A stretch of 50,573 nucleotides of DNA from Gammaproteobacteria bacterium (GTDB taxonomy: Bacteria > Gemmatimonadota > Gemmatimonadetes > Longimicrobiales > Gaopeijiaceae): the NCBI GenBank assembly GCA_009840525.1, contig VXNP01000016.1, forward strand, positions 1 through 50,573, written 5' to 3'. A model generated the notes under the pieces. That model worked only from the letters and a program-made list of their open reading frames with translations, was not told where the DNA came from and did no database searches. The stretch's first letter is position 1; each line of letters begins with the position of its first letter. A program made the position numbers and the translations under genes. Below are positions 1 to 50,573 of this stretch, piece by piece.

Positions 1-50
1 TAGACGGCTCGTGGGCGCGGCCTGTTTTAACACAGCCTGGGGGGGGCGGG

Positions 51-2762
51 GTGATGCGATGCGGGGCCCAGTTCGTACGGCTATCGCTCGCGCCGATGCT
101 ACTCTGGGCGTGGCTCGCAGGAGTCTCGTCGCCCGGGCTCACTGCGCAGGACACCCAGGACGTGGCACGGCTGACCGGCGAGATCGGCGTCGACCCCGAG
201 CCCGGCAGCCTCCTCGCCACGACCGCCCGGCTGTCCATCGAGCAGTTGCCCCTCGCCGAGGCCCTCGTACGGCTCGCGGAGCATTCCCGGGTCCAGATCG
301 CCTTCAGCCCCAGTCTTCTCCCGCCGGACCGCGTCGTCGACTGCGACTGCGCAACGAAGAACATCGCGCGCACGCTGGACGAGCTGCTCGCCCGCACCGA
401 CCTGGGCTACGTCGAACTCGGATCCCAGGTCATCATCGTGCCCCGGGCCCCGCGGGAAGCGTTGCCCCCGGACGCAACCCTCGGCGGCCTGGGGGGAGCG
501 GGGGTCGCGGTCGCGGCCGCGGATGAGCCTGCCGATGCCGAACCCGTGGGAGAGACAGCCGCCTCGGACGCCTACCTCGACGAGACCGCCCGCCGGCTGA
601 TGCTGGGTGCGCGCGCCGCCCGCGATGCGGCTTTGTCGGACATCGCGTCCTATACGGCCGTCGTCAGGGAGCGCAATTCCTTCGAATTCTCGATGCTGGT
701 CCGCGACCGGCCCATCGTGCGGCGGGAGTCGGCCACCCGCGTTCGCTGGTCGAGGGACGAGCCCACGGTTCTGCGGGTGCTGGGATCCCGCATGGAAGTC
801 GGTGGGCAGCGCTTCAGGCCCGGCCGGCCCGAAGGACTTGCGGCACGGTTCGCCGCCGATCCGGCCCGCGATCCGTTCAGCCTGTTCATCGTTTCCGGCC
901 TGGGTCCACGCGCCGCCGAGTCGTGGTTCGTGCCTACGGTGACCCCGCTCGACGAGGGCGCGGAGCGGTTCTACCGGTTCCGCTCGGGAGACACGATCTC
1001 GGTGCACTTCGCGGGACGTTCCGTACAGGCGGTGAGCGTGACCGCGCACCCCCGTGCCCAGCACCTCGGGCTGGTCTTTGCCGTGCTGTGGATCGACCCC
1101 GAAACCTCCGGGGTGGTGCGAACCGCCTATCGCCCCGCAAAGCCCATCGATTCCGAGCTCAGCTTTCGCCGCAGGAGCGGCTCCCTGCTGGACATCGAGG
1201 AGGTATATCGCGGCACGGCGCTGGGCGATGTCGAAACGCCTTCCCCGCCCCGTCCGGGATTGTTCGACCGGATATTGAACTACGGTCTTAACGCGGCCAT
1301 GGGTACGCAACTGGAAATCGGCGTGCCGGTGGCGGTTGTCGACTATTCCTTGTGGAACCTCCGCTACTGGCTTCCGAGGCGCGCGACTTTTGCACACTAC
1401 ATCACCGGTGGCGACCAATGGGATGCCGAGGACTCCGAAAGGGTCACGGTACGGGGGTTTCACGACTGGGAGTTCGAGATCGAGCGAGTCTCGACGGGTG
1501 CCCCGAATCCAACGGATCCCGTGCGGGCGACTGCGGAGCTGGTCGAATCCTGGCGCGAGGAGGGAGACACGGTCGTCGTAAAGGACGGTTCGCAACCCGA
1601 CTCGGGGACCGTGGTGATCGTGGGGCGCGACTGGCGGGCGCTCGGCGCGAGCGACGATCTGCCTCCATCGATCTGGGAGGATCGCGAAGACGGACTGTAC
1701 GGGAGCATGGTCGACGAAGCCGGCGAAGTCCTGGATTCCATCGGCATGGCCCCCGGTGCCGGCGACCTGGAAGGCACCGGGACGGATCCTGACATCCGCC
1801 AATGGTATTTCGAAGCGCCGATACTCACGCCGAGGCTCATGCGCTACAACCCCATAGAGGGCCTGTCGGCGGGCAGCCGGCTGGTCCGCGATTTCCCGTG
1901 GGGACGGGGCGCGCTGACGGTGCGGTCGGGAACGCGGCGGCGCGAACCCAGCATCGATCTGGCCGCGGAGTACGGCCGGACCGGTCCCCGCGTGCGATTG
2001 TCGCTCTACCATTCGCTTCGGGAATCCGGAGGAACCGTGACCTCGCAGCGTTCGCCACGCTGGGCATACGTGGCCGATCCTTCCGACTACTACGTGGTCC
2101 GGGGAGCCGCCATCCACCTGCTCCCTCCGAGGAGCGACCGATCCTGGACGTCGCTGAGCCTGTTCTCCGAGACGAACACCACGTTGGACGGCGACGCGCG
2201 CAGGCGTCACGGGGTCGATCTGTTCTGGCGGCCCTGGTGGGGCGGCCTCACCGGACGCAAGGTGAACGGGGGCGCCGACATATCGCTGCGGGGACTGGTC
2301 GGCGACTATCCCAACGTCCGCCTGTCGGTCACGGGCATGCTGGTCCTGCCCCTGCCGGCCGACCTGTCGCTGGGACTGGAGGCGGGTGGCGCGCGCGTCG
2401 CGGGAGACCCCGCTCCGGAAGAGATCTGGAGGCTCGGGAGTTCCGGCGACTGGCTGCGCGGCTATCCCCAGAATGTGCTGAGCGGACGACAGGTCTGGAG
2501 GAGCCGGATCGAGCTGCAGCGCAAGGTCAGCCTGGTTGCCCTCTCGGTTTTCCACGACTGGGCCAGGGTGGACGACAGGAGCCTCCAGTCCGCGGGGCTT
2601 GGCGTGTCGGTGTTCAACGGGTTTCTGCGCGTCGATCTGGCCAGGCCGCTTGCGCCCTGGTACCTGGAGGGCACCCCGGTCCACGGGAGGGCGCGACCGG
2701 GCATTGACTGGGCATATGAGCCCGCGTGGCAGTGGCATTTTCGTACGACGGCGCCATTCTGA
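51..2762 (+). CDS. STN-domain protein with C-terminal Omp85-like beta-barrel
   Basis: A 903-residue exported protein. Residues 1-32 form a signal peptide ending near SPGLTAQ. Residues 60-135 match an STN (secretin/TonB short N-terminal) domain: amphipathic repeats around LPLAEALVRLAEHS and a final QVIIVP strand. A central region of about 190-500 resembles the extracytoplasmic part of DUF5686-like proteins. The last 300 residues alternate like a beta-barrel and contain WLRGYP near residue 802, similar to the RGY/F motif of Omp85/TamA barrels, and the chain ends in an aromatic Phe. I see no POTRA repeats. GTG at 51 and ATG at 54 are both possible starts. It probably sits in the outer membrane; substrate or partner unknown. 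The family assignments are made by eye. Confidence 0.75.
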   Translation: MMRCGAQFVRLSLAPMLLWAWLAGVSSPGLTAQDTQDVARLTGEIGVDPEPGSLLATTARLSIEQLPLAEALVRLAEHSRVQIAFSPSLLPPDRVVDCDCATKNIARTLDELLARTDLGYVELGSQVIIVPRAPREALPPDATLGGLGGAGVAVAAADEPADAEPVGETAASDAYLDETARRLMLGARAARDAALSDIASYTAVVRERNSFEFSMLVRDRPIVRRESATRVRWSRDEPTVLRVLGSRMEVGGQRFRPGRPEGLAARFAADPARDPFSLFIVSGLGPRAAESWFVPTVTPLDEGAERFYRFRSGDTISVHFAGRSVQAVSVTAHPRAQHLGLVFAVLWIDPETSGVVRTAYRPAKPIDSELSFRRRSGSLLDIEEVYRGTALGDVETPSPPRPGLFDRILNYGLNAAMGTQLEIGVPVAVVDYSLWNLRYWLPRRATFAHYITGGDQWDAEDSERVTVRGFHDWEFEIERVSTGAPNPTDPVRATAELVESWREEGDTVVVKDGSQPDSGTVVIVGRDWRALGASDDLPPSIWEDREDGLYGSMVDEAGEVLDSIGMAPGAGDLEGTGTDPDIRQWYFEAPILTPRLMRYNPIEGLSAGSRLVRDFPWGRGALTVRSGTRRREPSIDLAAEYGRTGPRVRLSLYHSLRESGGTVTSQRSPRWAYVADPSDYYVVRGAAIHLLPPRSDRSWTSLSLFSETNTTLDGDARRRHGVDLFWRPWWGGLTGRKVNGGADISLRGLVGDYPNVRLSVTGMLVLPLPADLSLGLEAGGARVAGDPAPEEIWRLGSSGDWLRGYPQNVLSGRQVWRSRIELQRKVSLVALSVFHDWARVDDRSLQSAGLGVSVFNGFLRVDLARPLAPWYLEGTPVHGRARPGIDWAYEPAWQWHFRTTAPF

Positions 2763-2872
2763 TGAGGTTCTGATAACCAACTGATGTCTCATGACCAGAT
2801 CGTATCTCCATGACCACATGATATCTTGATGAATATCTCGATCCCGGCGGGGATTACATCTGTCAACTGAGA

Positions 2873-2900
2873 TTGACGGATATATAACCGCTGTCATAAT
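2873..2900 (+). promoter_or_regulatory. Candidate sigma70-type promoter
   Basis: TTGACG at 2873-2878 and CATAAT at 2895-2900 are separated by 16 bases, within a stretch that is AT-rich compared with the surrounding genes. It lies about 100 bases upstream of the PorT-like gene starting at 3004. Pattern match only. Confidence 0.4.
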
Positions 2901-2992
2901 TCCGATCCTTCAGCCGCAATCTGCGCACGATTCGTCAACAGCTTGCAAGCGTCATGACATATCGGTCATGGCATATTCATTCCCCTCATTTT

Positions 2993-2997
2993 GGAGG
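2993..2997 (+). promoter_or_regulatory. Shine-Dalgarno site that fixes the start at 3004
   Basis: GGAGG stands six bases before ATG 3004. The upstream in-frame ATG at 2968 has no comparable site, so the longer 223-residue version is less likely. Confidence 0.6.
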
Positions 2998-3003
2998 CAA
3001 CTC

Positions 3004-3639
3004 ATGCACCGCATTCTTCCATCCGCCGTCCTGCTGTTCTGTATCGCTCCCCTGCTCTTCCCCATCGCTCCCCTCCCGGTTCTTGCGCAGGAGGTGGGTA
3101 TGCACTTTACAGTCGCCCGCACGAACCTGTCGGAATCCGACGATGAGACCGATCCGGCCATCAGGATTGGTGGCGGAGTATCCTTCGACTTCCCATTCAC
3201 GGACAATGCGGGCTTCAGGACAGGCATCTTCTATGCGCGCAAGGGCATGCTACTGGGGGACGAACTGCCGGTGAGCGGAGGCACGTATTTCGACTACATC
3301 GAGGTTCCTGCCCTTCTTCGGATCGGCATTCCGGTCGAAGGCGGGGCTCGCCCGTATTTCCTGTTGGGTCCCGCCATCGCGATCAACGTCGGCTGCTCGA
3401 TCGAGGTCGGCACGGGGGGGACGTCAATCTCCCGGTCTTGCGACGACATCGACGTTCCCACCCGGCGTCTGGACCTGGGACTGATGGGCGGGGCCGGCAT
3501 CGCCCTGACTTCGCAGGGGGGCGTCTCGTTAAAGCTGGACGCGCTCTACAATCCGGGATTGCGCGCGGTTGCCGACGACGGCGGCGAGAAACATCGCGTG
3601 ATCACGGGCCAGGTGGGGATCGCGTTCCCAATCGGGTAG
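3004..3639 (+). CDS. Small outer-membrane beta-barrel protein (PorT/OmpW-like)
   Basis: A 211-residue protein with a clear Sec signal peptide (hydrophobic Leu/Pro-rich core ending at VLAQ). It is followed by alternating strands with glycines, for example GGGVSFDFPF, FRTGIFYARKG, PYFLLGPAI and LMGGAGIAL, ending in GQVGIAFPIG. This is the layout of the outer-membrane beta-barrel (PF13568-type) family of about 200 residues. Two cysteines in the middle (around CSIEVG and SCDDID) may form a disulfide in a loop. The start is set by the GGAGG site at 2993. It stands alone between the STN-barrel gene and the FGE-like gene. Specific role unknown. Confidence 0.75.
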   Translation: MHRILPSAVLLFCIAPLLFPIAPLPVLAQEVGMHFTVARTNLSESDDETDPAIRIGGGVSFDFPFTDNAGFRTGIFYARKGMLLGDELPVSGGTYFDYIEVPALLRIGIPVEGGARPYFLLGPAIAINVGCSIEVGTGGTSISRSCDDIDVPTRRLDLGLMGGAGIALTSQGGVSLKLDALYNPGLRAVADDGGEKHRVITGQVGIAFPIG

Positions 3640-3797
3640 GTTGGTTGGCCGGAACTCGAGGCAGGGATGGCGCGGCTTTGCGCAGCGCGTTCGCGGAGCA
3701 GCGCGTCCGACCATCTTGCCTCCACCCTCCGGGATCTCTGATGTTTGCCTAGGGAGATGAACGTGCGTCCACGGCGAATCCAGGAGTTGGACCCACC

Positions 3798-4625
3798 ATG
3801 CGCTTCGCATTCGAGGGGTGGATTTCGCCCAGGATGATCGCGCTGGCTGGCGTGATCCTCGTCTGCGGCTATGCGGTGGTGCAGTGGATGAGCTACTTCA
3901 ACGGCGGCCCCGGCAAGGCAGCCAGTCGTCCGCCCCCAACGCCCGGTGTCGTCGACGCTCTGAACCGGGCGATTCTGATCGAGGGCGGCACATTCATCAG
4001 CGGCAGCGACGACTGGGACACGCTCGTCGCCCCGGGCAGTCCGTACTCGAAACGGGACGAGTATCCGCGCCCGCGCACGGTCCGGAGCTTCTGGATGCAG
4101 GAGCACGAGGTAACGAACGAGGAGTATCGGCGATTCGACGCGGGGCACGCGTTCTCGAGCGGGGAGGAGCGCCATCCGGTCGTCAATGTCACCTGGCGGG
4201 AAGCCATGGCCTACGCCGTCTCCGTTGGTGGAAGTCTGCCAACCGAAGCACAGTGGGAGTTTGCGGCGAGAGGCTCCGAGAGACGGAAGTACCCGTGGGG
4301 CGACTCGGAGCCCACGTGCGAACGGGTACACTACGGTTCATGCGACCCGCGGGGCCCGATCGAGGTCATGGCTCGGTGGGAGGGCGCCACCCCGGAAGGC
4401 ATCTACGACCTGGCGGGCAACGTGGCGGAGTGGGTCACGCCCATCTGGTTCGATCCGGGGCGAACGCCCGTGAATGACGACTCGCGCAGGTTGCGGGGCG
4501 GCTCGTTTCTTTCCCCCCCGTTCGCCCTTCGCGCGGCGGACCGCGTCAGGTACCTGCGCTCGAGCTTCGAGTCGGAGGACATAGGGTTTCGCGTGGTGTG
4601 GCCAGTGGAGGGCGCGCGGGACTGA
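3798..4625 (+). CDS. Membrane-anchored SUMF1/formylglycine-generating-enzyme-fold protein
   Basis: A 275-residue protein. Residues 12-33 form one transmembrane segment near the N-terminus. Residues 55-270 carry the FGE-sulfatase fold: EGGTFISGS at the start, SFWMQEHEVTNEEYRRF, PVVNVTWREAMAYA, LPTEAQWEFAARG, YPWGD, YDLAGNVAEWV, RLRGGSF and the closing GFRVVWP. This family holds formylglycine generators, EgtB/PvdO-type enzymes and many non-catalytic members. The paired active-site cysteines of true formylglycine generators are not obvious, so sulfatase activation should not be assumed. The predicted catalytic domain faces the periplasm. No sulfatase gene lies nearby. Confidence 0.85.
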   Translation: MRFAFEGWISPRMIALAGVILVCGYAVVQWMSYFNGGPGKAASRPPPTPGVVDALNRAILIEGGTFISGSDDWDTLVAPGSPYSKRDEYPRPRTVRSFWMQEHEVTNEEYRRFDAGHAFSSGEERHPVVNVTWREAMAYAVSVGGSLPTEAQWEFAARGSERRKYPWGDSEPTCERVHYGSCDPRGPIEVMARWEGATPEGIYDLAGNVAEWVTPIWFDPGRTPVNDDSRRLRGGSFLSPPFALRAADRVRYLRSSFESEDIGFRVVWPVEGARD

Positions 4626-4754
4626 CGCTGCCGTTGGCGATGCGCGCCGAGGTGGCGATGGGGGCGCAGTTCAGCGCGTACCGGTTCGACGGGCCCGGGC
4701 GCGCAGATGGGCTGATGGGAACTGCGGGTCTTGGCGATGCCGTCCCGGTGAAGC

Positions 4755-5789
4755 ATGTTGGAGCCCATGGACCCGACCACCACCGTCCGCCCGCCCGCCC
4801 AGGCTGCCGCCTACGGGGGCCCGAGCTGGCCCGCCCGTGAAGCCTCACTCGCCGACGAACTGGGGTCGGTGTGGTCGCGGTGCGGCATCGACAGCGAATA
4901 CGCGACCCTGCAGGCGGTTTTGCTGCACCGCCCGGGTGCGGAGCTCTTCGAGGTCGAGGACGCCGACGAGCATCTCATGCTGGAGACCCCGGATGCCGCA
5001 CTGTGCGGCGCGCAGCACGACGTCATGGCGGATGCTTACCGGGCGAACGGCGTGCAGGTCGTGTACGTGGATCCGGGCGGATCGGGCGATGCGGGCGGCT
5101 CCGGGAACGATGCCGAGGACTCGGCCGCTCCGCTTCCGCCCGCAAACCAGATGTTCTGCGCCGACCTGTTCGTGATGACGCCCTCGGGGGCCATCGTGGG
5201 GCGTCCGGCATCGACCGTGCGGGCGGGCGAAGAACGCTGGATCGCCCGCCGGCTGGCCGACTGCGGGGTGCCGATCCTGCGTAGCGTGGGGGGCACGGGC
5301 ACCTTCGAAGGCGCCGATCTTTGCTGGCTGTCGCCGGGCGCAGCGATGATCGGGCGGGGCCTGCGCAGCAACAGCGAGGGCGCGGCGCAGGTGGCGGCGA
5401 CCCTCGCGGAGATCGGCGTCGAGACGCTTGTGGTGGACCTGCCGCACACCTCCATGCACCTGATGGGCGAGGTCCGCTTCGCCGACCGCGACCTGGCCTT
5501 CGGCCGCCCCGGCCGGATTCCGTGGACGGCGCTCGAGGCGCTCCGCAGGCACGGCTACGAGGTGCGCTTCTTCCCCGACGACCACGAGATGGTGCGCGGC
5601 TTCGGGCACAATTTCGTGACATTGGGACCGCGCAGGATATTGATGCCGGAGGGCTGCCCCATCCTGCAGGCGGCCTACGTGGACGCGGGCATCGAGTGCG
5701 TCACCGTGGAACTGGGAGAGATCCACAAGTGCGCCGGCGGGATCGGGTGTCTCAGCGGGGTGGTCACCCGGGAGCGGGTCGCCGGGTGA
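4755..5789 (+). CDS. Amidinotransferase / arginine-deiminase-like hydrolase
   Basis: A 344-residue member of the guanidino-group-modifying (pentein) superfamily. Visible marks are MFCADLFVMT, then GTFEGADLCWLSPG and GRGLRSN (the E-G-[GA]-D element), the His in PHTSMHLMGEVRFADRD, and the C-terminal GGIGCLSG with the presumed nucleophile Cys332. These are the positions of the Asp, His and Cys catalytic residues in arginine deiminases and dimethylargininases. Substrate cannot be set from sequence; arginine, a methylated arginine or agmatine are candidates. Its stop overlaps the GTG start of the amino-acid permease by four bases, so the two are coupled and the enzyme may act on the imported compound. 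ATG 4755 and ATG 4767 are both possible starts. Confidence 0.8.
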   Translation: MLEPMDPTTTVRPPAQAAAYGGPSWPAREASLADELGSVWSRCGIDSEYATLQAVLLHRPGAELFEVEDADEHLMLETPDAALCGAQHDVMADAYRANGVQVVYVDPGGSGDAGGSGNDAEDSAAPLPPANQMFCADLFVMTPSGAIVGRPASTVRAGEERWIARRLADCGVPILRSVGGTGTFEGADLCWLSPGAAMIGRGLRSNSEGAAQVAATLAEIGVETLVVDLPHTSMHLMGEVRFADRDLAFGRPGRIPWTALEALRRHGYEVRFFPDDHEMVRGFGHNFVTLGPRRILMPEGCPILQAAYVDAGIECVTVELGEIHKCAGGIGCLSGVVTRERVAG

Positions 5790-7111
5790 CGGAAGGGTCG
5801 CCTCAGCCCGCCACTCTCAAGCGCCAGCTCGGCGTCTGGAGCGCGGGCGCGATCCTGGTCGGCGCCATCATCGGCAGCGGCATCTTCGGGGTTCCCGCCG
5901 AGATCGCCCGCGAAGCCGGTTCGGTGGGCGCGATCACGCTGCTCTGGCTGCTCGGCTCCGCCATCACCGTCTGCGCCGCCCTCAGCATGTCCGAGCTGGC
6001 GGTCATGTTCCCCCGTTCGGGCGGCACCTACGTGTATCTGCGCGAGGCGTACGGTCCCATGCCGGCGTTCGTCTTCGGATGGACGCGGCTGCTGCTCATC
6101 CAGCCGGCGGTGCTGGGCGGCATCGCGCTCATCTTCGCGGCCTACGTGGACGCACTCTTCCCGCTCACGGACGTGGGCGTGCGCGTGGTCGCCGCCCTCG
6201 CCATCGTCGTGCTCGGCGCCACCAACGCCCGCTCGGTGCTCTGGGGCGCGGCGGTCCAGAACGTGACCACCTGGGCGAAGGTGCTCGCCATCGTGGGCCT
6301 GTCCCTCGCGATCTTCCTGTTCGGCGACGGGAACACCGGTGCGCTCGCCGCCGCGCCCGCCTTCGCGCCCGCTTCCTGGACCGGAGCGGGCGTCGCGCTC
6401 ATGGCCGTGTTGTGGGCGTACGACGGGTGGGGCGAACTGCTCTACGCGGCCGGCGAGGTCAAGGACCCTGGGCGCAACCTCCCCCGCGCCCTGATCGGCG
6501 GATCGCTGGTGGTGGCGGCCGTCTACGTGCTGGTGAACGCGTCCTACCTGTGGGTCATGCCGGTCGCGGAGCTGGCCACTTCGGAGCACGTCGCCTCGGA
6601 CGCGGCGATCCGCATCTTCGGGCCGGTGGGGGCGTCCCTGGTGGCGGGACTGGTGGTGGTGTCCACCTTCGGGGCGCTCAACGCCACCCTGCTCGGGGGG
6701 CCGCGGGTATTCTACGCCCTCGCCGAGGACGGGCTTTTCTTCCGGCCCGTCGGGCGAATCCATGCACGGTGGGGAACACCGGCGGCGGCCATCGCGCTGG
6801 TAACGGTGCTGGGGGTGGGGTACGTCTCGGTCAGGACCTTCGCCGAACTGGTCCAGGTCTTCATCCTGGGACTCTGGCCCTTCTACATCCTGGTGGTCTG
6901 GGGCGTCTTCCGCCTGCGGAAGCTCAAGCCCGATCATCCGCGGCCCTATCGCACCTTCGGCTATCCCTGGGTCCCCTGGATCTTCCTTCTGGCCTCGATG
7001 GCGATGCTGGTCAGCGCCTTCATCGGAGCGCCCGGCTCGACACTCTTCAGCTTCGGCATCATCGCGGCGGGCGCGCCGGTGTACTACCTGTGGCGCCGCC
7101 GGGTGACCTAG
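5786..7111 (+). CDS. APC-family amino-acid permease
   Basis: A 441-residue inner-membrane transporter of about twelve helices. Helix 1 carries the APC signature AIIGSGIFGVP, where the unwound glycine segment binds the amino-acid backbone. FPRSGGTYVYLREAYG and the internal AYDGWGELLYAAGEVKDPGRNLP segment are also typical of amino acid-polyamine-organocation carriers. The start is GTG 5786, which shares GTGA with the stop of the upstream gene. The open frame continues upstream to 5321, but that part is an out-of-frame reading of the deiminase-like gene. By context it imports the substrate of the neighbouring pentein enzyme; this is inference. Confidence 0.9.
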   Translation: MTEGSPQPATLKRQLGVWSAGAILVGAIIGSGIFGVPAEIAREAGSVGAITLLWLLGSAITVCAALSMSELAVMFPRSGGTYVYLREAYGPMPAFVFGWTRLLLIQPAVLGGIALIFAAYVDALFPLTDVGVRVVAALAIVVLGATNARSVLWGAAVQNVTTWAKVLAIVGLSLAIFLFGDGNTGALAAAPAFAPASWTGAGVALMAVLWAYDGWGELLYAAGEVKDPGRNLPRALIGGSLVVAAVYVLVNASYLWVMPVAELATSEHVASDAAIRIFGPVGASLVAGLVVVSTFGALNATLLGGPRVFYALAEDGLFFRPVGRIHARWGTPAAAIALVTVLGVGYVSVRTFAELVQVFILGLWPFYILVVWGVFRLRKLKPDHPRPYRTFGYPWVPWIFLLASMAMLVSAFIGAPGSTLFSFGIIAAGAPVYYLWRRRVT

Positions 7112-7141
7112 CTACCAACGCCGCTTCCACGGCAATCCCCT

Positions 7142-8176
7142 GTGGACATGAATGACCCTGCAGCGCGTCTCTCGGAGCAACTGCCTGAAGGAAAGATCCT
7201 GCCCCGCGTGCTCCGAAAGGTGCTGCGCCGGCTCGGCGGTGGCGCCGGTCTCGATCCGGGGCCCGCCTCCGGCGAGGATGCCGCCGTAGCCGCGGCCGGG
7301 AGCGAGCCGCGACTCGTGTTGGCGGCCGATCCCATCACGTTCCCGAGCGCCGACCCCGGCTGGCACGCCGTCATCGTGAACGCCAACGACGTGGCCGCGA
7401 CCGGGGGAGAGCCCCGCTGGTTCCTGTCCTCGATCCTCGTACCCCCGGGGACGGATGCGGCGCGCGTCGTACGGATTGCCGACGGCATTCGGCGCGGCTG
7501 CCGGGAAATCGGCGCGATCCCTGCCGGAGGCCACACCGAAGTCACCGCGGCCGTGCGTCACGAGCTCGTCGCCGGGGCGATGATCGGGATGGCCAGCCTG
7601 GAGCACGTGAAGCCGAGCGGCGGGGCTCGCGAAGGCGACCTGCTCGTGATCACCAAAGGCATCGCCATTGAGGCGACCGCCATCATTGCAAGCGAATTCG
7701 CGGAGGATGTGCGCGGGAGGTTCGGCGCCGAGTTCCAGGCCCAATCGGCCCGCTTCCTGAGGGATCCCGGGATCAGCGTGGTACCCGAAGCCCGCATCGC
7801 CGCGCGCGCGCCGGGTGTCCACGCGATGCACGATGTGACGGAAGGAGGCGTAGCGACGGCCATCCGGGAGATGGTCGAGGCGGCGGGGCTCGGGGCGGTC
7901 GTCGAGGAGACGAGAATCCCGCACTTCGACGAATCCAGGCGACTGATGCGTCACTACGGCCTCGACATACTGGGCGCCATCGGCTCCGGCGCGCTCCTGA
8001 TCGCCTGCTCGGAGGCGGGGACGGGCGGCCTCCTGCGCCGCCTGCAAGACGCCGGCATCGCCGGACGCGTGATCGGACGGTTCGTCGCTCCCGCGCGGGG
8101 GATCGTGCTGGACCGTGGGGCGTCGCGGCGGGAGCTGCCGCGCTTTGAGGCCGACGAGATCACGCGCCTGCCCTGA
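7142..8176 (+). CDS. AIR-synthase/HypE-like (PurM fold) protein
   Basis: A 344-residue PurM-fold protein. It has the N-terminal G-EDAAV motif, NANDVAATGGEPRW (the ATP-binding N-D-x-A-x-x-G element), AGGHTEVTAAV, LVITKGIAIEATAI and MHDVTEGGVATAIRE. These match HypE and its stand-alone relatives annotated as AIR synthase-related proteins. True HypE ends in a conserved Cys that is carbamoylated and dehydrated during NiFe-hydrogenase assembly; this protein ends in EITRLP with no Cys, and no hyp or hydrogenase gene is nearby. So it is probably a paralogue with another ATP-dependent role. It starts 30 bases after the permease and may share its transcript. GTG 7142 or ATG 7148 may be the start. Confidence 0.75.
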   Translation: MDMNDPAARLSEQLPEGKILPRVLRKVLRRLGGGAGLDPGPASGEDAAVAAAGSEPRLVLAADPITFPSADPGWHAVIVNANDVAATGGEPRWFLSSILVPPGTDAARVVRIADGIRRGCREIGAIPAGGHTEVTAAVRHELVAGAMIGMASLEHVKPSGGAREGDLLVITKGIAIEATAIIASEFAEDVRGRFGAEFQAQSARFLRDPGISVVPEARIAARAPGVHAMHDVTEGGVATAIREMVEAAGLGAVVEETRIPHFDESRRLMRHYGLDILGAIGSGALLIACSEAGTGGLLRRLQDAGIAGRVIGRFVAPARGIVLDRGASRRELPRFEADEITRLP

Positions 8177-8237
8177 CGGCCCCCGCCCGGAGCTCGTCCC
8201 TACCCTCCCCGCACGTTGAACTGCCGGGCGATGTCTC

Positions 8238-8639
8238 CTATCCGCTGCTTCTGCTCGCCCGCCAGGCGTCCAGTGAGTACCTGCCCGGGCCGTTGGCGAA
8301 AAAGAAGAGCCAGGTGAAGCAGTAGAACATCGCCAGCTCGCCCCGGTTCATGATCGGCCAGAACCCCTGCGGCATGTGGGCGATGAAGTAGGCCACGGCC
8401 ATCTCACCCGCGAGAATGAACGCCACCGGACGGGTGAAGAGCCCCATCGCCAGCAGCAGACCCCCGCCGAACTCCAGAATGCCGGCGAGACCGGGCTGGC
8501 TTATCAGCGACCCCACCTGATTCCCGCCGATTGCCCCGAACAGCTTCTGGACTCCGTGCTGCATGAACAGCAGCGCTGCTACGATCCGCAGGACGTTGAG
8601 GGTCAACTCGTTGAATCCGCCGCGGTTGGTGTCGCTCAT
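8238..8639 (-). CDS. DoxX-family membrane protein
   Basis: A 133-residue protein with four predicted helices. It opens with LRIVAALLFMQHGVQKLFG, the usual DoxX first helix, then GILEFGGGLLLAMGLFTRPVAFILAGEMAVAYF and a C-terminal FYCFTWLFFFANGPGRYSLD, which is the DoxX closing motif. DoxX proteins are inner-membrane proteins of poorly defined, redox-linked function. It is the last gene of the DUF5916-CopC-CopD-DoxX run on the minus strand, 25 bases after copD. Confidence 0.9.
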   Translation of the reverse strand: MSDTNRGGFNELTLNVLRIVAALLFMQHGVQKLFGAIGGNQVGSLISQPGLAGILEFGGGLLLAMGLFTRPVAFILAGEMAVAYFIAHMPQGFWPIMNRGELAMFYCFTWLFFFANGPGRYSLDAWRASRSSG

Positions 8640-8664
8640 GGTCTCCTCCTCCTTGCAGTTGTCG

Positions 8665-9594
8665 TCAGCCTTCGAGTGGCGACGTCTGGGCCAGCAACGC
8701 CGCGATCAGAATGACTACATGAGCGACAGTCAGCTCACGGATTGCGTTGCGGCGCAATGGGCTTGCTCCACCGACGCCCCAGAGTCTCGGCGTCAGGACT
8801 CTCCAGTTCACGGCCCCCAGGATCATGACGATCACAACAAGTCCGATCTTGGTCAGCAGAATGCGCCCATAGCTCGTCGAGACCAGGGCATCCAGCGACG
8901 CAACATGAAGCCACGACGCGAGCGCACCCGTCCCGACCAGCACAGCGCCCGAGATGAGCGCGACCTGGGAAAAGAGAGGCAGAACCTCGGCCAACAGGGC
9001 GTTTCCCCGACCGGTTTGTCGCCGTTCCCTGAGTTCTGCGATGAGCACGAAGAACAGGCCTCCGATCCAGCTTCCCACGGCGAGGACGTGGAGGTATTCG
9101 GCGGGAATCGAGAGCCAGCGCAGACCTTCCACAGCTGCCGAGTGTCCGTTGAACGCGGGAAAGGCGCACATCGCCCCCGCAAGCGAACTCGCCACGATCC
9201 AGGCCGCGCGGCGGAGCTCCGACCCCCTGCCGTCCGACGCCGCGAATGCGAAGGCCGCGACCGTCACCACCGCCCCGATCGCCAACAATCGCCAGCTCAG
9301 GCCCCAGTTCGTCGCCAGCAGCAACGAAGCATCTTCCCGCCAGGGCAGGAACGGATCGCGAAAGTGGCGAAGCTGACGCCAGAACAGGAGCCCGGCTCCC
9401 GCCACGAGCGCCGTCGAACCCACCAGCCCCACGGTGCGGGCCGCCGCAATGACGGAGTGGCGCCGCCGACCCAGAACCCGGGGCGCTATGAGCCAGCGGC
9501 TGGAAGCGGCCCCCCACGTGGTGATCAGCCCGGCAAAGAACAGCCAGCCGACGAGAGCGTCGGCGATAGCCAGGACGTCGAGACCGGCGCCTAT
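8665..9594 (-). CDS. copD: CopD-family copper-resistance membrane protein
   Basis: An inner-membrane protein of about eight helices with the CopD domain (PF05425-type): WIVASSLAGAMCAF, the conserved EYLHVLAVGSWIGGLFFVL, then GTGALASWLHVASL and YGRILLTKIGLVVIVMILGAVNW. It is thought to move copper across the inner membrane with periplasmic CopC. The nearest ATG/GTG/TTG start in frame is GTG 9432, but the open frame continues about 54 codons upstream with a convincing first helix (DALVGWLFFAGLITTWGA). It reaches the stop of copC, where only an ATA (9594-9592) or a CTG (9573) could start it. I therefore give the longer extent and flag the start as unresolved; a -1 frameshift making a CopC-CopD fusion is the other explanation. 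Confidence 0.8.
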   Translation of the reverse strand: MGAGLDVLAIADALVGWLFFAGLITTWGAASSRWLIAPRVLGRRRHSVIAAARTVGLVGSTALVAGAGLLFWRQLRHFRDPFLPWREDASLLLATNWGLSWRLLAIGAVVTVAAFAFAASDGRGSELRRAAWIVASSLAGAMCAFPAFNGHSAAVEGLRWLSIPAEYLHVLAVGSWIGGLFFVLIAELRERRQTGRGNALLAEVLPLFSQVALISGAVLVGTGALASWLHVASLDALVSTSYGRILLTKIGLVVIVMILGAVNWRVLTPRLWGVGGASPLRRNAIRELTVAHVVILIAALLAQTSPLEG

Positions 9595-9980
9595 GGAACC
9601 TGGACCGTAAAGGGGATCCCGCCCCGCACCACATGGCCGTCGGCGGCCATCCCCCGCCAGACGATCGTGTAGCCGCCTTCTTCAAGGGTCCGCCCGGTCG
9701 CCACGCGGTACACCTTGTCGTCGTCGGAATCGGGGATCGCCGGCCCGGTCTCGACCACCGCATCGCCGGCCATGAGACGCACGGACACGGAGTTGTCCTG
9801 GGGAGTCTGCGTGAACCACAGACGCAACTCCTCGGGCGGCGGCACGGTCGCTTCCGCGGCTGGCGCGGACCCGCTCAGCGCAAAGTGAAGCGCGGGGCGG
9901 TCGGTCGCACCCGCAAGACCGGCGACCATCAGCAGCGCGCATCCTGCGACACTTGCCGAGACCGATCGGCGGAACCTCAT
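9591..9980 (-). CDS. copC: CopC-domain periplasmic copper-binding protein
   Basis: A 129-residue protein with a signal peptide (residues 1-26, ending GLAGA) and a CopC fold: mature N-terminus ATDRPALHFALSGSAPAAEATV, PPPEELRLWFTQ, SVRLMAGDAVV and the typical end YTIVWRGMAADGHVVRGGIPFTVQVP split over the last strands. The classical N-terminal Cu(II)-ligand His is shifted (LHFALSGSAP), so binding mode is uncertain. It starts two bases after the DUF5916 stop and its own stop abuts the copD frame, so all are one transcript. Confidence 0.85.
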   Translation of the reverse strand: MRFRRSVSASVAGCALLMVAGLAGATDRPALHFALSGSAPAAEATVPPPEELRLWFTQTPQDNSVSVRLMAGDAVVETGPAIPDSDDDKVYRVATGRTLEEGGYTIVWRGMAADGHVVRGGIPFTVQVP

Positions 9981-9982
9981 TC

Positions 9983-12277
9983 CTACCCCCCCAGCACGTT
10001 GAACTGCCGGGTGAACTTGACGATGAGCGCACGTGCCAGCGTCCCGCTCTCGACGAAGCGTCCGCCGTCGTGGTTGAGCCCGGCCGGGTAGTTCAGCCCC
10101 TGCAGGTCGTTGTAGACGATGAACAGCCCCGTGCCCGCGGTATTGAGCCAGCCGAAGCGCAGGTTGGCGGACCAGCTGTCGATCTGGTTCGAGTACTGCA
10201 CCAGCGACTGCAGGTATATGCGCGGCGTGAAGAAGTAACCGAAGTTCATCCCCAGCAGCACGGTTTCAAACTTCCCCTGCGGCAGGTCCACGTTGAAGTA
10301 GTTGATGCGGGCCGAGGTGCTGAACGACGCGCTCGGCCGGAGGGTCACGGAACCGTTTCCGCCCCAGCGGCTTCCGCTCAGGAAGTGCCCGAAGTTGATG
10401 CGCGAGGTCGCCGACAACCGGGCGATGGGGTTGCTGTTGAACACCAGTTGGGACTCCCAGCCGCGGTACGTCCCCACGGGCACGGTCACGTCGGTGCCGC
10501 GGATGGTGAAGGGCTGGTAGATGCCTTCGGTGACGAGGTTGGCGCCGGTATGGATCTGCGCTCCCGAGTGCCACTCCCAGTGGGAGTCGATATGCAGAAA
10601 GGCCGATTCCTCGAAGCCCGCCTCGACTCCGCTCTTGCGGCTGCGGTAGGTGTAGTACGAGACGTGCGGCCGGATTTCGCGAAGCCACGTGGGACGGATC
10701 CTGTACATCCAGTAGGTCTGGTAGTAGCGGTATCCGGCGCGGGGCAGGAAGCCCACTTCCGGGTTGAACCCCTCCCCGATCTCCCGGGCCTGAGCCGTCA
10801 CCGAAAAGCTCCGCGTGTTGAGATTGCCGGAGACGTCCCAGGCGTACTCGTCGTCGCCGGCTCCGGGACCGTTGGTGTTCGCGACGAAGCTGCCGATGCT
10901 GATCGCCTCGCCCAGGCCGACGGAGGCATCGACCGCCTGGGTGCGGTTGAACTCGCCCCCGGGTCCGCTCTTGTTGATGAACAGGCCCCCGACGCGCGAC
11001 CGATTCGGCAGCTCCTTCGCGAGGCGGGCGACCGAGTAGCCATGAGCGTCCGCCCCCAGGTCGCTCACGCCGCCGGTCTCGATGTGCAGCAGCCCCACGT
11101 TCAGGCCCGCGGCCCGGCCCGACAGCCGGGCACCCCCCTTGATGGGCACCGGCTGGCCCTGGTGGATGCCTATGGCGCGGCTGAAGAACAGGTCTGCGCC
11201 GCCGCCGCCCACGCTGAAGAAGCCCGCGTTCTCGAGGAAGAAGGGCCTCTTCTCGGGGAAATTGAGCCGGAAGCGGGTGAGGTTGAGCTGCTGGTCGTCA
11301 ACCTCGACCTGAGCGAAGTCGGTGTTGTAGGTGACGTCGAGCGTAAGCCCCTGGGTGACCTGGTACTTGACCTCGCCTCCGATATCGCCGCTCTGGCCGA
11401 AACCGGTCTCGCCGGGGTTGGTGTAGTCGCGGGCCGTGGATCCCAGCAGGTAGGGAGTGGCCGTCGCGAAGCGCCGGAAGGGGGGGCTGAGTCCCTCGAG
11501 GTCGCCCGCGTAGTTCAGCCGGTAGAGGTTGAACTCCCGCGGAACCGGGGTCCAGAACGACTCCTCGTTCAGGCGCCGGACGCGGCGGGAGAGGTTGAAG
11601 CCCCAGCTCCTGGCGTCGTTGCCGTAGCGCAGTGTGCTGAAGGGGATGCGGAACTCGGCGTACCAGCCGTCCTCGTCGGTGGTCGTGGCGACCGTCCAAC
11701 TGCCGTCCCAGTTCTTGTTGAAGCCGCCGCCGGAGCCCGACTGGAAGCGCTGCCGGCTGTTGAAGCCGCCACCCTGGAAGCGGCCCCCGCCACGGCCCTC
11801 GTTCGCCACCTGCCCGTCGTATTCGATGCCGGTCGGGGTGGTGCCGAAGACAAAGCCGTTCTGGTCGTCGTTGTAGGTGTCCAGCACGAACACCACGTTG
11901 TCGCTCTGGCGCACCTCGTAGTCCCGGATGCGCTCGCCGTAGGTGATGTTCTCGGGCTGGCTGTCGAACGCCCACACGCCCACGTAAAGGGCTTCCTGGT
12001 CGAACACGACCCGGACCTCGGTCCGCTCGCTGGCAGGCTGCCCGTCCATGGGCTCGCGCTGCGTGAATCCGGTCATCACCGGCGCCTGCTGCCACACCGC
12101 CTCGTTGAGAAAGCCGTCGATGTCAGGGCTCTCCGCGACCTCGGTGGCGGTGGCAACCGTGGGCAGGGCGCTTCCCGCCGCTCCGTTCGCGGGACCCGAC
12201 TGCGAGTTCTGGGCGAGCAGCGGGCCGGCGGCCAGGAAGGCCAGGGTACATGCGGACAGAACGGGACAGGATTTCAT
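9983..12277 (-). CDS. DUF5916 outer-membrane protein with CBM9-like N-terminal domain
   Basis: A 764-residue exported protein. The start chosen is ATG 12277, directly followed by a signal peptide (MKSCPVLSACTLAFLAAGPL, cut near LLAQ); the frame is open 33 codons further upstream without a signal. Residues 40-230 are a CBM9-like beta-sandwich (SPDIDGFLNEAVWQQAP, VRVVFDQEALYVGVWAFD, SDNVVFVLDTYND). The rest is the DUF5916 region, with the family motif RFRLNFPEKRPFFLENAGFF and many alternating beta-strands that suggest an outer-membrane barrel. Ligand unknown. A Gly-rich insertion (GRGGGRFQGGGFNSRQ) sits near residue 190. It is the first gene of the CopC-CopD-DoxX operon. Confidence 0.85.
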   Translation of the reverse strand: MKSCPVLSACTLAFLAAGPLLAQNSQSGPANGAAGSALPTVATATEVAESPDIDGFLNEAVWQQAPVMTGFTQREPMDGQPASERTEVRVVFDQEALYVGVWAFDSQPENITYGERIRDYEVRQSDNVVFVLDTYNDDQNGFVFGTTPTGIEYDGQVANEGRGGGRFQGGGFNSRQRFQSGSGGGFNKNWDGSWTVATTTDEDGWYAEFRIPFSTLRYGNDARSWGFNLSRRVRRLNEESFWTPVPREFNLYRLNYAGDLEGLSPPFRRFATATPYLLGSTARDYTNPGETGFGQSGDIGGEVKYQVTQGLTLDVTYNTDFAQVEVDDQQLNLTRFRLNFPEKRPFFLENAGFFSVGGGGADLFFSRAIGIHQGQPVPIKGGARLSGRAAGLNVGLLHIETGGVSDLGADAHGYSVARLAKELPNRSRVGGLFINKSGPGGEFNRTQAVDASVGLGEAISIGSFVANTNGPGAGDDEYAWDVSGNLNTRSFSVTAQAREIGEGFNPEVGFLPRAGYRYYQTYWMYRIRPTWLREIRPHVSYYTYRSRKSGVEAGFEESAFLHIDSHWEWHSGAQIHTGANLVTEGIYQPFTIRGTDVTVPVGTYRGWESQLVFNSNPIARLSATSRINFGHFLSGSRWGGNGSVTLRPSASFSTSARINYFNVDLPQGKFETVLLGMNFGYFFTPRIYLQSLVQYSNQIDSWSANLRFGWLNTAGTGLFIVYNDLQGLNYPAGLNHDGGRFVESGTLARALIVKFTRQFNVLGG

Positions 12278-12392
12278 GTCGTTCCCTTGCCGAATTGGTG
12301 GCTGCGCAGTCCTGTAATTTCGCAGAAACGGCGGGCCTTCGCCAGAGATGGGCGGCGGCGTCTGGGCGCGAGTCACCCTCCGGGAGGTGTCG

Positions 12393-13706
12393 TCAGCGGG
12401 AAGCCCGTCGCACTACTCTGACAACCGAGGGAAGCAGAATGCTCACCGCGGCGAACCGGCCGGCGAGCGATGCCGCGGCCGCGGCGGTGACGCCCACCCA
12501 CCCGAAGGCCTGCAGCAGCAGCGGGAAGCCCACCGCGATGCACACCACCTCGGTGGCGGTTGCCAGGGTCACTGGCCGGGTGCGGCGGCTCTTGATGAGG
12601 ATCCCGCGCTCGAGCGAGAGGAAGGCCGACAGGAACGGCAGGGGGATGAAGAGGATGGTCGGCAGGATGGCGAAGGCGGCCAGCTCCGGCGTGAGCCCGG
12701 AAATGGTCTCGAACCAGACCCCGGAGAAGGGCGTGAGCCCGAAGACGGCGAGACAGGCGGTGGTGGCGAGCCCCAGCGAAACGGCGAACTTGCGCAGCGG
12801 GACAAGCTGTTCCTGCCGCGGGCCCAGGAGGGCGATGGTGACCTCCTGATATGCCAGGCACACCGCGCGGAAGACGAAGGTGAGCGAGCCCACCACCGGA
12901 AAGACCGCCAGCGACTCGACCGGAGCGGGCGCCCGCCCCATGAAGAAGGTGAGCAGCGGCTGGGCCGCGAAGCCGAGCAGCGAGGTGAGCGCGAGCGGGT
13001 AGTAGAAGCGGGAGATGACGCCGTAGTTGAGGGCCGCCGGACCGGCCGGCGAGGTGTGCGCGAGGATCCGCGCCACCGATCCGCGGGCCATCCAGCGGCT
13101 GGCCGCGGCCTCGGTGCACACCCCGGCGGTCATGGCGCCGGCCGCCACGAGCGTGCCCGGGATGCCCAGCCGCGCAAGCACCAGCGCCGTCAGCGCGATG
13201 GCCGAGATGCGGGTCACCGTCCCCGCGGCGACCAGGCGCGGGCGCCCGTCGCGGATGAGCAGTCCCTGGTAGAAGCGCCGGTAGCCGATCGCCGCCGGCC
13301 ACGGGACAAGCAGCCAGAGCGCATCCTCGACGAGCAGCGCCACCTCCCCGGGGAGCGCGAGCACCTGGAGCGAGAGAAGGTCGAACACCGGGGGCAGGAG
13401 CACGAACAGGAGCACCCCCGTGGTGCCCGCGTTCAGGAGGAAGGCGAAGCGCCTGAGCTTGCGGAAGCTGTGCGCGTCCTCCGCGAGAGCCGTGGAGGTG
13501 GTCATCAGCATGACCACCGGGGACTCCACCAGCATCGCGATGGCGAAGGCGACGCCGTAGGCCGCGAGATTGATCTTGGCCTCGGGCAGGCGGGCGATGA
13601 CCGCGGCGAGGAAGGGCCCTTCGACCGCCATCATCAGCCATGTGGCGGCGAGGGGCGCCCAGAAGAGCAGGATGGACCGCTGGGAGAGCGGCGCGGGAGC
13701 TGTCAA
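12393..13706 (-). CDS. MATE-like polytopic transporter
   Basis: A 437-residue protein of about twelve helices with a MATE/flippase-like layout: an N-terminal half beginning LFWAPLAATWLMMAVEGPFLAAVIARL and a second half beginning RFYYPLALTSLLGFAAQPLLTFFMGR. Arginine/proline-rich loops separate the halves. The start is TTG 13706, overlapping the leuD stop as TTGA; the upstream 38 codons of the open frame are antisense-style reading of leuD. It is the last gene of the ilvC-ilvD-leuC-leuD run. Export of a branched-chain amino acid or intermediate is a guess from context only; drug, lipid or metabolite export are equally possible. Confidence 0.7.
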   Translation of the reverse strand: MTAPAPLSQRSILLFWAPLAATWLMMAVEGPFLAAVIARLPEAKINLAAYGVAFAIAMLVESPVVMLMTTSTALAEDAHSFRKLRRFAFLLNAGTTGVLLFVLLPPVFDLLSLQVLALPGEVALLVEDALWLLVPWPAAIGYRRFYQGLLIRDGRPRLVAAGTVTRISAIALTALVLARLGIPGTLVAAGAMTAGVCTEAAASRWMARGSVARILAHTSPAGPAALNYGVISRFYYPLALTSLLGFAAQPLLTFFMGRAPAPVESLAVFPVVGSLTFVFRAVCLAYQEVTIALLGPRQEQLVPLRKFAVSLGLATTACLAVFGLTPFSGVWFETISGLTPELAAFAILPTILFIPLPFLSAFLSLERGILIKSRRTRPVTLATATEVVCIAVGFPLLLQAFGWVGVTAAAAASLAGRFAAVSILLPSVVRVVRRASR

Positions 13707-14305
13707 CGGGTCTCGAAGCGGGTGATCTCGCTTTCGTATTGCAGCGTGAGGCCGATGTCGTCGAGGCCTTCGAGCAGACATCGGCGCCGGAAGTCGTCGA
13801 TCTCGAAGCCGAGGCGCCATCCGGCCGCGTCGGCGACGGTGCAGGCTTCCAGATCGACCGTCAGCGCGTAGCCGGGATGTGCGGCGGCGCGCCCCAGCAC
13901 CCGCGCGACCTCGTCTTCGGGCAGCGCCAGCGGCAGGATGCCGTTCTGGTAGCAGTTGGCCTGGAAGATGTCCGCGAAGCTGGGCGCGATCACCACCCGG
14001 AAGCCGTAGTCGGCGATCGACCAGGCCGCGTGCTCGCGCGAGGAGCCGCAGCCGAAGTTGCGGCCCGCCGCGAGGATGGCGGCCCCGGCGTATCCGGGCT
14101 GGTTGAGGACGAAGTCGGCGCGCGGGGAGCCGTCGGGACGGAAGCGCCAGTCGTTGAAGAGGAACTGCCCGTAGCCGGCACGCTCGACCCGCTTCAGGAA
14201 CTGCTTGGGGATGATCTGGTCGGTGTCCACGTCGGCGCGGTCGAGGGGGGCCACGATGCCTTCGACGCGGCGGAGCGGCTGGATGGCGTGGGTGGTGGTG
14301 CTCAC
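13703..14305 (-). CDS. leuD: 3-isopropylmalate dehydratase small subunit
   Basis: A 200-residue LeuD of normal length. It shows [49 protein letters not shown] (the swivelling-domain active-site loop), [19 protein letters not shown] and the C-terminal [17 protein letters not shown]. With LeuC it isomerises 2-isopropylmalate to 3-isopropylmalate in the cytoplasm. Start GTG 14305 overlaps the leuC stop as GTGA, which couples the two subunits' synthesis. Confidence 0.95.
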
Positions 14306-15711
14306 GCCTGGCTCCTCACGTCGGTAAAGCGGCCCGTCACCGCGGCGGCCGCAGCCATCGCCGGGCTCACCAGGTGGGTGCGCGCCCCCCTTCCCTGCCG
14401 GCCCTCGAAGTTGCGGTTGGAGGTGGAGGCGCAGCGTTCGCCGGGCCCCGCGATGTCGTCGTTCATCCCCAGGCACATGGAGCAGCCGGACTCGCGCCAC
14501 TCGAAGCCGGCGTCGCGGAAGACACGGTCGAGCCCCTCGGCCTCGGCGGCCGCCTTCACCGCGGTGGAGCCGGGCACCACCAGGGCGTGCACGCGCGTGC
14601 TCACCTTGCCTCCGCGCGCCACCCGCGCCGCCTCGCGCAGGTCCTCGATGCGGGAGTTGGTGCACGAGCCGATGAAGACGCGGTCGAGCTCGATGTCCTG
14701 CATGGGCGTGCCCGGCTCGAGGCCCATGTAGGAGAGCGCCCGCTCGGCGGTGGCCCGGTTGTCCGGGTCGGCCAGGTCGGCCGGGTCGGGGACCCGCCCG
14801 GAGACGGGGACCACCATGCCGGGGTTGGTCCCCCAGGTGACCTGCGGCTCCAGGCCGGCCAAGTCGACCTCCACCACCCGGTCGAAGCGCGCGCCCGGGT
14901 CGGTGCCCAGGGTCGACCAGCGCGCCACCGCTTCGTCGAAGGCCTCGCCTGCGGGCGCGCGCGGGCGCCCACGCAGATACTCAAAGGTGGTCTGGTCGGG
15001 CGCGATCATGCCGGCGCGCGCGCCCGCCTCGATCGACATGTTGCACACGGTCATGCGGCCCTCCATGGAGAGCGCGCGGATCGCCTCGCCGCGGTATTCC
15101 AGCACGTGCCCGGCCCCCCCCGCCACCCCGATGCGGCCGATGGTGTGGAGGATCAGGTCCTTGGCGGTGAGCCCCGGCCCGAGGCGCCCGCGGTAGCGCA
15201 CCTCCATGCTGCGCGGGCGCTCCATGAGCAGGCACTGGGTGGCGAGCACGTGCTCGACCTGCGAGGTGCCGATCCCGAAGGCGATCGCCCCGAAGGCGCC
15301 GTGGGTGGAGGTGTGGCTGTCCCCGCACACGATGGTCATGCCGGGCTGGGTCGCGCCCAGTTCGGGGCCGATCACGTGCACGATGCCCTGCCGCTCGTGA
15401 CCCATGTCGTAGAGGGTGATGCCGTGCTCGGCGGCGTTCTCGCGGAGCGCCTCGATCTGGCGGGTCGCGACCGGGTCGGCGACCGGGAGGGAACGGTGGG
15501 TGGTGGGCACGTTGTGGTCGACGGTGGCCAGCGTCCGCTCCGGGCGCCGCACCGCGCGGCCGGCCGTGTTCAGCCCCGCGAAGGCCTGCGGCGACGTGAC
15601 CTCGTGGACCAGGTGCAGGTCGATGTAGATGAGGTCGGGGCGCCCCTCCTCGCGGCGCACGACGTGCTGCTCCCAGACCTTCTCGAACAGGGTGGTGGGT
15701 CGGGCGTTCAT
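14302..15711 (-). CDS. leuC: 3-isopropylmalate dehydratase large subunit
   Basis: A 469-residue LeuC of normal length, with the aconitase-type [4Fe-4S] ligands visible as [11 protein letters not shown] and [10 protein letters not shown]. Further family motifs are [49 protein letters not shown] and [16 protein letters not shown]. The start ATG 15711 was chosen because [16 protein letters not shown] is the family N-terminus; the 22 upstream codons are not conserved. Its ATG overlaps the stop of a ten-codon reading frame that in turn overlaps the ilvD stop (see 15708-15740). Confidence 0.96.
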
Positions 15712-15740
15712 GCGCGCTCGCCGGTGCGGGTCTCGCTCAT
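15708..15740 (-). other. Ten-codon reading frame bridging ilvD and leuC
   Basis: The ilvD stop overlaps an ATG as ATGA (15740-15737). That ATG opens a ten-codon frame, [10 protein letters not shown], whose TGA overlaps the leuC ATG as a second ATGA (15711-15708). A ribosome ending ilvD could reinitiate, translate the mini-frame and reinitiate on leuC. The arrangement is directly visible; its use as a translational relay is inference. Confidence 0.5.
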
Positions 15741-17428
15741 GCGCGGTTGGTGACCGCGCCCTCGGACGCGGACGCAACCAGGCGCGCGTACTTGCGCATG
15801 ACGCCGGTGGCGGAGCCGTTGACGGACTGCGCCGCCGGGCGCCAGGCGCTCGCCCGCTCGCGGATCTCCTCGTCGCTCAGGTCCACCGAGAGGGTGCGCG
15901 CCGCCACGTCGAAGGTGATGGTGTCGCCGTCCCGCACGGCCGCGATGGGCCCGCCGTCCACCGCCTCGGGCGCGACGTGGCCGGCCATCAGCCCGTGGGT
16001 GGCGCCCGAGAAGCGGCCGTCGGTGAGCAGCCCCACCGAGGGTCCCAGCCCCGCCCCGGTGAGCGCCGCCGTGACCGCCAGCATCTCCCGCATGCCGGGC
16101 CCGCCGCGCGGCCCCTCCCCCCGGATCACCACCACGTCCCCGGCGGAGATGGCGCCCGCCTGCACCGCCTCGAACGCGTCCTCCTCGCAGTCGAAGACGC
16201 GCGCCGGGCCGCTGTGATGGCCGCGCTCGGGGCCGGCCACCTTCAGCACGCAGCCATCGGGCGCCAGATTGCCCTTCAGGATGAGCAGGCCGCCGTGGGG
16301 CTTCACCGGGTCCTCCACGGACGAAACCACCTCCTGCCCAGCCGCCTCGGCCGCCAGCGCCGCCTCCTCCGCCACCGTGCGCCCGGTGACGGTGGCCGCG
16401 TCGCCGTCGAGCAGCCCCGCGCCCAGCAGCCGGGCCGCCAGCAGCCGCACCCCGCCCGCCGCGTGCATGTCGGTGGCCACGAAGCGGCCCCACGGCTTCA
16501 TGTCCGCGATCACCGGCGTGCGCGCGCTGATGCGGTCGAAGTCCTCCAGTTCGAGTTCCACCCCCGCCTCGCGCGCGACCGCCAGCAGGTGCAGCACCGC
16601 GTTGGTCGAGCCGCCGGTGGCCACCGCCAGGGTGACCCCGTTCGTCATCGCCTCGCGCGTGAGGATGTCGCGCGCCGTCACCCCGCGCCGCACCAGGTCG
16701 ACCGCCAGGCGGCCGCAGTCGCGCGCGACCCCCGCCTTGGCCGGGTCGGTGGCCGGCACCGAGCCGCTTCCCATCGGCGAGATGCCCATGGCCTCGAAGA
16801 CGGTCGCCATGGTGTTGGCGGTGAACTGCCCGCCGCACGAACCCGCCCCCGGGCACGCCGCGCGCTCCAGCTCGTCCAGGTCCGCCTCGCTGATGCGCCC
16901 GGCCGCGCACGCCCCGATCCCCTCGAACACGTCCTGGATGGTGACGTCGCGCCCCCGGTAGCGGCCCGGCTGAATCGACCCCCCGTAGAGCATCAGGCTG
17001 GGCAGATCCAGGCGCGCCAGCGCCATCACCGTGCCCGGAATGGTCTTGTCGCATCCGGAGATGGCCAGCACCCCGTCGAACCCGTAGGCATCCCCCACCA
17101 GCTCGATCGAATCCGCGACCAGCTCCCGGCTCACCAGCGAGGCCTTCATGCCTTCGGTCCCCATCGTGATCCCGTCCGAGATGGCGATGGTGTTGACCTC
17201 GAGCGGCATTCCCCCCGCCTCGCGGATCCCCTGCCGCACCGAGTCGGCCAGGTCGCGCAGGTGGGCGTTGCACGGCGTAGTGTCGGTCCAGGTGTTCGCG
17301 ATCGCGATCAGCGGCCTGGAGAAGTCGTCGTCCTCCATGCCGACCGCGCGCAGCATGGAGCGCGCCGCCGCCCGGTCCCGCCCGGCGACCAGCGCCTGGC
17401 TGCGGAGGGGCAGTTGCCGCGGCTTCAT
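15737..17428 (-). CDS. ilvD: Dihydroxy-acid dehydratase
   Basis: A 563-residue IlvD. Conserved iron-sulfur and active-site segments are [29 protein letters not shown] and [16 protein letters not shown]. Others are MSP-like [27 protein letters not shown] and [19 protein letters not shown]. It dehydrates 2,3-dihydroxy-isovalerate and -methylvalerate to the 2-keto acids, the step after ilvC. It starts seven bases beyond the ilvC stop and overlaps the leader frame of leuC. Confidence 0.97.
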
Positions 17429-17435
17429 CCCCGGA

Positions 17436-18425
17436 CTAGAGCCAGGCCATGTGCGACCGCAGCTTCCTGCCCACCGTCTCGATGGGATGCTCGGCGCCTT
17501 CCACCCGCATGCGGTCGAACGCCTCGCGTCCGCCGCGCGCTTCTTCGATCCACTGGCGCGCGAAGGCTCCGGACTGCACGTCCGCCAGGATCTCCTTCAT
17601 CGCCGCGCGCGAGGCATCGCCCACAACCCGCGGACCGCTGACGTAGTCGCCGTACTCGGCGGTGTCGCTGACCTCGCGGCGCATCCCCGAGATGCCGTGC
17701 GCGTACGCCAGGTCCACAATCAGCTTCAGCTCGTGCAGGCATTCGAAGTAGGCGAGGGCGGGATCGTAGCCGGCTTCCACGAGCGTCTCGAAGCCGGCCT
17801 GAACCAGCGCGGTGAAGCCCCCGCACAGCACCGCCTGCTCCCCGAACAGGTCGGTCTCGGTCTCCGCTGCAAACGTCGTCTCGAGGATGCCCGCCCGTGC
17901 GCATCCCAGCCCCGCGGCGTACGCCCGGGCGAACTCGGTCGCGCCGCCGCTGGCATCCTGATGAACCCCGTAGAGCGCCGGCACCCCGCGGCCCGCGACG
18001 AACTCCTCGCGCACGCGGTTCCCGGGGGACTTGGGCGCGATGAGGATGACGTCGGTGTGCTCCGGCGCCACGATCTCGCCGTAGTGGACGTTGAATCCGT
18101 GGGCGAAGACGAGGGTGTCCCCGGCGTCCAGGTGCCCCTCGATCTCGGCCTCGTACACGTCCCGCTGGATCGTGTCGGGAATGAGAATCGAGACGACCGT
18201 GGCCCCGGCTGCGGCGTCGGCGACGGAGGCCACCTCGAGCCCGTCGGCCCGCGCCTTGTCCGCGGACGAACTTCCCTCGTAGAGACCCACCACGACGTCG
18301 GCTCCCGAGTCCCGCAGGTTCAGGGCGTGCGCATGCCCCTGGCTGCCGTAGCCGATGACGGCCACGGACCGTCCCTGAAGGAGTTCGGTGGAAGCCCCGT
18401 TGCTTCCCATCGTCGCTTCGCTCAT
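17436..18425 (-). CDS. ilvC: Ketol-acid reductoisomerase, class I
   Basis: A 329-residue short-chain (class I) KARI. The Rossmann motif is [20 protein letters not shown]; catalytic residues lie in [15 protein letters not shown] and [16 protein letters not shown]. It converts acetolactate or acetohydroxybutyrate to the dihydroxy acid. The loop after the second beta-strand reads [12 protein letters not shown]: a Glu stands where NADPH-dependent enzymes usually have Arg or other phosphate-binding residues, which suggests NADH use. Start ATG 18425 is preceded by GAGGA nine bases upstream. It follows a terminator that separates it from leuA. Confidence 0.96.
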
Positions 18426-18480
18426 CTGCCGGTATCCTCGTTCTGTGCGCGCGCCCGTGCGCGCGGCTGCTCTAAAGTGG

Positions 18481-18515
18481 AAAAAAGGTCCGCTGATCTG
18501 GAGGGATCATCCGGA
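18481..18515 (-). terminator. Rho-independent terminator between leuA and ilvC
   Basis: Read on the minus strand, TCCG and TGATC (18515-18505 with a two-base bulge) pair with GATCA and CGGA (18498-18489) around a six-base loop. Three bases later comes a run of six U (18486-18481). It lies ten bases after the leuA stop and about 55 before the ilvC start, so it can end the leuA transcript or act as a leader attenuator of ilvC-ilvD-leuC-leuD. Confidence 0.7.
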
Positions 18516-18524
18516 TGCGCCGAG

Positions 18525-19730
18525 CTACCTGTAGGCCCGGTCCGCCGATCTGCCCTGGACCCGCGACTCACCCTCCTCGCTCTTGATCCTGCGCAGGATC
18601 GAAAGCAGGGCTTCGTCGGTCACGTCGATGCGGCGCTCCGCGAGATCCGTGCAATAGCGGGACGCCTCGGCCATCTCCTCGTCAGTGAGGTCGTGCCCGA
18701 GCTTCTCGTAGCGGTGGCGCAGCGCGTGCCGCCCGGAGTGCTTGCCCAGCACGAGCTGGGTCGGAGGCGCGCCCACCGTCTCCGGGGTCATGATCTCGTA
18801 GGTGGCCCGGTCGCTCAGCATGCCGTGCTGGTGGATGCCCGCGGCGTGCGCGAACGCGTTGTCGCCCACGATCGCCTTGTTGGGCTGCGGCATGACACGG
18901 ATGGTCTCGCTCAGCAGGCGGCTCGTCGGATAGAGCTTCTCGGCGTTGACCTCGGTGAAGTGCTCGTTGATGTCGGCGCGCACCTTGAGCGCCATCACGA
19001 TCTCCTCGAGCGATGCGTTGCCCGCGCGCTCGCCGATGCCGTTGATGGTGCACTCGATCTGCCGCGCCCCGGCGTCGAGCCCGGCCAGGCTGTTGGCCAC
19101 CGCGAGCCCCAGGTCGTCGTGGCAGTGCACCGAGAGCACCACCTCGTCGCCCAGCCCTGGCACCCTGGCCACCAGCTCGCGCAGGGTGTCGCGGAACTCG
19201 GCCGGGAAGGTGTAGCCGACCGTGTCCGGGATGTTGACCGTGGTGGCGCCCGCCTCCACCGCCGCGGTGATGACCGCGCACAGGAAGTCGAGATCGGTGC
19301 GGGTAGCGTCCTCGGCGCTGAACTCCACGTCGTCGGTGAAGCGGCAGGCGCGCTCGACCGCCGCCGCCGCCCGCTCCAGGCACTCCTCGCGCCCGATGCC
19401 GAGCTTGCGCTCGAGATGGATGTCCGATGTCGCGATGAAGGTGTGGATGCGCGACCGGCGTGCTCCCTCCACCGCGTGCCCGGCCCGGTCGATGTCGCCC
19501 GCGGTGGCCCGCGCCAGCGCCGCAATGACCGGCTCCCGGATCTCGCGCGCGATGGTCCCGACCGCGTCGAAGTCGGTGTCGGAGGCGATCGGGAACCCCG
19601 CCTCGATCACATCCACGCCCAGCTCCTCGAGCTGGTGCGCCATGCGAAGCTTCTCGGACGGGGTCATGGTACAGCCCGGGGACTGTTCGCCGTCTCTCAG
19701 AGTGGTGTCGAAGACCGTGATCCTGGCCAT
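18525..19730 (-). CDS. leuA: 2-isopropylmalate synthase, short form without regulatory domain
   Basis: A 401-residue protein with the whole HMGL-like TIM barrel: [18 protein letters not shown], the [16 protein letters not shown] metal site, [20 protein letters not shown] and the linker motif [10 protein letters not shown] plus [12 protein letters not shown]. It condenses acetyl-CoA with 2-ketoisovalerate, the first step of leucine synthesis. Usual LeuA is 500 residues or more with a C-terminal leucine-binding domain; here the chain stops about 20 residues past the helical linker ([11 protein letters not shown]) and the following DNA is a terminator, not a broken continuation. It may therefore be insensitive to leucine. 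Homocitrate or citramalate synthase activity cannot be fully excluded, but the neighbours favour LeuA. A GAGGAG site precedes ATG 19730. Confidence 0.9.
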
Positions 19731-19854
19731 GTGTACTCCTCGGTAATCGGTACTGCCCGGGGGAATGGTAACAGCTTATGCCCGGGACAGGGGATGGCGA
19801 TCGCTTCCAGCCGGCATCGACCCCGCTACGCCGACTGCTCCGGTACGTGAGGGA

Positions 19855-20289
19855 TCAGTGCCAGTGCGTGAGGATGATCGCGAAAATCAGCAGCCGGACC
19901 AGGTCGAACCCGGAGTTGATGGCGACCAGCCCCCACTTCTTCCCTTCCCACGCGACCCGCCCCATCTGAAGCGGAAGGAAGAAGCCCAGCCAGGGCCAGA
20001 ACGCTCCGTTCCAGGCGTAGACCCAGGGCGCCTGATCGGGACCCACGCCCCACGCGGAGGGCCGCACCAGAGCGACGTAGTGGGCGAGCACGAACACGAG
20101 AAGGAATGAGCCCAGGGCATAGATGACCATGGCCTTGGCCATCCCTCCCTGGGCGTCTTCACCCTCCATCCCCATGTGCCGGGCCCAGGTCTTGCCGAAG
20201 AGCGGCCCGAACCACAGAAATCCAAGCGGCATCGCGACGACGACACAGACGAGGATGGCCAGATAGTTGACCGAGACCGTCGGTTCCAT
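19855..20289 (-). CDS. DUF1761-family membrane protein
   Basis: A 144-residue protein with four predicted helices: YLAILVCVVVAMPLGFLWFG, AMVIYALGSFLLVFVLAHYV, FWPWLGFFLPLQMGRVAW and GFDLVRLLIFAIILTHW. The opening WFGPLFGKTWARHMG segment and the whole layout match DUF1761. ATG 20289 was chosen over an upstream in-frame start at 20322, with a GAGG eight bases before it. Function unknown; no partner is suggested by context, as the neighbour YchF-like gene is divergent. Confidence 0.8.
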   Translation of the reverse strand: MEPTVSVNYLAILVCVVVAMPLGFLWFGPLFGKTWARHMGMEGEDAQGGMAKAMVIYALGSFLLVFVLAHYVALVRPSAWGVGPDQAPWVYAWNGAFWPWLGFFLPLQMGRVAWEGKKWGLVAINSGFDLVRLLIFAIILTHWH

Positions 20290-20331
20290 GCGGTGTCCCT
20301 CGCTCCTGCCTGTGCCCATCAATCGGTAGAA

Positions 20332-20367
20332 CCTTGCAAGGGATCACGCTTGCGCCGACTTCGCAAG
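20332..20367. promoter_or_regulatory. Two inverted repeats in a divergent intergenic region
   Basis: A perfect ten-base palindrome CCTTGCAAGG (20332-20341) is followed by CTTGCG (20349-20354) and its inverted copy CGCAAG (20362-20367). They lie between the divergent DUF1761 and YchF-like genes and share a TTGC/GCAA core, as operator half-sites often do. Regulator unknown. Confidence 0.35.
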
Positions 20368-20434
20368 GCTGGCAGGCAAGGAATGTCAGAAGCAGATTCC
20401 TTGACTCGGCCACGAGAATGGAGGGAACGACAGC

Positions 20435-21547
20435 GTGAAGGTTGGCCTGGTGGGCTTCCCGGGTTCGGGGAAGACGACCGTGTTCAATGCGATGACCGGT
20501 CAGGACGCACCGGTCGGATACGGAGGCGAGGTGCGCCGCGCCGTCGTGGACGTGCCCGATCCCCGGGTGGAGTGGCTCTCGGCCCTCTACCGGCCGAAGA
20601 AGACCACCTTCGCCAGCATCGTCTTCTGCGACATCCCCGGAGAACACGGTTCCGAACAGCGCGGGCTCTCGACCGCGGCGCTGCAGCAGGTGCGCGACCA
20701 GGACGCCCTCTGCCTCGTTCTGCGCGGCTTCGACAACCCGGCGCTCGAGCACGCCCCCGATCCCGCCGCCGAGCTCGAGGCGTTCCACGCCGAATGCGTC
20801 CTCGCCGATCTGGTGTTCGTCGAACGCTGGCTGGAGCGGGCGCGCAAGGAAGCGAAGCGCGGGCTCGAGGTGGCGGCCTTCGAACGCATGCAGGAGACGC
20901 TCGAGTCGGAACGGCCGCTGCGGGTGCTTCCCGAATCGGAGCTGGATCGTTCGCTCCTGCGCGGCTATTCGCTGGTCACCGACGCACCGCTGCTGGCCGT
21001 GCTCAACCGCGAGGAAGACGACGGGGGCGAGGCGTTGCCGGATGATCTGGCGGAGTCCCGCTCGGATGAACTCGACGCGCCGCTGCCGGAGGAACGGGAG
21101 GATCCGCTACCGGGTGAACTCAAGCAGGCGCTGGTCCGCATGGGCGCCGGGGGCATGTCGCTCTCGGCCAGCCTCGAGGCGGAGATCGCGATGCTCGAGC
21201 CGGCGGACCAGCGGGAGTTTCTGCGCGACATGGGGCTGGCCGAGCCCGCCCTCGACCGCTTCATTCGCGCGGCCTACCAACTGCAGGACCTGATGTCCTT
21301 CTTCACCGTGGCGGGGCCGGAAGTGCGAGCCTGGACCATCCGCGCGGGCACCGACGCGCGACGAGCCGCCGGGAAGATCCACTCGGACATGGAGCGCGGC
21401 TTCATCCGGGCGGAGGTCATCCCGTTCGATGTCCTGGAGGAATACGGATCGGAGCAGGCGGTGAAGGCGGCCGGGCGGCTGCGGGTGGAAGGCAGGGACT
21501 ACGTCGTGCAGGACGGGGATGTCCTGCGGGTGCTCTTTAACGTGTAG
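20435..21547 (+). CDS. YchF/OBG-like GTPase-family protein
   Basis: A 370-residue P-loop protein. G1 is GLVGFPGSGKTTVFNAMTG (residues 4-22), the DxxG region is CDIPGEHGSEQRGLS, and LLAVLNREE stands where YchF has NxxE, the motif behind its ATP preference. The C-terminal 90 residues (LQDLMSFFTVAGPEVRAWTI, TDARRAAGKIHSDMERGFIRAEVIPF, GRDYVVQDGDVLRVLFNV) are a clear DUF933/TGS domain as in YchF. A variable acidic insert replaces part of the helical domain. Housekeeping YchF is about 363 residues and more conserved, so this is likely a divergent paralogue. GTG 20435 has GGAGGG nine bases upstream. Confidence 0.85.
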   Translation: MKVGLVGFPGSGKTTVFNAMTGQDAPVGYGGEVRRAVVDVPDPRVEWLSALYRPKKTTFASIVFCDIPGEHGSEQRGLSTAALQQVRDQDALCLVLRGFDNPALEHAPDPAAELEAFHAECVLADLVFVERWLERARKEAKRGLEVAAFERMQETLESERPLRVLPESELDRSLLRGYSLVTDAPLLAVLNREEDDGGEALPDDLAESRSDELDAPLPEEREDPLPGELKQALVRMGAGGMSLSASLEAEIAMLEPADQREFLRDMGLAEPALDRFIRAAYQLQDLMSFFTVAGPEVRAWTIRAGTDARRAAGKIHSDMERGFIRAEVIPFDVLEEYGSEQAVKAAGRLRVEGRDYVVQDGDVLRVLFNV

Positions 21548-21581
21548 CAGAACGTCTGAAGCGAGGTCTCGAATACGTAAA

Positions 21582-22460
21582 ATGCGTAAAATATGTAACG
21601 CGTGTAGAGCGGGCGCGCGCCTCGTGAGGATCGCCCCGCAGGCCGCAGCGGCTTGGATGACCTCGCAGGCCGCAGCGGCTTGGATGACCTCGCAGGCCGC
21701 AGCGGCTTGGATGACCTCGCAGGCCGCGGCGTGGATGACCCCGGTGGCCGTGGCCGCGCGGATGGCTTCACTCGCGACGGCGGCGTGGACGGCCTCGCTG
21801 GCCGTGGCGGGCACGGCTGGCGCCCAGACGCCGTCGCGCGCCGAACTGCTCGGCATCGCGCGCGAGGTGGTGGAGGGGGCGGCGTTCGTGTCGCTGGCGA
21901 CGCTGGATGACGAGGGCTATCCGGCCGTGCGCGCCATGGACCCGCTTCCGCCGGACGACGACTGGGTGGTGCGGCTGGCCACCAACCCCGACAGCCGCAA
22001 GGTGGAGCAATTGCGCGCCCGACCCCGGGTGGCGCTCCACTACCTGGCCGACGACGTGCCCGCATACGTCACGCTCATCGGACGGGCACGCCTGGTGGAC
22101 GACCCGGAGATGAAGGCCCGTCACTGGAAGGAGTCGTGGACGCCGTTCTACCCGGACCGGGACCAGAGCGTGCTGCTCATCGAGGTGACGCCGATTCGGC
22201 TTGAGGTGGTATCCGAGGCGCACGGCGCGCCGGGCGACGCGGAAACCTGGCGGGCGCATGTGGTGGAGTTCGGATCCGGGGCGGGGAGCCGACACGGGGA
22301 CGAGGGACCAGGAAGACGTCCTTCGGAGCGATTCCTCGCCAACGGTCGGGGGGTCGTCAGGGCGATGGCCGTATCGCTTCGCCCGTCCGCTCGCGTCCGC
22401 CTATCTTGGGCCGCGGCGGCGCAACTTTCGCCCACGCGCCCGAACCTGCAGGCGAGATGA
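21582..22460 (+). CDS. Exported PNPOx-fold (pyridoxamine-phosphate-oxidase-like) protein
   Basis: A 292-residue protein. Residues about 20-80 are a long hydrophobic, small-residue segment built from nine-residue repeats (QAAAAWMTS and decayed copies) ending AVAGTAGAQT, which looks like an over-long signal peptide with an AxA cleavage site. Residues 85-230 carry the flavin-binding split barrel of general stress protein 26-like enzymes: GAAFVSLATLDDEGYPAVRAMDPLP, LATNPDSRKVEQLRARPRVALHYL and YVTLIGRARLVDDPEMK, ending in VTPIRLEVV. The last 50 residues are low-complexity. The start is uncertain: ATG 21582 or GTG 21624. The stop overlaps ATG 22457 near the DUF4328 gene. Confidence 0.7.
   Translation: MRKICNACRAGARLVRIAPQAAAAWMTSQAAAAWMTSQAAAAWMTSQAAAWMTPVAVAARMASLATAAWTASLAVAGTAGAQTPSRAELLGIAREVVEGAAFVSLATLDDEGYPAVRAMDPLPPDDDWVVRLATNPDSRKVEQLRARPRVALHYLADDVPAYVTLIGRARLVDDPEMKARHWKESWTPFYPDRDQSVLLIEVTPIRLEVVSEAHGAPGDAETWRAHVVEFGSGAGSRHGDEGPGRRPSERFLANGRGVVRAMAVSLRPSARVRLSWAAAAQLSPTRPNLQAR
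21638..21742 (+). repeat. 27-bp tandem repeat inside the signal region of the PNPOx-like gene
   Basis: Three identical 27-base units (21638-21664, 21665-21691, 21692-21718) are followed by a 24-base partial copy to 21742. Each unit encodes a nonapeptide with AAAAWMT, keeping frame. Degenerate nine-residue copies continue to about 21830. Confidence 0.95.
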
Positions 22461-22462
22461 GC

Positions 22463-23122
22463 ATGGAGAATCACTCGACCACTCCCGAACCAACCGAAGG
22501 CTTCAGGGATCCCACCGGGCTCATGAAGTGGACGCGGGGGTTTCTGTACGTCGGTATCGTTTCGTGCCTCCTGGGGATGTGGTCCAGTGCTCGTGACCTG
22601 CTGGGAGGCGGAGGCGAGGCTGATCTGGACATCGGACTGAGGGTGATCTTCTGGATCTTCACCGGGCTCCCGGTCCCGCTCATTACCGCAGTCCTGGTGC
22701 TCACCTGGATTCATCGGGTCAACCACAATGCCCGACAACTGGGCGCAGCCGGCATGCGCTTCACGCCGGGGTGGGCGGTGGGCTGGCACTTTGTGCCCAT
22801 CGCATGGTTCTGGAAGCCCTACCAGGCTATGACGGAGATATGGCGCGCTTCCCGGAACCCTGCCGACTGGCGTGGCAAACCGGTGTCCCCGCTGCTGCAC
22901 TGGTGGTGGTTCCTCTGGATCGTACCGACCTGGAGCCTCTTGATCGTGGATCTGGCGGCACGCCGCAACCTCGAGGAGACAGACGCGGAGAACGTGGAAG
23001 CGGCCGCTGAACTCGTGAGTTGGATCCTGGAGATTCCGCTGATTTTCGTGCTGCTCGCCATCATCGCAGCAGTCCACCGGATGCAGACCGAACATCACCG
23101 GGCACAGGTGGCGACGAGCTGA
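22463..23122 (+). CDS. DUF4328-family membrane protein (chromosomal copy)
   Basis: A 219-residue protein with about five helices. The core LVLTWIHRVNHNARQLGAAG, FTPGWAVGWHFVPIAWFWKP, YQAMTEIWRASRNP and PLLHWWWFLWIVPTW is the DUF4328 signature. Start ATG 22463 (MENHSTTPEPTEGF) was chosen because the related gene at 24729 starts at the same point; ATG 22457 is also possible. The two copies differ at 11 positions over 87 core residues, and base-level similarity runs from the start region to just past the stop. Function unknown. Confidence 0.8.
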   Translation: MENHSTTPEPTEGFRDPTGLMKWTRGFLYVGIVSCLLGMWSSARDLLGGGGEADLDIGLRVIFWIFTGLPVPLITAVLVLTWIHRVNHNARQLGAAGMRFTPGWAVGWHFVPIAWFWKPYQAMTEIWRASRNPADWRGKPVSPLLHWWWFLWIVPTWSLLIVDLAARRNLEETDAENVEAAAELVSWILEIPLIFVLLAIIAAVHRMQTEHHRAQVATS

Positions 23123-23229
23123 CCGCGGCCGGCGAGCGACGAGTATCCGACGCGACCGCGGGCGCGGCGCGTAACCGGTTCGAGGTGGGTTCAGACGGGG
23201 CCGGCACCCAGGCCCCCGAGACCGCGCCA

Positions 23230-23757
23230 TCATTCCAGAGATTCCTCCACGGCTTCCCGCGCCTCGGCCTCGATCTCCCACGGGATGGCTGAGTCACGGT
23301 AGAGCGCGGCCCCGTTCGAGAGCACGACGGTCTCGCCCCTCGACGGGGCGCCGGGATGCACCGATGGGACCGGGGCCAAATCCCTCCAGACTTGTCTCGG
23401 CGCATCGGCCAGCATCTTCCCGCTGCGCGTGAAGAACACCACCGTTCCGTCGGTTGCCACCGATGCCTTCACCCGCCCCTCGTGAACCGCGCGATGATGC
23501 CGCCGGCATAGCAACACTGTGTTCCCGAGGCTCGTTTCGCCCCCGTCGGCCCAGTGCTTCACGTGATGCGCCTCGGTGAACCGGCAGCCACATCCGGGGA
23601 ACCGGCATCCCCGGTCGCGCTCCTCCAGCGCCCGCCGGATGTGCGGAGGAATCGTCCGACCCGGTAATCCTGTAACTGATATAACAACAACATAGTACGG
23701 CGAACCTCGATCGGGTGTTATCACTATTGGTATCCCCACCCTGAGCCAAGAATCCAT
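23230..23757 (-). pseudogene. C-terminal HNH half of an interrupted DUF222/HNH endonuclease gene
   Basis: From 23655 downward the frame encodes RTIPPHIRRALEERD, then the HNH zinc/nuclease segment CRFPGCGCRFTEAHHVKHW, GNTVLLCRRHHRAVHEG and an acidic tail. This is the C-terminal part of DUF222 (13E12-type) proteins. Its N-terminal part lies at 27420-28718, in the same strand and frame, beyond the integrated element. The open frame runs 34 codons into the element, to ATG 23757, so a chimeric protein with element-encoded residues could still be made. The HNH residues themselves are intact. Confidence 0.85.
23641..23655. repeat. Attachment-site copy, left end
   Basis: GTGCGGAGGAATCGT, matching the right copy at 14 of 15 positions. 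On the minus strand it encodes T-I-P-P-H of the HNH protein. Confidence 0.8.
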
Positions 23758-23891
23758 TGGATCTCAAGAGAGGTCTGTGGACGAGTGCGAGGCCGACTCG
23801 AAGCTGTTCCCTTTGCCTCAGGGAATCGGACAGGACCGGGGTCGGAGTCGGCTTGCCCGGGTGATGGATCATCCAGTAAGATCCTCCCGCC

Positions 23892-24599
23892 ATGGGAAAG
23901 AACAAGCTGAAGGACAAAGAGCTGAGACCGTCGTGGAGGCGTTCGCTCCTCAGGGGCGCGTGCTTCGTCTTCTGCCTCTTGACCATCCGGGTGGTGGCCC
24001 TGCAGGCCTTTACCATCACCTCCGGATCCATGGAGCCCACGTTGCTGGCCGGGGACTTCGTGTGGGTCAACAAGGCTGCAATGGGCTCGCGAATCCCGTT
24101 CACCGACATTCGCATTCCCGGCTACTCCGAGCCCCGGAGAGGGGAGATCCTGGTATTCGATCCTCCGCACGAGGACGGGCTCATCGTCGTCAAGCGGCTC
24201 ATCGGCATGCCCGGCGACACGCTGGAAATGCGGGACAAGACCTTGTATCTGAACGGGCGGGCGCAGGACGAGCCATACGTGCTGCACACCGATGGGGAGC
24301 CCAATTACTCGGCAGCCGCGATGCTGTGGCACCAAGAGATCCTCGTTGGCGGTCCGAGGGAGGATTACCTGCCGACCCGCGACACATGGGGTCCACTCGC
24401 GATTCCCGACGGTCGGTACTTCATGCTCGGCGACCATCGCGACGAGAGTCTGGATTCACGCACTTGGGGACTTCTGGAGCGCTGGCGCTTCGAGGGGCGG
24501 ATCCTCGTCCGATACTTCTCCTACAACCGGGATTCCCACCGGCCATTCCCCTTCATCCGCGAGATACGCTGGAGCCGGATCGGAACCCGACCCAGGTAG
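23892..24599 (+). CDS. lepB: Signal peptidase I (element cargo)
   Basis: A 235-residue type I signal peptidase with one N-terminal helix (residues about 19-38). The catalytic Ser46 is in TSGSMEPTLLAGD and the general-base Lys101 in IVVKRLIGMPGD; the box E motif is GDHRDESLDSRTWG. It cuts signal peptides at the outer face of the inner membrane. All catalytic parts are present. It starts 130 bases inside the element and is followed by the DUF4328 gene on the same strand, 129 bases on. As cargo of a tiny element it is unusual: it may process specific exported proteins, or it may be a captured host copy. Confidence 0.9.
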   Translation: MGKNKLKDKELRPSWRRSLLRGACFVFCLLTIRVVALQAFTITSGSMEPTLLAGDFVWVNKAAMGSRIPFTDIRIPGYSEPRRGEILVFDPPHEDGLIVVKRLIGMPGDTLEMRDKTLYLNGRAQDEPYVLHTDGEPNYSAAAMLWHQEILVGGPREDYLPTRDTWGPLAIPDGRYFMLGDHRDESLDSRTWGLLERWRFEGRILVRYFSYNRDSHRPFPFIREIRWSRIGTRPR

Positions 24600-24728
24600 G
24601 CACGAGGGCAACGGGCTACCGTCAGTTTGGGGTTGAAGACTTCGCTCGCCCGATCGTAGCCGACTAGTTTTGGTAGCTAGTATGGGCACCTCTCTACGAC
24701 ACATACGAACCTCGGAAGCGAGGTAAGC

Positions 24729-25430
24729 ATGGAGAATCATTCGACTGCCCCCGAACCGACCGAGGGCTTCAGGGATCCGACCGCGCTGACGAGATGGACG
24801 CGGGGGTTTCTGTACGCCAGCATCGCCACGGCCCTCGTGCGCTTAGGGTCGGATGCCGCCAATCTGCTAGGAACCGAAGGCGTGGGAGAGTCGGCAGGAA
24901 CCGCGTTTGACCTCTTCTGGTTCCTGACGGGGGTGCCGATCTGGCTCATTACGGCGATCCTGGTGCTCACCTGGATTCATCGGGCCAATCACAACGCACG
25001 ACAACTGGGCGCAGCCGGCATGCACTTTACGCCGGGGTGGGCGGTGGGCTGGCACTTTGTGCCGATCGCGTGGTTCTGGAAGCCCTACCAGGCCATGACG
25101 GAGATCTGGCGCGCCTCCCGCAACCCTGCGGACTGGCGCGACGAACCGGTATCGCCGCTGCTTCGCTGGTGGTGGATCCTCTGGATCGTGCCGTTCTGGG
25201 GCGTCGTCATCGTGGAGTTGACGGTAGCCCGAACCCTCGCCGCGATGACTGGGCCCGGCTTGCTGCCCTTCACCGCGCCAGCTGTGGCGAGCCTGGAAGC
25301 AGCTGCAGCAGCTGCAGGGCTTGTGTACTGGATCCTGGAGATTCCGCTGATCCTTGTGCTTCTCGCCATCATCGGCGCCGTCCACCGGATGCAGAAGCAA
25401 CATCGCGCGAGGTGGGTGGCGGTGGGCTGA
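24729..25430 (+). CDS. DUF4328-family membrane protein (element copy)
   Basis: A 233-residue paralogue of the protein at 22463, with the same start (MENHSTAPEPTEGF), the same core (LVLTWIHRANHNARQLGAAG, GWHFVPIAWFWKPYQAMTEI) and a 14-residue longer Ala-rich segment before the last helix (AVASLEAAAAAAGLVYW). GAGG five bases before ATG supports the start. It lies within the element, downstream of lepB and on the same strand. Duplication between host and element is the simplest reading. Confidence 0.8.
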   Translation: MENHSTAPEPTEGFRDPTALTRWTRGFLYASIATALVRLGSDAANLLGTEGVGESAGTAFDLFWFLTGVPIWLITAILVLTWIHRANHNARQLGAAGMHFTPGWAVGWHFVPIAWFWKPYQAMTEIWRASRNPADWRDEPVSPLLRWWWILWIVPFWGVVIVELTVARTLAAMTGPGLLPFTAPAVASLEAAAAAAGLVYWILEIPLILVLLAIIGAVHRMQKQHRARWVAVG

Positions 25431-26088
25431 CCGCGGCCGACCGGGCTTCGCTGGGTTGGGAAGGGGGCTCGACCCCGGCGCAGGGACGGGCGGAGTCCGT
25501 CCCGGAGGCCGGGGGGACCGGCGCCGAAGCGGTGGCAACGCCAACCACGTCGTCCGCCGGTCCCGACGCAGGACCCGCTCGCGAAATCGACGGCCTCGAC
25601 CGGCGGTGATCGGTGGTCGGCGGGAGACCATCCGGCGACCGGTCGCCTGGACGTTCGGCCAGGCGGGAGGGGGGCGAACACCCCCAACCGCGAACGCTGC
25701 CGGAGCGGCGGTTTTCCGGGGGGATCGAAGGGGGGCGGAGCACCCCTCGCCAGAGCGCGAATGTTTTACATTGCGTAGGCTGGCTTACGACCAATAACGG
25801 TCGTCAGCCAGCCCTTGGGGACGCCGCCGAAAGCGCCTCTCGGAGCACCGTCCCGGACAGCGTCCACCGGGCCGTCGCCGGCAAGCTCCCCGGCCTCTTG
25901 GCCGACCGCCTCAAGGACGGCGGAGACGCAACCCCCAGCGCTCTCTGCCGAGCGGCCCGGTTCCGCCCTACCCGTACCCCTCGGAGACCGGCGATCGTCG
26001 ATCTCAGGCGATCCTGAGGCCCGAAGAATACCCGAAACGACCCCGTTGTGCCCCCGAAACGGCCTCCGAGCCCGGTCGCGGGCTCGGA
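25431..26088. other. Gene-free stretch of the element with GC-rich hairpins
   Basis: No frame here shows recognisable protein features; the open frames are Arg/Pro/Gly-rich shadows. The first 330 bases hold G-run/C-run inverted repeats (for example around 25670-25690 and 25728-25752). A short A/T-rich patch (25760-25777) precedes the strong hairpin at 25778-25813. It could hold a recombination directionality site, an origin or a small RNA; none is proven. Confidence 0.5.
25778..25813. repeat. 15-bp inverted repeat with six-base loop
   Basis: Arms GGCTGGCTTACGACC (25778-25792) and GGTCGTCAGCCAGCC (25799-25813) pair at 14 of 15 positions around AATAAC. No U-run follows on either strand, so it is not a standard terminator. 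It lies downstream of the integrase gene, between it and the cargo. Confidence 0.8.
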
Positions 26089-27261
26089 TCAGCTCCCGGC
26101 GCCCGCTCTCCCGGCCGCCAGATACGCCGACCAGTCCTGCATGACCCGGCGTCGGCGCTCGAACAGGTCGCTCCTGAAGTACGCGCCCTCGACCCCGCCG
26201 ACCTTGTGCGCCAGCGCCGCCTCGGCGACCGTGCGGTCCACGCCCGCCTCGGCGGCCCAGTCGCGGAACGAGCTGCGCAGCCCGTGCACCGTGCTCGGGA
26301 TGCGCAAGTCCCGAAACGCCCCCGCCACCTGAGGGCTCCGCAGCTCCCGTCCCTTGAAGCTGGGGAAGATCAACCCCGACCCGTTCTCGATCTCCCTGGC
26401 CCGGTCCAGCACCGCAAGCGCGCCCGTCGAAAGGGGCACCCGGTGCTCCCGCCCGGTCTTCATGCGCTCGGCGGGCACCGTCCACGTCTGGCGGTCCCGG
26501 TCGATCTCCGGCCACCGCGCCCTGCGCGCCTCGCCGCTCCTCGTCGCCGTCAGGGCCACGAACTCAAGACACAGCCGGATGCCCAGCCACGCGTCCGACG
26601 CCCGGACCGCCGCAAGCGCCGCCCCTACCTCGCCGTGAGGCAAGGCCCGGAAGTGCGTCCGGTGGCGCGTGCCCCGCGGCAACGCCGCCGCGATGGCGTC
26701 GCCCGCCGGGTTGTCCTCGCGGTAGCCCCTGGCCACCGCCCACTTCATCACCGCGCCGATGCGCCGGCGCACCCGCGCCGCCGTGGGCCGCTTCTCGTTC
26801 CAGATCGGTGCCAGACAGGCCAGCACGTCGGCGGTCGTGATCTCGCCCACCCGCTTGCGCCCCAGCTTCGGAAACACGTAGTCCCGAAGACACTGCCGCC
26901 ACTGCTTCTCGCTGGCGTCGCCCTTCCAGTTCTTCGCGTGGAGCGCGATCACCTTCTCGGCCGCCCGCTCGAACGTCGGCATGCCGCCGCTGCGCGGATC
27001 CATGCCCTTGTGGATGGCGCGCCGATTCTCGAGCGCCTTCGCCCGCGCCTCGGCCAGCGTCACGACCGGATAGGGACCGAGGCCGACGTTGAAGGGCCTG
27101 CCGCCGATCCGCATCCGTTGCGCCCAGGTCTTCGACAGCTTTCCTGAGGCGGTGGGCTTGACCAGCAGCGAGAGCCCGTATCCGCCGCGACCGTCCCCGT
27201 ACCGCCCCGGTCGCTTGACGGTCCGAACGAACGCGGCGCTCAGGCGTTTGGGTCGCGTCAC
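26089..27261 (-). CDS. int: P4-type tyrosine integrase
   Basis: A 390-residue site-specific recombinase. The N-terminal DUF4102-like arm-binding domain (SAAFVRTVKRPGRYGD, GGRPFNVGLGPYPVVTLAEAR), a core-binding domain (FERAAEKVIALH to GYREDNPAGD) and the catalytic domain are all present. Catalytic residues, counted from this start: Arg241 (TATRSGEARRARW), Lys268 (ERMKTGREHR), His326/Arg329 (VHGLRSSFRDW), His352 (ALAHKVGG) and Tyr361 (EGAYFRSD). GTG 27261 has GGAG six bases upstream; a longer start at 27291 would lie inside a short repeat. It points inward from the right attachment site and should catalyse integration and excision of the element. Confidence 0.92.
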   Translation of the reverse strand: MTRPKRLSAAFVRTVKRPGRYGDGRGGYGLSLLVKPTASGKLSKTWAQRMRIGGRPFNVGLGPYPVVTLAEARAKALENRRAIHKGMDPRSGGMPTFERAAEKVIALHAKNWKGDASEKQWRQCLRDYVFPKLGRKRVGEITTADVLACLAPIWNEKRPTAARVRRRIGAVMKWAVARGYREDNPAGDAIAAALPRGTRHRTHFRALPHGEVGAALAAVRASDAWLGIRLCLEFVALTATRSGEARRARWPEIDRDRQTWTVPAERMKTGREHRVPLSTGALAVLDRAREIENGSGLIFPSFKGRELRSPQVAGAFRDLRIPSTVHGLRSSFRDWAAEAGVDRTVAEAALAHKVGGVEGAYFRSDLFERRRRVMQDWSAYLAAGRAGAGS

Positions 27262-27282
27262 GGCGTGCTCCGTGTGGATTCT

Positions 27283-27304
27283 GGTTATCACCGTAGGTTA
27301 TCAC
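27283..27304. repeat. Paired GGTTATCAC repeats beside the integrase start
   Basis: GGTTATCAC occurs at 27283-27291 and 27296-27304, 13 bases apart. A related GTTATCACT occurs near the other end of the element at 23717-23725. Position and spacing suggest integrase arm sites or an autoregulatory operator; this is inference. Confidence 0.45.
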
Positions 27305-27383
27305 TAACGGAACAAGACTAAGCGGAATCGTCTGAACCGTCAAGAGACATACAACACAAGTGATGCCAACGTGTTATCCGGAA

Positions 27384-28718
27384 TTACGAGACGTTACGGG
27401 ACCTTGCTGAACACCTATGGTGCGGTGGAATCGTGCGCGTCCTTCGGCCCACGCTCAGCATCGAGCCGTCCTTCGCGTGGACCATCGCGACCACCGCGGC
27501 ATCGCACGCTATGCGCCGCGACGTTTCCGCGGAAACGCGAATGCCGTCCAGATCGGACCTTCCGGGCTCTCCCTCCGCCGCCAGCGTCGCTGCATCGCAG
27601 TGGACCATGACCTGGTAGCGCTCGGCGCGGGTGCCGGACTCGGCGCGGGGCCGAGTCTGCAGCCCCGGTTCACCGGGGCCGCCACCCGATTCACCCCGGC
27701 TTTCCGTCGCGAGCGCATCCGAGTCTCCGCGGGAGTCGCGCGACTCGCCGCCCCCGAACCCAGCCGCCAGCGCCCGCTCCGCGAGCAGCCCCACGGCGTC
27801 CGCCCGCCGCTGCTTCGGCCTCGGCCGGAGATCATCGGAACCAGGCTCGCGGGTCGCCGCGCCTCGTCCGCTGCTTCCGGCATCCTGTCCGCCGCGGGCG
27901 GCCCCGCCCTCGCCCCGGAACAGCGCATCCGACGCCGCCTCGACCGCCCTCATCAGCACCGCTCCGACCTCGGGCTCGAGACGCCCCTTCACCACGTACA
28001 TCCCGTCGCCGTCCACGAAGACCGAGAACGCCCGGCTGCGGTGCCGGGCCTGCTCGGCCGTCAACTCCTCGTCGCGCGACAACTTCTTCCACATGCGCAC
28101 CATCTGCTCCAGGTTCGCCGCCGAGCCCGCTCGCGCGAACTCGAGCAGCTTCGCCTCGCTCTCGGGCGTGGCCACGCGCGTCAGCGCCCGCACCTTCGCG
28201 TACGAGATGCTCCCCTCCCGCAGCGCGCCGGCGGTCTGCGGCAGGTTCTGCAGTGCACGGGCGGCGCGCACCCGCTCGCGCGCCGGGCCGATCTTGATGC
28301 CGATCCGCCAGGCCAGCCACTCGGCGCAGGACCCGAAGTCGTCCTTCCAGCCGCCCCGGCGATCGAAGTCGGCAATGAGGGTCATCATCTGCGCTTCCGC
28401 GGCGTTGATGCCGGCAGCCAGCTCGGCGATGCGGTCGCCCAGCCTGGCCAGGTCGTCGTCGGGCTTGGCCCCGGAAGGGGAAGGCGCAGAGACGGGTTCG
28501 GGACGGGAGGGCGCCGGGATGGCATCGGGAGACGCGGTTCGAGCGCCGGAACCGGGGGGCGCGGAGCCGACGTCGCGAGCCACGACGTCAGTGCTCGCAG
28601 GGACGGGCCCGGCAATCGCATCGGTGGCAGGTCGGTCAACAGTCGGTTCTCGTACCACTGCGGGCCACGGAGAAGGTTGCCGGCGAATGTCGTAGAGAAC
28701 TTCCGGGGATGCGATCAT
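27384..28718 (-). pseudogene. N-terminal DUF222 half of an interrupted DUF222/HNH endonuclease gene
   Basis: The frame from ATG 28718 (GGAGG four bases before it) encodes a disordered Pro/Ala-rich N-terminus, then the DUF222 helical domain (DDLARLGDRIAELAAGINAAE, CAEWLAWRIGIKIGPARERV, ISYAKVRALTRVATPESEAK) and GRLEPEVGAVLMRAVEAA. A charged linker, YQVMVHCDAATLA and finally GRRTRTIPPH follow. At 27420 it enters the element and stops 12 residues later. In intact relatives the next residues are the HNH block, which lies at 23230-23655. Joined, the protein would be about 569 residues. DUF222/HNH proteins are common, often multi-copy, with unclear biological role. Confidence 0.85.
27420..27434. 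repeat. Attachment-site copy, right end
   Basis: GTGCGGTGGAATCGT, the partner of 23641-23655. On the minus strand it encodes the T-I-P-P-H at which the N-terminal half breaks off. Confidence 0.8.
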
Positions 28719-28738
28719 CGTTCCTCCCAACATGAGAT

Positions 28739-28759
28739 TGTACAATGACTTACGTACAA
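28739..28759 (-). promoter_or_regulatory. Inverted repeat upstream of the DUF222/HNH gene
   Basis: TTGTAC (28739-28744) and GTACAA (28754-28759) form an inverted repeat with a nine-base spacer, next to an A/T-rich TATATTT on the minus strand that could be a -10 region. It lies 20 bases before ATG 28718 and may be an operator. Confidence 0.35.
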
Positions 28760-28932
28760 ATATAACGCCACCGAAATCGGCTTCTCAGGATGCCCTGTAG
28801 TCGCCGAAGTGAGGTCTGGAGACCTTCGGAGGAGGAACGGGGCTGCGAGGGCCGTCAGCGAGCCTGTGGGAGCCCCTGGCGAGCCGGAGAATCTGGCATA
28901 TCGGACTCCGCGGAATCGCACGCTTCAAAGTT

Positions 28933-29330
28933 GTCAATGGCAGTTTGGGACTCCGCCATGTGAATTCGGGACAGCCGCGCGCTGATCCCCGGCGTCACGA
29001 ACTCCGAACCAAAGGTCAATGGCGGAACGAGACTCGCGAATGTGAATTCGGGACAGCCGCGCGTTGGTCCCCGGCGTCACGAGCGCCTAACCAGGTCAAT
29101 GGCGAAACGAGACTTGCGAATGTGAATACGCGCGAACCATCACCGGTCTTCCGGTCGATTCAGGACCGCGGAGTGCGGGTCCCCCCGGCGCCAACAGCGC
29201 CGAAACAGGTCAATGGCGGATTGGGACCCGCGAATGCGAATTCGGAAAGCTGATCTCGGACCTCAGCGAGCCGAAGCCTCCGAACTCGGCCGAATGAGGC
29301 GATGGACGCCCGCATGTGAATCCGGGCATC
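28933..29330. repeat. Intergenic tandem repeat array, about 80-bp spacing
   Basis: GTCAATGG recurs at 28933, 29015, 29095 and 29209 (spacing 82, 80, 114), each time followed by a conserved block containing GTGAATTCGGGACAGC or a close variant and, in the first two units, CCCCGGCGTCACGA. A decayed fifth unit lies near 29297-29330. The frames through it carry no protein signal. Together with 28746-28932 it forms a 660-base gene-free region between the endonuclease gene and ggt. Confidence 0.8.
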
Positions 29331-29407
29331 CGAACCCTACCGGCGGCGAGCGTGTCCCCGTCCCGTCTACGCCGCCCTCAGCGTCCGGCGATGTAGTCAG
29401 TACCCCG

Positions 29408-33234
<3,827 letters not shown>

Positions 33235-33269
33235 TCGGGGGCGCGAAGGCGACTCAGCCCTCTTCGTCT

Positions 33270-33300
33270 TGAAAAATGAGCATCCAGGGTTCATTTTTCA
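33270..33300. promoter_or_regulatory. Perfect 10-bp inverted repeat at the start of the DUF4143 ATPase gene
   Basis: TGAAAAATGA (33270-33279) and TCATTTTTCA (33291-33300) flank an 11-base spacer and end three bases before ATG 33304. A repressor binding here would block ribosome or polymerase entry; alternatively it is a weak terminator for thiC, 36 bases upstream. Confidence 0.5.
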
Positions 33301-33303
33301 GAC

Positions 33304-34461
33304 ATGTTGATCCCCAGGCCCGGCCGCTTGGCCGCTGTTGAGCGTAAGCTGAAAGACAATCCCGTCGTTGCGCTGCTCGGTGCACGGCAGGTGGGAAAGA
33401 CTACGCTCGCATTGGAACTCGCGGTCAGCCGGGAACGCGTCACCCGCTTCGATCTGGAGGATCCTCGGGATCTGGCGAGGCTGAACGAGCCGATGCTGGC
33501 CCTCGAGCCGCTCCGTGGGTTGGTGATCATCGACGAGATTCAGACCCGTCCCGGTCTGTTTCCGATCCTCCGGGTGCTCGCAGACCGCAGACCCCTGCCT
33601 GCCCGCTTCCTGGTGCTGGGCAGCGCGTCTCCGGAATTGTTGCGACAGGGATCGGAGTCGCTCGCGGGGCGCATCGGATATCACGAGCTCACGGGCTTCG
33701 ATCTGGCCGAAGTCGGTGGTGAGCATTGGCGCGAGCTCTGGCTGCGCGGCAGCTTCCCGAGAGCGTGGCTCGCGGAAGACGAAGGCCGTAGCGAACAGTG
33801 GCGGCGGGATTTCGTTCGGTCGCTTGCCGGCCACGACCTGCCCGGGCTCGGCATCTCTTTGCCGCCGGTGCTCCTGCAGGACTTCTGGACCATGCTGGCC
33901 CACTACCACGGCCAGACCTGGAACGGCTCGGAGTTGGCGCGGGCGTTCGGGCTGGCTCACACGACGGTGCGACGCTACCTGGACCGGATGACCGGTGCCT
34001 ACCTGATGCGTCAGCTTCGCCCGTGGAGGGAGAACGTCGCCAAGCGCATCGTCAAATCGCCCAAGACCTACATCGCCGACAGCGGCTTGCTGCACGTGCT
34101 ACTCGACATTGCGAACACCCGCGACCTGGCGAGGCATCCCAAGGTTGGAGCCAGTTGGGAGGGTTTCGCCATGGAGCAAGTGGTGCGTTGCATCCGGGCG
34201 CGGTGGGACGAATGCTATTTCTGGTCGGTCCACGGCGGGCCGGAGTTGGATCTCCTCGTGGTTCGTGGACGGCAGCGGCGCGGATTCGAGTTCAAGCGGA
34301 CTGACTCGCCCAAAGTCACGTCGTCGATGCGGACCGCTCGGGAGGTGCTCGGACTGAGCGGGATCGATGTGGTTCACGTGGGAGCGCACACCTTCCCGTT
34401 GGCAGAGGGAATTCGAGCGGTCAGCGGGCGCGACATTCTGACGGAAATCACGCCGCTGTAG
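33304..34461 (+). CDS. AAA ATPase with DUF4143 (PD-(D/E)XK-like) C-terminal domain
   Basis: A 385-residue protein. The N-terminal AAA module has Walker A LLGARQVGKTTLALELA and Walker B RGLVIIDEIQTRPG, then LVLGSASPELLRQGSESLAGR. A helix-turn-helix-like part (NGSELARAFGLAHTTVRRYLDRM) precedes the DUF4143 domain, where ELDLLVV and RGFEFKRTD give the D...E-x-K pattern of restriction-type nucleases. Such proteins are common, patchily distributed and of unknown function. An inverted repeat touches its start codon. A second, distantly related member lies at 43140. Confidence 0.85.
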   Translation: MLIPRPGRLAAVERKLKDNPVVALLGARQVGKTTLALELAVSRERVTRFDLEDPRDLARLNEPMLALEPLRGLVIIDEIQTRPGLFPILRVLADRRPLPARFLVLGSASPELLRQGSESLAGRIGYHELTGFDLAEVGGEHWRELWLRGSFPRAWLAEDEGRSEQWRRDFVRSLAGHDLPGLGISLPPVLLQDFWTMLAHYHGQTWNGSELARAFGLAHTTVRRYLDRMTGAYLMRQLRPWRENVAKRIVKSPKTYIADSGLLHVLLDIANTRDLARHPKVGASWEGFAMEQVVRCIRARWDECYFWSVHGGPELDLLVVRGRQRRGFEFKRTDSPKVTSSMRTAREVLGLSGIDVVHVGAHTFPLAEGIRAVSGRDILTEITPL

Positions 34462-34499
34462 GGCGGCCTTTCGCCAGCGTCTGCTGCCTCTCGGGATGC

Positions 34500-35576
34500 C
34501 TACCCCGCCGTTCCGTCGAGCAGATCGAACATCCGCTGCATCGCGATCGCCGGCACGCCCGGCCCGATGATCTGCGGGTAGTTCGCGGCGTGGTCGCTCA
34601 TGTCGATCTGCACTGCCGCTTCCTCGTAGGAGAGCCCTTGCGCGTGCAGCGCCGTCGCCCGCTCCTCGAAGTCGCGCAGGTAGGCCTGCAGATGGTCGAT
34701 GATCCCGCGATCCTGGAAGGGATCGCCGTGGCCCGGCAGCACCCAGTCGAACTCCAGTCCCTTCAGATGCTCAAGGGTCTCGGCCCACTCGCCCGGGTAG
34801 CCGTCGCCCATGAAGGGCAGCCGGGGGAGCAGCAGATCGCCTGTGATGAGCACCCGCTCGGCGGGGAGGTGGACGACCACGTCTCCGCCGGTATGACCGC
34901 GCCCGAAGAAGAGGATGCGGATCTCCCGGTCGCCGGCGAACAGCGTCATCCGCTCCGACAGGGTCGTGTTGGGGCTCTCCGGGTCGAGTCCCTCCTGGCT
35001 CGCGTAGTAGTTCTCCAGGAAGGCGAGCCGGTCCTCCAGCTCGATCCGCTCCTCCTCGATGTCGGTGCGCATGACCTGGTCCGCAAGCTGGGCGATCTGG
35101 TCCGGGAGCCCACCCACGAAGTTCTCCCAGGAGCGGCCCATCGAGCCGCCGTTCTCGATCATCTCGCGCGTGAACTCGTGCCCGATGACATGCACGTCGT
35201 CCGGGTAGGCGCTGTTGCCGTGCGCGTGGTCGAAGTGGAAGTGGGTGTTGACCACGTAGCGCAGCGGCCTGCCGGTGAGCTCCATCACTTCGTCGTACGC
35301 CGCCCGCGCCGCCGCGGGAGAGATATGCGACTCCACGAGGAGTACGTGATCGTCGTTCACCACCACCGCGCCGTGGGAGCCGACATTGAGTGAGCCGGTC
35401 CCGCGGGCGTGGAAGATCCCCGGCACCACTTCCTCGAACTCGAAGGCCGGACCCTCGTACACGGATCCCGGCGGCAACGGCATTTCGGCGGATACTTCCG
35501 GCTCCCGGGCGGCCTCGGGGGCTTCGGCGCAGGTCCAGACGAAGAGGCAGAGGAGGAGGGCGGCGAGATGACGCAT
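34500..35576 (-). CDS. Exported MBL-fold metallo-hydrolase
   Basis: A 358-residue protein. Residues 1-18 form a signal sequence with a Cys at 16 (LFVWTC), perhaps a lipoprotein, though the lipobox is not ideal. The metallo-beta-lactamase fold shows NTHFHFDHAHGNSAY (HxHxDH), FFGRGHTGGDVVVHLP, LITGDLLL and WVLPGHGDPF, so a dinuclear metal site is likely. An acidic helical insert (residues about 150-200) lies in the middle. Start ATG 35576 was chosen for its GGAAGG site and signal peptide. Substrate unknown; beta-lactamase activity should not be assumed. Confidence 0.85.
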   Translation of the reverse strand: MRHLAALLLCLFVWTCAEAPEAAREPEVSAEMPLPPGSVYEGPAFEFEEVVPGIFHARGTGSLNVGSHGAVVVNDDHVLLVESHISPAAARAAYDEVMELTGRPLRYVVNTHFHFDHAHGNSAYPDDVHVIGHEFTREMIENGGSMGRSWENFVGGLPDQIAQLADQVMRTDIEEERIELEDRLAFLENYYASQEGLDPESPNTTLSERMTLFAGDREIRILFFGRGHTGGDVVVHLPAERVLITGDLLLPRLPFMGDGYPGEWAETLEHLKGLEFDWVLPGHGDPFQDRGIIDHLQAYLRDFEERATALHAQGLSYEEAAVQIDMSDHAANYPQIIGPGVPAIAMQRMFDLLDGTAG

Positions 35577-35728
35577 GGGGTCCTTCCTGTGGTTCGGTTG
35601 GTGAGCGACAGGCGGCACGCGGCTGACCGGGAGCGACCTGCCGGGCGGCGCGCCCGCGGACGGGCGCTCACATGCAAGAATCCGACGGGCGCACCGGCTC
35701 GGCAAGTGAGCGCCGGACCGCCGGACCG

Positions 35729-37804
35729 CTACGGGATCACCCTCGCCGGGGCCAGGTTCATGACCCAGAGCCCGGTGCGCATGTCGGACACGAAGATGTT
35801 GCCCTTGTAGGGCTGCGGACCCCACGCCATGGTCGTGTTTTCGCCTTCGGGCGTGGTCATGAAGGACGCCACTTCGCGCCCCTGCGCGAGCAGATCCCCG
35901 CGCAGCTCGCCCGACACGTCGACGATGCGCAGGCCCCCCTGGTAGTAGGCGATGTAGAGCAGATCATCCTCTACCCAGAGGTTGTGGCTTCCGGCGTCGG
36001 GCAGCCTGAACTCGGCGACTTCGCGGGGATTCTCGATGTCGCTGACGTCCACGACGTGCACGTAGCCGCGGGGACCGTCGCATTCCGGGCATCCGAAGAT
36101 CTCATCCCCGAGGAACACGTAGTCGCCGTAGCGGATGGCATGGTGGGTGTTGCCGAAGAGGGCGCCGTTGATGTCGTAGAGATAGCTGTAGGAGGAGATC
36201 GGCTGCGGCTCGGTCGGCGTCCCGCCCCAGCGCCCGTCGCCGACGTCGAGCATGACCAGGCCGTCGTTCCAGTACGACAGGTAGGCGATGCCGTCCACCA
36301 CGCTCACGTCGTGCAGGTACTTGTTCGGCTTGTCGAGGCCCCAGCGCCCGGCCTCGAAGGGGTTGGCGGGGTCGGAAATGTCGATGATGTGGACGTCGAG
36401 GGTGCCGTCGTTGATGGCGTAGACCAGGTCGCCGACGAACCAGACGTTGTGGATGCCGCCCGTGAGCCCCTCGGTGTAGTGGGTGATGGTCTCGGGGTCG
36501 GCGGGGTTGGTGATGTCGATGAGGGTGATGCCGTTGCGGCGATTGGAGGCGTTCTCGCTGGTGACGATGGCGATGGTGCGCTCGTCGTTGATCTTGACGT
36601 CGTTGACGCGACGGCCGTCCACACTGACGGAGTCGACGATGGAGGGTGCGGCGGGGTCGGTGACGTCCCACGCGTACATGGTGGCCGCGGACATCGTGCC
36701 CGTGTACGCATAATCGCGCCCGTCCAGGCCCTCGAAGACCCAGAGGTCCGAGCTCGTGGTGCCCAGCGGGCCCTGGCCCACCAGCGTGACTTCCCTGGCG
36801 GCTTCCCTCGGGAAGACCTCGATGTCGACTGCTTCGGCCGCGGTTCCCGCGTCCACGTGAACGGTGAACCGGCCAGGCTCCTCAGCGACGAAGGCGCCGT
36901 CCATGTAGGTGGTGGCGGTGGCGGCGGCTGCTCCGTCCGCGCCCTCGACCTCGTAGGCCAGCGCGACATCATCCACGCGCTCGCCGGAACCGTCCATGGC
37001 GGAGACCGCGAGGCGCACCACGTCGCCGGTTCGCACTCGTGACTCGGGGGCGGACACGGCCACGCGCTCCACCGGGTTGGCTACCACGTCCAGGGCGAGC
37101 TCACCCCGCACCCCGCCCGCCTCACCGACGACCGTGACCCTACCCGGTGCGACCAGCTCCAGCCGGCCGCCGGCCGTCACGGTGGCCACGGCCTCGTCCG
37201 CCGAGGACCACTCCACCATCTCCTCTGCGTGCTCCTCCCCCGCCGTGGTGATCGCCCGCCCCGTCAGCGCGAAGGACGTCCCCGCGTAGCTGGCGTAGCC
37301 GGGCGGGTCGATGTCGATGCGCGCCACCGGGTAGTCGTTCACCTTCACGGGGATCTCGGCGGCCGGCGTCCAGTTGGGCTGGTCCGGGGACGGCCCGGCC
37401 AGGCCGAGGAAAACGCCGATCACCGCCTCTCCGTATTGCGTGCCCCGCAGGACGTAGGTCTCGGGAATCTCGTCCTTGATGGAGCGCAGCTCGAACGGCC
37501 CGAGCGTGCTCACCCCCCACAGGGCTCCCTCGACCACGTTGCCGGCCTCGTCGCGCAGGATGCCGCGGAAGGTGATGGAGTCTCCCCGCTGCACCTCGAT
37601 GATGGCCGGCACGATCTCGATGGTCGCCACCATGGCGGCCAGATCGGACGGGCTCGGGTCGGGAGTTGCGGCTTCCTGGTCGGGAATCGCGGTCTCCGCC
37701 GCATCGGCTGCATTGGCGGGCGCGGGCGGGGCGGGTGCCGCGTACCCCCCGCATCCGGCGGCGAGTACGAGGACGATCGGAAGGGCGAGGGCGGAACGCG
37801 TCAT
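35729..37804 (-). CDS. Lipoprotein with Ig-like domains and LVIVD repeats
   Basis: A 691-residue protein. The N-terminus MTRSALALPIVLVLAAGC carries a clean lipobox LAAGC at Cys18. Residues 60-330 look like bacterial Ig-like (Big) domains: DSITFRGILRDEAGNVVEGA, VEWSSADEAVATVTAGGRLELVAPG and VTVVGEAGG. The C-terminal 350 residues are LVIVD-type propeller repeats: VYAINDGTLDVHIIDISDPA, GYVHVVDVSDIENPREVAEF and GGLRIVDVSG. Likely anchored in the outer membrane and exposed; probably binding or structural. It is divergent from the aminotransferase gene. Confidence 0.85.
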   Translation of the reverse strand: MTRSALALPIVLVLAAGCGGYAAPAPPAPANAADAAETAIPDQEAATPDPSPSDLAAMVATIEIVPAIIEVQRGDSITFRGILRDEAGNVVEGALWGVSTLGPFELRSIKDEIPETYVLRGTQYGEAVIGVFLGLAGPSPDQPNWTPAAEIPVKVNDYPVARIDIDPPGYASYAGTSFALTGRAITTAGEEHAEEMVEWSSADEAVATVTAGGRLELVAPGRVTVVGEAGGVRGELALDVVANPVERVAVSAPESRVRTGDVVRLAVSAMDGSGERVDDVALAYEVEGADGAAAATATTYMDGAFVAEEPGRFTVHVDAGTAAEAVDIEVFPREAAREVTLVGQGPLGTTSSDLWVFEGLDGRDYAYTGTMSAATMYAWDVTDPAAPSIVDSVSVDGRRVNDVKINDERTIAIVTSENASNRRNGITLIDITNPADPETITHYTEGLTGGIHNVWFVGDLVYAINDGTLDVHIIDISDPANPFEAGRWGLDKPNKYLHDVSVVDGIAYLSYWNDGLVMLDVGDGRWGGTPTEPQPISSYSYLYDINGALFGNTHHAIRYGDYVFLGDEIFGCPECDGPRGYVHVVDVSDIENPREVAEFRLPDAGSHNLWVEDDLLYIAYYQGGLRIVDVSGELRGDLLAQGREVASFMTTPEGENTTMAWGPQPYKGNIFVSDMRTGLWVMNLAPARVIP

Positions 37805-37999
37805 GAGTCCAACTCCAGGTTGATGGGTCCGGCCCGGGGCCGGAGAATCGCCATTGCTGCTCCTACACCCGAACAACATACGCGAGCCGACTCGCCAAGC
37901 GACGCCAGAGGACGGGAAGATGACGGTTTCACGTTGACCTTGGCGAGGACGAGGTGATGCGCTGAGGCGTCGAGGCTCGGCGAGTCAGGAGCGTGGGAG

Positions 38000-38028
38000 T
38001 TTTCAATCGCCGCGCGGTTTTCTAGCTT
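38000..38028 (+). promoter_or_regulatory. Candidate promoter of the aminotransferase gene
   Basis: TTTTCA (38000-38005) and TAGCTT (38023-38028) with a 17-base spacer, 45 bases before ATG 38073, in a divergent intergenic region. Confidence 0.35.
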
Positions 38029-38072
38029 GACCTTCCCCTGCAATCGCAACCGCCACCCCCGGAGCCCGCCGA

Positions 38073-39593
38073 ATGCCGACGCCCCAGGATACGCTCGACA
38101 TCCTTCGCGGCATCCGCGAGCAGAGCGGGGCGAACTCCTCGCCGGGCCTCCCGGACGCCGTAATCGAGCGCTTCGCCGCCCGGGACGCCCTTCTCCACCA
38201 GGCCGTCGCCGAAGCAGGGGAATCCAGTCGCCGGTTCCGGCGCGAGTTGCCTCACCTTATCGGACTGGACGAAACGGACCAGGTCCGGGAGATGCAGCGA
38301 GGCTACCTCAACTTCTACCCAGACGACCTCGTCAACCCCTATGTCGCCCTCGCCGCGCGCGGGCCCTGGATCGTCACCTCCGCGGGCGCCGTGATTCACG
38401 ATTCGGGCGGCTACGGCATGCTTGGGCTCGGGCACTCGCCGGAGGCGGTCCTCGACGCGATGAGCGAGCCTCGTGTCATGGCCAACGTCATGACCGCGAG
38501 CCCCAGTCAGCCCCGGCTGATCCGCGCGCTCGAGGCGGAGATCGGCCACCGGCGGGCGGGCGCATGTCCCTTTGAGCACTTCGTGTGTCTGAACAGCGGT
38601 TCCGAGGCGATGACCTTCGCCTCCCGCCTCGCGGACATCCACGCGAAACAGATCACCGACCCCGGCGGATCCCGTGACGGCGCGTCCATCCGAACCCTCG
38701 CGCTCGAAGGCGGCTTCCACGGGCGCACCAGCCGGCCCGCCCAGGTCTCGGACTCGACGGCCTGCTACTACCGCGACAACCTCGCCAGCTTCCGCGGCCA
38801 CAACGCCCTGACCGTGCCCGCCAACGACATCGGCCGGTTGCGGCATTTCTATGCCCTCGCCGACGACGAAGGCTGGTTCATCGAGGCCTTCTACATGGAG
38901 CCGGTGATGGGCGAGGGGAATCCAGGCAAGGCGGTAACCCGCGAGTTCTACGATGCCGCGCGCGCGCTGTCCCGTGCTCACGGCAGCCTGCTTGTGGTCG
39001 ATTCGATCCAGGCCGGACTGCGGGCCCACGGTTGCCTTTCCATAGTCGACTATCCCGGCTTCGAGGAGGCGGATCCTCCCGATGTGGAGACCTACTCGAA
39101 GGCGCTGAACGCGGGCCAGTACCCGCTTTCGGTTGTCGCGATGACGCCCCGGGCCGCCGCGATGTACCGGCGGGGCGTCTACGGCAATACCATGACCACC
39201 AACCCGCGGGCCCTCGAGGTGGGCGTGGCCATGCTGTCGTCGCTCACCGATGAGTTGCGCGAAAACATCCGCGCGCGCGGCGCCGAACTCGTGGCGAAGC
39301 TGGAGCGCGTGGCCTCCGATCTCGGCGGACCGATTACCGCGGTGCAGGGCACCGGCCTGCTGGTGAGTTGCGCCTTCGAGCCGGCCATCAGGAGTCACGG
39401 GTCCGGCAGCGTCGAAGAGGAAATGCGGAGGCACGGCGTGGGTGTGATTCACGGAGGCGAGAACTCCGTCCGCTACACGCCCCACTTCGCGGTGACTTCC
39501 GCCGAGATCGACCTGATCGTCCACGCTACCCGGTCTGCCGTGGTTTCCAGCTTGACGCCCGCCGGAGCGGAAGCGTACTTACCCCCTCGATGA
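38073..39593 (+). CDS. Class III (PLP-dependent) aminotransferase
   Basis: A 506-residue fold-type I enzyme. Seen: NSGSEAMTFASRLADIHAK (cofactor phosphate site), LEGGFHGRTSRPAQ, LLVVDSIQAGLRAHG with the PLP-ring Asp, and YSKALNAGQYPLS with the Schiff-base Lys, then GNTMTTNPRALEVG. The usual D-E-[VA]-[QI]-[TS]-G segment is changed to D-S-I-Q-A-G, and the N-terminal 60 residues are a helical extension, so the enzyme is divergent. Lysine or ornithine omega-aminotransferases are the nearest kinds I can suggest. GGAG eight bases upstream supports ATG 38073. Confidence 0.85.
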   Translation: MPTPQDTLDILRGIREQSGANSSPGLPDAVIERFAARDALLHQAVAEAGESSRRFRRELPHLIGLDETDQVREMQRGYLNFYPDDLVNPYVALAARGPWIVTSAGAVIHDSGGYGMLGLGHSPEAVLDAMSEPRVMANVMTASPSQPRLIRALEAEIGHRRAGACPFEHFVCLNSGSEAMTFASRLADIHAKQITDPGGSRDGASIRTLALEGGFHGRTSRPAQVSDSTACYYRDNLASFRGHNALTVPANDIGRLRHFYALADDEGWFIEAFYMEPVMGEGNPGKAVTREFYDAARALSRAHGSLLVVDSIQAGLRAHGCLSIVDYPGFEEADPPDVETYSKALNAGQYPLSVVAMTPRAAAMYRRGVYGNTMTTNPRALEVGVAMLSSLTDELRENIRARGAELVAKLERVASDLGGPITAVQGTGLLVSCAFEPAIRSHGSGSVEEEMRRHGVGVIHGGENSVRYTPHFAVTSAEIDLIVHATRSAVVSSLTPAGAEAYLPPR

Positions 39594-39694
39594 GACAAGA
39601 CCGCGGCATCCGACAGATGCCGTTTCGCGCGCGTCGACCCGCGCCGTCTGCCATGACATTTCATCCCCGTCCCCCGTCCCACGCGAGACCTGCC

Positions 39695-42600
39695 ATGAAC
39701 GCCTTCGCACCCAGAATCCCCGCCTTCTTCCTCATGCTTGCCCTGGCTGCCGCTTCCGCGCCAGCCACCGCCCAGCAGGCCCCTTCCCCCGAAGCCTACG
39801 CCGACCTCGAGTGGCGCTACATCGGTCCCGAGGGCAACCGCTTTTCCGCGGCCGCCGGCCTGCCCAGCGACCCCTACACCTACTACGTCGGCGCCGCCTC
39901 CGGAGGCATCTACAAGACCACCGACGGCGGGGTGAACTGGGACGCCATCTTCGACGACCAGCCGGTGCAGTCGATCGGTTCGCTGGGGGTGTCCGTGACC
40001 GATCCCAACATCGTCTGGGCCGGCACCGGGGAGGGGAAGATCCGCAGCCACATCTCCATCGGGCAGGGGATCTACAAGTCCACCGACGCGGGGGCGACCT
40101 GGACGCTCATGGGGCTCGAGCAGACCGGGCGCATTCCGCGGCTCGCCATCCATCCGACCGATCCCGACATCGTCTACGTGTGCGCGCTGGGGCATTCCTA
40201 CGGGCCGCAGCAGGAGCGCGGCGTCTACCGCACCATGGACGGCGGCGAAAGCTGGGAGCGCATCCTCTTCGTGGACGAGAACACCGGCTGCTCCGACATC
40301 GCCCTCGATCCGGTCAACCCGCGCAACCTGTTCGCCGGCACGTGGCAGCTCGAGATCCACACCTACGGCCGCACCAGCGGCGGACCGGGCGGCGGCCTGC
40401 ACGTCTCGCGCGACGGCGGCGACACCTGGGAGAAGCTCAACGGTCCGGACAACGGCATCGGGCTGCCCAACCTGCCGGTGGGCAAGGTCGCGGTGGCGAT
40501 CGCGCCCTCCAACAACCAGCGCGTCTACGCCATGCTCGAGACCGGCGACGGGATCCCGTGGGACGGCCGCGAGACCGAGGACGGCCAGGTCTGGGGTTCC
40601 ACCGACGGCGGCCACACCTGGGAGCGCATCACCCGCAACCGCAACGCCATGGGGCGTCCGCACTACTACTCGCGGGTCGTGGTCTCGCCGGATGACGAGG
40701 ACGAGGCGTACTTCCTGACCGCGTCCTTCTCGGTATCGACCGACGGCGGCCGCGCAATCAACGTGATCCCGCGCGAGGACGCGCCGGGCGGCGACCACCA
40801 CGACATGTGGATCGACCCGGGCAACGGCGACCGCATGATTGTCGCGCACGATCAGGGCCTCTCCATCTCGATCAACCGCGGCAGCACCTGGTACCGCCAG
40901 CGCCTCACCAACGCGCAGATGTACCACGTGACCGTGGACAACGAGATCCCCTACAACGTCCTCGGCAACAAGCAGGACGAGCCCACCTACCGCGGTCCCA
41001 GCAACAGCCGCATTCAGGGCCAGCGCCGCATCACCGGCATTCCGCGCGGCATGTGGCACCACGTGGGCGGCGGCGAGAGCGGATTCGCCACCCCCGATCC
41101 CGTCGACCCCAACATCGTCTGGTCCTCGGCCTCGGGGTCGGGCATGGTCGGCGGCATCGTGGTGCGCTACGAGGAGGACCGGCGCCAGTGGCGGGGCGTC
41201 GAGGTGTGGCCGGAGCAGAGCCGGGGTGCGGCGGAGGGCGTCCGCTACCGCTTCGTCTGGGATGCCCCTGTGCACATCTCCCCGCACGACAACGAGACGG
41301 TCTACGTCGGGAGCCAGCACGTGCACCGCACTCGCAACCGCGGCCAGAGCTGGGAGGTCATCAGCCCGGACCTCTCCCTCAACGACCGCAGCCGCATGGG
41401 CTTCTCGGGCGGCCTCACGGGCGACAACATCGGCGTGGAGTACGCGGGCACGGTGTTCGGCATCGCCGAGTCGCCCATCGAACAGGGGCTGATCTGGGCG
41501 GGCACCAACGACGGCCTCCTGCACGTCACCCGCGACAACGGCGCCTCCTGGACCAACGTCACGGGCAACATGCCCGATCTGCCCGAGTGGCTCGCGGTGC
41601 GCAGCATCGCCCCGTCCCGCTTCGACCCGGGCACGGCCTACGTGGCCATCGACGGCCACCAGATGAACGTGCGCGATCCCTACGTCTACCGGACGCGCGA
41701 CTACGGCGAGTCGTTCGAGAAGATCACGGACGGCATCCCGCCCAGCATGCTGAGCTACACGAAGATCATCATCGAAGACACGAAGCGGCAGGGCCTGCTC
41801 TACGTCGGCACCGAGAACGCCATCTACGTGTCGTTCGACAACGGCGACAACTGGCAGCCGCTCCAGAACAACCTGCCCGCCGCCCCGGTGTCGGGCATTG
41901 TCATCCAGGAGCACTTCAACGACCTGGTGGTGGGCACCTACGGGCGCGGCTTCTGGATCTTCGACGATCTCGCGCCGCTGCAGCAGCTGACCCCGGAGGT
42001 CATGGCGTCCGGTTCGCACCTGTTCGCGCCCCGCGATGCGTACCGCTTCAGGTCCATCACGCCGCCCTCGATTCCCTACGACGATCCTACGGTCGGGGTG
42101 GATCCCGAGTACGGGGCGTACCTCAACTACTGGCTGGCGGCACCCGCGGGCGAGACGCCCACCGTCGAGATCGTGGACGGCATGGGCGCCGTGGTGCGCA
42201 CCCTGGAGGGCAGCAACAACGCGGGCGTGAACCGCATCTACTGGGATCTCCGGGACGAACCCAACGATCCCATCATGCTGTACACCAGCCCGATGTACGC
42301 CGAGCACATCGTGGTGGGCGAGGAGGGACGGCCGGCTGGCGGTGCCCGGATTTCCATCCTCATGCCCCCCGGACAGTACACCGTGCGCCTGAACGTGGAC
42401 GGCGCGACGCACGAGCAGCCGCTCACCGTCATCAAGGATCCGCACTCCGCCGGGACCGAGGCCGACATCGCCGAGCAAATCGCCTTCCTGCGCGACGTGC
42501 GCGAGGACGTGGTGGCCGCGGGCGAGGCCGTGCACCGGGTGGAGGCGCTCCGGGTCCAACTCGAGACCATGGCCCGCTTCGCGGAGGACGAGGCTCTGTC

Positions 42601-42910
42601 CGACGCCATCGCCGAGCTGGAGGACAAACTCGAGGAGCTGCAGGGAACCCTGGTGGACCTGCGCCTCACGGGGCAGGGGCAGGACGCGGTCCGTTTCGCG
42701 GCCCGCCTGCTGTCGAAGCTGGGCTACCTGACCAACGCGCTCACCAACGCCGACTTCCCGCCCACCGACCAGGAGATGGAGGTGAAGGGAATCCTGCACG
42801 AGCAGTTGCAGGCACACCTCGCCGCCGTGGAGACAGTGATCGCGGAGGACGTGGCCGCGCTGAACGAGATGCTGCGGAGCCGGGGGCTGCTGCTGATTAC
42901 GGACGGGTAG
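39695..42910 (+). CDS. Large secreted BNR/VPS10 (sortilin-like) beta-propeller protein
   Basis: A 1071-residue protein with a signal peptide (FFLMLALAAASAPATAQQ). Residues 40-800 contain many Asp-box repeats of the form S-x-D-x-G-x-T-W: YKTTDGGVNWD, YKSTDAGATW, YRTMDGGESWE, VSRDGGDTWEKL, STDGGHTWERI, THRTR-like HRTRNRGQSWE and VTRDNGASWTNV. They fold into one or two propellers as in the sortilin N-terminal domain. A C-terminal part (GAVVRTLEGSNNAGVNRIYWDLRD) resembles a FlgD-like Ig domain, then a helical tail. ATG 39695 starts directly at the signal peptide. Often annotated as glycosyl hydrolase, but no hydrolase active site is visible. Confidence 0.88.
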   Translation: MNAFAPRIPAFFLMLALAAASAPATAQQAPSPEAYADLEWRYIGPEGNRFSAAAGLPSDPYTYYVGAASGGIYKTTDGGVNWDAIFDDQPVQSIGSLGVSVTDPNIVWAGTGEGKIRSHISIGQGIYKSTDAGATWTLMGLEQTGRIPRLAIHPTDPDIVYVCALGHSYGPQQERGVYRTMDGGESWERILFVDENTGCSDIALDPVNPRNLFAGTWQLEIHTYGRTSGGPGGGLHVSRDGGDTWEKLNGPDNGIGLPNLPVGKVAVAIAPSNNQRVYAMLETGDGIPWDGRETEDGQVWGSTDGGHTWERITRNRNAMGRPHYYSRVVVSPDDEDEAYFLTASFSVSTDGGRAINVIPREDAPGGDHHDMWIDPGNGDRMIVAHDQGLSISINRGSTWYRQRLTNAQMYHVTVDNEIPYNVLGNKQDEPTYRGPSNSRIQGQRRITGIPRGMWHHVGGGESGFATPDPVDPNIVWSSASGSGMVGGIVVRYEEDRRQWRGVEVWPEQSRGAAEGVRYRFVWDAPVHISPHDNETVYVGSQHVHRTRNRGQSWEVISPDLSLNDRSRMGFSGGLTGDNIGVEYAGTVFGIAESPIEQGLIWAGTNDGLLHVTRDNGASWTNVTGNMPDLPEWLAVRSIAPSRFDPGTAYVAIDGHQMNVRDPYVYRTRDYGESFEKITDGIPPSMLSYTKIIIEDTKRQGLLYVGTENAIYVSFDNGDNWQPLQNNLPAAPVSGIVIQEHFNDLVVGTYGRGFWIFDDLAPLQQLTPEVMASGSHLFAPRDAYRFRSITPPSIPYDDPTVGVDPEYGAYLNYWLAAPAGETPTVEIVDGMGAVVRTLEGSNNAGVNRIYWDLRDEPNDPIMLYTSPMYAEHIVVGEEGRPAGGARISILMPPGQYTVRLNVDGATHEQPLTVIKDPHSAGTEADIAEQIAFLRDVREDVVAAGEAVHRVEALRVQLETMARFAEDEALSDAIAELEDKLEELQGTLVDLRLTGQGQDAVRFAARLLSKLGYLTNALTNADFPPTDQEMEVKGILHEQLQAHLAAVETVIAEDVAALNEMLRSRGLLLITDG

Positions 42911-42991
42911 GGGGTTTGCGGCTCGCGGGGCACTACGATACTGCGCGCCATCGAAGCAGCAACTTCATGAGCCGGAAATGTCAGTAAACGA

Positions 42992-43057
42992 CATCTAGTC
43001 ATCAGTAGATGCTAGCTGGCTCGTAGGTCATGGGAGGAGTACTGGGAGGAGCCAGCT
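42992..43057. promoter_or_regulatory. Two inverted repeats upstream of the second DUF4143 gene
   Basis: CATCTA (42992-42997) pairs with TAGATG (43006-43011) over eight bases, and AGCTGGCTC (43014-43022) pairs with GAGCCAGCT (43049-43057). They occupy the 230-base gap before ATG 43140. They may be operators or RNA hairpins. Confidence 0.4.
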
Positions 43058-43139
43058 GACTCGCCGCAAATCAGCTTGACTATTTCGGAGCCTTCTCCAC
43101 ATTGGTAGGACCATCGCCTCCTCCCCGCCACGGTCCGAC

Positions 43140-44300
43140 ATGTACTCTCGTACGCTGGACCTCGAGCTGCCGCGCGGCCAGTCCGCGTTCCTGTGGGGTC
43201 CGCGCAAGACGGGCAAATCGACTCTGCTCAGGCAGCGCTTCCCGCTCTCCGCCCGCTTCGACCTGCTGGATACGAGGCTCATGCTGGAGCTCACACGCGC
43301 CCCGTGGACCCTCGCCGAGCGCATCCGGGCCCTGGGCGCGGAGCAGCGCGGCCGTCCGATCCTCATCGACGAAGTCCAGAAGGTCCCGGCGCTGCTGGAT
43401 GAGGTGCACCGGTTGATCGAGGACGAACGGCTCGGATTCGTCCTGTGCGGGTCCAGCGCGAGGAAGCTGAAAAGGGGCAGGGCCAACCTGCTGGGCGGCC
43501 GGGCGTGGAGCTTCGGGCTTCATCCGCTGACCTGGCCGGAGGTGCCCCGCTTCGATCTCCTGCGCGCTCTGAACCACGGCCTCCTTCCGTCCCACTACGA
43601 CTCGCCCCGCCCCCGGCGCACGCTCCGGGGCTATGTGGACGACTACCTGAAGGAGGAGATCCTCGAAGAGGGCCTGACCCGCAACGCGCCCGCGTTCTCG
43701 CGCTTCTTCGAGGCGCTGGCCTTCAGCCACGGCGAACTGGTCAACTACAGCAACATCGCCAGGGACTGCGGCGTCAGCTCAAAGACGGCCAAGGAGTACT
43801 TCCAGATCCTGGTCGACACGCTGCTGGGCGTATTCGTGGAGCCGTTCAGCCTCCGGCGCTCGCGGGCGGTGATCACCAGAGCTCCCAAGTTCTACCTCTT
43901 CGATGTCGGCGTCGCCGGACGAATGGCGGGCCGCTGGATCGAGCGGTCGGCCGGTCCCGGCTTCGGCCGGGCGCTGGAGCACTTCGTCCTCATGGAGATT
44001 CTGGCCTTCCGGTCCTACCGCGAGCTGGACGTGCCGGTCCGGTTCTGGCGAACGAAGTCCGGGCTGGAATGCGACTTCGTCGTCGGCCGGGAGGGCAGTG
44101 TAGCCATCGAGGTGAAAGGCGGCGCCAACCCCGGCGGCAAGGCGCTGCGTGGCATCCGGGCCTTCGCCCAGGAGCACCGGCCCGGAAGCGCGATCGTCGT
44201 GTGCAACGCGAGCCAGCCCCGGCGGACTACCGACGGCATATGGGTGCTTCCGTGGGAGCGGTTCCTGGAGCGGCTTTGGGACGGAGGGCTGTTTGAGTAG
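43140..44300 (+). CDS. AAA ATPase with DUF4143 domain, second copy
   Basis: A 386-residue protein with the same plan as the gene at 33304 but clearly different in sequence. Walker A is FLWGPRKTGKSTLLRQ and Walker B is RPILIDEVQKVPALLDEV, followed by FVLCGSSARKLKRGRANLLGGRA, which is highly typical of the family. The middle (NYSNIARDCGVSSKTAKEYF) is a winged-helix-like part, and the C-terminal domain has LECDFVV and SVAIEVKGG (D...E-V-K). Function unknown. Inverted repeats precede it. Confidence 0.88.
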   Translation: MYSRTLDLELPRGQSAFLWGPRKTGKSTLLRQRFPLSARFDLLDTRLMLELTRAPWTLAERIRALGAEQRGRPILIDEVQKVPALLDEVHRLIEDERLGFVLCGSSARKLKRGRANLLGGRAWSFGLHPLTWPEVPRFDLLRALNHGLLPSHYDSPRPRRTLRGYVDDYLKEEILEEGLTRNAPAFSRFFEALAFSHGELVNYSNIARDCGVSSKTAKEYFQILVDTLLGVFVEPFSLRRSRAVITRAPKFYLFDVGVAGRMAGRWIERSAGPGFGRALEHFVLMEILAFRSYRELDVPVRFWRTKSGLECDFVVGREGSVAIEVKGGANPGGKALRGIRAFAQEHRPGSAIVVCNASQPRRTTDGIWVLPWERFLERLWDGGLFE

Positions 44301-44327
44301 GTCACCGCCGAGGGCCGTCTGACCAAC

Positions 44328-44873
44328 CTACACCCAGCCTTCCCGCTCGATCAGCCGCTCGATGTGCGCCAGATGGTGCCGCCCGTGCCAGGCGTACAGG
44401 CCGACGTTCCTGGCCAGCGGGATTGCGCCGGCGTCCGGGTGCACGAACTCAAGCTGGAACTGCGGCCAGCTCATTTGGCGCAACAGGTTTTCCCAGCGGG
44501 CGTGGAGGGCCTCCAGTGCGTCGAGCGAGGGGCCCACCGGGCCGCGGGCGTCGGGCAGTTCCGCCCAGGCCTTTTCGTCGTAGGCCTTAATGGCCGGCCG
44601 GTCCTCGGTGAGGGTCCACTTGAAGCGGACGTAGCTGTTGGCGTGGCTGTCGAACAGGTGGTGCACGACCTGGCGCACGGTCCAGCCGTCCGGCCGATAC
44701 GGCGTGTCCAGTTGTTCGTCCGTGAGGGGCGCAACCGCCGCCCGCAGATCCGCCGGCAGAGCCGCGATCTCGTCGATCCAGGCCTCGACCTGCCGCTCCG
44801 TGAGCTCGGCCGGAGGAGTGTAGCGGCCGATGGGATAGCGAAGGTCGGGCGTGCCGGGATTCGTAGCTGTCAT
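44328..44873 (-). CDS. DinB-superfamily protein, YfiT/BstA-like
   Basis: A 181-residue protein with the family opening LRYPIGRYTPP and the four-helix DinB core. Metal ligands are expected in VRQVVHHLFDSHANSYVRFKW and in the C-terminal HGRHHLAHIERL. The motif QLDTPYRPDGWTVRQVVHHL matches the YfiT group, which includes the bacillithiol S-transferase BstA. The thiol used here is unknown. It is followed, 19 bases upstream in map order, by the LCM-type methyltransferase on the same strand, so the pair may be co-transcribed. Confidence 0.85.
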   Translation of the reverse strand: MTATNPGTPDLRYPIGRYTPPAELTERQVEAWIDEIAALPADLRAAVAPLTDEQLDTPYRPDGWTVRQVVHHLFDSHANSYVRFKWTLTEDRPAIKAYDEKAWAELPDARGPVGPSLDALEALHARWENLLRQMSWPQFQLEFVHPDAGAIPLARNVGLYAWHGRHHLAHIERLIEREGWV

Positions 44874-44892
44874 CGGGTTCCTTTCCTCGGCG

Positions 44893-45729
44893 TTACCGCG
44901 TGCCCAGCACGCAGAATTGATAGACGCTCAGCCCCTCGTCCGTCGCCATGTTCTCCGCGATCTCGTCGGTGCCGTACGCCTCGCCCAGGTCTCCGATGGG
45001 TCCGGAGTCCAGCACCTTCAGCGGCGTCTCCGTCTCGAACACCGCCAGGTCTTTGAAACCGGTCGGAAACGATGCCCCCATGGCCCGCTCCACCGCCTCG
45101 ATGCGCTTGAGGTCTTCCTCCCTCTCGAAATCCCGCTTCTGCAGATCCTCCGCGAAGTAGTCGAACGCGATCCGGAACGAGGAAATGCCGGCGCACAGGC
45201 TGTTCAGGAAGGGGAAGATGGTCTCGGTAGGCAGGTACATGGTGTTGCCTTCCCACACGATCACCGTCGGGGCGTCCAGATCGAATCCGGCTCCCGCCAG
45301 CTTCTCCGGGAGGTCGACTTCCAGGTAGTTGAAGGGGAGCGCCGGCGAGGGCGTTATGCCGTGCCCGCGCAGGACGTCGTGCTTGTATTGGACCACCGCT
45401 CCCTGGTCCACCTCGTAGTGGGTCACCCCCGGCGCCGCGAAGATCTGGGCGCGCATGTCCAGTCCGGCGCCCAGCGAGACGACCTGTCGCGCGCCCTCCG
45501 CGATCCCGCGTTCCACAAAGCGGTTGAAGAAGCGCGTGCGGAACCGGAGCATGTGGGTGGACTCGGGCACCGCCTCGGCCAGCTGGCGGGCCATTCCCAT
45601 CGCCTGATCGGTGACGAACCACTCGGCGTACGGATCATCGAAGAGCGGCTGCGCCCGCTCCTTCTCCATCGCCCGGAAGCAGGCGATCACGAACGCGGTG
45701 GTGCCGACTTCGTTGATGTCGACGGTCAT
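44893..45729 (-). CDS. LCM-type class I SAM-dependent methyltransferase
   Basis: A 278-residue enzyme of the leucine-carboxyl-methyltransferase-like family (PF04072/TIGR00027 type). Seen: DDPYAEWFV, RTRFFNRFVERGIAEGARQVVSLGAGLDMRA split across motif I, VTHYEVDQGAVVQYKHDVL (acidic loop binding the SAM ribose) and VIVWEGNTMYLPTETIFPFL. In bacteria these methylate small metabolites or unknown acids. Cytoplasmic. ATG 45729 gives the usual N-terminus. It probably shares a transcript with the BstA-like gene downstream. Confidence 0.85.
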   Translation of the reverse strand: MTVDINEVGTTAFVIACFRAMEKERAQPLFDDPYAEWFVTDQAMGMARQLAEAVPESTHMLRFRTRFFNRFVERGIAEGARQVVSLGAGLDMRAQIFAAPGVTHYEVDQGAVVQYKHDVLRGHGITPSPALPFNYLEVDLPEKLAGAGFDLDAPTVIVWEGNTMYLPTETIFPFLNSLCAGISSFRIAFDYFAEDLQKRDFEREEDLKRIEAVERAMGASFPTGFKDLAVFETETPLKVLDSGPIGDLGEAYGTDEIAENMATDEGLSVYQFCVLGTR

Positions 45730-45859
45730 GGTGTCATCCCTTCCTTCCTCTTTGTTCGGGTTTGAAGCGCTGCGGTATCGTCCGGCGCGGCGAACTCTAG
45801 CGTTGCGGGTGTCGCGATGGCAACGACCTGACGACGCGGCGGTGGCCGGGACAGGACGG

Positions 45860-46372
45860 CTACCCCGGAAGCTGTCTGGGCCTGCGGTCCTCCGGGAGCT
45901 GTCCCCGCCCGCGCTCCTCCGGCAACCGCGTCAGCGTGAGCGCCAGCTCGGCCGCGAACTCCTCCGCGATCAGCCGGTCGGCCCGCTTGATCCTGAGCAC
46001 GAGCTTCGAGGGATGCCTGAGCTTGAGGCCCTGCGGTCCCGCGATCTTCTCGAAGGCAAGGAGGTCCGCAGCGGTGATGGTGAGCCTCGGGCCGGCCAGC
46101 CTCCACCATTTCCGCGCTGTTACGGACGCGCCCGCCACCTTGGCAAGCGGGATCACGATTTCCTTCACGGGCTCGATCGCTTCGCGGGTCTCGTATCCGC
46201 TGCCTTCCATCGATTCGGTCACCACGGCGACACGCCACTGGATCACCAGGCGGTCCTCCTCCAGCCGCACGAGCCCATGGGCCGTCTCGGTGGTGGATTC
46301 GTATCCTCCGCCGGATGTGTAGAGATCGGAACTGCGCTTCAGAATGAAGGGAACGGCGCTCACGACGGCCAT
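45860..46372 (-). CDS. Protein of unknown function, PH-like beta fold suspected
   Basis: A 170-residue protein. I do not recognise a family. It begins MAVVSAVPFILKRSSDLYTSGG, then alternates beta-strands (HGLVRLEEDRLVIQWRVAVV, KEIVIPLAKVAGASVTARKWW, RLTITAADLLAFEKI, SKLVLRIKRADRLIAEEFAAEL) and ends in a helix and an Arg/Pro tail. This resembles bacterial PH-domain proteins. GGAGG five bases before ATG 46372 decides the start. It is divergent from the methyltransferase gene at 46443. Confidence 0.65.
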   Translation of the reverse strand: MAVVSAVPFILKRSSDLYTSGGGYESTTETAHGLVRLEEDRLVIQWRVAVVTESMEGSGYETREAIEPVKEIVIPLAKVAGASVTARKWWRLAGPRLTITAADLLAFEKIAGPQGLKLRHPSKLVLRIKRADRLIAEEFAAELALTLTRLPEERGRGQLPEDRRPRQLPG

Positions 46373-46442
46373 GACGCCTCCGGACGGGACCAGTGCCAAC
46401 GTGGTACGTTCGCATTGACGCGGGCGGCGACGCAATGAGAGA

Positions 46443-47126
46443 ATGGCACGCATGTCCCACTCCGTTCGCCGTCACCTGCGCGTCGAAGTCGATGCGTACG
46501 ACGAGATCATCCGGCGCTTCATTCCGGGGTACGAGACGGCGCTGGATGTCGCCGCGCGTGCCGTCGCGTCCGTGCGTCCCGGCCTGGTCCTCGACCTCGG
46601 GGCCGGCACAGGCGCTCTTTCCGAGGCAATGCTTGGGCACGATGTCATCGGCACCATCGAGCTTGTCGACGTGGATCCGGAGATGCTCGACCAGGCGCGG
46701 GTCCGGCTGGAGCGCTTCGGGAGCCGCGCGCGCTTCCGCGAGCGGTCCTTCCTGGATCCGTTGCCGGAGTGCGACGCGGTGGCCGCCTCGCTTGCCCTCC
46801 ATCACATTCCCCGGATGCGGGACAAGCGAGCCCTCTACCGGCGCATCCACGCATCCCTGCGCCCCGGGGGCGTCTTCGTAAACGCGGATGCCGTGATGCC
46901 GGCGGACCCCGAGGGGCGGGACGCGGGGTACGCTTTCTGGGCGGCCCACATGGTCTCGCGGGGCATCCCCGAGGAACGGGCCTGGCAGCACTTCGCGGAG
47001 TGGGCCGAGGAAGATACCTACCAGCCGATCGAGCAGGAGTTCGCGGCGATGGCGGCCGCGGGCTTCACGGCCGGGATCGCCTTGCACGAGGGGCCGATGG
47101 CGGTGCTGGTGGGGCACAGGAAGTAG
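46443..47126 (+). CDS. Class I SAM-dependent methyltransferase
   Basis: A 227-residue enzyme. Motif I is LVLDLGAGTGALSEAML, the acidic ribose-binding loop is IELVDVDPEMLDQARVRL, motif IV is CDAVAASLALHHIP, and the post-motif helix RIHASLRPGGVFVNADAV is typical of methyltransferase domain 11/25 enzymes. Substrate unknown. The start may be ATG 46443 or ATG 46452. Stands alone between divergent and following genes. Confidence 0.88.
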   Translation: MARMSHSVRRHLRVEVDAYDEIIRRFIPGYETALDVAARAVASVRPGLVLDLGAGTGALSEAMLGHDVIGTIELVDVDPEMLDQARVRLERFGSRARFRERSFLDPLPECDAVAASLALHHIPRMRDKRALYRRIHASLRPGGVFVNADAVMPADPEGRDAGYAFWAAHMVSRGIPEERAWQHFAEWAEEDTYQPIEQEFAAMAAAGFTAGIALHEGPMAVLVGHRK

Positions 47127-47201
47127 GAGTGGCCCGGACCTGCCGGCGCTGGTAATGGTTGGTCGCCGGACCCGGTTGAACACGAGCAGTAGTCGTTGCT
47201 G

Positions 47202-47696
47202 ATGATCCGAGCGCGCAGGCATTCGACGGGATTCAGATTCGCAGGCACCCTGGTGCTGCTTGCGCTGGTGCCGTCGTTCGCGCCGGACGCCTGGGGCCTG
47301 TCCTGCCTCCATCACGCGGCCCACGACGCCGCGGGCGAACACGAATCGCCCGATTCGCATCCCCATCATCCGGCCGCGCCGGAACATGAGCGCGGACACG
47401 GCGCGGCTGCGGAAACGGACCACCGGGGCGGTGACCACCACGGCCGGGCGATCGCCGCACATGCCGGCGACGACTTCGATCACGGCCCTGGGCACCACGA
47501 TCCCGAGGCTCCTCCGTGCACCTGCGCCGGAGAGTGCCCGACTTCGACCGGCCCGTCGGCCCCGGTCCATGCCGGCGTCTCCGGGCTGGTTCCCGACTGG
47601 CCCCAGCCGGTTCGGTGGTCGCGCGCCGTGGGTGCTCCGGCAACGAACCGCACCCCCTACCTCCTCCCCTTCGCCAACGCGCCCCCTCTTTCCTGA
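47202..47696 (+). CDS. Exported His-rich protein, probable metal binder
   Basis: A 164-residue protein. An N-terminal hydrophobic segment (FAGTLVLLALVPSFAPDAWG) is a signal peptide or anchor. The next 110 residues hold most of its 18 His, many in pairs (CLHHAAHDAAGEHE, HPHHPAAPEHERGHG, DHHGRAIAAHAG, GPGHHDPEAPP), and end with the Cys cluster PPCTCAGECPTS. This looks like the loosely defined DUF2946-type His/Cys proteins found beside metal-resistance genes. A Met-rich barrel gene follows on the same strand. TTG 47196 is an alternative start. No enzyme motif is seen. Confidence 0.6.
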   Translation: MIRARRHSTGFRFAGTLVLLALVPSFAPDAWGLSCLHHAAHDAAGEHESPDSHPHHPAAPEHERGHGAAAETDHRGGDHHGRAIAAHAGDDFDHGPGHHDPEAPPCTCAGECPTSTGPSAPVHAGVSGLVPDWPQPVRWSRAVGAPATNRTPYLLPFANAPPLS

Positions 47697-47903
47697 TCCC
47701 ATCCGTACATCCCGCGGCCCATCGCCGCGCGATGAAGACCGGTCGTTCGTGCGCCGCTGACCGGGCGCGTGCGGCGACCGAATGGGTCAACCGCCGGTTG
47801 GCGCCTCCCCGACGCATCGGGAACAGGCCTTGGCGCCTGCCCGCCGGCGTTCGCCGGCGCCCGACCGGGTCAGGCATCGGATCTGAACGAAAGAGGAGAA
47901 GTC

Positions 47904-48929
47904 ATGCATATCAGAAGCTGTTTCTGTGCCCTGGCGGCGATGGCCGCCACCGCCCTGCCCGCGCAAGCGCAATTCGAGTGGACCTCTTCCCGCCCGGACG
48001 GACACGCGCCCATCGGCGTGATGGGGGACCACACCCACGAGCAGGGCGAGTACATGCTCGCGTACCGCTACATGCGGATGTCGATGGCGGGGAACCGCGA
48101 CGGCACCAGCGAGCGCACCACCCAGAGCGTTCTCGACCACTTCATGGTCGCCCCTCTGGACATGTCGATGACCATGCACATGGCCGGAATGATGTACGCC
48201 CCAAGCGACGCCGTCACGCTGATGGCCATGGCGAACTGGGTCGACAACTCCATGAACCACCAGACCCGCATGGGCATGAACTTCGCCGCCGAGTCCTCGG
48301 GGCTGGGCGATGCCAGCCTGGGCGCGCTCATCGGGCTGAAACGGCAGGGGCCGACGCGCGTTCATCTGAACGCCGGCGTGTCGCTTCCGGTCGGGTCCAT
48401 CGAACAGACGGGCGTCACTCCCATGAGCAACGGCAACGCTGTTCAACTGCCCTATCCGATGCAACTGGGCTCGGGTACCTGGGATGTAACGCCGGGCATC
48501 ACCGTCCTGGGCATGAGCGAGGGCTGGTCGTGGGGCCTTCAGGGCATGGGACGCCTGCGCCTGGGGGAGAACGGCAGAGGCTACCGGCAGGGCCACGGCG
48601 CCATGGGAACCGGATGGTTCGCGCTCAGGGCGTCGGACATGCTGAGCCTGTCGGTGCGCGCGGAGTGGCGGTCCTGGGGGGACTACGCGGGCCACGACGA
48701 CGCCTACATGAATCCGATGATGGCGCCGACCGTTCGGGAGGAGCTTCGTGGCGGAAGCCGCGTGGATGTACCGCTCGGCCTGAACCTGTACTTTCCCGAC
48801 GGCGCCCTTGCGGGGCATCGGCTCGCAGTCGAGTGGCACCTGCCCGTCCGCCAGTCGCTGCACGGCCCTCAGTTGGAGACGGACTGGATGCTAACCGTGG
48901 GATGGCAGAAGTCGTTCGATCCGCACTGA
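47904..48929 (+). CDS. Met/His-rich outer-membrane barrel protein (transporter-like)
   Basis: A 341-residue protein. GAGGAG six bases before ATG 47904 and a signal peptide (CFCALAAMAATALPAQAQ) fix the start. The mature part begins with a His motif (HAPIGVMGDHTHEQGEYML) and is unusually rich in Met: YRYMRMSMAGNRDG, MVAPLDMSMTMHMAGMMYAP, MAMANWVDNSMNHQTRMGMN. It then has barrel strands ending GWQKSFDP. The shape fits the transporter/MetA-type barrel family. Met and His clusters bind Cu(I)/Ag(I) in known copper proteins, so with the His-rich neighbour a role in copper export or sensing is plausible but unproven. Confidence 0.75.
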   Translation: MHIRSCFCALAAMAATALPAQAQFEWTSSRPDGHAPIGVMGDHTHEQGEYMLAYRYMRMSMAGNRDGTSERTTQSVLDHFMVAPLDMSMTMHMAGMMYAPSDAVTLMAMANWVDNSMNHQTRMGMNFAAESSGLGDASLGALIGLKRQGPTRVHLNAGVSLPVGSIEQTGVTPMSNGNAVQLPYPMQLGSGTWDVTPGITVLGMSEGWSWGLQGMGRLRLGENGRGYRQGHGAMGTGWFALRASDMLSLSVRAEWRSWGDYAGHDDAYMNPMMAPTVREELRGGSRVDVPLGLNLYFPDGALAGHRLAVEWHLPVRQSLHGPQLETDWMLTVGWQKSFDPH

Positions 48930-49924
48930 TGCGGTATTGTCTGGCGATGACGAAGTCGACGCCAAAAGGATGCGGCCGACAGCGCTCGCAGATGCCCTTG
49001 CGGAGCGCACTCGCCCCGGCCGTGGCACTGGCGTGTGCCGGTGCCGCGGTCGCGGGTGGGCCGCCGGAGGCTCATGCCCAGCTTGCCGGGGACGCGCGTC
49101 TTTATGAAGCGCCCAGAGTCCCGGTTGCCCCGGTCATCGACGGCGATCTGGACGAGGAAGCGTGGCGGGCCGCGCCCCGGACGGAGTCCTTCGTCGATAT
49201 CCGGGGCGAGGATTGGCCAACTCCGCAGTGGGCCACCCACGCCCGGCTCACATGGGACGCGTGTTGCCTGTATGTGGCGGCGGAACTCGAGGAGCCACAC
49301 CTGTGGGCGACGCTCACGGATCGGGACGCGATCATCTATCGTGATCACGACTTCGAGGTCTTCCTCGATCCCGATGGCGATGGCCTGGAGTATTACGAGT
49401 TGGAGATCAACGCGCTCGGCACCGAGTTCGACCTCTTCCTGGACAAGCCCTACCGCAGCGGGGGAAGTGCGCACATCGCGTGGGACATGGAGGGGCTGCG
49501 CACGGCGGTGCGGCTGGACGGCACGATCAACGACCCGTCGGACGAGGACCGGGGCTGGACCGTGGAGATCGCGATTCCGTGGGCGGCGCTCCGGCCCCCG
49601 GACGGGGTTGCGGCCGGCCCGCAAGCGGTGCCGGACAATGCACGGCGCGGTGGCGAGTCGCCGGATGCAGGGAATCGCGAGCCGGGGATGGCCCCGAACC
49701 CGGGTGACGAATGGCGGGTCAACTTCTCCCGGGTTCAGTGGCCGCTCGTCATCGAGGACGGGGGCTACCGCAAGGCGCGCGAGCCCGTCGACTGGAGCGA
49801 TCATCCCGAAGACAACTGGGTCTGGTCCCCCCAGGGGGAGATCGACATGCACCTGCCGGAGAAGTGGGGCGTAGTGCGTTTCGTTGAGGGTGCGCCGGAT
49901 GACGTAGAGGGTGTGCCCGAATGA
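48929..49924 (+). CDS. Exported CBM9-like sugar-binding protein
   Basis: A 331-residue protein. A signal peptide (LAPAVALACAGAAVAGGPP) is followed by a CBM9-like sandwich: VPVAPVIDGDLDEEAWRAAPRT, ARLTWDACCLYVAAELEEPHLWA, DHDFEVFLDPDGDGLEYYELEINALGT split over strands, WTVEIAIPWAAL and EWRVNFSRVQWP. This resembles the carbohydrate-binding family-9-like domain next to putative glycosidases. ATG 48929 overlaps the previous stop by one base; ATG 48947 or 48992 would give a shorter signal region. Its stop overlaps the ATG of the next gene (ATGA), so the two are coupled. Confidence 0.8.
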   Translation: MRYCLAMTKSTPKGCGRQRSQMPLRSALAPAVALACAGAAVAGGPPEAHAQLAGDARLYEAPRVPVAPVIDGDLDEEAWRAAPRTESFVDIRGEDWPTPQWATHARLTWDACCLYVAAELEEPHLWATLTDRDAIIYRDHDFEVFLDPDGDGLEYYELEINALGTEFDLFLDKPYRSGGSAHIAWDMEGLRTAVRLDGTINDPSDEDRGWTVEIAIPWAALRPPDGVAAGPQAVPDNARRGGESPDAGNREPGMAPNPGDEWRVNFSRVQWPLVIEDGGYRKAREPVDWSDHPEDNWVWSPQGEIDMHLPEKWGVVRFVEGAPDDVEGVPE

Positions 49925-50532
49925 ACCGTCGCGATTTCGTTCAGGCTGCCGGCGGCGCGCTGGCGTTTGCGCCGCTGCTGGGCTGCGCTTCGGGAGCCGA
50001 TGAGGGCTCATCCTTCAGTGTCTGGAGCTGGGTGCACGGCGACCGCGACCGCGACGAGGGCGAATGGCGCCGCCGGTTCGCGCGCCTGCGGAAATCCGGA
50101 GTGGAGGCCGTGCTGGTTGGCGGCGGAGACATCGAACTGGTCTCGAGCGCGGCCCGCGCCGAGGGGCTGGAGTACCATCGCTGGTTCTGGACTATGAACC
50201 GGAACGGGGATGCGTGGGCCCGTGGGAACCATCCCGAGTGGTTCACCGTGAGCCGCAACCTGCAGAGCTCGCTCGAGCATCCGCCCTATGTGGACTACTA
50301 CAGGTGGGTTTGTCCCTCGCGGGAGCCGGTACGGGCATACCTGCGCGGCCTGGTGGGTGACTTGGCCGCCAATCCTGCTGTAGACGGCGTGCACCTCGAT
50401 TACGTGCGCCACTGCGACGTCATCCTGCCGCGCGGGCTCTGGGAGACCTACGACCTGGTGCAGGATGTCGAGCATCCCCAATTCGACTTCTGCTACTGCG
50501 GCGGAAGCAGTCGTGTTCACAACCTGATGTGA
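49921..50532 (+). CDS. GHL10-type TIM-barrel protein with Tat-like signal, truncated
   Basis: A 203-residue N-terminal fragment. It opens with a Tat-like, lipobox-containing signal (NRRDFVQAAGGALAFAPLLGC). Then come TIM-barrel segments: FARLRKSGVEAVLVGGGDIE, HPEWFTVSRN, DYYRWVCPSREPVRAYLRGL and DGVHLDYVRHCDVILP, the last typical of glycosyl-hydrolase-like 10 proteins. It ends abruptly after FDFCYC with GGSSRVHNLM, where relatives would continue for a further 100 or more residues. The break coincides with a sequence resembling an insertion-sequence end. Probably non-functional or altered. Confidence 0.75.
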   Translation: MNRRDFVQAAGGALAFAPLLGCASGADEGSSFSVWSWVHGDRDRDEGEWRRRFARLRKSGVEAVLVGGGDIELVSSAARAEGLEYHRWFWTMNRNGDAWARGNHPEWFTVSRNLQSSLEHPPYVDYYRWVCPSREPVRAYLRGLVGDLAANPAVDGVHLDYVRHCDVILPRGLWETYDLVQDVEHPQFDFCYCGGSSRVHNLM

Positions 50533-50573
50533 ACATTGACCTTACGGGACTCAGACTCCGTTTTCCCGCTTTT
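50514..50573. mobile_element. Possible end of an insertion sequence (IS21-like)
   Basis: TGTTCAC (50514-50520) and GTGAACA (50529-50535) form an inverted repeat followed by TTGACC. Repeated GTGAACATTGACC-like units mark the ends of some IS21-family elements. The point where the GHL10 gene loses its family sequence lies just before 50514. The window ends before any transposase, so this is a suggestion only. Confidence 0.4.

Follow-up and report, generated by a model that had tools for sequence, protein, structure and literature searches.

The lepB gene of the window (the whole stretch of 50,573 nucleotides analysed here, which is the entire contig G000:C133 from a genome bin of 3.99 Mb) lies in an islet that we read from sequence comparison as a small site-specific integrative element, with a DUF222-HNH gene as its target and a variable cargo slot. 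In this reading, for which we estimate a probability of about 0.76, the DUF4328 gene next to lepB was likely captured, and the two genes would be together by history. The tyrosine-recombinase element measures 3,779 bp from core repeat to core repeat (starts at 23641 and 27420), within the limit of 4 kb given in the original prediction. It is flanked by two copies of ACGATTCCNCCGCAC, one at each junction, inside the DUF222-HNH gene, and its two 15-bp cores differ by one base (Table 1). The split gene has its DUF222 half to the right of the integrase, and its HNH half to the left of lepB. The ORF of the DUF222 half ends at 27384, within the element, and that of the HNH half (23230-23757, minus strand) now has its start there. 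In the window, the severed HNH half gains about 33 codons from the element, along with an ATG in frame. Such a new start codon is not a common property of these elements, as only the window keeps the frame open: the element part of the frame contains one stop each in the related loci L138, L139 and L140, and in L246 there are two. A simple gene caller found only three genes in 23641-27434, namely lepB, DUF4328 and the integrase. With no further gene called inside, lepB and the DUF4328 membrane protein gene on the same strand are indeed the only protein cargo, as had been proposed. The second DUF4328 gene just outside the element and the insertion within a DUF222-HNH gene are features that the original prediction did not mention.

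Table 1. Features of the element, its surroundings and two related loci (positions are those of the window unless a locus is given)
Feature	Position	Strand	Basis or remark
Resident DUF4328 paralogue, flanked by PPOX and the HNH half, not part of the element	22457..23122	+	Profile match
HNH C-terminal part of the split DUF222-HNH gene	23230..23655	-	ORF and profile match
attR-side core repeat ACGATTCCTCCGCAC, HNH side	23641..23655	-	Sequence comparison
TAGTGATAAC, possible integrase arm site near attR	23717..23726	-	Motif
lepB, type I signal peptidase	23892..24599	+	235 aa; PF10502, TIGR02227
783-bp segment with DUF4328	24650..25432	+	Replaces about 186 bp of L138, L139 and L140
DUF4328 membrane protein gene, probably a captured copy	24729..25430	+	233 aa; PF14219
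Repeated stretch between cargo and integrase	25433..26088	.	Diverged copies, broken reading frame
Tyrosine recombinase (Arm-DNA-bind_3, Phage_int_M, Phage_integrase)	26089..27291	-	Profile matches
TAGTGATAAC, possible integrase arm site near attL	27297..27306	-	Motif
attL-side core repeat ACGATTCCACCGCAC, DUF222 side	27420..27434	-	Sequence comparison
DUF222 N-terminal part of the split DUF222-HNH gene	27435..28745	-	ORF and profile match
AAA_5 and McrBC-family genes, large element with the same integrase type and core	L245:12304-15131 (G009:C70)		
McrBC-family gene near a core	L248:16269-17345 (G008:C16)		Same McrBC gene as G009:C70

The same locus is uninterrupted in G006 (L122), where the order is ychF-PPOX-(decayed DUF4328)-HNH-DUF222. 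After in-silico removal of the element, the window aligns across the junction into the single 641-codon ORF of G006 (1,771-nt alignment, 86.5% identity); with the element left in, the alignment breaks into two pieces across the DUF222-HNH gene. The core is also read through in G002 (L108), at a contig end. The window's own genome contains 16 DUF222-HNH matches, pieces included, and the core is found there within a 589-codon open frame on contig C141 and in an 81-bp piece on C132. In total, the core pattern occurs at 37 places in 11 of 12 genomes, against none for the reversed control. The islet thus shows two hallmarks of a site-specific integrative element, a direct repeat at each end and an uninterrupted target site in another genome; MAG contigs break at these repeats. 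A profile search of the element's three genes gave no match to the relaxase or conjugation families that would place it among ICEs or IMEs.

The recombinase has recognizable arm, core and catalytic domains in the profile search. It belongs to a clade of 8 rows with 100/100 support in a 79-row tree, all 8 of which adjoin a DUF222 half-gene, and close integrases next to DUF222 half-genes were found in G010, G009, G008, G007, G001 and G006. The synonymous divergence (dS) of the window integrase is 0.087 with respect to L138 and 0.267 with respect to L128. Among named records, the closest integrases occur in MAGs that their depositors labelled, in a mixed manner, Gemmatimonadetes, BD2-11 clade or Gammaproteobacteria, and such bins are presumably of sponge origin. 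Viral contigs hold integrase relatives with 27-48% identity, at 77 loci. The motif TAGTGATAAC occurs twice in the window, once near each end of the element, and two or more copies were seen in 2 of 100 shuffles. The stretch 25431-26088, adjacent to the integrase gene, has 13 matches in the window's own genome and 43 in G009, and at five or more places (G019:C27, G008:C40, G010:C29, G009:C139 and G023:C51) it directly adjoins a tyrosine recombinase 48-61% identical to that of the window. It is apparently a repeated, frame-broken remnant of a reading frame; a conserved RNA was also considered, and Rfam gave no match up to an E value of 1 over 21000-29000. We propose that the tyrosine recombinase joins a circular form of the element to the core of a DUF222-HNH gene, perhaps via the TAGTGATAAC arm sites. 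The insertion point lies where the DUF222 and HNH parts meet, within the codons of the RTIPPH motif, and comparison of occupied and empty loci shows the gene split and a 15-bp core at each end of the element. A slot for variable cargo extends between the attR end and the integrase and is usually occupied by lepB in this small sub-lineage.

Related elements were collected with a 244-bp query running from the attR end to the lepB start, with up to six candidates scored per genome. At least 17 matching places were found in at least 12 of 117 genomes. Nine matches of 28-78 bp, several of which correspond to the stretch just upstream of a chromosomal lepB, were left out. The eight matches of at least 140 bp are the window, G008:C11 (L139), G009:C169 (L140), G010:C1 (L138), G007:C43 (L128), G008:C47 (L246), G004:C322 (L129) and G023:C13 (L109). 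In four of them (window, L138, L140 and L128), a single contig holds both cores together with a close integrase; one core is seen in L139 and L246, and none in L129 and L109. The core-to-core lengths of these four are 3,172 bp (L138), 3,184 bp (L140), 3,779 bp (window) and 5,789 bp (L128). In L138 and L140, the integrase and lepB alone are called between the cores. In the L128 slot, lepB is accompanied by a gene of 370 aa that weakly matches a six-bladed beta-propeller (PF17170, 2.7e-7); this gene gave no match to the lipoprotein neighbour of a chromosomal lepB (locus A, below). In L246, neither lepB nor DUF4328 is found up to the contig end. On G009:C70, cores at 408 and 27462 lie about 27 kb apart, with AAA_5 and McrBC proteins inside. 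With lepB alone, lepB and a beta-propeller gene, or McrBC instead, the cargo therefore varies among elements. Over the eight long-match loci, lepB is intact in six, a remnant of its first 27 residues in one (G023:C13) and not found up to the contig end in one (G008:C47), a recurrence that rests on few independent copies since those of G008 and G009 are near-identical. On G023:C13, other integrases are located near the lepB remnant and DUF4328, and genes for a coupling protein, a T2SSE-type ATPase and an ArdC-like protein (L109:202-4482) lie about 5-9 kb from them; these genes are perhaps part of a conjugative element at the same place.

The predicted product of lepB is a full type I signal peptidase with a Ser46/Lys101 dyad, as originally described: it scores well above the cut-offs for PF10502 (2.6e-40, 138.6 bits, cut-off 22.9) and TIGR02227, signal peptidase I (131.4 bits, cut-off 47), with Ser46 in SGSMEPT and Lys101 in VVKR. 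It has a single N-terminal hydrophobic segment (residues 24-42) and can be aligned to PDB chains of E. coli LepB. A conjugative TraF-type peptidase was considered and rejected, TIGR02771 giving 24.5 bits, below its cut-off of 100.25. Both dyad residues are kept in 14 copies of the lepB clade, and pairwise dN/dS of the window gene with the 13 other copies is 0.20-0.36; lepB is therefore under purifying selection, to which the chromosomal lineages contribute. By analogy with its family, the enzyme would be anchored by residues 24-42 and cleave preproteins outside the membrane. Most likely, it is a membrane-bound enzyme that processes the signal peptides of exported proteins alongside the two resident LepBs of the host. 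The window genome encodes the element copy, these two resident LepBs, which share about 60% and 46% identity with it, and one weak match of 27 residues. The SGSMEPT box of the element enzyme reads SGSMMNT and TASMENT in the two resident ones. Both of the latter (L002, G000:C55, and L003, G000:C52) have an Asn after the catalytic SM, where the element LepB ends its box with Pro before Thr.

In a 34-row tree, the element and chromosomal lepB copies of the genus, plus one copy from another genus (G019), form a 12-row clade with 100/100 support. Chromosomal copies are found at locus A (G001, G004, G007), locus B (G002, G008, G009, G010) and locus C (G005). Across the gene, their DNA is 78-85% identical to that of the element copy, and no close integrase, core or DUF4328 was found in the surrounding stretches fetched for these loci. 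A frame-broken lepB lies near an integrase of another kind on G026:C61. The clade is present in 9 of the 11 genomes of the genus and absent from G003 (67% complete) and G006. In the window genome it is found only within the element; locus A spans 153 bp there versus about 1,050 bp with lepB in G001, and a search of the same genome for the locus-B neighbour, run without a positive control, gave no match. The window gene itself reads as a mosaic of alleles. Within at most its first 315 nt, it shares 92-94% identity with L138 (first four 90-nt windows), and beyond about nt 450 its identity to L128 and L129 is 97-100%. In part of the 5' stretch, a locus-A copy, L133, shows comparable identity (91-95%), and the donor is therefore not fixed. 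Because of this mosaicism, the branching order inside the lepB clade is unsafe. Judging from these comparisons, the islet gene represents a third LepB in the genus, one that is mobile and also present without an integrase. The claim that a signal peptidase is a rare passenger is only partly borne out. LepB-type matches, all below 60% identity, occur in 22 of 50,697 phage records, most of them unannotated, and in 470 of 72,556 plasmid records, and the element LepB matches PHROG family 15562 (4.3e-29). PADLOC assigned no family to lepB, both DUF4328 copies, the integrase or the DUF222 half, and a known anti-phage defence was thus rejected for the cargo. In the open-licence literature searched, we found no paper on lepB in a genomic island with an integrase.

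The second cargo gene appears to be of local origin. The DUF4328 product of the element matches PF14219 (1.2e-22, 80.6 bits, cut-off 27.2); a structure model built from two rows (pLDDT 51, pTM 0.34) was too poor for a fold search, and no paper on DUF4328 was found in the open-licence literature searched. The window is collinear with L138, L139 and L140 except at 24650-25432, the segment that contains this gene. The resident DUF4328 gene of the ychF-PPOX locus, 68-69% identical to the element copy, lies on the far side of the HNH half, with 519 bp between its end and the insertion core. A tree of 17 rows pairs the element gene with the resident gene of G002 (98/98) and the resident gene of the window with that of G010 (89/80). 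The element copy of G023, a different genus, falls within the same five-row clade (98/97), and the other G023 copies outside it. The sequence TGACCGCGGCCG, at and past the stop codon, is common to the element and resident copies of the window and the G023 copy, and absent from the resident copies of G002 and G010. A recent tandem duplication of the resident gene was rejected, given a dS of 0.515 between the two window copies and their separate places in the tree. The element DUF4328 is probably a host gene captured from a ychF-PPOX-DUF4328-HNH locus of the kind that adjoins the insertion site, in which case lepB and DUF4328 would travel together by history. Tandem arrays of two to four DUF4328 genes occur in the sister genus (L111, L112, L115, L116, L117, L118 and L120). 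No DUF4328 was found in viral contigs, and among 72,556 plasmid records there is a single weak match (28.6%).

The original prediction regarded lepB and DUF4328 as a self-contained unit, a protease with a membrane partner or immunity-like protein. What holds of this interpretation is that lepB is an intact, conserved and recurrent cargo; the unit itself is not supported. Among the best 80 of 499 loci with related integrases, many of them cut by contig ends, lepB is found in three and DUF4328 in none. At the eight loci sharing the element end, DUF4328 is present in two, the window and G023:C13, and both genes are intact in the window only; it was not found in L138, L140, L139, L128, L129 or L246. 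In the family at large, DUF4328 occurs in 25 of 121 genomes and lepB in all 36 genomes searched, those 25 included, yet the two adjoin in only two of the 25 (the window, and G023 with its 27-residue remnant), and lepB is also found without either integrase or DUF4328. That they form a functional pair, DUF4328 being partner, substrate or immunity-like protein and the two being kept together, would agree with the purifying selection seen on both genes in pairwise dN/dS and with the same strand and order in G023. There, however, lepB is broken and DUF4328 open, so that DUF4328 in this genome is independent of lepB, and the two element DUF4328 copies are not joined to each other in the tree. The one recurrence of the order in another genus leaves a small residue of support for a functional pair, which we consider very improbable. 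The association of lepB with DUF4328 is probably ordinary.

LepB is an antibiotic target, as stated in PMC9360617, and an additional copy could increase its dosage; the cargo could thus confer resistance to a natural signal-peptidase inhibitor of the habitat, such as arylomycin, and the copy in another genus (G019) would fit with this. The same source links a proline at residue 84 of E. coli LepB to resistance. This position aligns with Ala39 of the element LepB, and the proline is absent from it in all 14 clade copies examined and in the two resident LepBs. Arylomycin-type resistance via the known proline is thereby rejected, and a resistance role as a whole is quite unlikely. Alternatively, the element lepB could replace a chromosomal gene of its own class, with substrates of its own and a host dependent on the islet. 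The presence of the clade in most genomes of the genus, its confinement to the element in the window genome, where locus A has no such gene, and the box unlike those of the resident enzymes all point in this direction. However, the clade looks dispensable since G003 and G006 are without it (the former being an incomplete genome), and locus A in the window lineage may never have held lepB. We consider such a substitution possible but doubtful. A broader proposal would make a whole signal-peptidase class of the genus a mobile cargo that moves between the DUF222-HNH islet and fixed chromosomal sites, recombines its alleles and handles substrates that the resident LepBs do not, with hosts relying on the islet enzyme; this seems unlikely.

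An integrative element with a variable cargo slot, in which lepB and a probably captured DUF4328 gene would have come together by history, can be compared with several known systems. The phage genes of phiRv1 of Mycobacterium tuberculosis contrast with the two cargo genes of the islet. According to PMC9317374, phiRv1 integrates within a REP13E12 repeat via the serine recombinase Rv1586c, and PMC10589994 lists REP13E12 with HNH endonuclease/DUF222 as a repeat family. By kind of gene, the landing site of phiRv1 is the same as here, DUF222-HNH, whereas the islet uses a tyrosine recombinase; in the open-licence literature searched, no paper was found that joins REP13E12 with a tyrosine recombinase. 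The dusA islands and GInts, integrase-driven islands with cargo (PMC4482086 and PMC5385486), resemble the islet as tyrosine-recombinase islands in protein genes, but their target genes are others and the islet has one recombinase. The islet LepB shares with bacterial signal peptidase I the family score, the Ser/Lys dyad and the N-terminal anchor, and differs from the resident enzymes in being an extra mobile copy. From the chromosomal lepB copies of its clade, it is set apart by the integrase, core repeat and DUF4328 around it. The lasting interest of this islet is its DUF222-HNH landing site and its mobile lepB. It adds a second, unrelated type of recombinase that uses DUF222-HNH (13E12-type) genes as landing sites. 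Since the motif that it targets is conserved in a multi-copy family, an element could have several equivalent sites per genome. Among these uncultured bacteria, lepB is now documented as a cargo in at least two genera.
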